Positions 1-64,000 of a stretch of 64,000 bases of DNA are shown here, one piece after another (positions within the stretch are counted from its first letter, which is position 1; every line of letters begins with the position of its first letter). Source of the stretch: Epinephelus fuscoguttatus (taxonomy: Eukaryota > Chordata > Actinopteri > Perciformes > Serranidae); contig NC_064760.1 in the NCBI RefSeq assembly GCF_011397635.1, positions 27,688,856 to 27,752,855 on the forward strand, read 5' to 3'. The translations under genes and the position numbers were made by a program. Under the pieces are notes generated by a model. That model did no database searches, was not told the origin of the DNA, and was given only the letters and a program-made list of their open reading frames with translations.

Positions 1-1053
1 GTTGTTTGTAGTCAGCCGCACACTACCTTTGTCTTATTGTCTGCCGTCTGTCTTAATCTCCCAGCCACCGTTTTCACACCACAAGGAGATCATGTTATTA
101 GATCCCCTCCCCTGGCTCATTTGTCATCCAGCAGCAACACTCCTCCAGAGAAGGACTGCAGGAGCTGAAAAAAGAAAACAATATAAACAGGCAGGAGGCC
201 ACAACATCAAATGTTCATCATTTACTGGCCCAGAGTCTCTTGTATCATCATTATTCTTTCAGGAATCACACGAGGTTAATATGCCCTTTCTTCTCTGCGC
301 CACCCCACCCAATTTCAGGAGGCCGGAAAACTTCAACCTCTCTTCTCTGTCTACCTCAACGTATTGTTTTGTATTACAGCTCACTGCATCCTGCAGACAC
401 ATAACACATAAACTCACTCATCCCCATCCCCACTTTCACCATCACTTGCTACATTAAGTTTGCCGTCACCGCCCCAGTCAAATCTCTTTAATCTGTCCTC
501 TCTGAGCCGTGTTGGTTTTCTTGATGCCGAGGCATGCAGAAGGGAAGGGAGTCAGCTAATTACAATAAACAAATATGCTCAGAGCCGCCTATGTAAGGTT
601 CGCATAGGTTAACGACTCTGCTATAAATGTTAAACGAAGCTTAAAATAGGGTAGTATGGCATACAGTTGCCATAGTGATCTGAGCTGTGACTCCTTGTGT
701 ACTTTCTTGGTTGGTAAAGTTTAGATTAATCTTAGACACGAATCTGCGATACAGAGAAGAAATGACTGATTGTTTGGTGCCCCGAGGGCCTCTTTGATGT
801 CTCTATCATGTTTGAAGCTTTTTTTTCAATTACCGCAACTTCGTGTTTGCATGTCTTTGTTGTAATGAAATCTAATGTACGACTGTTAATGTTATTCTGC
901 ATTAGACGCATGGCAGTCACCCTTTAATGATCCCTTTCGTACTCACGTCTCTTTCTATTCCTCTCCTTCTTCTCATGTTTCTCTCTGGCTCTCTCTTTCA
1001 ACAGGTGGGACAGTCAAAATGATGCGTAGGAGGTGAAGCGCTGAGCCGTATTG
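1..1053. other. non-coding DNA upstream of the first nexmif coding exon
   Basis: No convincing coding exon is seen before 1005. The 151-codon open frame at the very start of the window has no recognisable domain and is low in complexity at its end. A pyrimidine-rich tract followed by CAG ends at 1004, so an exon probably starts at 1005, with about 49 bases of 5' untranslated sequence before the ATG at 1054. The earlier untranslated exons and the promoter of this gene would then lie upstream, outside the window. Confidence 0.5.
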
Positions 1054-4000
1054 ATGGATGTGTTAACAGACAGCAGTCTCACATTGATCGTGAAGACTTC
1101 AGAACCAGAGAATGCAAATATAGTGGAGAACACAGGTGAAAACTATTCACTTTTTTCCTTCGATTTATAGCTCATTAACATGACATTCAACTTCTTTTTC
1201 AATTAGAAATGTGCATAAAAATGTTAATTTTGCCTTTTGATTCTTTGAAAATTAGCTTTGAACATTTACACGTACTTGGTTGTTGACCTGAGAGAGGAAT
1301 TTCTATTTTTTCCAAGTATAATCAAGCATTTGTGAGAATAAAAAGCTTAATGACAACAGTTTCTCTCGCAACAGCTTAAAAACTTTGAAAAGACAATTAG
1401 TGTTGTCGCATACTATTGAACTAGCTTTCTTGAATTAGCTTTTCACCCTCGGCTTTAAGCTCTTTGACAAGATAGGGGGAAGGTGAAACACATCCTGTCG
1501 TTTTTAAATGAGAAGTGGAAGAGAAACATTAAATGAAGCTTTTTAAGCTATTGTTAATCCTCTCTCCCGATGCTTCCACAACTCAGAAATGTGACATCTA
1601 CCTTTTCTCATAAAAAGGTGCAAATGTGAAGAAGGGTGCAAACCATTAATTCTTTCACACTCATTCACAGTCATTAGCATAGGCAAAAGAGGGTGTTTGA
1701 GTGTGTGCGTGTGTGTGTTTATTCTGATGTATTTAGTTTTTATTTTGGGTCACATACCTGCTGCCTCTCTGTGAATTCTCAGTAACATAAAGCATGCATT
1801 ATACTAATGTTTCTATGATATGAAAGTCAAGTTATTCCAGGTACATCTGCAGTGTAGTCCCTTCCTTTTAAGCCGCACTGATGCAATGTTCATTTTCCAA
1901 GACTCAGTCAGCCACTACCTACTGCCCCCTAAAGTTTACCTCTACCAAGCACCACTGATCCTTAGATGAGGTTTATCTTAGTGTTTCAGCTCTGGTCAGG
2001 CTCAGTGGGGACCGACCGGTTCCCACTGTGAGAATCACACAGATTATCCCCAACACTAGTCTGTTCCTTCAGAGGCACCGGGAGGGAAAGAGGAAGAGAG
2101 AGGAGAGGATGGAGAATGAGAGGAGGAAAAAGAGCTGTGGAGGAAAGGGTGAAAGCGGCTCCATTGAGCAGGAATAGGGCAGCTCTCTGAGGAGGATGGC
2201 CATGAATCACGCTGCAGTTACTCACCACTTATTATGAACATCCTGTACTGGCTGGATTGATTTCCCCCCACCATTCACAAAATGTCATATAGTGAAGATG
2301 GAGCAATAGGTAGCAAGCGGTTTCTGCGGCTGGTCTACCAGCTGGATGAGTGAACGCCCCGGGTGGCTGAGCTGCAGAACGGCTAGCTCGGCAATTTACG
2401 AATGTAAAAGCCTCCATATAACAGGGATAAGGAGCGGACAAGTTGGAAGGGAAGGAGATAGCGTGCAAAAAAAGGGTGGAGGAAGGGGGGATGGGAGTAA
2501 AGAATGATTTCAAAAAGCCATTAAAAGGAAAAAGAGACCATGTCAGCTGTTTTCATATGCATTGTACTTCATATTGTGATAGTTGAGCTATTTGATTCCT
2601 TTGGCCACATGGGATGGGTGTTTGGTAGGATTCACGTGAAGTCTCATTTATGCTCCCTTTATGTACAGAAATAGATTTGTTCATTTCAGTTGTTGTGACT
2701 GTCATTGCCGACATACTTTCATACGTTCTTTACATTGGCATAGGTACATCTACTAGAGAGCAGCATCAAAAGTTTATAACAACAAACATGACAATGGTGC
2801 AGGAGGACATAATAATGTAGCTTTTAATGGAGGCAGCGTTGTAGACGGCGGTGGTCTGTGGGGCCATTAAATACATTCTGACATGTGGACGGAGAATTCT
2901 TTGCACTATATTACAGATTTTTAATCCATTACACCATTTAAAAATGTCTTTGTCATCTCCTATAGCCGTATCTTGCTTGGACTATACTACACTGCCCCCA
3001 TGATCTCCAATGGTACTGCTCCATTTTATCCTTATCCTTAAGCTTTCGAAAAACGTGCGCAAATGCAGACGAAATGAACGCAGGGTATGGACAGAAGGCT
3101 GCACCAGTGTCTGATTAGGTATCTAACTTTGAGCATAAAGGAGCCATTAGTCTGGCTTACAGGGTGTAGACTCTGGTTAGCCTGTCCCTGACCACCTATC
3201 TAAGACACTAACACACTTCCTTGGTGGTGCTGTTTTTAAAATTCTCATCGCTACGTAAAACTAGTCTCGCATAGCCACACCTATCTCCACACTTTGTTAT
3301 AGCACTGTGCGTGAAACAACAACTTCCAAGCTAGCAACCTACACGCAAAAACGTCTTAAAATGTTTTATGTAGCGTTTTCTTTTGCAGAGATTTAGCCAT
3401 TCTCATGCCAGCACTGGCCTCTTTACCAAAACAAGTTCCCTTCCAGCACTATTTTGCCAGGGCACTGAATGCAGTCCAAGATGATTTTGATTGGTTTAAA
3501 GACTCAGAGCATTTTTTCCCCTCAGTGCAAAATTATGATGGTTCAGCCAGACCTTTCATTAGTGCTGGCACAGGGTGAGAGAGGTCTCTAGATCCATGTT
3601 AGTATCAGGTACGGATGGTGGTCATATATTTGTATTTTCAGTTTTTTTTCCGTTTATATAGTGACCGAGGGTGGACTGTAGTGAAGACAGAAAAATCATG
3701 GATGCATGTGTGGCATCTGACACACTAATAGATGAGGCCACAGACGCCAACTTGCCTCTCTCCTCATGTCCATGACCATGTCCATCGGCATGGGCTTGTC
3801 TCCCCGCAGAGCCGCCTGGCACAGAGCAGCCTGGGCTTACCTCAGGTGTATGAGGCCCCGGATGTCACGGCTTGAAAGATAGGCGAGACTCTGAGAGCTC
3901 CGTGCGCTAACTGGTCCGGTCTGGTCTGGTCTAGTTTGGCGGTGGTCGGGCTGTCTAGCACGGCTGGGCTTGGCAGGGCTGGGGATCAGAGGATCACCAC

Positions 4001-4376
4001 CTCCTGCCAGCAGCCGCGGTCCGTCCATATGCTCAGCGGTGAATGTCCATGCCAGCTTGCGTGAGCTGTGTCACATCCAGCCTCAGTTTCTATTCAAGGA
4101 GCACTTCTGCTGATAACACAATTATAAATGCTGTTAGAATGATCTCAGAGTGTATAAAGCCTGTTTTTTGTTAGTATATGAGCTGCTCTCTCTATAAGGT
4201 AGATATTGAATTCTGGCAGCAGTGAGTATTTTCGATGTTTATCTTGTTTACATTTGCCAGCTCAGATGCAGTAGTAACATTTTGCTGTACCCTATCAGTG
4301 AATATGAGGCTGCCGATCCCCCTTTGACCTCTAATGTCAAACTTGATTTGTCATCTACACTCATCGCTGTAAGACC

Positions 4377-4429
<53 letters not shown>

Positions 4430-7400
4430 TGTACCTGTCTGACTGACTGATCTGTGGCACATTCTGAACAGCTGAAGAGCTAATGGTCCAGCTGGAGACA
4501 GATGGCCTCTCGATAACACTATACCCCCAAGCCAATACTCACACTCTATCACTCTTCCCTCTCACACACACACACACACACATGCATATACACACACACA
4601 TGCATCCACACATGCACTCTCTCTCACACATACACACCAGAAAATCACATGCACACACACATTGGATAGGATAGATTGTTAATCCATTATAAACCCTGAG
4701 GAAACACATTTTTCAATATGAGTTTAATGTTTCACAGTAATTTTGAACAATCTTTTGGCAATATTAGGTGGCAGCTTAGGTTTCATGCGAGCGCGGGGGG
4801 ATAAAGGAAGTTAATTTCTCCCCTTTTTTGTAATTTCCCTCTTTCTGTGGCTTTGCTTCTTTGTGGGGCTAATGAAAGAGATAAGTAATAATTTCTTTAT
4901 ATTTGTCTTATCTACGTGTGCTGGAAAATTACTTGGTAGATTTCAAGCACTGGCACTGTTTACTTATAATTCCACACGAATCCAAATGAATTGTGTCCAT
5001 GCCTAGAAAAAAATATCCTCCTATGTGCCATACAATGCACTGTGGCTCAACATGTACCAGTGAAAAGAAAATAGTTGTTAAAAGTATAAAAGGATATCTA
5101 TCCTCCACGGAGAACATGTGTCAGTAACATGCTTTTGCTCTGAGGTCATTTTTGCTCACAGATTGAAGGGAACTGATGGCAAACGCCTCGCTGTGATGCT
5201 TCTGCAGCCTCTCACAAGTTGCTGCTATAACAGTTTTTTGACTCTGAGAGGAGGAGAGAAGACATATTTCTCCGGAGGTTTTCTTCATTAAGGACGACGG
5301 TAGCACAGTTGTATGCTTTTAGTAGGCGTTCTGGTTGCTCCGATGTGTCTGCAGGCCGCAGACCCGGAGAGACCTGCTCTCAGAAATTTCATTACCTCGT
5401 TAAATCACTCTCAAATCATATCCATATTCAAAGATTTACTCACCGCCAATACAGCCATGTTGAATACTGTTTGTTAAGCAGTCTTCCCCTCAAGCATTTA
5501 TCACTACCTCAATAATGATTAGGCGCATCCATTCTAAAATGGGGGACGTTGCTAGTTAACCTCTGTGAGCACATTAATTGCTGTGGTATGTTTTTCAATT
5601 TTATTTATTTTTTCCCCGGCATGGTTTTTAAGAATATCTGTGAGCCAGCAGCTTGGGATTGTAGAGGGAGGCAGGTGTAGATGATATTGGTTATACAGTC
5701 TCCAACATATGGGCCTGTCGTGTCCCATGTGTACGTACCTGCCTCCGCTGCTGTCATCTAATTATGCAGAGCAAACAAAGCTATCTGCCTGCTGCTACAA
5801 GCCCGCTTCTTTGGGTTTTGATTGTTACTCATCAGATGGATGTCTTCGACTGATTAAGACATTGTCACAATCGACCTGTAGAAAATCACCAAAACCTACT
5901 TTTAATTTAGTCATTACTTGCTATTGTTGCTGCCAATCTGTGTAATGTTGTGGTATCTCATTACCTTACAGCTAAGTGAGATCTATATGGATAAAATGCT
6001 AAAAGCAGGGGGAGGTAATGCAAGATGACTGCATTCATTTGATCTTATATATTGCTCTCAGGTTGGTAAAGGCAGACAAATAATACACCGCACCATTGTT
6101 GTGCATTATTTCCATAAAGAAGATGATTGCTGAACTAAAAATATTTTCAAGAAACCTTAATTAGCACCACTTTGGAGTGACTTTTCCAACCTCTCTGTCT
6201 ATTAATATAAACTTAATTTAACACAAAATTAAAACAATTTACTAACTATTTCATGAAATGAATGCAGCGTAAGTCATTCCATTGATCACGAACACCTACT
6301 TTAAGGACACTCAGAGAGAGTTTTTGTTCCTGAGAACTTTGCAGTGCTTCCTGCAAGCATGTGATAAAATTGCTTATTTTGTTCTATTAAACTGCATATC
6401 TATCACATCTTTAAAAGGGATAGTTCAGATTTTTTGAAAGGGGGGTTGTATGGGGTACAGTGGTCAGTTGGCACGGCCCCAGTTTGGAGAAGCAAGCTAG
6501 AGTCTGACACAGAAGCTAAGCAATGTACTGCCGTGGATGGGGGTCAGCACCAAAATGTATTTTAGCTCTTAAAGAAAGTCCCATCTAGAAAAATAAATAT
6601 GAGTTTAAGTGTACACTACGTTGAGAGTGTTTTCACAACTTTACCTCTCAGTCAGACAGCCTGTTCTGACAGAATGACTTCAGCTCCCCATGTATGCTTT
6701 CATCAAAGACACCAGACTCCTTTGACAAAAACAGTCATTTTAGCATGTCGAACACAGAAGCTGCTGGTCTACCACTGCTTCAATCAGTTAGTTATCTGGT
6801 GTTATTTTGTGACGTTGGTGAGTCTGAACTAACCCTTTTAAACGCCAAAGTCACACAATAACACAAACAAAATAACTATTTGAGGCAGCAGTACACCAGC
6901 GGCCCCTGTGCTCAGCAATGTTAAATCGCAGTTTTTATCAATGGAGTCTGGCTTTGAAGATAAAACTGTTTCATTTTACTGTTGGAAAGCATTGTGTGAC
7001 TTTAAGGTGAAGCAGTGAAAATACACACAATGTTGCACACACTTAAACCTATATTAATGTAGGCAGCTAAATTACATTTTGTTGTGGACCCCTCCACAGC
7101 AGGACATTGTCTGCCTCTCTCTCCTACTGTTCATATATTGTCTATGGAAAAATACCCCATGCAACTTAATTTCAAAAAGCTGAACTATCCCTTTAAAGTT
7201 TTCACTTATGCCAACATGTTAACTTAACATGAGGCAGGTGACTCCATTTATGAGTCACCTGCCTCATGTTTTATGTGTTCTGAGAATTTGGTGGGAATAT
7301 TTTTTTATGACTGTGTTACTTCTCGCCTAGTCTCGACTTTTACATTTGAACATCAATCAGTAATGGGTAAGAAGTTGTCCCAACTTGACATTGCTAATAC

Positions 7401-10400
7401 CTCTTATTGAATCTAGTACCGCAACTGAAATATTAATGTTTAAGGCTGGCATCACAAAATGACATTTGGAGCTCCAGGGGGTTAATTGACACTAATTGCA
7501 TTTCAGCAGCCCAGAACAAATGTCAGTGTAACTACAGAACAAAAACAATGTAATTTAACTTCAGACTTACAGTTCAAAGAGTTGAACAATCTGAATTCTT
7601 TTCTTTTTTTTCTCCCTGCAGGGGTATGTGAGCAGAGTGGTGATCTGACTCTGTGCGGCATCGTTGATGCTGCTCTCCCTCCATCCTCACCTGCTCCTGC
7701 CGCAGAGACTTCACAGCAGGCCTGCCCAGCACACCAGAGGACCACACCTACATCACCAGCCCTCTCCCTGCCCCTCGGCACTGACTCCTCCCTGAGCCTG
7801 ACAGTGGCCCCCTGCCCTCCCGCCAGTGATGCTCCAACTGTAGTCCCCCACCTTCAGCACACTTCCGCTCCTACACCACTTCCCAACCCAGCTGTAAGCT
7901 CCTGGAGCCCAACAGGAGACGCTCAGAAGACTTCCCTTCTGCTGCCTGTTGCCCTCCCTCTGTCAGCTACAATGATGGAGCCTGGCACTGTGTCTGCACT
8001 GACAGAGGAGTGTCTTCTTCAGCCTACCCGCACCTGCCTCGGCTGCTTCATAGAGACCCGTGATGCTACTGACCCTAATTCCATTCAGAACCCGCCCCAT
8101 GACCCTAACACCAACCCTGACGCAGAGTCTGGGCTAAACGTAAGGATAGGGGATGTAAGCCGAGAGGACTTCTCTGACATCAACAACATCAGCATCCAGT
8201 GCCTGAGCCATGCGGGGGAGGCAGTGAGTCACTATGGAGAACAGCTCCTCTCTGACCAGCTACTTAGCTTTCCTCTGCCGAAGGCCCCAGGTGAGGGCAA
8301 GAGGGTTGATGGAAACAAAACAACAGAGGACTGTGATGACCCAGAGGATGATGCAACAGCTAAGAACTTGTATGAGGGACTGTTACTGGACAAAGTGAGC
8401 GGAGAGGAGGTTCTACTGGCTAACGCCGGCCAGGACTGGGGCTACTTTGAGTCCTTCATCAGTGAGAGTAAGATGGAACTGCTGGACCTTTGTTCAAAGA
8501 ATGAACTGTCAGTCAACCTCTTCTCTGAGGAGGATGTTGACAATCTATTTGATGATGAAGACGATGATTCGACTTTAAGCAGTGATGTCTGTTCGCTGAA
8601 GATTCGCTACGAGTCTTTCCAGGACAACATGAGGGAAAAGACAAATGTGCTCCAGGAGGAGACACAGTTCAACTTCTTCCCCAGTGTCCTGGCCAACTGT
8701 GCCAAGAAAGAGGAGGGAGTGGGAGTCTTGAGGAGGAGTGCTGAGGAGCTTCAGCCCAAAACTGATGAGCTCATCCTGGAGACAGAACAGGAAGGAAAGG
8801 CTGGGGACTGCAGTGGTAGGAGCCCCCTTGACGGCTCCCAAGGCTCACCCATGTCCACTCCCAAAGTCAGCTACCTAATGGACTTCAATTCCACAGAGGA
8901 GTCAGGCGAGTTCAGTGATGACAGCTCCTGCACTGGCTCCTCCTCAGACACCCTGCAGGAGGGCAAGTTTAAGAAGGGACACTCAAAGAGATTGCTCAGC
9001 CCCTCTAACCCTCTCAACTATGGCTTGCGCTCCAAAAGAAAGGTTCGATACAGTGATGATTACTTATATGACGTTGACTCGCTCGAGAGTGAGAAGAATG
9101 CAGAGAAAAAAGAGAAAGCCCCCTCTGGTCAAAAAGAGGAGGAGGATGTAGACTGGTGTCCTAAAAAACGGCGGAAATCCTGTCGTAAAGAGCCGCCAGT
9201 GGTGATCAAGTACATCATCATCAACAGGTTTAAAGGAGAGAGACTCATGTCGGTGAAACTGGGCAAGTTGGACCCTGTGGATGCTACTGTGAGCTTAAAC
9301 ACCGACACAGTAAGCAAATATGAGACACTGGCTCCTCTGAAGGATTTCTGGCAGGAGAGGCAAAGAGAGAGACAGGAACAGCTTAAGCTGGCTGCCAGAG
9401 ATAAACAACAGCGCGGTTTTCATCTAAACGGACGCCATCATCGCCCTTTTAATTCTAGTCATCCCAAAAGGAAATACAAGATTGCAAACAGGCTTAAGGT
9501 TCAGAGGATTCACGCTGTGGAGCAATCAGCAACAGTACAGTGCTCCCTTCTCTCTGATCGGGGCCAGGGAGGTGTCACTAAAGAAGAGGCCACCCCCATG
9601 GTAGGGGGAATAATAGCAGCCCCAGGCCTCCCAGTCACATTAGACACAAACTCCATCACGCACACAGTCACAGCCAAGAGCCGCTCCCAGGAGAGGGAGG
9701 AGAGGGAGGGGAGGAGATTGGGAGGAAATAAAACAGTCAGGATAAGGAAATTCAAAAGCGAAGCCAGGCTGAGGAGCAAGAAAATGAAAGAGGCAGAGGG
9801 AGAGGAGGGGAGGAGCGTGACAAATGAAACGGATGCCTGTGTCGCTGCGGCACAGATTGAGGACCCTACTGCTGGGTTAGAAGAGGCAGGCGTTAGCTCA
9901 ACTACAGTCAAACCCCATTTTTCTGACAATACCACCACGGCTCACACATCTGAGGAGAAATTCCCCTTTGTTTCGTCCACCTGCTCTTCTGACAAAGCTC
10001 CCTCCTCGGAGGCGGTGGAGGCGGGCGTCCCTGTTATCCCGGGGGGCTACCTGCAGACCCTGTTAGATGCCACGGACTCCTCCGGTGGAGCAGCTATCTC
10101 TTATTTCCCCCAGCAGCCCTCTAGGCAGCAGTATCCTCTGGGGCTATCCCTAGAGGAGAAACAGTTTTCTTCTCTGCAGCTCGCTCAGAGCTGCGTCCTT
10201 TCTCCCCCCTCTGAGTCAGAGCTCCAGCAGTCTCCCCAGAACTGCCCCAGCTTCCCCCAGATGTGGCACCCACAGCTCTGCCCAAGTCACAGCCAGAGCT
10301 TTGGGCCTGAGACCCCTGAGACTCCCATCTTACCCAACAACTTCCCAGCTGCTGTGCCCCTGAATGACAGCCTGCCAGTGTCTAACTACAGCCAGCTGAG

Positions 10401-11844
10401 CCCTGAGGCTGACAGGCTACTTTATGAGAAGAGCTACCTGACTGAGGCTGGGCTGCAGCCTGGGGCAGATCTGCAAGTGTGTCAGTCTGCCTGTGTGGAG
10501 GGCCAGGTGCAATACCAGAGAGGGTCCCTGTGCACAGACAATGGCAGGCTCATCAGCTATGACTCAGTGGGCTCTCTGTCAGCCTCCTCCAGCAATTACA
10601 GCTCCCTCAGCCTCAAGTCTTGTGAGCGAGAGGGTGAGGAGGAGGGCCGAGACAGCTTCCTAGCTCATTGCAGTCCTAAAGTGGTGATTCAGCAGAGTGT
10701 GGACGCCCTTACCCCACTGAGGGAGTCCTCAGACCTGCTGGACATCTCCAACTTCACCCCTGACAAGTTTAGACACTCATCACTGTCAGAGCTCTCCCCT
10801 CCTGAGACCCCCAACCTGTCCCCCCAGGTTGTGGGGCGCGAGGTGAAGATGGCGGGGAATGTTGGAGAGTACCAGGATGTGAATGATATGACTATGGACT
10901 GCAACAGGGAGGTAAAGTGGAATTGTGACGTTATGCAGCAACAAGAGCATACAGCAAATGCATACACAGTGGAAGACAGTCAGTTTCCGCTGCACAACTT
11001 CAACAGTCAGGATGTGCTACATTTAGATAAAAAAGAGCTGGGAGTTACCGAATTTGACAAACAGACTGGTGAGATGTTGGCAGGAGCTAAAAGCATAAAG
11101 TCAAAGAGGAAAGGCAATTGCAAACAGGCAGCTGCAGGACAGAGTCCAAAGAAAGTGCGGGCTCCCAGAGCTCCCAAGTCAGAAAAGGTCAAGACCCCGA
11201 AACAGAACTCACGTTCCACCAAAAAGATAAAGGCCATGTTGGAGGGTAAGGCAGCAAAGAACCAGGCAGGTGGTTGTGGCACAGGCCTGACTGACAGTAG
11301 CAGCACCGGGGACTGGTCTGGCACCGGCTGGTCAGAAAGCAACAGCCTGGTTGGGGACGACCAGCGAGAATTCGAGGAGCCCTCCAATATTCTGTCCAAC
11401 ATTGTCTCTGGCATGGCAGAGGTCCAAAGGTTCATGATGGCCTCCATTGAGCCACTGTGGAATCCCATGTCTGAGGCCTGCATGCCCTCTGAGGCCAATA
11501 GCCTCAACCTAAAGACCCTCAAAATCTTGGCAGGCACAGAGGCCGACCTGAAGAAAAAAGGAGCCACACTAACAGGGGCGGGGAGAGGCAGAAAGGCAGG
11601 GGGAAAGGGAGGAAAGAACCAGGCCAAATTCAACCCCTCTCATCCCTTATTCCCTCAACTAGCTCTGGGCTGTAACATGTTTGATAAACCCAACTTTATT
11701 AACCCTGGGCCTGCACACAAAAAGCTGTACCGCCACAAGACCAGTGCAAAGTTCCCGCGGATTGAGACACTGAAGGGGAAGCGAGCTGAGAGAGACCCAA
11801 ATAAGGACATAGCACTGATGACCTCTTTTGAGAAACTGAGGTAA
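1054..11844 (+). CDS. nexmif: nexmif (KIAA2022), neurite extension and migration factor
   Basis: This is the fish orthologue of a nuclear/cytosolic protein needed for neurite outgrowth and neuron migration; loss of the human X-linked gene causes intellectual disability. Coding exons seen: 1054-1135 (27 codons plus one base, donor GTGAAA) and 7622-11844. The join is in frame (ACA G|GG GTA), giving about 1434 residues against about 1516 in human. Blocks recalled from the human protein include SRTCLGCF-like RTCLGCFIE, QDWGYFESFISESK, LCSKNELSVNLFSEEDVDN, YGLRSKRKVRYSDDYLYDVD, IKYIIINRFKGE, IPGGYLQTLLDA, LLDISNFTPDKFRHSSLSE, MAEVQRFMMASIEPLW and HKKLYRHK. Basic KKRRK stretches could be nuclear localisation signals. 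The N-terminal 28 residues are poorly conserved. The C-terminus is uncertain: CTGAG|GTAATA at 11842 looks like a donor, and the human protein continues about 30 residues past SFEKLR, so a further small exon may exist. The start upstream of the splice at 7622 in the same open frame is intronic. Confidence 0.93.
4379..4660. repeat. GT and CA dinucleotide microsatellites
   Basis: An almost pure GT run occupies about 4379-4432. A CA-rich run with ATG/CAT interruptions occupies about 4563-4660. The two are complementary in sequence, about 130 bp apart, and could pair as a weak hairpin. The open frames across them encode only cysteine-valine or histidine-threonine runs and are not genes. Confidence 0.9.
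6411..7196. mobile_element. MITE-like element with inverted ends in the nexmif intron
   Basis: The left end reads AAGGGATAGTTCAGATTTTTTGA and the right end, reversed, reads AAGGGATAGTTCAGCTTTTTGA; after that both share a weaker ...TTG(T/C)ATGGGGTA block, so inverted similarity extends about 50 bp. TTAA lies at both borders, which would fit a TTAA-targeting family, but the border bases are ambiguous. No transposase is encoded. It resembles a repeat common in percomorph genomes; I do not know its family name. Confidence 0.6.
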
Positions 11845-14800
11845 TATTTTGTTATCAGCTGCTGTTGCACCCCCTTCTCACTTTCCCCCCACTACCTGCT
11901 CAGCCCTCCCTCCCAAGCATACCTACACTGACGCTATGCCAGAGCTGCATGAGTACTACGTTCCCCCTGACTACTCCCACTTCCTTTTAACCCCCCACCC
12001 GAAGAGGAAATTAATATCTGCATGAAAAACTTCTTGTACTTTGCAAACTACCTATTGAGTGATTGTGTCAAGCTTGATTGAGATTTGAAACGACCATGGC
12101 TGCATTTTTCTTGCTTTTGTTGTTTCTGCTTTGTTTGTTCTTCTTATAGTCGTTTTTGTTTTATTTTTGTCTGAAAAAAAGAAAAAAAAGAATAAGCCTT
12201 GAAAACAGTTCTGTCGCCTTTTTGAGGAACTTTGTTTTTGTATTTTCTCAGCAGAACTAGCTCCCCCTGAATTATGTATTTATTACCCCTTTACCCCTAA
12301 AGATGTAGCTATATACACAAATGCATTGAGTGACATCTACGCACCCCTCCTCCTCATCTGTTTTTGTATGCAGAATATGGATGTCCTGTTGTTGCTGTCC
12401 TTCATACACTGCCTGGCTCATTTCAAGAAGGAAACCTACAATTAATGAGCCCTATTTAAGCCCAAGACATCTTGAAAACACAAGATGGGACCATTTTGTA
12501 TTGATGACATATCAGACGTTGTCTTTTTTTTTTCTCCCCCCTTCAAAGTTGGAATGACTCCCCATTTCCTTTTATCAAGTGTTTCTTTATCCTCTGGAGT
12601 TAAGAGGAACTGGTTATCTAAATTTACATTTTTACGCCTTGCAAATTCATAAAAGCTCCACCCTCAGAGTATTTTTGTCAATGTTGTTGTACAGGGACAT
12701 GCAATATTTGCAAAAAAAGATGATTATAATCTTAAAATCAATGTGCCAAAAGTAACAATGCTGTGTAAATGACCTCTTATATATGTGTGAATATTGGCTG
12801 TTCCTCTTTTCTATCCATTGGAGTATTGGCTGCTCGGGTTGGAGACTCCTTACAGAGACTTGCCACTACAGGAATTCTTTATTTGGGACTTTTCTCTCTT
12901 CTCTGATGAAAGGCACCAACAGCTGGCAGTGGTACACCACCACTCACTAAACCAAATCAGAAAGACTCTGAATTCTCCTCGTTTCCCCCACTTTGTTTGC
13001 CAAATTCAATTTACCTCAACATCGCCTGGCACTGAGAAGCAACAAAAGAGAGGCAAAGGGGAGATCTGCTCTGAAGGCTACTGTAGAGGAAGACGACGAC
13101 GGAGAAAAAAAAGAGAGATGTTCAAATGAGCTTTCTCTGGACCAAGGAGAGTGTAGTGCAGATGTTTGAGGGTAAGCAAGGAAATGATTTGTCGGTTGGG
13201 GCTGTGCCTCACTGAATAGCTGTTTTGTACTGGAAATTCAAGGCAGTTTATTACTCATAGAGATTCTGATGCACGCATCAGCCGTGAATGGACATAACAT
13301 TTTTGCAGTTAGATTTAATGTGAATGTGAAAGCAGTTTTCAGTACAAATGGAATCAGTAATCTTGTAAATGAAGGAAAGCATGTCTTTGCATTAGCTCCA
13401 CGTGGGAATCTTACTTCTATCTTACCTGAAATGGTAATTTAAACAGTAATTTTTCTTGACATTCTCATGTAATTTATTTCTTAACACTGCCATACTTTAT
13501 AAGTTGCACCACTGGTGCGTTTTGGTTCATTAATCACATAATGTCTTCATTTAACTTCTTTCTCTCGAAGGTATTTTCTTTGAAATGTCATCATTACCTG
13601 TCATTTCAGTTTGGATGGGTCAATATTTTGGCAGAAAATAATGTCACCAGAAAAATCAAGGCCAAATAAAGGCACAAAACGGAAAAGAAAATGTATTGGC
13701 ACTATCTGATCCAGTGTATTCCTGGACCATTTATATTAATTACTTTGGGCTCATTCACTGCCTCACTGCACTGAAGTAAATCCACCTTAAAATGAACCAT
13801 ACAATCATGTTTAATCAGTTATGAAAATCTTCTGATTTTATATACTAGGCTAAATATATACTTCAACTGGTTACATGAGTATCTTTTATAAATATATACT
13901 GAAACAATAGGCCTATATTTTCTCTTTCTTTTGAATGTTGAATATCATTTTTAAACGAGCAGTAATTACATGAGACTGCATGGAGATGTGCGGACAAATT
14001 GAAGCTTGATTCAAAAACAGGCCTTGTCACACTGGATATGGTAATTCTGACGCACAGGTGATAGTAATTGATTGCTTGCATATGGCAAGAATCATAATCA
14101 ATCTTTCTCTGTCTCTTTTTTCTCTCCTCTCTGCCATGATCCTTTGTTTCTTTTCTCCAGTGTATCAGGGTTAGGACCAAGACAAGCTGCTGATGGGAAG
14201 CTCCACATGGGCTGCAAGCCCATTTAGTCTGCCTTCTCTCATTTCTGCCTATTGTCAAATTGAATGTACTTCTCTCAGTTCATAGTTTCTTTTCTTTACT
14301 TGTTCTTTTTGTTTTTAAAATGTGCCACTGTTGAGCTGCCTCATGTTAATGGTGCTAAGAAAGCTGACAATTGTTTTCTCTCTTTCTTTTTTTTTCATTT
14401 TCCTTTTTTCCTTTTCTTTCTTTTGTTTTTGTTTTCCCAGAGTTAACAAAAAAGAAATGCAAAATAGATTAGGTACCTAACCCTCTTTATGAATGTATAT
14501 TATAATGTTATGTTTGATGTATTCACTTCATGATTCTTTGACATTGATTGGAATTACTTTTGCTCTTTTCATTAAAAGATTACCGAGCTTTATATATACT
14601 GTCTAGAGTTGTTACCAGAAGGAATCTTAATGAACTCTTGACACTACAAAATCTTGTATATTTTTTGTGTGCCAATTTGTAACATATTTTGTAAGTGTAT
14701 ATTTTTCTTAGAAAGTGCTGTGAAGTATTTGTGTGTGTGAGTAACCTTTTATGCGCCTCTATGGGCAGTGGAAAGGATATACAATGACAAGTTTCTGGTT

Positions 14801-15170
14801 TTAAAAACCAAAATATGAAAGTATCAACAGAAAACTAGAAATATTTACATTTTGTTGGGAGTTTTGTAATAAGACCATGATCTTGTTGTGAGAGTGTTGT
14901 GTTACTGTGCAAAACACAAATAAGCAAAGAAAAAAAAACATGAAAACCTGGAAAAAAATATAATTTGTGAACAATTTGCTGTTTTATAGATTTTCATGTA
15001 AATTATTTGAGTATTATTTTGTTTTTTTTGTTTTGTTGTAACTGTTGCAAAGGTTTTAAATATTTGTGATCAAGCCTGTATGGTGATAATGTAATATTGG
15101 TAACTTGCTGAGTTTTGTAATAATGTTTATGGAGTAAATATACAAATTAAAATAAGATTTTGAATGCTGC
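11845..15170 (+). other. probable nexmif 3' untranslated region or terminal intron
   Basis: AT- and T-rich DNA following the last recognised nexmif codon. If the stop at 11842-11844 is used, this is 3' UTR. If the donor at 11842 is used, candidate acceptors include TTTCTCCAG ending at about 14160 and TTTTCCCAG ending at about 14440, but neither downstream frame resembles the human C-terminus. An ATTAAA at 14571 is a possible polyadenylation signal. No independent gene is seen. Confidence 0.45.
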
Positions 15171-18100
15171 TTTCTGAAGAGAGTTGGGTTGTGTTTTTTA
15201 CCGCCCACCCGTTGCTGTAGTCATTAACGACAGTGTAAACAGTAAACATAGAATATCTACACTATTTACTGCTCTGCAAACAAACTCGGTCCATTCAAAA
15301 CAATAATTACAGAGGTGATGTATTTTGGAACAGCTTACCAACATGTCAGGAGTGAGGTATATGTTATACATCTCATCCTTGTGGTACTTCTACAATAATA
15401 GTAATAGGGAAGAATCTGTTATACTCAGTGTTTGCTTTTTCCACAAAATATGTAAATACAAATGCAACCTCAATAATTCAAATTAGTCTGTCCTTATTTA
15501 TTACATTGGAACATTCTTAGACGTAAGGCATTTTAATTTCTGCACAAGCCTGGCTTTGGCTCATGTTATTTTAATGTCATATCTAATTAGCACTCAGGGT
15601 CAGGCATTGCTAGAGTGACTGCTCATCCATAACTCTGAGCTGGGCTGCTGTGGTCCACACTGCAACTCATTCTGGCATGCTTAATTGGAGCTGGAGATAC
15701 TGTCTCAGACCATAAACAGATCCTGTGATGTATGCCTCCAAAATTGTCAGGTGGTATTAGCATTGTTTTTGTTCTTTAGTCACCCATAGCAGATAAGGGA
15801 GCAGGCAAATTATAAGATGGAATGTCTAATGCAGTGGATCAGGTACACCTGTGGTTATTAAATGAGACCCTAGTTGTTTTGTCAGTGCGTGCTCACATTG
15901 CATGGATAGCCATAGACTCTCTCATTAGGATTGTTTGTGTGTTTGTTGTTTTTATCATTACCCAGAAGACTACGGAGTAACATTTTGAAAAGAATCAGCA
16001 TGTCTGTTTCTCATGTAGGCGTGCACTTATTGAGTCAAATCACAAGAACCTACAAACAGCACAATTACTCACACTTTTTTTCTGGTTTGGCTGGCAATTT
16101 AATGTTATTATTAGATTTGTGTGTGTGTGTGTGTGTGTGTGTTTTCGTGCATGTGTTGTAAAACATAGCATTGCAGAGGCTTTCAACAACTGCCCAACAG
16201 CCTTCTATAGCTTTACTGTGTCCAATATAAATGAGGAAAAACGCTTTTTTCCCCAACATGTGTCGGAAATAACTGCAATTGTGCTTGCTGGCTTTTTGCA
16301 CAATGCTTTTAATAAAGGCCTGTAACTAGATGCCACCTATTGTCGAAGGGTCATCACAGGATGTCGCAGCATGCTGCTGTATCCATCCCAGTTCCACCGA
16401 CACATAGGTCTCAACCCTTCTATTGCCTGAGGTGTTTCTTCCTGTAAAAAAAAAATCTATATTTCTTTTACCTTTTAAAATGGTAATTTCAAGGATAAAG
16501 AGAAATGTGTACCATTCCTCTTGACTTCGACTTCACTGTTGGACCTTCTTTATGTATTGAACTCATTGTAAGTACATTTAGAGTGTCGCTGTAGTGGCTG
16601 TATGTCATTTACAACACAAAACATTCACTTTATAAATGCATTAAAAAACTGGTGCAAAAATCCACTTCGACACTATGAGGTAATATTTATATATATATTG
16701 AAATGCGGCGGCACGGTGGTGTGGTGATTAGCACTCTCGCCTCACAGCAAGAGGGTTGCCGGTTCGATCCTGGGCGTGGGAGCCCTTCTGTGTGGAGTTT
16801 GCATGTTCTCCCCGTGTCAGCGTGGGTTCTCTCCGGGCACTCCGGCTTCCTCCCACAGTCCAGAGACATGCAGATTGGGGACTAGGTTAATTGGTAACTC
16901 TAAATTGTCCATAGGTGTGAATGTGAGCGTGAATGGTTGTCTATGTGTCAGCCCTGCGATAGTCTGGCGACCTGTCCAGGGTGTACCCTGCCTCTCGCCC
17001 GATGTCAGCTGGGATAGGCTTGCGACCCTCAGGAGGATGAAGCGGTTAGAAGATGAATGAATATTGAAATGCAGTTTAACAGGTAAAAAATATTGAATGT
17101 CTTGCGCATCATATGTCATTAACTAGTAGTTATTACTGATACAGATTACTGACAAAAAATTTAGGCAGAAGGTGTGACATCAATTTTGTAACACAGTAAG
17201 TTTTCTGGCTATTTATTTTGTATTGAAACCAGGGAAGAAATTAAACCTCAATGGCAAAATATTTGAGCAAAAACATTCATTTTTAATGAAGTAACGTTAA
17301 TTGATGCTACTGTTTTCTTGACTTTACAACACCTAGATTGGGAGACATGACATTTTCATTTTTACAATTATCACCCAGATTTAAGTTAAAAATTTGGGTG
17401 CTTGTGATTACATGTGTTTCAGTCTTTTTTTCTTTTGTCTTTTTGTGCTATAATATAATTTGCTCATCCTCTGACAATGTAGCAGTGGTAGCTGTAGACA
17501 GTAGGCTACATGAGGGACAAAGCAGAAATAGCCTATTAATCACTGCTGGCTGAAAAAGAAGTGGCATTGAATTAAGATGTGAGTGAGTGAGTTTATATGA
17601 CACACAAATACGTGGACTACATACAACCCTTTTTTTGGGCAGCACATACTGTTTAATACACAGTCTGGCCTAGGCCGATTGTGTGCTACTTGTACAACAC
17701 TGGAGACTATACAACTAAATGAGGCATTAATGACGCAGAGCAGTTACATGGGATTTTAATTACACTACTGTTGCATGCATTTTGTCCATAACACCAACCA
17801 ATTGTAGACGACTGTATTTGTTTCATTTCAAATAACGCTGTACTACAAATAGTCACAATGGAATTAAATATCACTACATAATGGCATAATATTTTAGTAA
17901 CTATCATCAATTTAAGATGTGGTAAAAAGCCATTGAATGCAACATAAGTCGCACATGATTGTGCATGTAGGACAGATGGTTTTCTTAAAAGCCTTGAATA
18001 ATGTTGTATTGGACATTTAAGCGCACTGGTGTGCCTGCAGATCTTTGTCTCCTAGTCTGAATTCTGCAGAAGGTAAGAGTATTTGCAATTACAACCGCAT
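15171..18100. other. intergenic DNA between nexmif and rlim
   Basis: No coding exon recognised. It contains a short GT tract at about 16119-16142 and one complete SINE at 16707-17060. The remainder is AT-rich unique-looking DNA. Confidence 0.6.
16707..17060 (+). mobile_element. full-length tRNA-derived SINE with target duplication
   Basis: The element starts GGCGGCACGGTGGTGTGGTG and has a B-box-like GGTTCGATCC at 16761-16770, as in a tRNA-derived RNA polymerase III promoter. The body matches the very common fish repeat containing TTTGCATGTTCTCCCCGTGT and CTGTCCAGGGTGTACCCTGC, and it ends with an AGATGAATGA tail. It is bounded by a perfect 12-bp direct repeat, ATATTGAAATGC, at 16695-16706 and 17061-17072, which is a target-site duplication from L1/L2-type retrotransposition. 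The perfect duplication suggests a fairly recent insertion. Confidence 0.85.
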
Positions 18101-18526
18101 CGTGACGCTACAGCTGAACACTGCTACTCTGTCCAACACAAACATCCTTTTTTTCTGATGCTCCGCTGAGAGACACGACATGTTGTGTTGCCCAGAGCTC
18201 AGTCTTTCAGGCAACCCCACTTAGCAGGCTGCGCACAGCTCGCCCATGGATGTGTCATAGTAACCCCGCCTCAGTCCCTGCTATTGGCGGACGCAAACTC
18301 AAACCATTTAGCTTGTGTTATTGCAGTGCCTGTGTCTACCTGGAAGGTTAAACTCAGGGGAAAATATTCTTGTAGTACCAGTTTCCGGAAGATCATTGTA
18401 GCCTTCCTAAAAGAAAGAAAATGGAATCCTGAAATCGCACTTAGCTCATCAGTCAAGCGTTTTTGAGAGACTGTTAGAAGAACAATTTGAAAGTACGATT
18501 ACACTGCTACTAACGTCACCGAACAG
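18100..18526 (+). promoter_or_regulatory. rlim: rlim promoter and 5' untranslated exon (inferred)
   Basis: The stretch is richer in GC and CpG than its surroundings. A donor-like GAACAG|GTAATG lies at 18526/18527, a plausible end of a non-coding first exon, and the next acceptor is the CTGCAG just before 19656. No clear TATA box is seen. The exact start of transcription cannot be read from the sequence. Confidence 0.4.
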
Positions 18527-19655
18527 GTAATGTAACCGCGATTTGATGACAGACTGTATATTCCTTCTGATAACATTTACTTTCATTAGCTAGCTAATTT
18601 TAGCTTGTTTGCTCTGGTTGTGAACGTCACTGGTTGACGTCGCTTGCTCGGTTAGCTTGCGGTGATGCTAACAGTAGCGTCGGTGTCTTTCTTTAATTAA
18701 ACCCTCATGTTTCTGTGCTATCAATACATAACGACTAAAATGGAGTCCATGTCACGTTTCATGAAACCAGCTATTTGTCCCAAATTAGTATCCACGTCAA
18801 GATAGTGTACCTGAGGACACCTAGCACGAAGTTACTGGCTAGGTTAGCGTTAGCTAATGTTAGACATGGAAGCTAACTAGCATTAGCATAGTAAGAGCTC
18901 AACACAACCAGGGTTGTTTGGTCGTCTAAGAAGCTTGTTTTGATCCGACGATAACGTTACACATGATACCGCAGCCACTCTATCGCCAGTCCTTCATTGT
19001 TTGCTCCACATATTACATCAAACACAGTCGCTTCTCCGTCATAGCTAACGCTCAGTTAATTGTGGTTGAAGTTGGCAGTATTTGAAACCGTGTACAATGC
19101 TAGGTAGCTAGCTAGCGTAGGCTAAGCTAGATGATGCCATTTTGTTTTTATCTCGACTTTGACCAACATACTGCTTTCCCACAGGACTACGAAAAACTCA
19201 GACCTTCATGTTATTCTCTTGAATTATAGCTGTGATACATCCACAGTTTCTAGTTTGTTCAGGAAAACTACGTTACGATAATCTCAATGATTTAGTTAGC
19301 CAGTGTTGTGTTTCTAGTAAGTTTGCATGCCAGTTTGCTTTGTAACCGGTGGATGTAAATCATGCTAACATTAGCCAACAGTTGCTGGGTCGTCGTTCCC
19401 AATTATTGAGCATGTCGCATTGTGATGCTGTATTTTGACCCGACTTTTCCTTTGCTGACAAGTTCTCCGGTTGATACTCTTGATATTGCATTCATTAGAG
19501 CTGACAGCGTGGAAATACTCAAAGGTGTGAAATGAGACAAGTCACGAACCTTCGGTGTTGACTCCCTGTTGCCTAATGCTTTCCTAAATCCTGAGTATTC
19601 TTATTAGAGGTTGAATCAATAAGTAATACATTTATCTGCTTTGTTGTTGCTGCAG
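18527..19655 (+). other. rlim first intron (inferred)
   Basis: Intron between the presumed 5' untranslated exon and the first coding exon. It contains many GCTAAC/GTTAGC motifs, as is common in fish intronic DNA, and no gene. Its bounds depend on the inferred donor at 18527. Confidence 0.4.
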
Positions 19656-19713
19656 CAGCTGGATCTTGCTGAAGATCGGACAGCATCCCTCAACCTCCCT
19701 GCCTTCTGAATCG

Positions 19714-22700
19714 ATGGAGGGGTCTGACAGTTCTGAGCAGAGTGGCAGTGACCAGCCAGAGTCACAGCGCAGAAGGCAGCTGGACCGCCTGGACAGGGAG
19801 GAGGCCTTTTACCAGTTTGTCAACAATCTGAGTGATGAGGACTATCGTCTCATGAGAGACAACAATCTTTTGGGCACCCCAGGTAATTAACATTTAATTA
19901 CAATAGTCTTTACTCTTGTGACTGTAATCTCTGACTGTGGAAATGGTGACGTTTGTATCATATTAAGCAACTCAAAGATAGGGCTGGGTATCAGTGCTCG
20001 GTACATTCCAGGTATTCAGAGTGGATTTAATTAATACCAGGCCACATCACACAGAAGCCTGACGGATCTTATTAAGCACATGTGTAATATGGGATTCATT
20101 CATTTTCAGTTTAGTTTTACCTGTTTTTTTGTTTTGTTTTCGCCTTCGTTTCTTTTCAGCTAACAACTAAAGCCCCACTGTCATTTCATCTCTCCTATTC
20201 TATGCTTTGTCTGAGCTGTATTGAATTTCATTCCTCCCTTTCAAAGTTTCAAACTGTTGGCTTACAAAAAGATTTTAAAAAAAAGTGCTAATATAGATTT
20301 AGACAAACTCAAACCAAGACATTATTATTATTATTTGTTAAAAAGGCTCACATCAGGTCTAGCTTGATGCAGAGGCCGGGCATGCGCAGCCACGTAGGCT
20401 ACCAATCACGGGAGCACTCCTGCCTTATTAACGACCCAGTGGCACAGTGAGGACAGAGGAAAGTGTCTGCTGCCTGAAAACTCCAGTGCGGACTGCTTTG
20501 CCCTTCTCATACTTGGAATGTGACACCCCACTACGTGTGTTCTGATGACGCAGTAAGTTTTGCACATCGTTCTTCTGGAAACGGACTGTTAACAGAGTTT
20601 ACCAGATATGGACATGTTCACTACTTGGTCACAGACAGTTGACACATATTCCAAGGCCTTACCATTATCTGTGCCAAAGTGATTAGTTATCGATCGATTT
20701 GGATGTGCTGGATGTGATGAAAGCTGTCGTCATGTAAACATTTACTTCCCAGGCATTAGTATGCCTCCTCTTTACAGCAAGCAATCTCTAGAGTTTTTCC
20801 TGCATTGATAATGTGTGTTCTTCTGTAATTTCCTCCCATACAGATAAAACACAAACCTATGGGCTTGCTGTGCTGTATGCTGTTGCATTCACACTAAAGA
20901 ATGAAAGTTATCCATCATGACTTCCTGTGTTTTGATTGATAGTCCTTGGATGATGGCCATCCTTTATATCCGGACTTATCCTTACTGTCCTATTTATATT
21001 ATTAGATTAATACTCTGTTGCTTACTCTGATCCTTTATTTACACTTTGTCAGGTGCTTTACACCAGCAGTTTTCATTATTGTCCCGTTGCTGCTTAAAAG
21101 AAATGGTTCAAGTGCCCAATACAGTTCAAAATTTACCACCAGTCCTTTTCATGTACAACATTTCAGCGTAATGCAATATTTTTTTCCCTATACTGGTTCA
21201 CTACCAGATTTGTTGCTGTTACAGTTTGTCCCTCTGCTGAATTCCCCTCTATCTGTCCATTAAATCAGAAAATGTTTGATCTTATTGTAGGGAGTTAATC
21301 TTTTCCGCTCAGCCACCTGCAATTGACTCTCTCTCAGCTTACATTGGTGGTCAGGCTAGAGAAGAGGAATTGTAAGAAACCTTAATAACCTTCAAGGAAT
21401 ACGTGGATTGCCAAAAAATATTTTTTCTTTTTTTAATAACAGACCGTTGTTTTGTGTTGTAATGTCTCTTTCAGGAGAAGTAACGGAGGATGAGCTGTTT
21501 AGCAGACTTCAGCAAATCAAGGATGGTCCAGAACAGCAGAATAACAGTACTAGTGCCCCCAGTACTGAAAATGGAGAAGATCCAGTCGGTAAGTTTGGCA
21601 TTTTTTTAAGAAAATTTATTCACCATCAAATTCAGATAATTTGTCAATTGTTAACTCTTCTGATTTTCAGAACCACCAGAAAACCCTGAGGATCCTGCCA
21701 ATGGGGATAGTCTCTTAGACTGGCTGAACACAGTGAGGCGCACAGGCAACACTACCAGAACTGGTCATCGTGGTAACCAGTCATGGCGGGCCGTAAGCCA
21801 GACCAACCCAAACAGTGGGGATTTTCGCTTCAGCCTCGAAATCAGTGTGAATCGAAACCTGGCTGAACAGCAGGCAGCTGCTGAAGGGGAGCAGGAGCCT
21901 CCACAGGAGTCTTCCCAGGAATCTCCAGAGGGTCAAGAAGTGGTGGCAAATGCTGAACCACAGGTGCCTATGGAGACAGAAGTGGTGGAGGAACCAGTAG
22001 TAGAGGAATTGGCTGTCATAGTGGAGCCAGAGCCTGAACCAGAGCCTGAGCCAGTGCTTGAGCCTGAGCCAGAGCCTGTGCCTGAGCCAGAGCCTGAGCC
22101 TGAACTAGAAGAAGTTGTTTCACAAGAGATTTTAGGAGAACGTCCCAGCTCACCTGCTGCCCTGCCTGTACAACCCCCACTTTCTCCTCCACGTAGAGGA
22201 CAGAGGAGAGCCCGCAGCCGTAGTCCAGAGCCACGCAGGACTAGGGCCCGTACAGCCAGGAGCCGTTCCCCTCTCAATCTGGATCAGCTGGATGGTCTCC
22301 CTAATTCACGTCATGCTCACTCCTCTCAAAGCATCAGCTCTGCCACCAGTGTCTCCCCTGTGCCTCAGGTGGAGGGCAGCTCTCGGACTCGACAACATGT
22401 TCTTTCTAGGCAAAGCACTGCTGACAGTGATGTTCAGCCATCTAGGGCTGGCGAAGAAATGGTCCCTGAGGCCCAAAATGTAGGATCTCAGGAAGGAGAA
22501 GCTACTGGGGGTGAAGGGGGTGCAGCAGGGCGCCGTCCCCCTACTATTATGCTTGATCTCCAGGTGCGTCGTGTGCGTCCAGGCGAATATCGGCAAAGAG
22601 ACAGCATTGCTAGTCGCACCCGTTCACGCTCCCAGAACTCAAACAACACATTTCTTTATGAAAGTGAGCGTGGTGGATTTCGTAGGACTTTCTCACGCTC

Positions 22701-23403
22701 TGAGCGTGCTGGTGTGAGGACCTACGTCAGCACTATTCGCATACCTATCCGAAGAATCTCCGATGCAGGTTTGGGAGAGGCAACCTCAATGGCTCTCCAG
22801 TCTATGATTAGGCAGATTATGACTGGTTTCGGTGAACTCGGCTACCTCATGGATTCAGATTCTGATTCTTCAGATTCAAACCGCGGAGCCAACACACCTG
22901 CGGATCTGGCTGAAGCTCTCAACAACCCAGATGCTCCACCTGCTGCTGCTCCTATAGCTGATGTTGATGAACCACCTGTGGCTGCTGGAGTCAGAGCAAG
23001 GACAGCTGAGACTGATATTGATGAGGGCCTTGCCGCTGCTCCACCTGCCTCTGGTGGCAGGGCCCGACCTAGACCACCTATCAGCCTAGAGGAGCCCAGC
23101 TCACTGCCCTTCCTGCGGCTTGCCCATTTCTTCCTCCTAAATGATGACGACGAGGACCAGCCCCAAGGGTTGACCAAAGAGCAGATTGACAACCTCTCAA
23201 TGCGCAACTTTGGTGAGAGTGATGCCTTGAAGACTTGCAGTGTCTGCATAACAGAATATGCAGAAGGTAACAAGCTACGTAAGCTGCCCTGCTCGCATGA
23301 GTACCACGTGCACTGCATTGATCGCTGGCTATCGGAAAACTCCACTTGCCCCATCTGCCGCAGGGCTGTCTTGGTATCAGCCAACCGAGAGAGTGTGGTG
23401 TAG
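19714..23403 (+). CDS. rlim: rlim (rnf12), RING-H2 E3 ubiquitin-protein ligase
   Basis: RLIM ubiquitinates LIM-domain cofactors (LDB/CLIM), REX1 (in mammals, tied to X inactivation) and SMAD7 in the nucleus. Coding exons: 19714-19882, 21475-21588 and 21671-23403; all junctions are GT-AG and in frame, giving 671 residues (human 624). The N-terminus contains [15 protein letters not shown] and [15 protein letters not shown], nearly identical to human. The middle has basic [12 protein letters not shown] and the conserved [39 protein letters not shown] and [11 protein letters not shown] blocks. The RING-H2 domain, residues about 617-658, has all ligands ([17 protein letters not shown]). The C-terminal ESVV matches the family. 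Residues about 214-241 are a fish-type Glu-Pro repeat absent from the human protein. The ATG at 19714 aligns with the human start; an upstream in-frame extension is 5' UTR. Confidence 0.97.
19883..21474 (+). other. rlim intron between its first two coding exons
   Basis: About 1.6 kb with GT-AG ends. A stretch beginning GGGCTGGGTATCAGTGCTCGG near 19980 looks like the end of an interspersed repeat, but I could not find its other end. No gene is seen. Confidence 0.6.
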
Positions 23404-26207
23404 CTTATAAAAGACTGAAGACATTTTGTTTCAAACTAATTAATCTTAATATCTCAGGCCCATAAGAGGCTTTGAGGAAATGTGTCTCCACTGTTGAAAT
23501 GTATTTCCTTCATACCATTTGTGAGTTTGATCATAAAGCAGTCACAGGTTTGATTTGGGGTGCTCCATAACAGTGACATCGGGACATACTCAGTCTCTAG
23601 TAAGACATTTATTATGGCAGTCCAAAGTTAGGCACAAGCAATGCATGTTGTTTGAATCAACCTGTAGTGACCAAGCAGTTTGTTGCATTGCGTCAAGCCA
23701 TGCACACAAGCAGGCCGGTATCTCTTAAAGAATCCCCTGGTTATAAATGCTGCACACCTGCAGGTAGTTCAGACACATCTGCTCTTTTGTATTAGCTCCT
23801 AAATGGCGCTTTATATACCAGAAGTTGGGTATTGGTACAGTTCTTAGTTACACCAGTTCAAAGTATTAGCTGTAAATAAGCTTGTAAAAATAATTTTAAA
23901 TCATACTTTGTATCAGTGAATTGGTTTTGGATTGTAAATTATCTCATAAGAAGATTAGGGTCATTTTTGCCACAGCTACTCTCTACCAGAGCATCCCTAA
24001 ATTTGCTGTTAAAGAAATAGGTGGTTTCAGTGTACACAGCAGAATTATTAAGAGATTGAGATGTCCAGAGGATGTAGGACATTAATTGGTTTGCCATTTA
24101 CAGTGTGACTTCTACTCTCCGTTTGGTGCACCTGAAAGAAACAGACTACTGTTGTGGAGTGGCATATACCATGAAAACTCTCAGTGTGCTGAATTGTTTC
24201 ACAAAATAAAATGTACAGACAGGAAAGATAATTCAAACCAGGCTACTTTGGCAAAATGTGTATGTTTATTTTGGAATCATATACCATCTTATTTTCTTGA
24301 TCATTAAAAATTATTGAATCGTATTCATACAAGAAATTGGGGATGTCTCAATATTGGTAGTAGATATGGGTTTATATCAAGTTCTTGGCATGTGAATATC
24401 CCCACCTCAAAAATACTAACAGGCATGACATGTCAGAAAAAGAATATACTTGCTTTTGACTTTTCCCCCCAAATGTAAGGGTGTTTATTTTTTAATGTGC
24501 AACAATGATTTCTCAATCAATTTGTCCTGTCATCCATCAGGTCTGATTTCTTTATTTTTCCACTCCCACATTGAGTTGTCTTAAATTATTGACTGATGAA
24601 TTAAGTTCTCTAAGCTGGTCTTGGCATAGATTGAAATGACCAGAAATTGTGTTAAAATAAAATGTCAACTCAAACCAGAATAGAGGTCCACCTCAATGTA
24701 CAAGTGAGAACTTAAGTTATTAATCCAAAGCTTTGAGTGTCAGACATTAACCAAGTCTGAACAAAGGTCACATCATTGTCCTTCTGTCTAAGTAAGGCTC
24801 CAGTAGAAGTCAAGATGCTCACCCACTGTGCCCTTCTGCCCCATGAGCAGATGCTCCATACCAGTGTGCAATACATGCTAAAATGAAAGTAGGGAAATAC
24901 AAACCAAGATATAAATGTATGCTGTTGTTAAAACTGTTAATGTTAATGGCTAAAATCTTAAATGAAGACTTATTACCTTTTTAAAATGTGTTGAAGTTAT
25001 TTTATTTTATTTAGTTCTGTAGCTTTTAATAGCACTGTCGAACAGAAACACTGGCTAAAGGAAGAAAAGGGCATCACAGTTAATGCCATCATGTCAAGTT
25101 TCTTGTTCCACTGTTAGATGTCCTTGCCACAATTATTACTTCCCTTTGTGGGACATAACAGTTTGAATGCAAGACATTGTCATTGTGAAATACCATAAAC
25201 ATGTAAATGAAATGTATGTTCCCTCTTAGGCCATTCTTTAGTTTTGGCCTTGTTCTGTGACCCACCCAGTGCAGTATGTTAACTGGGTGTTAAATGAAAC
25301 TAACCGCTGAATTAAACAATTGTTATGCTAAAAAAAATGCATTGCAGGTATGCCTTCTGTACACTATCGTGGTGTTGGATTATTAGTTGCACACATTATT
25401 AGTTATTATTACCTTTATCTTAAATATTCAGCAGTTACAACATACTTTTATTTTCATTTTGCTTGGATCTGACATATTTTTCCTTTACCACTGCATATTT
25501 AGGCTTTTTTTTCCCACCTATATTCAATTAAATGCAGTGAAAAGGAGACAATATTTAATGTTCAAACTAATAAACTTTGTTTTGGTAAATATAGTCATTC
25601 TGAATTTGATGCATGCCACATCCAACATCCAGCCTTCCACAAAAAAAGTTTCTTTTAACAATCTGTTTCCTAAATCACTGTATTCTGTTTTCATGTAGAT
25701 TTTACACAGCATCACAACTTATTTTGAAATCAGGGTTGTGTCACTCACATGCACCTTTTAAAGTTGACCCCGTCTGCATTGCAAGCAGAGCATGGTTAGT
25801 GTTCACTTCCCCTTTTATTAGCATGAAAGAGCCCATCCATTGGGCTCTTTATCACATTACACTTACACATATATGTAAGCATACATGATGCATTAGTCCA
25901 CTGACACTGGGACAGAGAAGTGTTATCCTCAGCACCTCCTGCTGGTAGGATCTGGGGAAAAATTCCCATTCATTCCCCAGCTGACAAATAAAATACAAAG
26001 CTTATGTTGTGTGCTCTCAGGTATGATCTCTGTTACAGGCAGACGTCGAGAAAGTGTCGCAGACAAAAAAATGTTTTGTAAATGTGTCCACTTGTGCCCC
26101 CTTTTGTCATTTCTCGGTGCTTTTACCTTTAATAGTGTCGCAGCAGATATCACTAGTTCACAGTCCACGGAGGTAGGAAAACAAGGAAGTACCAGTCTGA
26201 GGCAGTG
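23404..26207 (+). other. rlim 3' UTR and rlim-glod5 intergenic DNA
   Basis: AT-rich DNA without a coding exon. AATAAA signals at 24205-24210 and 24656-24661 are candidate polyadenylation sites for rlim, so the UTR is probably at least 0.8 kb. The glod5 promoter should lie in the last few hundred bases, but no clear core element is seen. Confidence 0.55.
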
Positions 26208-29368
<3,161 letters not shown>

Positions 29369-30502
29369 CATAACTGAACATTAAAGAGGCATGGAGAGTG
29401 AGTATCAGAGGAATCAGTAGCTTGAAGGATGTGATAGTGTGTGGCTGTTGTAAGGTGCATTTTAAAGAACAAAAGGGGAAACTGAGGTCACACAGGTTGT
29501 CCTGACGTAAGAAGCCAAATGAACAGACAGAGAGCGTAACGGAGCCTCACTATTATAGGCTGGGGACACTGGCTCAGGTATTACCAGGGGAATGGATGGA
29601 TTTCTGAACGAGCCTACCAGGCATAGGCCCGGGGGCCCAAAGTGTCACCTGCAAAATGCCACTCAAATTAACATGTGCCAACCAGGAAGAGACTCAAAAA
29701 GACCACAAAGAAATGCAAAGGAACTGCAAAGACGTACAAAATAATTACAAAATAGGAAAAACAACCACAGAGAGATACAAAGCGACCAAAAAAAGTAAAA
29801 AAAAAAAAACAAAAACAAAAACTCAAAGACACAAAAAACAACAACAAAACATAAGAGAAAACTACCACAAAGTCTGTGTCTATGTAGGAGAGATGAAGGG
29901 CCTTTTGTGTGTTTGTGCCCATGAGCTTGTTATCTCATAATCTGCCCATGACCAGAAACCACTTATCAGCATCCTTTGCAACAGTGAAATTCAAAGCAGT
30001 AAGATGAAAATAAACCGCAGGACTTTGTCTAACACATAGATAGGCTACATGCATGGATTTATGCTCTCGGAGGAGATTGCATATGTTAAGTCAAATGGAC
30101 AGTTATCAGAAAAAGATAAGCTAATATGCAAAATCTGACCTGTGTGTTCTCTAATTCCACAGACTTGAACTTCCCGCTGCTGGGACACATCGTGTCTAAT
30201 GCAAAAACAGTGTAACGACATAATAAGCTCCGCACACTAACACCACTGAGCCTAACAACGTAGCCCAAATATAGGATCATTAAGTACATTTTCTCTGTAG
30301 TGAATATTCCCGTCTTCTGTTGGCACTTCCTCATTATTTTTCCTGAATGTTGACATAAGATGCACAGAAGAGCTACAGATACGTTTCACTGTCCTCTCTG
30401 AATTCGCGCCCACTCACCATCACAGTCATGCCTTCATGATCTGTTTCTATAAGCGACAAGATGACACCACCGATGACCCAGTTAATAGCTCTGCCTACGC
30501 TG

Positions 30503-30880
30503 CAGAGATGGGGGACTCGAGCCACATGACTTGACTCGAGTCGCAAATATGATGACTTGAGACTTGCTTGACTAACGTTGATAAAAGACTCGATTTGACT
30601 TTGACTTGAGACAGAAGACTGGAAAGGACTTGGCTTTAATTCAATATGAAAGGCACGCTAAACATCATTGGGCATCACTTCTGTTTACTTTCAACAATGT
30701 TATCAAACACAATGGAGCTGACTTGCTTGACCTGAGTAATGACTCAACTTGCTTGCCTTATAGCAGGGACTTGACTTGCTTGATTCTCACCACAACTAAC
30801 TTGGGACTTGCTTGAGACTTGAAGGTAAAGACTTGAGATTTGCTTGTGACTTGCACATGTGTGACTTTCTCCCATGTCTG
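30503..30880. mobile_element. non-autonomous hAT element (MITE), 378 bp
   Basis: The ends are CAGAGATGGG and, reversed, CAGACATGGG, as in hAT transposons. An 8-bp direct repeat, CTACGCTG, flanks it at 30495-30502 and 30881-30888, the hAT target-duplication length. The inverted duplicate near 35650-35665 has CTACGCTG only once with nothing inserted, so the empty site is visible. The inside is built of GACTTGAGACTTGCTTGA-like words and encodes no transposase. Confidence 0.93.
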
Positions 30881-31121
30881 CTACGCTGTAACCTGTGTGT
30901 GAGATGCTTTATAGGATGAAAAGAGTTACTGGACGAGGAGAGGGAAAGGACATTTCATCATTTCCTAAATGTAAACCTGAACACTGGGGTTTGGGGTCAA
31001 AAGCAGTTGTATGGAAACTCCATCTATCTCACAGCTATAGGCGTGGGCACTCTATGGACTCTTTAGATGTCTTAGGTTGCACCGCTATTGTGTCGTCTTG
31101 TTTGCTGTGGGTGGAGATAGA

Positions 31122-31301
31122 ATTATTTTTTTTAAAGATTTTTTTTTGCCTTTAATGGACAGGACAGGTAAGTGTGAAGGAGGGGGAGAGAGAGGGGATG
31201 ACATGTAGGAAAGGGCCATAGGCTGGATTTGAACCTGGGGCGCTGCGGCAACAGCCTTGTACATGGGACGCCTGTTTTACCCACTAAGTCACCGCCGCCC
31301 C
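31122..31301 (-). mobile_element. tRNA-derived SINE on the minus strand
   Basis: Read on the - strand it begins GGGGCGGCGGTGACTTAGTG, has a B-box-like GGTTCAAATCC, and ends in an AAAAAAAAATCTTTAAAAAA tail. Flanks are GGAGATAGA (31113-31121) and GGAGACAGA (31302-31310), a 9-bp duplication with one change. The inverted duplicate at about 35400-35420 has a single uninterrupted site, so this inserted after the duplication or was never in the other arm. Confidence 0.88.
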
Positions 31302-31396
31302 GGAGACAGACTTTTAAAACTGTATGCCTGTCATTCATTCTTGTTGTAGTTGAATTCCCCCCCCCTTATCGTTAAGTGTCCCAATACATGTGAAGT

Positions 31397-32594
<1,198 letters not shown>

Positions 32595-32915
32595 ACATTA
32601 TTATCACATACTATAATATGACATTTTTAATTATATTTTTATCACATACTATATTATGACATTTTTATAACATACTATACTGTGACATTTTTAATTACAT
32701 TTTTATTACATACTATACTATGACAATTTTAATTACATTTTAATCATATAATGTACTTTGACTTTGTCAATTATATTTTTATAACATACTATAACATTTT
32801 TTTATGACTTTTTTGTGACATACTATATTATGACATTTTTGAATGATATTTTCATGACATGCTTTACTTTGACATTTCTTATGACATTTTCATGGCATAC
32901 TATACTATTTCATGA
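32595..32915 (+). repeat. AT-rich minisatellite at the end of segment A'
   Basis: A degenerate tandem array built from ATCACATACTATACTGTGAC alternating with ATTTTTAATTAC-like words. The same array lies at 36816-37016 and 40178-40457, and in the opposite orientation at about 40876-41155. The units differ from one another by several changes and there are no unique spacers, so it is not a CRISPR array. Confidence 0.85.
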
Positions 32916-35321
32916 GCTATAACTCACTTTCCCAGGAACAGCTTAGAAACACCTGGATCAATAGGTTCTTGTGAAATGTAAATCATTTAAAATCATGTAG
33001 ATTATCTGAAGTCCTCTTTTTGTGATAAACATTCTTGTGTCCCTCAGTTGAAAGTAACGCTAAATTTGCAGAGTAAGAAAAGTCAACAAGTACCTACTAT
33101 GCATACAAAAGTCAGATAAAGGTGCTTTTCTTTTTCAAGTGTGTTCATATGGAGTGCAAACAAGAACGGGCAGCCATGTTTTTTAATGTGGAGCAGTGCT
33201 GGGAAAAGAGTGCTGTTTTCCTCATTCCAGTCTGTGGTCCTTAAGTTAATGTTTGGAAATAAGTCTGCACAGGAAGTGGCCTTGGAAACACGTGGACTCT
33301 GTTTCGTGCACCTGCCCAGCTCATGTCCAGCTCTGCCTGGGACACAGGGAAACCAACATACCTAAGCCCTGTCTGGACAGGCCTGTGTTTGTTGACACAG
33401 CTAAATCTGCAAAGAAGAGCTTTGTAAAGTCTCGATAAAAGTTAATAAAGTACCAAAGAAGAAGGCCACATTAAGTTTATTATTGAAGAGAGTTGAACAG
33501 TCTAAAAGCAGCAGTTAGGTTCAGAATACAGTAGAAGGACATGCACTGTGTTGAAGTAATTTACATTTGTAATTTATCAACTTTGCACTCATCTCACAGA
33601 AATAACACAACTTTTTTTTTTAAACAACAATTTTTTATACACTTTTCTCTGTAATTCCACCTTCATTATCCTCTGGAAATGTGATCCATAAAACTTAAAG
33701 TTAAGTTTTATAACATTTTGAAATGATGGACCTACAATCAGGATCAGCAAGGTACAAAGAGGCCAATGTTGGTGAAGCTGTAGAAAATGCAACCCAAATG
33801 CCAAAGTAACGTTGACTTGGCATTGTAAATTTTTGCAAACCGCTGATTCATTACATTTGTACGTAACATGTGGTTAGGTTTGGGCACTAAAACCACTTGG
33901 TTTTGGTTAGGAAAAGTGTTTTTGGCTTAAAATACCCGATTCCAGTGGCACAATCCTGACTGGAAATGCAGCAATGTTTTGGTAAAAAACAACTTTTCAT
34001 GGCATCCCCTGGTGGAGAAGCACCAACAAGTCACTTAAAGACACATTGAGTGGCTAAAAAGCTGCTAATAATGCAGTGATAACTCAGTAAAAACAACTGA
34101 TTTTGATTTTTGGTCTTGAACAATGGTTTGCAGCTTGGCAGGCATCTCGCCTAAAGGTGTCACACCATCCATCATCCTCTTGTACTCCTGATGACAAAAT
34201 TGGCTCATATACTATGTCACTTAAGAAACGCTGATGTGATACATATGAAATGTGCAAACGTAATATGGTTTGCATGAATATGAAATGCCACCGTTTTCCT
34301 CTGGCGACTGCAGAGGACATTCAACTAACTGTGCAAAACTGCACAACTACTGTGTGTGTGTGTGTGTGTGTGTGTTGAATGATGACACCTTTTGTTATTA
34401 CTAGCAAAGTTTAACTGCACATTACAGACTATTATGCTTTGTTCTATATCCATAGCTTTTCGATAAAGAAAAAAGACACCTTTTACTTTCTTAGCGAGAG
34501 AACAAAATATAAACAGATGACTACAAGGGTCCACAGGTTAGGTTACAACTATAATATGTCCTTTCATCTCAATTACCAGAGAGCTTAAAAACAAAATGTG
34601 TGCAGTTCTTCTTGCTGCTAAACATTTTGGCCCATGTTTTGTTTCTTATTCATAATGAAAATACAGCACTGAATGAATACAGGTCATCACCAATGGAGAA
34701 AATGACATCAGCTGTATTAATGCTGTATATAAGCATACGGAGACATGGCCGTAGCCAGCTATGAGGTCACCAAGGTCCGGACCTCTGTAACAATTTCAAA
34801 GAAAAAAAAATAGAAGAAGCCCAGAACAACATGGTAAACATATTAACACACCGGACAGCCTGTGAATACAGCGGTAAGGAACCAGTAGAACTGTGATAGA
34901 GTGTGATAATATACTTGTCATAGAACAAATAATAAAATCTGTCACAGTAATGTGACTAATTTGGGGTAATAATAAAATAAGGAAACTATGAGAAGAAGGA
35001 AACAAGCACTAAATACACTGCAGCAGCCAGGCAATGGGAGGGAATGTGTTTATATAGGGAGGATTGTAGTATGGTTACACAGGAGTGGTCCATTACTAGG
35101 AAAGTTTTTGCGAGGATACTTCCTGCATTCCTGTGTCTTATCATAAGGAAAGATTCCCATGGTAATTATTGACATACCCAAACCCAATCGCCCATGCAGT
35201 AAATAAAACATGAGCTCATAGATTCATTTGAATCCCAAGTGTGGTAAATGAATACAAAAGGCCCTGGGCAGCTAAAAATATCCCCTTAGGTGTAAAAGTG
35301 TATCTTGACCTGAAGGCTTTT
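32916..35321. other. DNA between the direct and inverted duplicates, no gene seen
   Basis: About 2.4 kb without a recognisable exon. It holds a short GT tract at about 34350-34375. The open frames here are short and carry no known domain. Confidence 0.55.
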
Positions 35322-36815
35322 TATTGGGAGACTTAGCAATAAGGGGGGGGGGGGGGGTATTCAACCACAACAAGAATGAATAACTGACATACAGTTTTAA
35401 AAGTCTATCTCCACCCACAGCAAACAAGACGACACAATAGCGGTGCAACCTCAGACATCTAAAGAGTTCCTAGAGTGTCTACGCCTGTAGCTGTGAGATA
35501 GATGGAGTTTCCATACAACAGTGGCTAAACAGGCTGCTTTTGTGCCAGTAAACCCCAGTGTTCAGGTTTACCTGTAGGAAATGGTGAAATGTCCTTTCCC
35601 TCTCCTCGTCCAGTAACTCTTTTCATCAGCTTCTCACACACAGGTTACAGCGTAGGCAGAGCTATTAACTGGGTCATCGGTGGTGTCATCTTGTCGCTTA
35701 TAGAAACAGATCATGAAGGCATGATTGTGATGGTGAGTTGGCGCGAATTCAGAGGGGACAGTGAAATGTATCTGTAGCTCTTCTGTGCATCTTATGTCAA
35801 CATTCAGGAAAAATAATGAGGAAGTGCCAACAGAAGACGGGAATATTCACTACAGAGAAAATGTACTTAATGATCCTATATTTGGGCTACGTTGTTAGGC
35901 TCAGTGGTGTTAGTGTGCAGAGCTTATTATGTCGTTACACTGTTTTTGCATTAGACACGATGTGTCCCAGCAGCGGGAAGTTCAAGTCTGTGGAATTAGA
36001 GAACACACAGGTCAGATTTTGCATATTAGCTTATCTTTTTCTGTTAACTCTCCATTTGACTTAACATATGCAATCTCCTCCGAGAGCATAAAGCCATGCA
36101 TGTAGCCTATCTATGTGTTGAGACAAAGTCTTGCTGTTTATTTTCATCTTACTGCTTTGAATTTCACTGTTGCAAAGGATGCTGATAAGTGGTTTCTGGT
36201 CATGGGCAGATTATGAGATAACAAGCTCATGGGCACAAACACACAAAAGGCCCTTCATCTCTCCTACATAGACACAGACTTTGTGGTAGTTTTCTCTTAT
36301 GTTTTGTTGTTGTTTTTTGTGTCTTTGAATTTATTTGTTTTTTTTACTTTTTTTGGTCGCTTTGTATCTCTCTGTGGTTGTTTTTCCTATTTTGTAATTA
36401 TTTTGTACGTCTTTGCAGTTCCTTTGCATCTCTTTGTGGTCTTTTTGAGTCTCTTCCTGGTTGGCACATGTTAATTTGAGTGGCATTTTGCAGGTGACAC
36501 TTTGGGCCCCTGGGCCTATGCCTGGTAGGCTCGTTCAGAAATCCATCCATTCCCCTGGTAATACCTGAGCCAGTGTCCCCAGCCTATAATAGTGAGGCTC
36601 CGTTACTCTCTCTGTCTGTTCATTTGGCTTCTTACTCCTCCCTCTTCTCCTGCAGGCACACTGTAGGTCGCGTCAGGACAACCTGTGTGACCTCAGTTTC
36701 CCCTTTTGTTCTTTAAAATGCACCTTACAACAGCCACACACTACCACATCCTTCAAGCTACTGATTCCTCTGATACTCACTCTCCATGCCTCTTTAATGT
36801 TCAGTTATGCATTAA
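35322..36815 (-). repeat. segment B', second arm of the inverted duplication
   Basis: Reverse-complement copy of 29364-31386 that lacks the hAT MITE and the SINE present there. It therefore preserves both empty insertion sites. Its left border is near a run of G at about 35343-35358, and its right border (ATGCATTAA) joins the minisatellite at 36816. Confidence 0.85.
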
Positions 36816-37016
36816 TCGCATGGTATACCGTGACATTTTGAATTACATTTCTATAACATACTATACCGTGACATTTTTAATTACATTTTTATAATATAAA
36901 AATCCTATGACATTTTTAATGACATTATTATCACATACTATACTGTGACATTTTTAATGACATTTTTATCACATACTATACTGTGACATTTTTAATGACA
37001 TTTTCATAACATAGTA
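36816..37016 (+). repeat. minisatellite at the end of segment B'
   Basis: Same tandem units as at 32595-32915 (CACATACTATACTGTGACAT). It is interrupted on its right by a Tc1 element inserted at a TA within ATAGTATA. Confidence 0.85.
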
Positions 37017-37018
37017 TA

Positions 37019-38646
37019 CAGTGGTGGAAAAAAGTTTTCGGACACCCCATGCATTTGTGAAATATTGCATTAAGAATCACTCTTAGGTCTTCAAGTGCAA
37101 TTTCTTTTAGTACAGTCACAGCCAAAATACTAAATAAATCCTAAAAAAGCCATTAAAAACTTAAAATTGATTGGTTCCATAAAAATACATAAGAAATTTT
37201 GAGTATTGGGTCATTTTGGTACCAGTGATGAAGGTCGTTCTTTTTATTAAAAGACACAATTTTTGTTGCTAAGCTTCATGTCTACATAAAGCCAGCACAT
37301 TTGAAAGTTCTTCAGACACAAAAATGGCTAAAACAAGGAACCTAACGCAGGAAACACGCCTGAAGATAAAGATTCTCAGCCAGGAAGGGTACAGCTGCCA
37401 CCAGATAGCCAGGAAGTGCAGATGCAGTCCTTCAGCAGTTGGATACACTCTGCAGAAATACAGACGAACCAACAGCTTGGAAGACAAACCAAGATCTGGG
37501 CATCCAAGGGTTTCTTCAGCAAGAAATGACCGCATCCTGATCCGCATGTGCAGGCAAAACTGCCGAATGGCATCACAGGAGCTTCAGCAGCAGTGGTCAA
37601 ACCAAACTGGTGTCCAGTGTTCCACCCACACTGTACGTGGCCGACTTTTAGATCATGGCTTAAGGTCCTACAAGGCTACCAAGAAGCCCCTGATCAATGA
37701 GAGACAGAGGTTAGCCCGCGCCGTTGGGCCCAGGCACACAAGAACTGGACAGCCAGGAATTGGAAGAAGATTTTGTGGTCAGATGAGTCCAGTTTCCAGC
37801 TTTATCTTCCTCCTACTAATGTGAGGGTACGCAGAAGGCCAGGTGAAGCATTATCTCCAGCATGTACAGTACCTACTGTCAAGCATGGTGGAGGCAGTAT
37901 CATGGTTTGGGGATGCATGAGTGCTGCTGGTGTTGGTCATCTCACTGTCTGTGATGGCACATTGAACTCTACCAAGTATTGTACCATTCTCGAAACCCAC
38001 ATGCTCCCTTCTGCGCGTGCTCTGTTCCGTCGAGGTAAAAACTGGATGTTTCAACAAGATAATGCCCCTTGCCACACATCCAAGGCCAGTAGAGCTTGGC
38101 TGCAGGAGCACAGTATCCAGGTCTTAGAGTGGCCAGCTCAATCCCCAGACATGAGCCCCATTGAAAATCTGTGGTGGATTATCAAAAGGTCTGTTTCAAA
38201 GCATAAACCAAAGAATTTAGAAGAATTAAAAGCAGTAATTCAAGAAGAATGGGACAAGATTACCCCTCAACATGGTGAAAGGCTCGTGGGGAACATGCCA
38301 GCCAGGATTAGAGCTCTACTACGTGCCAGTGGCAGGACTACTAAATATTAATTTGATGATGTGATGGTTTATTTATTTTTTGTTCAGTTTTGAACACATT
38401 CTCTGTTATTTGTTGACTTTGATACCTACAATGTTGAGAACTGACATATTGAAACTGTCAAGAATTTAGTTTTGTTAGTTTTTCTTGTAAACAATAAACA
38501 AAAAAATATAATTTGTATTTGTTTGTATCTGTCTAATGCAGCCACACCTTTTGAAACACAAAAAAGATTTTTCCACAAATATTTCATGATAATATTTGAG
38601 ATTGTGTAAAATTTTAAGGGTGTCCGAAAACTTTTTTCCACCACTG
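37019..38646 (+). mobile_element. Tc1-like DNA transposon with near-intact transposase
   Basis: A 1.6-kb element with inverted ends starting CAGTGGTGGAAAAAAG (about 29 bp, ending near GGACACCC) and TA at both borders (37017-37018 and 38647-38648). It encodes a Tc1-family transposase on the + strand. The pre-insertion sequence is visible at a related site near 40447-40460, where the minisatellite runs into ACTTAAGCAA without an insert. Confidence 0.95.
37324..38351 (+). pseudogene. Tc1-like transposase, one frameshift
   Basis: The N-terminal part (MAKTRNLTQETRLKIKILSQ, then a helix-turn-helix with HQIARKCRCSPSAVGY and a GRPR-like SGHPRVSS) lies in one frame to about 37730. The catalytic part continues in another frame as HKNWTARNWKKILWSDESSF. 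The DDE triad is present: Asp in WSDESSF, Asp in QQDNAPCHTS and Glu in SPDMSPIENLWW. A single shift near 37727-37733 separates the halves. The copy therefore looks inactive, but the catalytic residues and both ends are intact, which points to modest age. Confidence 0.93.
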
Positions 38647-38802
38647 TACTTAAGCAACATCACACGAGAGGGAGTGATGTTGTACTGTGATATCGTCACG
38701 GCTGTGATTCGGTCGTAGGCACGAGGCCGCAAGGCCGCAATAAACAAGGCTGATTAAGAAATGTTGAAAAATGAGGACAAAATAGCTAATTTAAGCATTT
38801 TA

Positions 38803-38803
38803 T

Positions 38804-38841
<38 letters not shown>

Positions 38842-39124
38842 TTTATTTATAAAGCCCAATATATATCACAAATCACAATTTGCCTCACAGGGCTTTACAG
38901 CATACGACATCCCTCTGTCCTTTGGAACCTCACAGCGGATAAGGAAAAACTCCCCAAAAAAACCCTTTAACGGGGAAAAAAAAACTGTAGAAACCTCAGG
39001 AAGAGCAACTGAGGAGGGATCCCTCTTCCAGGGCGGACAGACGTGCAATAGATGTTGTACAGAACAGATCAGCATAATAAATTAACAGTAATCCGTATGA
39101 CACAATGAGACAGAGACAGAGAGA

Positions 39125-39175
<51 letters not shown>
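38803..39175 (+). repeat. nested fish interspersed repeat with CAAT and GA simple repeats
   Basis: A CAAT tetranucleotide run (about 38807-38841) leads into a conserved body (CACAATTTGCCTCACAGGGC, GGATCCCTCTTCCAGG) and ends in a GA run at about 39113-39172. This arrangement is met repeatedly in percomorph intergenic DNA. No coding capacity. Confidence 0.7.
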
Positions 39176-39176
<1 letters not shown>

Positions 39177-39539
39177 GGACAGATGGTAATGACAGTAGCT
39201 TACAACAACATTATTGAAAGTAATAATATTATCATTATAGTTCTGGCTACTGTGGTACAATATGTTGAAAGTATGTATTAATATCTGGCAGTATACATGT
39301 GTGACAATAGTCATATGTGTATAATAACAGTAGAAGTATGACTACTGACTAATGATGGCAGCAGCAGCAGGAGGCATCTGGCAGGACCAAGGCAGCAGCA
39401 CAACCACACACGTCACGCTGTCCAGGCACCGCTGCGATACGAGTTAATCTGAGAGACAGTGGAGCACAAAGGCTCCGGAGAAGAAGCCGAGTTAGTGACA
39501 TCCAGAATGGCCGAGTTAGCAAGATGCAGTAATGGAATA

Positions 39540-39570
<31 letters not shown>

Positions 39571-39675
39571 AGGTGCCCGGTGTATTGCTGTATTTGTCTT
39601 CCGCCAACAAAAATAGTTCCCTCAGGACTCCGCTGTCACCGTTGCTATGTAACGCAGACATGGTGCGCCAGGCAC

Positions 39676-39954
39676 TTACTCTTTACACACATTTATCTGC
39701 ATGTTTTCATTAACTGTGCAGCCGGTGAAATAAATCTCTGGTGACTGCATGGTGGACTGTGGCTTCACAGGCACAGCCGACTCTGCCTTCTGATCTGACA
39801 GTATGTTGCTTTTCTCCAAGTCATTGAGCTCTGCTGATGAAACACTGACAAACCTGGATGTGTGTTCAGATGGATTGAGCTTCTCCTCTCCCTCATCTTC
39901 CTCTGATGACCATTCATAGTTCAATTCAAAACTTATGTTAGGAAATAAATCCAT
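39676..39954 (-). CDS. 92-codon frame, possibly the first exon of a Crypton-type recombinase
   Basis: The frame encodes an acidic leader (WSSEEDEGEEK) followed by RFVSVSSAELNDLEKSN. The latter resembles the N-terminal part of the Crypton-derived tyrosine-recombinase (DUF3504/ZMYM-like) proteins of fish. It then runs into TMQSPEIYFTGCTVNENMQI, which looks like the far C-terminal region of such proteins. If so, the element is an internal-deletion derivative with no catalytic domain. The likeness is from memory and weak; it may be spurious. Confidence 0.3.
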   Translation of the reverse strand: MDLFPNISFELNYEWSSEEDEGEEKLNPSEHTSRFVSVSSAELNDLEKSNILSDQKAESAVPVKPQSTMQSPEIYFTGCTVNENMQINVCKE

Positions 39955-40177
39955 ATTTTTGGCTGTTTGACAGCGGATGAATTAATTAACCTACAACACA
40001 ACTGCTGACCTAACTGACACTAACCGTCAGTTTTGATTTGATTGTTGATTGCAATCAGCTGTGAGGCGGAGTGATACATACACAGTGAAATAACCGTGAT
40101 GTTGTACTCCAATATCATCACGGTTTTACTGTCTCTCAACCAATCAGATTGCAGGGCCGGAACTAACTGTTGTATTA

Positions 40178-40457
40178 TATGACATTTTTATCACATACTA
40201 TACTGTGACATTTTCAGTGACATTTTTATAACATACTACACTGTGATATTTTTAATTAAATTTTTATCACATACTATACTATGCCATTTTTATCACATAC
40301 TATACTGTGACATTTTTAATGACATTCTTGTGACATACTATACTATGACATTTTTATGCCATTTTGAACGACACACTATACTATGATGTTTTTATGCAAT
40401 TTTGAACGACATACTATACTACGATGTTTTTATGCCATTTTGGACGACATGCTATAC
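40178..40457 (+). repeat. minisatellite, continuation of the interrupted array
   Basis: Units such as CACATACTATACTGTGACAT, with later units changed to GAACGACATACTATACTACG. It continues the array interrupted at 37017 by the Tc1 element and the unclassified element. Confidence 0.85.
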
Positions 40458-40548
40458 TTAAGCAATATCACACGAGAGGGAGTGATGTTGTACTGTGATA
40501 TCGTCACGGCTGTGATTCGGTCGTAGGCACGAGGCTGCAGGCCTTAAA
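40456..40548 (+). repeat. second, truncated copy of the unclassified element's left end
   Basis: The 90 bp from ACTTAAGCAATATCACACGA to CGAGGCTGCAGGCC match 38647-38740 with a few changes. A LINE fragment follows directly. It shows what the left junction looks like without the Tc1 insertion. Confidence 0.85.
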
Positions 40549-40573
40549 AGAGAAGAGTGCAGATAAAATCCTT

Positions 40574-40875
40574 TCAGCCATATGCACAGTGAAACAGAGC
40601 TGTTTTGAGCCTAGATTTGAACATTGTCAGAGTAGAGGCCTGTCTCACATCTTCAGAAAGACTGTTCCAGATTTTAGCTGCATAAAACTGGAATCCTGAT
40701 TCCCCATGTTTAGTCCTGACTCTGGGCACCAGCAGGAGGCCGGTCCCTGAGGTCCTCAGAGTCCGAGATGGTTCATATGGCACTAACATGTCAGAGATGT
40801 ACTTTGGTGCTAGGCCATGGAGAGACTTGTACACAAGCAGAGCTGCTTTAAAGTATATTCTCTGAATAAATATCA
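40574..40875 (-). mobile_element. LINE (L2/Rex1-like) ORF2 C-terminal fragment
   Basis: The - strand frame reads IYFKAALLVYKSLHGLAPKY, then LLLVPRVRTKHGES, FQFYAAKIWNSLSEDVR and FKSRLKTALF. This is the typical C-terminal end of non-LTR retrotransposon reverse transcriptases of the L2/Rex1/CR1 type. Only the last 100 codons remain, as expected for 5' truncation during target-primed reverse transcription. Confidence 0.85.
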
Positions 40876-41155
40876 TAGAATAGTATGTCTGTTTTTCTTA
40901 AAAGTGTCTTTAAAAATGTCATGGTATAGTATGTAATAAAAATGTAATTAAAAATGTTTTAGTGTAGTATGTGATAAAAATGTCATCAAAAATGTCACAG
41001 CATAGTATGCAATTAAAAAATATCATTAAAAATGTCATAGTATAGTGTGTTGTAGAAATGTCATTAAAAATGCCGTAGTATAGTGTGCCATGAAAATGTC
41101 AGAAAAAATGTTATGGTATACTATGTGATAAAAATGTCATTTAAAATGTCATTTG
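40876..41155 (-). repeat. inverted copy of the TATACTATG minisatellite
   Basis: Units such as AAAAATGTCATAGTATAGTG are the reverse complement of those at 40178-40457. Together with that array it forms a large inverted repeat around the LINE fragment. Confidence 0.8.
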
Positions 41156-41924
41156 AAAAAATAAATGCCATAAATACACTGTGCTGTATTTTTTCTCACA
41201 CTTCTTTGATTTTCAGCATCTGATTACAGAAAATAAGTACAGTATGTACTTACAGGAAGAGATGTGAGTATTTTTCTAGGCCAAAGTGGAAACATACTAA
41301 TTTTCTCACATTGTTTTATCTGTCATCAATTCAGTTTCTGAGACTGTTTAGTTTTAAGCACTTTTATTAAAATTTAATACATCATCAGAAATATTACATT
41401 TGTGTGATGAATTGGAACATGAAGAGGAAATATTGTTGTGTTTCTTTCTTTATAGAATCATACATTTGCACTGTATAAAATAACATTTAACAATCCATGA
41501 TTTGGCAGAAAAAAACACAGTATAAAGAATAATAGTGTTAATTAATATAATGTTGTTATCTGAAAAGAATAAATACATAATAAATACATGAATCGTCCTT
41601 CATTTTCCCAATGTTAAGTAAATCACATTTTGCAAATAATAATGATTTCTTAATAAAATAAAATAAAATGGAATGACACAGTACAATAACATAATTTAAC
41701 ACAATATACATTAGATAAATATACTCTGAATTGGCTCAACAGATGTTTCAGAATTTATCAGTACTGGTAACAGAAGTGTGGAATCATTGTAGTGTGGTTT
41801 CCATCATTGCCATGTACAACAGGTAAACAAATGATATTCTTCAGCTTTAAAACTGACAGATCCATCTTTAGAAATACATCTTAATGTAAATATCTTTGCT
41901 GTTATTGTTCACATCTGTGAGTAT
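41156..41924 (-). other. acod1 3' untranslated region and AT-rich spacer
   Basis: AT-rich DNA downstream of acod1. On the - strand an AATAAA at 41363-41368 is a candidate polyadenylation signal, which would give a 3' UTR of about 0.55 kb. Several ATTTA words are present on the - strand, as in unstable inflammatory messages, but in DNA this AT-rich they may be by chance. Confidence 0.5.
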
Positions 41925-44900
41925 TCATTGCAGCTGTGAGAGAAGGGCCCTGCAGTCTCCATGTCTGTCCAGCTCCTCCACCACATCAATCAACCTCTCA
42001 ACCTTCTCAGAGGGAAGCACCACCCCTGCGTTGTTTCTGAACTTCTTCTTCAGGCTCTCATTAGTCAGCGGGTTACGCCAGTGACCGTAGAAGGTGTCAC
42101 AGCGTCCCTTCAGGATGTCTCCCCCAGCAAGTGTCACCTGGACTTCTCCATACATGCGGTTGAAATTAGCTGGGTTGTCCTGGGGATGCTCTACGCGTAC
42201 ACGGCTCAGCAGAGCGAGCAGTTCAGGGCGCCTCAGGGCAGGGGGTGTGAAGGACTGCACAGTCACCTCCCCATCCAGGAGGGCGCTGCAAGCATTGAAC
42301 TGGAAGGAGTGGCGTGCCTCATGCTCAGAGTCAGGGAAAGGCCTGTTGATGTACTTTGATTTTGGGACTCTGAGCAGGATGTCTTGGACTTGAGCTGGGG
42401 AGACAGTGCCAGGGCCCAACCCCACAAGAAGCTTATGGACTGAGGCCGCAGCATCTGCCACCCAGTGCATCCCCAGATGGGCGGGGAAGCGCTTGAAGCC
42501 CATGTCCTGCTCCTCTAGCAGGAACACATGGCCATCATCATTAGGTGATTCTAAAGGCTGTGGCACATAGTCTTCATAAAAAGCACTGAAGCCAGCCACA
42601 CCAGCAACGGCATCCAGGACCAGAGAGCTCGCCTCTAGGCCTCGGGACGCCAGCAGAGCAGCCTCCAGCCCCAAACGTGAGGCATTACCGATGTGGAGGG
42701 GTTTCGACTGAGTGGCAGCATTAGCCATTGGGGCTCCAGATAGCGAAGCAGCTATGGCCAAGGCATGACTGCACTGGGAGTGATCCAAAGACAAGAGGCG
42801 AGCACAGGCGGCTGCACTTCCCATGGTCCCCACCACACTGGGAGGGTGAAACCTAGTGATGAGAAAGACAGAAAGAAAGACACTTTGGTCAGGCGCTTTG
42901 GAACTATTTACTTTTGTGACTAAAGGAGCATTTCAAATGGTTGCTCTCCGTCATCATGGTTAGCACTCCAGTTTATAAAAGGGTCTCTTTGTACAAACAG
43001 CCATTCTGTCATGAAACTCCCCACATACAGAGACAGCTTATTTCAGGGGCGTTAGGGGACGTAGGTTTTTAGTCATTTCAGTATTTGAGAAACAAGCAAA
43101 TAATGTGACGGGTCATTTCACTTGGTGTAAACACTTGCCAAATGGAGTCCTGTGTGATATTCTCCTCCACATGGCTAATTGTGCTAACACTACCCACAGA
43201 GCCTCTGCTGTCCTTGAGATGAACATAATAACACGCCTTTCACAGCTCATTGACACCACTAAGAGGCTGCACATTACACTGCACCAGCCTCCTTGTAAAC
43301 CCCACTGCAGAGATCAGCAGAGTCAATATGGATCTGTTTAGACTCATGTGGATACTTGTTCTCCATGTAGAGTACAAATAAAAACTCCTTACCAATGAGA
43401 CAGCTTTATATCTAATAAATCACCACTGTAATGACCCAGTAAAGTACAAAACCTGCTGTAATGTTGCCATTAAACTATAAATTACAGTAGCTATGTCCAA
43501 TTTGAGTCACGCTCTGACCTCTTGGGGATGTTGTGAGCCTCATTAGAGAACCTCATCAATCTGCCCTGGATCTCAATGCCGATGTTGAAGGCCAGCAGGA
43601 AGTCCAGGCCACTAGGTTTGCTGTTAGCAGGCATCATGTCACTGAGTGCTAGCACAGCAGGAAGGACTGCTCCTGAGGGATGAGTGGCGGGGTGCCATGT
43701 ATCATCAAAATCCATGGAGTGAGTCTGCGGCAAAAAACACGAACACATTTTTTTAAACAACCGAGTAATTAGGGGTAATAGAACGTAGAGTTGCTGAGCT
43801 TCATGAAATAATACACAAGCCAGCTGTAAACACTGAGTTTAAATGATGCAATTCATCTCATTTCTCTGTTATTGCTCACTGCAGCCAATGCATTTCAATT
43901 GGAAAATCCCTTTAATTGCCATAACAGGCTTCAACCACTGGAGGCACATGCAGCATGCTGGAATGATACCCTGATGGCTTTTTTATGAGTGAAGGCCAAG
44001 CAATGTTTGCAGATATAATACTGGAAATTTCTGCAGAAGGATAATGTGGGGTCAATTCAGTACTTCTCATCAACCCCTGCTACGGCTGGCTGTACAGACA
44101 GGGCCATAGCTGAGTATAACAAAGCTCTACTTTGCTTGTGGTAATGGGTTTAGTACATCTGAGTTGCACTGGGACAATAGTGATCCATCTGTTCCACCTA
44201 TTTATACTCACAGCCACTCCATTGACGAAAGCTGCCAGTGTCGGGGAGAGCCTGGAGCCCCTGCGTCCGTACACAGAGCTGATGTCATCGGGTGCATACA
44301 TGTGCTGAGGGGGAAAAGACGGAGACAGGTAAACACAGGGAGTTGCCACAGGGATATTTTTAATACAACAGTTTACAGTCACAGATTGTGTCATCGCACA
44401 TATAAAGGGAACTTTAATTGAAACAGCTGCAGTAAGAAAGCAGAATAAGTTTCTTTGTAAGTTACATGTCAATAAACACAGAAACTCTGAGGAAAAAGGT
44501 CACCGGGCTTAAAAAACCCTCCCTGTTCCTAAGTTACATGATGAAATTCAGTTTAATAATAACCTGAGATTTCTTTGAACTCATCTCGTCTCTCCACACA
44601 CAGCCAGTGCACTGACTTACAAGCACTGTTTGTATAAGGTCAAGCAGATGCTTTCATCTCTCTTATTGCCTCATATCAGATAAGATCTTAAAGTTATTTC
44701 TTCCCCCTCTGCTTCACCTGGCAGTACTGCAGGGCCAGCTCAAACACCTCCGTCGTGCTGCCGATCAGACCAACCCCAATGCTGTCCAGCACCATTCTTT
44801 TGCTGCGGTGGAGCACCACAGAGGACAAGTGCTGGGGCTTTACTTCGCTGATGAACTTTCCAAAGCTGGCTGTGACTGTGTCCTCAGGGGCCGGGCCCTT

Positions 44901-45595
44901 CAAGACTGCAGGGAGGAAAGAGGTCAGGAGTAAGGAAAGGAGACATTGTTAGTTTGCTGTTTGTAATGGCTGAAGCAGAGAGAGATGTCTTCTTGTATTT
45001 GGACAAAAGGGTGGAGTTAAGTTTACCTTCCACTGCAGACTTATGCAGTCCTCTGACAGCCAACACTGGTCTAATGGTTTTCTGTAGGACAAAGCGTACA
45101 TGATATCTCTACTGACACCTGTAAACCACTAAGTGTGACATTTACTCTATTACTGTAATTTCTTTTTTTTTAACACCTCACATTAATTTCAGGCCGCAGA
45201 CACACCTCAGATCTAATTACATCAGCCTCTTAGTGGGCATTACTAAAATGACTGTTACGCACCCTGTGTGCCTCTTTTGAAAGAGCTATTATGCTGGTGT
45301 AACAGGTGTGGTGCAGTATGTATAAACTGCTCAGCATTACCAAGAGCTCTATTAAATTGCCCTCTACCATGTGCTCACAAAATAACCACACAGTGCAAAC
45401 TATATGATGATTTTAGAGTTTTGTATTGACTCGTAAACAGCACTTGCTGAAGTAAGCAGTGTTAAGCATACTGAGCAACCTACTTGACTTAATCAAGCAT
45501 GAACAAAATTCATGATCATATAGATCCCTAATACTTGAACAGGAAATGCTCTGCAAAAAATATCTATAAACCTCTACCTGTAATGTGGAGATCAT
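41925..45595 (-). CDS. acod1: acod1 (irg1), cis-aconitate decarboxylase, makes itaconate
   Basis: ACOD1 converts the TCA-cycle intermediate cis-aconitate to itaconate, the antimicrobial and immunoregulatory metabolite of activated macrophages, at or in mitochondria. Six coding exons on the - strand: 45578-45595, 45027-45081, 44718-44905, 44212-44304, 43519-43724 and 41925-42852. All junctions are GT-AG and in frame, giving 495 residues (human 481). It belongs to the MmgE/PrpD family. Residues known as essential in the human enzyme (Asp93, Thr97, His103, His159, Lys207, Tyr318) are present with a constant offset of 30: D123, T127 and H133 in HSMDFDDTWHPATHPSG, H189 in RFHPPSVVG, K237 in TQSKPLHIGN and Y348 in KYINRPFPDSEHEARHSF. 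The offset is an N-terminal extension (MISTLQKTIRPVLAVRGLHK...) with basic residues and no acidic ones until Glu24, as in a mitochondrial presequence. A TATA box lies about 100 bp upstream of the ATG. Confidence 0.97.
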
Positions 45596-45664
45596 GGCTT
45601 CAGTCAGTTGTTTCTTCTCCTCTGATGCAGTAGGTTGGAAGTCAACAGGTTGTTGGAAGGATGC

Positions 45665-46015
45665 TGATGCTTTTCAGATTGAAATGGTACCTGCCTTATA
45701 TAGTCCAGGACTCACAATGGCTACTGATACTGGCCTGGGAGGAACAGGAAAGGGCAGGTGTATCATAACAAAACTTCGGATTCTGAGGAATTTCCACAGT
45801 GGTGGACATCATCATCATAACCGTCATAACCAGCATCACTATGCTCAGAAGAGGAGGAGGAGGAAGGAAGGAGTAGTACTTCATTGTCTAAAGGGGGAGA
45901 GCAGTGATGTCACCTCTCAGGTTACAGACCATAGTATCATGTAGGGGAATTTTCATGAACTCCTCCTACTCACAAGGAGGCCTTATTTATGACAAACCTT
46001 CATCCCTACTTCAGA
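45665..46015. promoter_or_regulatory. divergent promoter region between acod1 and the permease-YrdC gene
   Basis: On the - strand CTATATAAGG (TATA core at 45695-45703) lies about 100 bp before the acod1 ATG. On the + strand TTATTTAT near 45982-45990 lies before a presumed non-coding exon of the divergent gene that ends at the donor CAG|GTAAG (46053/46054). Between them are GGAATTTCC at 45787-45795 (Rel/NF-kB core), TTCTGAGGAA at 45781-45790 (STAT-type TTC-N4-GAA, overlapping it), GGGGAATTTTC at 45944-45954 (a second kB-like site) and TGATGTCA at 45906-45913 (CRE/AP-1-like). Start sites are inferred from the core elements. The arrangement fits shared, inflammation-driven expression. Confidence 0.6.
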
Positions 46016-46053
46016 ACAACTCAATGCTTCATTTGTCTGAGCATCTCCACCAG

Positions 46054-47379
46054 GTAAGACTTTATTTCCTTTTGATATATTACTTTCTAGCTCACAGACT
46101 TTATTACATGTAACATTTTAAAATTCTGCATGAATTGCAATGAATTGATGGTGATAACAGGTGTTTTACTTGGGCTAGATATCTACAGTTAGTTAGAAGA
46201 TGCTTTGAAATTCCAACTCTGAAAATCTATAATTAAAATAATTACACCTTGTACCTGTCTTTTGGGTAAATATCAGTAAATACAGGTAAATTAGTTATGG
46301 ATGAAATGCTTACTTATGCTGGCACCTGCTGCTTTGCAGTCATTCAGGCAGGAAAGTTGATGCAGCTACTCCTCTGCGTCTCTTGTATACGCCCAGCTAT
46401 GCCCGGGCAGGGCCAAAGCTTTATCAGGTTATGTCACTGTTGGAGAGAGAGAGTCCAATTAGACTGAGCTGTGTTTGTAGGACTTAAGTTTGTCATCTTT
46501 ACTTTGAAGTATATTTTTGTTCCCTAAAAGCCTTTTAATCTGCTTTTAGTCTTGTGTTTTTTTCTATTTGTACAAAGCCCTACAAATATAAGGCATTAAA
46601 GCTGCAGCTGGTAACTTTATTAAAAATAAGTTTTTCCTCATATTTGCTCACACTGTCACTGTATTTTGAAAGAAGTTCATGTGACAGATAGACTGTGAAA
46701 AAATATCGCGTCCCTCCTCCTCTTCCACCAGCCAGACCAGCTTTCTCATTTTACAGCTAAACAGTACACTAAAGTATGTTTCTGAAAACATATGAGGTGA
46801 AAAATAGGCAATGCAGTGACAGAATCTTGATTTATGTTTGATCAGTGCTGCCTAGTTTGACAGTTCGACCGCAGTTGACATGACTGACAGCTGAGTTAGA
46901 GACTACTTGGCTCTGATTGGTTGTTTTCATTCACATACAGTAAGGGCATTAGAAGCGCTACAAGGCAAAAGAATTTCTTCACAGACTATATGTCTCAGTT
47001 AGTGATAGTTTCAGTAGATCTGAAGTTACGGACTACAACTTTGAGGTTGTTTTGTTCTCAAGTCAAGTTGGACTTTTCAACCACAAACAGTGACCTTTGT
47101 CTCTCTCTGCATATAATTTGGATGATACATTGCATTCATATTTAAGCAACACAGTGATACTTATAATACTATTACACTTTGGTAAATAAATTGTGACAAT
47201 GAACTTAATAAATCAACCAAAATCAAGACACTATTCTCAGTTTGTCTTTTGGGTGATTTCTGCATTTAGTATTGCACATAATACTTAATATATACCCAAC
47301 ATCAAATGTACATACATTCATGGATATGTTGTCTGTGTCATATGTTTCAGTTAAACCACAGCTTGACAACAAAGACAGC
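46054..47379 (+). other. presumed 5' UTR intron of the permease-YrdC gene
   Basis: From the donor at 46054 to an acceptor (TATGTTTCAG) ending at 47350, followed by 29 bases of untranslated sequence before the ATG at 47380. No coding exon is recognised inside. If the inferred splice is right, a weak-context upstream ATG at 46024 opens a frame that overlaps the true start out of frame. Confidence 0.5.
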
Positions 47380-50300
47380 ATGGCAACATCGGATGGATTC
47401 CCAGCCAGTTTCTACGGTGAACCAGGTGTCCTAGGCATGTTATCCAATGGGATCAGTGCATTCCTCGTACTCCTGCAGAACTTCAATACTGCACACACTG
47501 GCAATGCACCGGTTGGGGTGGAGAACATACTTGCAGGTAAGACATTTAGAAAATCTGCAAAAATGAGAAAATAAGAAGTTACATTTAGCTGTCATATTAA
47601 CTTAAATTCAATGTTTTTTATAGGTGTTCATCTCATCTTGATTGGTGGTATATGCCAACTGGTGGCCGGACTGCTTTCCTTCAGAAAATATGATCATCTG
47701 AGTGGCACTGCCTTCATCGGCTATGCGGCTCTTTGGGGCAGTTATGGTGCCACCAGAATCTACTTTGGTGCCTCAACTGAAAGTCCAACAACAGCCTCTG
47801 TGCCAGATGACATGTTGAACAATTTGTCCACTAATATGATGACGAACATGTCTCTGAATGCCACCTCAGAGGTCTCAGTTTGCCATTTATGCCTGTCCAT
47901 AAAAGAGACAGCTATCGCTGGTCTGGTCCCGTATATCCTCCTGTCCTTTCTCCTCGCCTTCTGCTCTGCCACAGTCAACTACATCATGCCATTTGTGTTT
48001 GGGGCCATCACAGCCACCTTAGTTTTTGAGGCAATAGGTCTGGTAGCGAGCTCCTGGGCTCTTGTTGTCGCTGGGGTTCTAGAGTTGCTCATTCTGCTTT
48101 TTGCCATCTATGGTTCAGCTGCACTGCTTGTCAAAGGTCTGACTCAACGTTTAGTCCTCAAAGGCTTCGGTACTCCCCTCTTTAATGTTCTCCTGCTAGG
48201 GACCACCAACTCAGGAAGCGCTCAAAGCATTGGCCAAGAAAAGAAGAAGAACACCAAATATGCAGAGCCCATGGCCTTGGGTTTCTTCTGTGACACTGTC
48301 GCCCCCTTCATATTTGCTTTCTACAGCTTTGGGTACATGAAGTCCTTTGGCGTAGGAGCTGCATGGGTCTCAATCATCACAGCTGCCCAGCTGTTCTCCA
48401 GCTACTATGCTCATCTGCGCCAAGACTGCTACCACACCACTAAGTTCGGCCTTCATGCCACATATTGGCTGATCAAGGCTTGGGATGAGTTTGTGCTATC
48501 TGTTCTGGTTGTGGAGGACAGTAAAGTGGTCTCAGGAAGGGAAACGATGGTTGGGAACTGGTTCTTTGTGATGGCAGGTGTGGTGCTCTGCGTGGGAAGC
48601 CTGAACACAGATGTCCTGGAGCTGATCCACAACATGCTGTTCGTCCTGCTCACACTCTCAACAGTCCCTCAGATTCCTCTCCAGGGACACTACATCTTTT
48701 TTGGTGTAGCTTGTTCCCTGTTTACCGCAGCCTCCCTGTACGGTACTTTCTCGCGTCTTATCAACACCATAGCAGAGAAGTCTCTGATCCCTGTGGGACC
48801 ACAGCCCATCTCCTCTGACCAGCTGAAGAAGGCTTTGAAGTGCTGCAGGGCTGAGCAGGGAGACCAGGAGGCGCTGCCCCGAACTGACCAGGCTTCAGAC
48901 GCCCTGTTCTACTTTTCAAATGGGGTTGCAGCTCTCTCTGCTCTACATGCGAGTTCATCCAGTACGAATCCTGTCTTCCTACATCTGACTGTCCCTTGGG
49001 TCCTCATCTCAGGAGCAATTATCCAGGTTTATGTCAGCCGACTGCAAGTCACAGGAGGTGGCCGTTTCGGGTCAGTCATCCCATCCATCTATGTAGCAGT
49101 ATGGGCAACGTGGACCTGGTTTAGATTTGCAAGTATGTCAGTATAAGCATGTGTTTACACGGAAACATGTTATGACTGAATAAGACAAAATTCTTATCCC
49201 ATGTTTTTCTTTTCTAGGCAAACTGCTTCAGCTGTCCACAGAGGCAGCCTACGGTTTCACAGCAGGAGCCGTTGCTCTCCTGGTCATTAATGCTTTCCTT
49301 ATGCTGATTGGTAAGGTCAACAAAATTATCTTTTTCAACAGAAGAATGAATGAATTTTTTTTGTTTTTGAGCTTGTTTTCATCCATCTGTTGTGCAATAG
49401 CTGCCTACAGGAACCTGGTTTTGCTGTCTCTAACAGCAGTCATGGAGGTTGTTCTGGTCTGTTTCCTGCTTTCCACTCTGCAGCGACTGCCATATGAACT
49501 AGAAAGTATGTATAAACAAAGCCTCATTCTGAACACATTGATGTAGGTTTTTAAATCTAGAAATCGTTAGAAATTAAAACAATATCTGTATCCTTCCAGT
49601 GGCCATGCTCGCACTACTTTCAATAATCTGTATATATGGAGCTCTGGCGTCACTGCTGAACTGCATCTTCTCACAAAGACTGCTGCCTATGGGCCCTCCT
49701 TTAATAAAGGTAACCATTTAAGACACTCCTTTTGCATTCCTCTGCTCAGTCTACAGTAGTCTGTCATATTTGACCCTGCTCATTTTATGAAAATGTCCCT
49801 CCCTCTGTGACCCGTCTCAGGAGGAAGTGAAGCAGCAGTCTGCTCCAGAGCTTCCCTGTCCTGTGACTGAATCACGACTCACCAGTGGTCTCCTGAAGAT
49901 CGCTGGCCTTCTGGAGGAAGGAGGAGTGTGTGGTATCCCCACAGACACAGTGTATGCCCTGGCTGCCTCCTGCAAGAATCCTCAAGCCATAGAGAAAATC
50001 TACAATATTAAAGTAAGGAAGAAAAACATGCTGGTAGTCAGTATCATTTTGAAGTGTAATATGAGACGGATCATTAAATCCAATTTTGCCTTTGATGTGA
50101 AACTCATCAACCTGTTATCTGTGACGTCATCCAGGACAGACCAGCAGAGAAGCCCATTTGCATTTGCATCTCTAATGTGGAGCAGCTGGTAGCAGCCAAG
50201 CCTCCCTTCAGCCCTCTGCTCTGGGAGTTTATGAGGAATGTGTATCCAGGAGGCATCAGCTGTATTGTCAGCAAAGGAGACTGGCTGTTCAGACTAGGTG

Positions 50301-51004
50301 AACTCTTCAGTTTGAATGTTGCTGGATTCAATTAACAACATCTTCATAATATTAATATCAATTATCGGTTTTCACCTCACCTTTTATTCATCTTGTGTAG
50401 GAGTAGGACCGGCTTATGATCGTGTTGGCACCAAGGACAGCATCATGATCCGTGTCCCTGACCACACAGTAACCGGCCACCTGTGTGACATCACCGGACC
50501 TCTTGCTATTACGTCAGCCAATCCCAGTGGAGAGTCTGACAGCACCCACCACTCCATGGTCATCAAGTAAGTGTCTCCTCACAGAACTTAAATGTCCTCT
50601 TACAGCAGATTAATCTCTGTGTCTTGTGTAGCATAGTGACAAATGTGTCATTTATTATCTATCACAGTGTTTTACTACAAACAACATGCATATTTATTCA
50701 CACACACTCTCCTGCATATTTTTTTGCCACAGTCGACTAGGACACAAGATCCAAGGCGTTCTGTGTGACGGGGACTCAAATGAAGTTGTTGCGTCCACCG
50801 TTGTTAACTGCCAAAAGATTGATGAAGGTAAAACACAAACATATTCCCCCTACATTCTCTCCTTTGTGTGTTTGCACATTCACTTTTCTAACTCAAGCCT
50901 ATCTGACTCTTTCCACAGGGACCATCACCATTGTGAGGGAAGGCTGTGTCCCCGCAGTAAAAGTCAGACAGATTTTCGACAGAGTGAAAAGCTCTATGGT
51001 GTGA
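47380..51004 (+). CDS. three SatP-like six-helix units fused to a YrdC/Sua5 domain, copy 1
   Basis: Ten coding exons: 47380-47536, 47624-49132, 49218-49310, 49401-49505, 49600-49709, 49821-50012, 50135-50297, 50401-50566, 50733-50827, 50919-51004; all GT-AG and in frame, 891 residues. Residues about 15-235, 268-445 and 477-658 are hydrophobic blocks of about six helices each. They resemble the GPR1/FUN34/YaaH (SatP) succinate/acetate permeases: GEPGVLGML recalls the NPAPLGL entry motif, and GGICQLVAGLLSFRKYDHLS-GTAF recalls the second helix and its loop. Each block ends similarly (KGFGTP, LIPVGPQP, LLPMGPPL). Residues about 675-885 are a YrdC domain: PTDTVYAL (698-705), K722-D-R724, YPGGIS (759-764; normally WPGPVT), RVPDH (794-798), TSANPSGE (814-821) and STVVNC. 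Asn sites (NLS, NMS, NATS) lie in the first loop. The start has a good context (AGCATGG). The substrate is unknown. The polyadenylation signal is probably AATAAA near 51490. Confidence 0.85.
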
Positions 51005-51640
51005 TCGTCTCACACCTCGTTTCCCTCCCTCAGAGTGCCTCTTCATGACTGGTCGCCCACAAGATCGGCTTCTTCAGCTCCCCTATTTCCATTCAACAGT
51101 CTCAGGGACACTTCACGGATAATATGTGAAAGACAGAGTGAAAGCATGTTGCTGAGTGCATGTGTGTACCTTAGCAAATGTTACAATAAAAAAATTGTAG
51201 CTCACAATGCCCTTGATGGATGCCCTTAGCAAAGAACGTATGTCATACAAAGAGTCTCAGCTGATGTGCCACGACTTTGTGAAGATGCATTTTTTCAGCT
51301 GTATCATTCTGGTAAAAACAAAACTGTAGGAACTTCGATATTTAAGTTAGTTAAAAGAATGTCAGTATATCTTTCTGAACTGATTGTTGCAAATGATTAA
51401 GATCTCTGTAAATATGTATTTATAAATTTAATTTATGCTGTATGCTGACGTGAATTTCACACTTATATATGTGTGTGTGTGTGTGTTCAAATAAACTAAA
51501 CTATTCAGGGTGCAATAGAAAAATCTCCTGTTACTGCATATTTATGTTCATAAACAATGAATTTGACTGAAGTTGTGTTATATTTGTGTCCTAATAATGA
51601 CAATAAAAATAATGTCTCCAATAAATTTCAGCTGATTTTT

Positions 51641-51673
<33 letters not shown>

Positions 51674-54600
51674 TTTTTTTACATCCTTTCTGTCTGTATT
51701 CAATAGTTGACAAATGAGAGGTGACATGAAACTTGGGGAGAAAGAAAGCGGGAAAATGAGATGCAACAAAGGCCTCCAGCTGGAGTTAAACTGAGACGTA
51801 GTGATCAGGACTCCGTATGCGTCATTAATTTACAGTGAAGAAGTATTTTGCACTCTGATGCGATAAGATGAAAATCTACTTGCAAATATTATTCAAACAC
51901 ATCTAATGTGAATAGTGTCTATTCAGTGTCTACAATGAAAATACACTGTAATAGCAATCCACTGTTGCTGGTAGTATTCACACAACCAGCTGCATTTTGC
52001 CCACTAGGACAATAACTAATGGGTCCTACCAATAAAATCTGAGCTAATTACATGTAAGACGAGACAAGAGAGGCCTAATGGCGTAGTGCACACACTGCAT
52101 AGCAAACAGGCAGAGAGATGGAAAATTTACAGAGGAATCACTGTCCAAGTAACAGGACAAAACCTTCTCTAGACATATCAAGAAATCCGTATGTGCTATA
52201 CTTACCGAGCCGACCCATACTGTCATTTTAGATGAAAAAGACTGAGTAGTGCTTTGAGCTACATGCTAACGTCAGCATTCTGACATGCTCCCAATGACAA
52301 TGCTAACATGCCTATGTTGAGCACGTACGATGTTTACCATGTTAACCATATTAGTTTTGCACATTAGCATGCTAACATTTGCCAAATAGTGCTAATCACA
52401 TACGTTCTGCAGGCATTTGGTCAAATACTTACATGGTGGACCGACCAACAGACTCACATTGCCACCCCAGCAGCTTGACTCTTGGGTCATGACAAATGGC
52501 TCCTTTAGGCTGGGAACACTGGGTCCAAAAGAAATAGTGCAAGGCAAGGTTATAAGTTTTTCTTACATCCAAGTGTCCACAGTCATTGTATGCAGTTTTC
52601 AACACTACTTCACAGAAGTTTTTTGGGCACAAAAATCATAAAAACAGCTTCTCTGACGAAATCCTCCTTACAAGGCATCCACTCTCTCACAGGCAAATTT
52701 CCTTTGAGAAAGAAACCAGGAGACATGTCTCTCTTATTTCTTCAATGGACAAAAACACTAAAAATAAAAGCATCAAACTTGCACTGTTTTCACAAACTGT
52801 AGTTTAAGTCCTGTCATATAGCACCCTATAGAGCTTATATGTAGCTCAGTTTTCATTCATGTGTGATGTCATTGTGCTTATTAGGTTGTTATGCAATTAC
52901 GCAGTTCTACATCCTATATTGTATGTCAAGGTTCAGACGAGGTCTTAAACAGAGATCAGAGTCAGTGTGGTACATTTCTGGAGGTGTATCAGATGCATTG
53001 TTGTAAGTGGTTTGATTATGCAGGAGCGGGAATCCCAAAGATAATATAGATAATAATCCTTTTGTACCAGAAGCTCAGTTTTTAGGGTTAAATTACATAC
53101 GTTACTTTTCCTCTTTTGTTCATCTAAAGGTGTACTTTCCATTGTGGGTGGTCTGCAAACAAAGCTCAGCAACTTTACCTAGCGGGACTTCCTTACATAG
53201 GCCTACTGTTTTACTGAAAATACAGCAACAATCACAAGACGTCACATGGAAAAAAGGAAAAATCCTCAAAAGCCCCTTAAACATATGTGCAAAGGTGTAG
53301 TTTTCATATCATGTCATCATGAAAGTATCTTAAACCTGCACTAAAAATATACGTATCCCTGAGATTTTCCCTCTTTAAAGAATAAATATACTGCTGTTCC
53401 TACTTAGTCATTCATTACCAGGAAACACTTGATAATAACAGCATTAAAAAGTGGTGGACACATTATCTCATTAGCTTCAAATTATGGATAAATTACTTGG
53501 AAAGAACAACATTATAAATGTTCATCATCTTTTTTATGCACTTCCTTAAGGAGGGACAGTACAGGCACAGGTGTAATGTTTAGACTGTAGTGACATGCAT
53601 TATGAGTGCTGACACATGTACACACAAATACACTGACGGAGTGACTGGTTATAGTGTGAAGCCCAGGGTGTGGATGTCCTCTTACTCTACTCTAAATGCT
53701 GTCACTGTGGACACACTGCAGACTTCAGCCTGTTTACTCAGTGACGCCCAAACAGGGGAAATAACAAGTTTCTCGAAGACAAACCCTCCACTGCCCTGCA
53801 TGGCTCTTAGTTCCTCACTCAGGTTTCTGGTAATAGTTTATTTATCAGGTGACTGAGTACATATTGATTCATTATCTAGTAAGAGTCAGGAAGTATTTTC
53901 AGAAAAACAGATACATTGAGAGCGTTTACTGACAGGTGATAGTAGAATCAGGAAACACCAGTGTTTGCTTTAGATTTCTGCAGAGGGAGGTAAAGTTTAA
54001 GGTTTCCATTGTGCAGGTGTTTCTTCTGGTAACACACTCTCAGTCAGATTAATGTTGATTATCAACTATAAACCTATAAACAACCTAAAGGTCATTTTCT
54101 GAACATCAGTTTAAGCACCATTTCCATTTAATTTCATCTAAACATGTTTTTGAAAATGAAATAAACAGCCATAAAATCAATGGATTACCTAAATTTAGAT
54201 TCCAGAATATAAAGAACAGGTTCACAGTTTTTGAAATCTGTCTTAAAACAATAGTCAGGGGCTCATGTCAACACTGAAACAGTCAACCCTGTCTCACTCC
54301 CAACTCGTCAAAGCCTGAATGCTTGGTCAGTGGCCCTCAGTATCAGATACCAATGCACAGAGGCCGCCGGCTGTATGACATGCACCAGCATTTTTTGATG
54401 CACCAAGCAGCTGCTACAGTATAAAGAGCAAGAAAGTAGAGGGGAGATGGACAGGTCAAACAAACTCTGAACTTTCACCCAGGAGACCACTGTTTGTTTC
54501 CTGTGTGAAACCAAAAGTCAGTGGAGTTATTTGTAATGACAACATAGTGTGCTGGTATGTGTAGCAGACTAGAGCCCCTTTCCCACCACACAAAAAAACC

Positions 54601-55897
54601 CAGTAACATCCACTAACATCTGGCTTTTCAATATAATGGGAAAGGTTACAGTTAGCCTTAACACCCAGGTCAAATGGCTCTGCAGTAGACACAGGCACAA
54701 CCAGCACCGGCACGGATCTGTGCATTCCCTGTGAAAACATTAAAACAGTGGCCATTAGGAGATGCCTTCCCCATGCACTTCCAGTGTAAGTGATGGAGGA
54801 CAAAATCCACAGTCCTTGCTTTGAGAAAAATGTGTTTAGATGTTTATCTGGAACTCATATGATGCTTCAGCCTTTTTATTGAAGAATTCTGTCTTTGTGC
54901 AACCTTCCCCCCGCTGCAGACCAACTTGAAAACACTGTCCAGAGAAACACAAGGAAATGATGTTGTATTTAAAAGGCAGTAACTTCAGAAGATACTTGAT
55001 ATTAACTCAGATTGCAGAAGCTTTATATAAGGACTTTTGAATACATGTTTGCATATTGGGAGGACTGTGGACTCTGTTCCCCATTACAATATAGTAGATC
55101 CATCAGGAAGAGATCTCTTGATAGCCACAGTGAACAGAAGGAATGATTACAGTAAACAAAACCTGATTCAAATTTCAGATATCTGACTGTTGTTTTAGGA
55201 CAGACCTGAAAAATTGTGAATTTATCCTATCCTAAATTTAGGGAATCTCCACAATGGCACTATGCGGCCTGCTTTGTGGCCATTATGAAACAGGGTGTTA
55301 TAAAATGTCGATTTAACTATACTTAATATAAACCTATAGATTGACATTTAATATCTACAGATGACAATCCCCATTACTGAGTGGGTGGCATGTGTTGAAA
55401 AATAAATATTTAGGTAAATTATTATGAATTGAATGTCCTCACTGGGTTCCAAGAAAGGTGAGCATTATTACAGTACAAGGCTTTCATTGTCTGACAGAAA
55501 TAAAAGAGCATTCACTGACAGAATCAGGAAACAGCAGTGTTTGCTTAAGATTTCAGCCTCAGGAGACAGGAAGAAATTTGAGGTTCTGTTGGTGTCCCTG
55601 TTTCTTCTGTAAAACTTTTTTGTCATCAGATTAATGTTGATTATCACCTATGATGACAAAACCCACGTGTTTTTTGCATATCTGCAGATCATGTAGCCCT
55701 AATCTTTAATCCAAATAATTACACGATTGAATTTCCATTCAACAAACAAGGGCTGGGTCAGCTAACATTACGGAATAACAGTGACAGTAACAATGTAATT
55801 GTCATGCCCTAAAACATGTACAATGCTAACTTTTTTTACTTTCTTGAGAAAGGTGCTTTGCAAATGTTGGGTATTATTCCAAAATGCTATTTATCTA
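51005..55897. other. spacer between the two convergent fusion genes, part 1
   Basis: Copy 1's 3' UTR runs to an AATAAA near 51490, after which no exon is recognised. A TA repeat lies at about 51640-51675. Near 53930-54070 and 55490-55640 two stretches share words (GAATCAGGAAACA-CAGTGTTTGCTT, GTTTCTTCTG, CAGATTAATGTTGATTATCA), an old direct duplication about 1.56 kb apart. The open frames here carry no known domain. Confidence 0.55.
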
Positions 55898-57521
55898 CAG
55901 TACAGGCCAAAAGTTTGGACACACCTTCTCATTCAATGCGTTTTCTTTATTTTCATGACTATTTACATTGTAGATTCTCACTGAAGGCATCAAAACTATG
56001 AATGAACACATGTGGAGTTATGTACTTAACAAAAAAAGGTGAAATAACTGAAAACATGTTTTATATTCTAGTTTCTTCAAAATAGCCACCCTTTGCTCTG
56101 ATTACTGCTTTGCACACTCTTGGCATTCTCTCCATGAGCTTCAAGAGGTAGTCACCTGAAATGGTTTTCCAACAGTCTTGAAGGAGTTCCCAGAGGTGTT
56201 TAGTACTTGTTGGCCCCTTTGCCTTCACTCTGCGGTCCAGCTCACCCCAAACCATCTCGACTGGGTTCAGGTCCGGTGACTGTGGAGGCCAGGTCATCTG
56301 CCGCAGCACTCCATCATTCTCCTTCTTGGTCAAATAGCCCTTACACAGCCTGGAGGTGTGTTTGGGGTCATTGTCCTGTTGAAAAATAAATGATCGTCCA
56401 ACTAAACACAAACCGGATGGGATGGCATGTCGCTGCAGGATGCTGTGGTAGCCATGCTGGTTCAGTGTGCCTTCAATTTTGAATAAATCCCCAACAGTGT
56501 CACCAGCAAAACACCTCCACACCATCACACCTCCTCCTCCATGCTTCACAGTGGGAACCAGGCATGTGGAATCCATCCGTTCACCTTTTCTGCGTCTCAC
56601 AAAGACACGGCGGTTGGAACCAGAGATCTCAAATTTGGACTCATCAGACCATAGCACAGATTTCCACTGGTCTAATGTCCATTCCTTGTGTTTCTTGGCC
56701 CAAACAAATCTCTTCTGCTTGTTGCCTCTCCTTAGCAGTGGTTTCCTAGCAGCTATTTGACCATGAAGGCCTGATTCGCAGTCTCCTCTTAACAGTTGTT
56801 CTAGAGATGGGTCTGCTGCTAGAACTCTGTGTGGCATTCATCTGGTCTCTGATCTGAGCTGCTGTTAACTTGCGATTTCTGAGGCTGGTGACTCGGATGA
56901 ACTTATCCTCAGAAGCAGAGGTGACTCTTGGTCTTCCTTTCCTGGGTCGGTCCTCATGTGTGCCAGTTTCGTTATAGCGCTTGATGGTTTTTGCAACTCC
57001 ACTTGGGGACACATTTAAAGTTTTTGCAATTTTCCGGACTGACTGACCTTCATTTCTTAAAGTAATGATGGCCACTGGTTTTTCTTTAGTTAGCTGATTG
57101 GTTCTTGCCATAATATGAATTTTAACAGTTGTCCAATAGGGCTGTCGGCTGTGTATTAACCTGACTTCTGCACAACACAACTGATGGTCCCAACCCCATT
57201 GATAAAGCAAGAAATTCCACTAATTAACCCTGATAAGGCACACCTGTGAAGTGGAAACCATTTCAGGTGACTACCTGTTGAAGCTCATGGAGAGAATGCC
57301 AAGAGTGTGCAAAGCAGTAATCAGAGCAAAGGGTGGCTATTTTGAAGAAACTAGAATATAAAACATGTTTTCAGTTATTTCACCTTTTTTTGTTAAGTAC
57401 ATAACTCCACATGTGTTCATTCATAGTTTTGATGCCTTCAGTGAGAATCTACAATGTAAATAGTCATGAAAATAAAGAAAACGTATTGAATGAGGTGTGT
57501 CCAAACTTTTGGCCTGTACTG
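55898..57521 (-). mobile_element. Tc1-like transposon with long inverted repeats
   Basis: Ends read CAGTACAGGCCAAAAG in both directions, flanked by TA at 55896-55897 and 57522-57523. The inverted repeats are long, about 270 bp (55898 to about 56169, and about 57256 to 57521). They run into the transposase gene, so the right repeat carries an antisense copy of its last 30 or so codons (GDYLLKLMERMPRVCKAVIR). It belongs to a different Tc1 family from the element at 37019. Confidence 0.95.
56061..57111 (-). pseudogene. Tc1-like transposase, one frameshift
   Basis: The N-terminal paired-like DNA-binding part (MARTNQLTKEKPVAIITLRN, VRKIAKTLNVSPSGVAKTIK, RPRKGRPRVTS) lies in one frame down to about 56830. 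The catalytic part (GNKQKRFVWAKKHKEWT onward) lies in another. The DDE triad is visible: Asp in WSDESKFEI, Asp in QQDNDPKHTS and Glu in SPDLNPVEMVWGELD. One shift between 56746 and 56837 breaks the frame. The ends and target duplication are intact. Confidence 0.93.
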
Positions 57522-57914
57522 TATATTGAGATGTTTTCCACATGAGTCAGGCATCATCAGCTATTATTTATGTTATTATTTTATCTCACACTGAACTCTC
57601 AGATTTATTTCTAATTTTATCATATTTATTTTTTGTTTAAACGTCTCCTGGCTGTACAAAGACCTCACAGTGCTAACAATAGTGTGCTTAAATATAAAGT
57701 GAGTATCCAGTATGAAAAAGACTCTGTGTTCTTACATTTTTCAAGTGGGCTTCATCTCATTGTGGAACAAAACTCTTCAAGCACATTGTCATTGACAGTT
57801 TTAATTAGGTAATAGTGGCTATGTTTCTTTATGCACTTACTCCTTTGAAGGGCAACAACTAAATTAAAAATTCCAACATGTTGAAAGGAAGTTCAATCAG
57901 TGTTTGTGAACATG

Positions 57915-58236
57915 AGCTCCTCTCTCTCAAGGCCAGAAACCAGAGAAGTAAGTCTCAAACTTGTAATGTCATAGGGAATACAGTCTGGAGCTGCTCCATA
58001 GACAATGAATGGAAGCCAGATTTTTGAGACCAACAGAATGTTTGTTTTCTTTTTTATACCCAAATGAGCTTTATTATATTGTTGTGTTCTCACTTGTGAA
58101 ACAGAAAATGTACCCATATAGTCAGAACATCTTTCCCAATTAACTGTATATGGAGCAGCTCCAGACTTTGGACTTGATGACATCAGAAATTTACATTTTA
58201 GCACTCTAGTTTTTGGATTTGGGAGAGCGTTATTCA
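57915..58236. repeat. fold-back (palindromic) repeat element
   Basis: AGTCTGGAGCTGCTCCATA at about 57980 and its inverse TATGGAGCAGCTCCAGACT at about 58150 form the best part of two imperfect arms of about 100 bp. The outer parts also match (CTCTCTC...CCAGAAACCAGAG against the reverse of the right arm). The loop carries TTTTATACCCAAATGAGCTTT. This is a MITE-like or fold-back repeat frequent in percomorph genomes. The frame across it is not a gene. Confidence 0.7.
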
Positions 58237-58644
58237 TGTTTACTAATATTTTTGCACTCTCCTAAACCATAGGAATAACATATATGAATTTTATAAATGG
58301 GCATACTTGCCTTTATTATGAATATCTTTTGTAGAACAGAGTAAAACACATATAATCATATAATCATATATTAATAATAAAATATTAAAATAGTTTTGTG
58401 TAAATAATTGCAGCTGCTTTTGAAAATAATTTAATGTATATTTCATAAATGTATACAGTACATTAATTTAAAAATTATATATTATATATCATATATATAA
58501 TATATATATTATATATTACATACAGAACAAAACATAAATTAACATTATTCAGCGAGTCATATTACAAGTGACAGTGCATTAGCGTCTGTGTGCATATGAT
58601 CAGACATTTCACACCAATAAAAATCTTTATGCTGCCTGTTGATA
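58237..58644. other. AT-rich spacer downstream of fusion copy 2
   Basis: Contains an AT-rich palindromic stretch (ATATAT words) at about 58460-58525. No gene. The 3' UTR of copy 2 lies here; a clear polyadenylation signal was not pinned down. Confidence 0.5.
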
Positions 58645-61600
58645 CTATGACCCATTCCTGAAGACCGGACTTTGTTCAGGTAAAACTGTGGATGGTGTTG
58701 AGTTTTCATTTCCTCTTCCCGACTCTGATGTGTCATCGTCTCCTGAACTTTTGTCCCTTTGTGCATCTGGCAGGTGCAGTTCATATTCAAAAGCGGGATT
58801 TATCTGCCCCATTCTGTGCCGCTTCTGAACCTCCTCAAAGATCTGAAGAACCTTCAAAGCACACAAACAAAAGCGGCAGGTATGAGTGTAAGCATACACT
58901 GACCTTAAAATGTTTAGAATGAAAACAACAAGAGGGGATGTTTATATTACCTTAGATTTAGGAATGAGACCCACTCTGAAGAAACCAATATGTCCTGATT
59001 CAATCTTGGTGCAGTCAACCACAGTAGATGCAATGTTCTCTGGAGAGGGTCCGTCACATAATACTCCATCCACCTAACCAAGCAAAATGTAGTTTATTGC
59101 AAAAAATAAAACCCCAGTGCCTCTTGTATTTAATAACACTGAAATACTGTCCACACCTTTTTGCCCAGCTTGGCGTAAACTTGGTTGTGGTGAGTTGTGT
59201 CTGCCTCGCCTGTGGGGTTGGCTGAGGTCACAGCGATGGGCCCCACCTGCAAGAGAAAGGTTGTTGTATTTATTAAATTTTAAAGTTAGTTTCACTCACT
59301 TTAAGACTTTGTAGTGATTCATTCCCACAGTCCTTACCAGATTAATGAGGTGTGTGGCCACAGAGCAGTCTGGGTTTCTGATTGCAATGCTTTGTGGAGT
59401 CCCAATGTGTTTGGCAGCATCTCCTAAACCAAAAGTGTCCATCCACGGGCCTGCATGAGCCAAGAAACCAATGTGATGATCATAAAACCCTCATCATGCA
59501 ACATGAGGCACCCACACAGGCATACACACACAATCTCGCACATACACACACACACACACCTCTGGGTATAACCATGCTAATGGAGGAGGGCCACGCAGCC
59601 TCCATGAAGTCCAAGAGCAGAGGGCTCAGCAGGTGTCGCACCGGCTCCAGCTGCTTGATGGAGGAGATCCAGAGGGATATGGGTCGGTCCTGCGCCTGCT
59701 TCTTCACCCTGAGGTCAGACACAGCAGTTAGGGAGTAATGGGACTGAATCAATAAATGAATGCAGATAAAGACACACTCATGAAAACTCACTTGTAAGCT
59801 TTGATGACTGCGTCAGGCCTGTTGCAAGCTGCCACCAGCACGTAGACAGTATCAGTAGGCATTCCACATATGCCACCATTTTTCATGATTTCTGCAGATG
59901 GACGAAGAAGAAAAATACATCAAGTATACAAACAAATGTGTGTGTTTTCTTATATCAACATGGGTTTCTTTAACAGATTCTCACCTGCAATGTGCTGCAC
60001 AGACGTGGCCTTGCGGGCTGGTAAATGTGGACAGATATCTGCGCCTCCCCCAACCCCGCTCAGTTTGACTAAAGGTTTTCCTAAGGGGATCTGAGGGGAC
60101 TGGAAGGTGCTGTTGAAAATGTGCGCAAGGAAACAATAAAAACTGACAAGACCGAAGATGATGGTGACTCCTATGTCGTAACCATACGGCAGTGCACCTA
60201 CTGCATCCAGCAGAAAGCTAATCAGGATGAGCTGGAAGGTGAGGGCGTAACAAAACCAGGCCACATTTAGAAACAGCGCTGCAGCTGTCACTAAACAGTT
60301 AAACAGCATGAAGCTAATGATCCCGACAGCCACATTAAAGCTTCTGGTTTCACCGTACAGGCTGCCGTACCGTGTCAACCCCCACACTGCCCACATCACT
60401 CCGTACAGAATAAAAACTGTGCTTTGAAAGGTTTTACCTCGAGCAAAGGCCACTGAGCCGCAGAGCAGCTGGAGCACCCCTCCGGCCACCACCACCCAGG
60501 GCAGAACCAGCACAGACAGAGGATCTCCACGAACTGTGGCTGTGATGGCAAAAGCAGCCAGCACACTGCAGGCGTGACCTAACACCTCTGCATCAGCGTA
60601 CTTAGAGTAGCCCAGGTGAGGCGCATGTAGCTCCTTATCATGGGCTCTGAGAGTAAGACCCTGCATCCTGCTTACTAAAGCCTTGAAACAGCCTGACCCT
60701 GTGGGAATCTTTGTAGTGGAGACCATGTTGAATGTGGTAATTAAAAGCATGCCGGCAGTGAATACAAATATAGCTCCCTGTACACCCTGTGTGCCTCCTT
60801 GGAAGAAGCCTTGAGGCTGGGCTGCGATTGCAATACAATAAGCTGCAAAGAACAACTGGTAGAGCCCCTCCAGCAAGCTCTTCTGACAGCTGAAGAGAGC
60901 CAGGATGGAGAAAAGCACAGAGAAGACAACAGGGAAGGGAACAGGGGAGAAAGGCTGAATTTGGTAGAATGATAGGAGCGCGCTGTAGCCCTCTGCAAAT
61001 TTCAGCAGAGCAGTGAAGCCATAAAAAGTGGCAGCTAGTGTGTCCATGGCTCGGTAGAAGAGGACACACATGCCAAGCTGGAAGACTCCAGCTGTCCACA
61101 GCCAGGGGACGTGACCGACAGAGAGCTTGGGGACCACGCCTAACAGAGGACAGGCTAACACAGAGGCAGACAGCAAGTTCATCACCAGGCCCACTGACAC
61201 TGCATCGCCACACCCCCAACTCTGCTCTGTTTTCAGCTCAGCTTTCTTCTTCAGGCCCGTTCCTGGAGGCTCCACTTTACCATGAGTGACGGTGGACAGC
61301 AGACGTCCAAAACCAAAGTAAACACCCACCAGACAGACAAGCAGGTAGTTAGCAGCTGTGGCAGACTGACCAAAACCTGCAGCTGACAAACCAGCGATTT
61401 GATGGGCACATGCTAAGCTAATGCTGACAGCGATGACAAATAGAACTGCTTTCTTTGCTACGACTGCTGCGCCGCTGATGACGAGCAGGGCTAAGGTAAA
61501 TGCTGCCAGGCCAGGGACCAGAGAGGATCTCAGCTCTGTGGGCTGCAGCACCCTCTGCCCCACCAGGATGTACACCAGACCTGAACCACACCACAGAGCG

Positions 61601-63258
61601 GAGACAGTCAGACACAGAGTGGAAAACAGCTGGGCGTGGGACAGACTGCGACGGATACCTGAGAGACAGAGAGTGAACAGAGCAGAGGAGCGTGAGGTTT
61701 ACACGCGAGTGCATCAATGAATACTACAAATGAATTAATTTAAAAAAACTTATAATAAGCAATTATCATAATTAACCTGCATAAGCTAAGAGGGCTGCAA
61801 TGATGAGCAGCAGAACCCCCAGTGCAGTATGAGGGATAAAGTCTTTTTCAGGTGAGCTGGCATAGTTGTTCACCAACAGCAGGAGAGAGCCTATGAGTCA
61901 AAACATAACACATTATCTATTTTTTACTGGCAAAAACAGACAAACAAGGAAAAACAAACACAAAATATAGCAACCATGTTACAACATTTGGATTGTTTTA
62001 ATTTACAGATTTGATGTAGGTAATTATTAATTTAATAAAAACTGTCTTCCCTCTCTTAGATTTCAATTTCAAAAACAAAGAACATGCTTTTTAAAATTTA
62101 TACAAGACTAATATGCCAATTTTTAAAGTAGTGACGTTAGGTAATTTGGGACATCAGGTAAAATGAGACAAATAAGGTTTTACATATTTAAATATTAGCA
62201 GCTAGTCACCAAACATGTTATTTCACTTATACTGCAAATGTGCTTTGAAACAATATTCTGAGATAACTGGGATGGGCAGAGCAAAAATAACAAAAAAAAA
62301 AAAAAAAAAGTGACATGTTTATTTTCTCATTCTGGTCATAAGAGCACTGCAGCTAAAACAATAAAGGTATAACAACAATTGTGGGGTGTCTCATTTTATT
62401 ATCTGTTAAACTTACAGTCAAAATATTTTCACAATACACTGAACTTTTTATGGAAAAATGTTTTGATGCAGTACTTAATGCATTCAGGTAAAATTTGGAT
62501 ATTTTTCTGAGGTGACCCAGCATGTTTTAAGCTACCAGGCACCATTTTTTGTCACTTAAAATAGTATATTCAAGATGATGCAGTGAGTCCACGCCAGTCG
62601 CCAGTAACAACAGTCCAGAATTAGCCATCATTTTTACACATTCTTTTTTAATGAATAGCCACAGGTTACATTCATGATTTAATAAATTAATGTCTGAACT
62701 GATACATGGATTTAACCATTAAAAAAACCAAACATTTTGTAAACAGTTTACCTTTCTAGTTGTCCCATTGTACCTGAACATATCATCGCAGTAGGCAGGG
62801 GCTCTTGATGTGTTTAAAGGTCTAAAGTTTCTCAGTTATTTTACTTGTTGACATATTTTCATGATAGAAATATAGTAGAGATTCATAACAAGTTCTATAA
62901 AGTATCACTTAAGGTAGTCTGCGGAATTTTAAGTGGATTTCTTGGTAATCTACCAAAAAGTGTCCCATTAACCTGACCTGCATATCACCATGACATATAA
63001 CTACCACCACTAACACAGCTGGTTTCTGATTTTAGTGTCTAGGTTTCAGAGGTTAGAAAACACAGGTCTTATTTATGATGTTACTTTAGTTTTTTTTTTA
63101 GCATACAGTTATATGATATTCATGATGACAGGTAATGAACGAACAACAGCAGAGAGTAGACTTTTCAAAATATGGTAACTGGTGTATGTAAATAAAGGCT
63201 TACCGCCGGAGATGCCAAGTATGCCGACAGACACATGTAGTGAGTTGACTTGTGCCAT
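58645..63258 (-). CDS. three SatP-like six-helix units fused to a YrdC/Sua5 domain, copy 2
   Basis: Nine coding exons on the - strand: 63204-63258, 61777-61890, 59985-61658, 59792-59891, 59560-59708, 59338-59450, 59157-59246, 58951-59073 and 58645-58851. All are GT-AG and in frame, 874 residues. It has three membrane units as in copy 1. The third unit is the most permease-like: GGVLQLLCGSVAFARGKTFQ then FILYGVMWAVWG, recalling the SatP segment QL-x-AG-x-x-x-F-x-x-GNTF. The YrdC domain covers about 615-812: PTDTVYVL (626-633), TSANPTGE (742-749) and STVVDC. But K-x-R is K650-K-Q652, WPGPVT is WPSSIS (687-692) and RIPDH is RNPDC (722-726), so synthase activity is doubtful. The last 60 or so residues are a hydrophilic Ser/Asp/Glu-rich tail absent from copy 1. 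The membrane part of units 2-3 is in one exon, where copy 1 has three extra introns, while the first unit here has an extra intron. Confidence 0.85.
61891..63203 (-). other. first intron of fusion copy 2
   Basis: 1.3 kb, AT-rich, with GT-AG ends and no coding exon recognised. It contains a poly-A run near 62290-62310. Confidence 0.7.
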
Positions 63259-63400
63259 AACAGAAGGAGGATAACAAGAGTACTGCTGTTTGGGCGTGAG
63301 GCTGGCTTTTATACCGCTGTGTGTGACGTCAGCACGCAGGAGAAACCTGAGCGGCGCCTCACTGGGAAAAACCGGGGACAGGTACGTCACAGGAGAGGAA
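63259..63400 (-). promoter_or_regulatory. core promoter of fusion copy 2 with TATA box and palindromic CRE
   Basis: On the - strand TATAAAAG lies at 63306-63313, about 50 bp before the ATG at 63258, implying a very short 5' UTR. A perfect palindromic TGACGTCA (CREB/ATF site) lies at 63324-63331, just upstream of the TATA box, and a second half-site-like TACGTCA near 63382. This core is distinct from that of copy 1, which has Rel and STAT-type sites. Confidence 0.6.
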
Positions 63401-64000
63401 AAATACTCCGAAAATGATCGTGTGACTAAGAATGTAAGTTGATGAGGAACTTTGTCATTAGGATGCCTTAGAATATATTAAAAAAATACAAAGATATCAT
63501 GTACCTAAATATGAAAACTAATTGTCCTTGTATAAAATATCATCGTAATTTCATGAAGGCTATTATTTACTATTAAATTCATATAGCACACATCTGCTGA
63601 TTTATGTAACTTATGTATTATTTTTCTTTCCCCCAACTGTGCTCCATAAAATGCAAATAAGACAAAACTCATATTTTTATCACACTTAAAGCACCATTTT
63701 TTTAAGCGTACATCTTTATTTATCCATAAAACATTCAAAAGTTAGAGCATGCAAATTTGTTTTATTTAAAGAAAAAAATATCCAGTTTTTTTTATTTGTT
63801 AAACATTCTCAAACAAAGAGGAACAACCCTGTAAAATAAACTAATTGTGTAATCCAAATGTTTCCTCATTGCATCACTTTTCTTGTTAAAAACAGCAGGA
63901 ATGATTCAGCATTTTATTCCCAACACTGACCATACTGTGTTACCGGTTACCTCCAAGGTGCATGATGTCAGCTTTTCTGGACAGCAGGTTAAGGGAGGAG
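63401..64000. other. AT-rich DNA at the right end of the window, no gene seen
   Basis: No recognisable exon. The frame at 63505-63738 on the - strand has no known domain and sits in very AT-rich sequence. Confidence 0.55.

Follow-up and report, generated by a model that had tools for sequence, protein, structure and literature searches.

Two anciently diverged ATO-YrdC fusion genes and an ACOD1-family neighbour in Epinephelus fuscoguttatus

Genes at the locus

The stretch of DNA analysed here (the window; 64,000 nucleotides of Epinephelus fuscoguttatus) carries two genes, A and B, each predicted to encode a membrane protein with a YrdC domain at its C terminus, together with a gene of the ACOD1 family (Table 1). 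The original prediction held that gene A is a spliced fusion of SatP-like membrane units to a YrdC domain, and this was borne out: 10 exons, separated by introns that are all GT-AG, join into a single frame of 891 amino acids, and full-length relatives are found in the databases. The profile search proposed along with that prediction returned both expected families above their cut-offs, namely, Gpr1_Fun34_YaaH (PF01184) at residues 12 to 98 (31.6 bits, 1.6e-7; cut-off 25) and Sua5_yciO_yrdC at residues 688 to 872 (124.3 bits, 5e-36; cut-off 25.1). The YrdC motifs that had been read from the translation (PTDTVY, KDR, RVPDH, and SANPSG) are likewise all present. A protein of Epinephelus lanceolatus named si:ch211-153b23.3 (P0001) is equal in length to the gene A product and 98% identical to it, and many of the best 120 of 312 relatives (E of 0.001 or less) are full-length fusions, which argues that the joining of the two parts is no splicing artefact. 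Those among the best 120 that carry an organism name come from ray-finned fishes, with bowfin, gar, and sturgeon among them.

Searching the window with the family by tblastn uncovered gene B, a second and divergent fusion gene on the opposite strand that the original prediction had overlooked. Its nine exons, with GT-AG introns, encode 874 amino acids that score 33.5 bits against PF01184 (cut-off 25) and 108.8 bits against PF01300, and the product is 98% identical to si:ch211-153b23.4 of Epinephelus moara (P0121). A search for relatives returned 412, and the active-site counts given below for B come from the best 120 of these. Two Tc1-like transposase frames also lie in the window, and one of the pair separates gene A from gene B.

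Gene A stands head-to-head in this window with the ACOD1-family gene, whose intact six-exon frame contains MmgE_PrpD_N and MmgE_PrpD_C domains and finds its best solved matches in the ACOD1 chains 7br9 and 6r6t (about 1e-165). Two further frames serve as synteny markers, a DUF4683 frame that we take to be NEXMIF-like and a RING-finger frame that is presumably RLIM-like. In human, NEXMIF and RLIM lie on Xq13 and ACOD1 on 13q22. The gene next door had been called acod1; the family assignment stands, but given these neighbours, the human location of ACOD1, and the placement of zebrafish acod1 on chromosome 9 (PMC10846535), the gene is probably the paralog irg1l and not the acod1 ortholog, an assignment made from gene neighbourhood. 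irg1l was described as a homolog of mouse Irg1 that is induced by bacteria in zebrafish (PMC3206475). It is possible that gene A and the ACOD1-family gene share a promoter. The sequence GGAATTTYC occurs just twice in the window, both times between these two genes. Two matches are no more than chance would give across the full 64,000 nucleotides, since 43 of 100 shuffles of the window contain at least two.

Table 1. Features of the window, with positions counted from its first nucleotide
Feature	Position	Strand	Basis or remark
DUF4683 frame	7486-11841	+	synteny marker
RING-finger frame	21664-23400	+	synteny marker
Tc1-like transposase frame	37273-38351	+
ACOD1-family gene, probably irg1l (495 aa)	exons 45595-45578, 45081-45027, 44905-44718, 44304-44212, 43724-43519, 42852-41925	-	splice check, MmgE_PrpD, PDB
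ATG-to-ATG stretch between ACOD1-family gene and gene A	45596..47379	.	possible shared promoter; kB-like sites at 45787 and 45946
Gene A (ATG 47380 to TGA 51004), si:ch211-153b23.3 ortholog	exons 47380-47536, 47624-49132, 49218-49310, 49401-49505, 49600-49709, 49821-50012, 50135-50297, 50401-50566, 50733-50827, 50919-51004	+	splicing, Pfam, P0001
Gene A membrane unit 1	47380..48159 (aa 1-231, one intron)	+	PF01184 at aa 12-98; six helices in P0001 model; SatP match E 0.015
Gene A unit 1 TM3-TM4 loop, predicted extracytosolic	47773..47898 (aa 103-144)	+	N-glycosylation sequons, at least two in 72/72 A rows
Gene A membrane unit 2	48271..48774 (aa 269-436)	+	six helices in model; linked by profile to A unit 3 (94.3% probability)
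Gene A membrane unit 3	48898..49667 (aa 478-644, introns within)	+
Gene A YrdC/TsaC-type domain	49854..51001 (aa 670-891, introns within)	+
Gene A YrdC sites	K-x-R Lys 50010-50012; Asp-Arg 50135-50140; SAN 50514-50522	+
Tc1-like transposase frame, between genes A and B	56061-57219	-
Gene B (63258-58645), si:ch211-153b23.4 ortholog	exons 63258-63204, 61890-61777, 61658-59985, 59891-59792, 59708-59560, 59450-59338, 59246-59157, 59073-58951, 58851-58645	-	tblastn, splicing, Pfam, P0121
Gene B membrane unit 3, most SatP-like unit	60052..60642 (aa 396-592)	-
Gene B Lys650-Lys651-Gln652 codons at the K-x-R place	59696..59704	-	splice check; Arg58 in 0/120 B rows

Active sites and membrane units of the A and B proteins

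We scored the YrdC domains at the active-site residues to which roles are assigned in the Sua5/TsaC literature (PMC10321239). Among the best 120 of 312 A relatives, K56, R58, S143, N145, and S181 are each invariant, as is the TsaC-type signature Thr; T33 is found in 119 and R195 in 114, the remaining 6 being gaps. Across these listed fish proteins, the tested sites of A thus show no loss beyond single departures and the 6 gaps. Lys and Arg are also kept in eight of nine A-like rows from other vertebrates, the axolotl having Glu in place of K56. The B proteins are different. None of the best 120 of 412 has the catalytic Arg58, its position being occupied by Gln (112 proteins), His (5), or Lys, Ala, and Glu (one each), and in all 120 Pro59 is replaced by Ala and position 67 is Trp; K56, S143, N145, S181, and R195 are intact in every one. 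Against the TIGR00057 equivalog (cut-off 123.2), the A protein of Epinephelus (P0001) scores 119.3, just under it, and that of sturgeon (P0117) 124.7, above it; the two B scores, 108.7 and 98.1, both fall short. Judged by the tested residues, the A domain keeps the active site of a TC-AMP synthase and looks like a working enzyme, and the B domain looks like a pseudoenzyme or an enzyme whose specificity has changed.

The SatP-like membrane part of the original prediction can be drawn more precisely. In the structure models of both A and B it comprises 18 long helices, predicted to form three tandem six-helix units. By model and profile, at least one unit in each fusion protein is clearly SatP-like; units 1 and 2 of B had no significant profile link to the other units. 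The NCBIfam AceTr_1 equivalog (50 bits) was not reached by any of the four proteins tested (21.4 to 25.4 bits), and sturgeon A scores 23.5 bits against PF01184, under the cut-off of 25. Of the AceTr motifs given in PMC13316224 (NPAPLGL and, in TM3, SY[F]GFW), the former is altered to E-P-G-V-L-G-M in unit 1 of A and to E-P-M-A-L-G-F in unit 2. The counterpart of the TM3 motif reads GYAALW in unit 1 of A (Y in 71 of 72 rows, W in all 72) and LYGVMW in unit 3 of B (Y in 66 of 69, W in all 69) and is weaker in the other units. At the aligned position that we take to be the SatP constriction Phe, unit 1 of A has Asn in 72 of 72 rows, and unit 2 has Asp in all 71 rows without a gap. With both signature and constriction residues changed, the substrate of A may differ from acetate or succinate; the changed residues weaken a plain carboxylate-anion reading.

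The TM3-TM4 loop of A unit 1 contains two to five N-glycosylation sequons in every one of the 72 aligned A rows, and the loops between the A units are rich in Lys and Arg. This pattern suggests that A is routed through the endoplasmic reticulum (ER), with its N terminus and YrdC domain in the cytosol. However, 24 of the 72 rows also carry a sequon in the loop that joins units 1 and 2, which is predicted to be cytosolic, and this topology is therefore not beyond doubt.

Divergence, distribution, and expression of the family

The architecture itself is not new, having been in print since June 2026, when Ghasemi et al. (iScience; PMC13316224) described a vertebrate family of ATO-Sua5/YciO/YrdC fusions of unclear function, with three units per protein, a possible six-domain ring, and two clades found in every major vertebrate lineage except mammals. 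The main text of that paper contains none of the words itaconate, irg1, acod1, synteny, and catalytic, and the text available to us yielded no treatment of active-site residues. What is new in this work is the split between the A and B active sites, the argument on topology, and the linkage at this locus.

A and B are anciently diverged members of this family, as judged by their sequences. In the YrdC part the two agree at 97 of 216 aligned positions, and in the three membrane thirds, taken in order, at 41 of 189, 29 of 211, and 41 of 188. Most of the membrane part is held in long single exons (1509 nucleotides in A, 1674 in B), and within the window none of the nine A introns coincides in position and phase with any of the eight B introns. 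This means either that the split is old or that the ancestor was intron-poor, and an intron-poor ancestor is possible. The contigs bearing A and B are equal in size in 38 of the 43 species for which both sizes are printed, gar included. They are unequal in rainbow trout, Astyanax, bowfin, turbot, and Dissostichus mawsoni, in a comparison typed by hand from the listed relatives, where some of the five unequal pairs may represent different assemblies.

A search with the YrdC domain of sturgeon A alone gave 117 matches among candidates of 124 to 394 amino acids, extending to birds, lizards, frogs, coelacanth, a sawfish, and axolotl at about 63 to 80% identity. Six of eight sequences inspected by eye (coelacanth, lizard, one frog, two birds, and axolotl) have membrane stretches ahead of the YrdC domain. 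Four gastropod YrdC proteins (P0241, P0273, P0280, and P0288) are 51 to 59% identical to the sturgeon domain and nest in the vertebrate A clade, albeit without firm support (94/88); this placement is in line with the horizontal transfer suggested in PMC13316224. Two of the four have the YrdC domain twice, in whole or in part.

In three published zebrafish data sets, irg1l is listed with one or both fusion genes. In Shigella sonnei infection, the 50 top-ranked differentially expressed genes include irg1l along with si:ch211-153b23.4 and.5 (PMC6980646). A module enriched for inflammatory terms counts irg1l,.3, and.5 among its hub genes (PMC11140123), and irg1l,.4, and.5 are upregulated at very low PFOS (PMC9228135). 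The.5 gene is a third one of the same clone name. In PMC8877790,.3,.4, and.5 are reported with mixed signs.

A candidate role and its relation to known systems

How might these findings fit together? Our preferred reading, which we put forward tentatively and as a candidate role, is that of an inflammation-linked ATO-YrdC transporter with a cytosolic adenylating domain, active in A and regulatory in B. A and B are each predicted as one protein, in which 18 membrane helices are followed by the TsaC-type domain. Such a protein would be routed through the ER to the plasma or endolysosomal membrane, leaving the YrdC domain cytosolic. A pair of protomers, possibly an A and a B, could then assemble into a six-unit ring that resembles the SatP hexamer and move a small polar metabolite. 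Near the pore, the A domain might use ATP to form an adenylated or carbamoylated product, thereby trapping or sensing the substrate, with the B domain acting as a regulatory partner. Itaconate or a product of it would be one candidate substrate, and threonine or bicarbonate an alternative. Expression would accompany inflammation and that of the neighbouring ACOD1-family gene, a point that draws on a few lists, with the mixed signs of PMC8877790 among them, and on linkage in one window.

An alternative proposal is that A and B are carriers for itaconate (or for succinate or acetate), taking the itaconate that the neighbouring ACOD1-family enzyme makes through the plasma membrane, the phagosomal membrane, or some other one, with only a regulatory part for the YrdC domain. 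Its appeal lies in the head-to-head gene with its ACOD1 matches in the PDB, in the joint listing of irg1l and the fusion genes in the three zebrafish data sets, and in the SatP-like fold predicted for the membrane units. Itaconate does need transporters, as reported for ABCG2 and MCT1/4 in mammals (PMC12658120). However, this proposal leaves the full active site of A unexplained. It also sits poorly with E-P-G-V-L-G in place of NPAPLGL in A unit 1 and with Asn or Asp where the constriction Phe is presumed to lie. Moreover, ACOD1 is mitochondrial, whereas the sequons suggest an ER-routed fusion protein. We consider a pure itaconate carrier unlikely, but an itaconate role of some kind is a reasonable candidate idea.

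The intact A site could instead point to a membrane-tethered t6A factor, in which A would make TC-AMP locally and the membrane part would serve as an anchor or supply threonine or bicarbonate; the tested residues and the signature Thr, kept in the best 120 of 312 A relatives, speak for it. Against this, mammals, reported to be without the fusion family, have t6A through free-standing YRDC (PMC6722078, PMC7102964), B appears unfit as a TC-AMP synthase by the Arg58 test, and a housekeeping modification would not predict inflammation-linked expression. We therefore think it improbable. We would give no greater weight to the possibility that neither YrdC domain is catalytic and that both gate the pore by sensing ATP, bicarbonate, or an acyl group. 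B lacks Arg58 yet retains five other residues throughout, such that a ligand site may persist there, but the near-complete retention of the A sites in fishes (best 120 of 312) and in eight of nine other vertebrate rows, axolotl excepted, runs counter to a sensor in A. Because the two active sites are split in this way, the choice between enzyme and sensor is directly testable.

The most elaborate version of our preferred transporter reading is one that we think quite improbable as a whole: a heteromeric A/B six-unit ring in the plasma or phagosomal membrane would move an inflammation-induced, itaconate-linked metabolite, from which the A domain, using ATP, would make a novel adenylated or carbamoylated compound, with B in a regulatory role. 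If true, this ring would be a transporter-synthetase immunometabolic module that mammals have lost. Even short of that, a conserved transporter-enzyme fusion that mammals are reported to lack, and that at this locus stands head-to-head with a gene of an itaconate-enzyme family, is a candidate for transport or processing of immune metabolites in other vertebrates. The ACOD1-family neighbour likewise hints at a candidate role in infection, and zebrafish, from which the family takes its gene names, is a ready test system.

With their three six-helix units, C-terminal YrdC domain, and lengths of 891 and 874 amino acids, A and B closely resemble the family of about 900-residue proteins described in PMC13316224. 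They differ from the SatP/AceTr/Ato transporters (SatP of E. coli and Citrobacter, Ato1 of yeast) in having three units per chain and a fused enzyme domain, and their signature motif and constriction position are altered, as far as sequence tells. In its fold, tested active-site residues, and signature Thr, the A domain is like the TsaC/Sua5 synthases, from which both proteins are set apart by the membrane fusion and B additionally by the missing Arg58 and the Trp at position 67. The neighbour belongs to the same family as ACOD1/IRG1 and fish irg1l, and is probably the paralog irg1l and not the acod1 ortholog. Finally, HypF and TobZ, as reported, also fuse a TsaC-like domain to other domains, there using carbamoyl phosphate; where they carry a Kae1-like domain, the fish fusion has membrane units.
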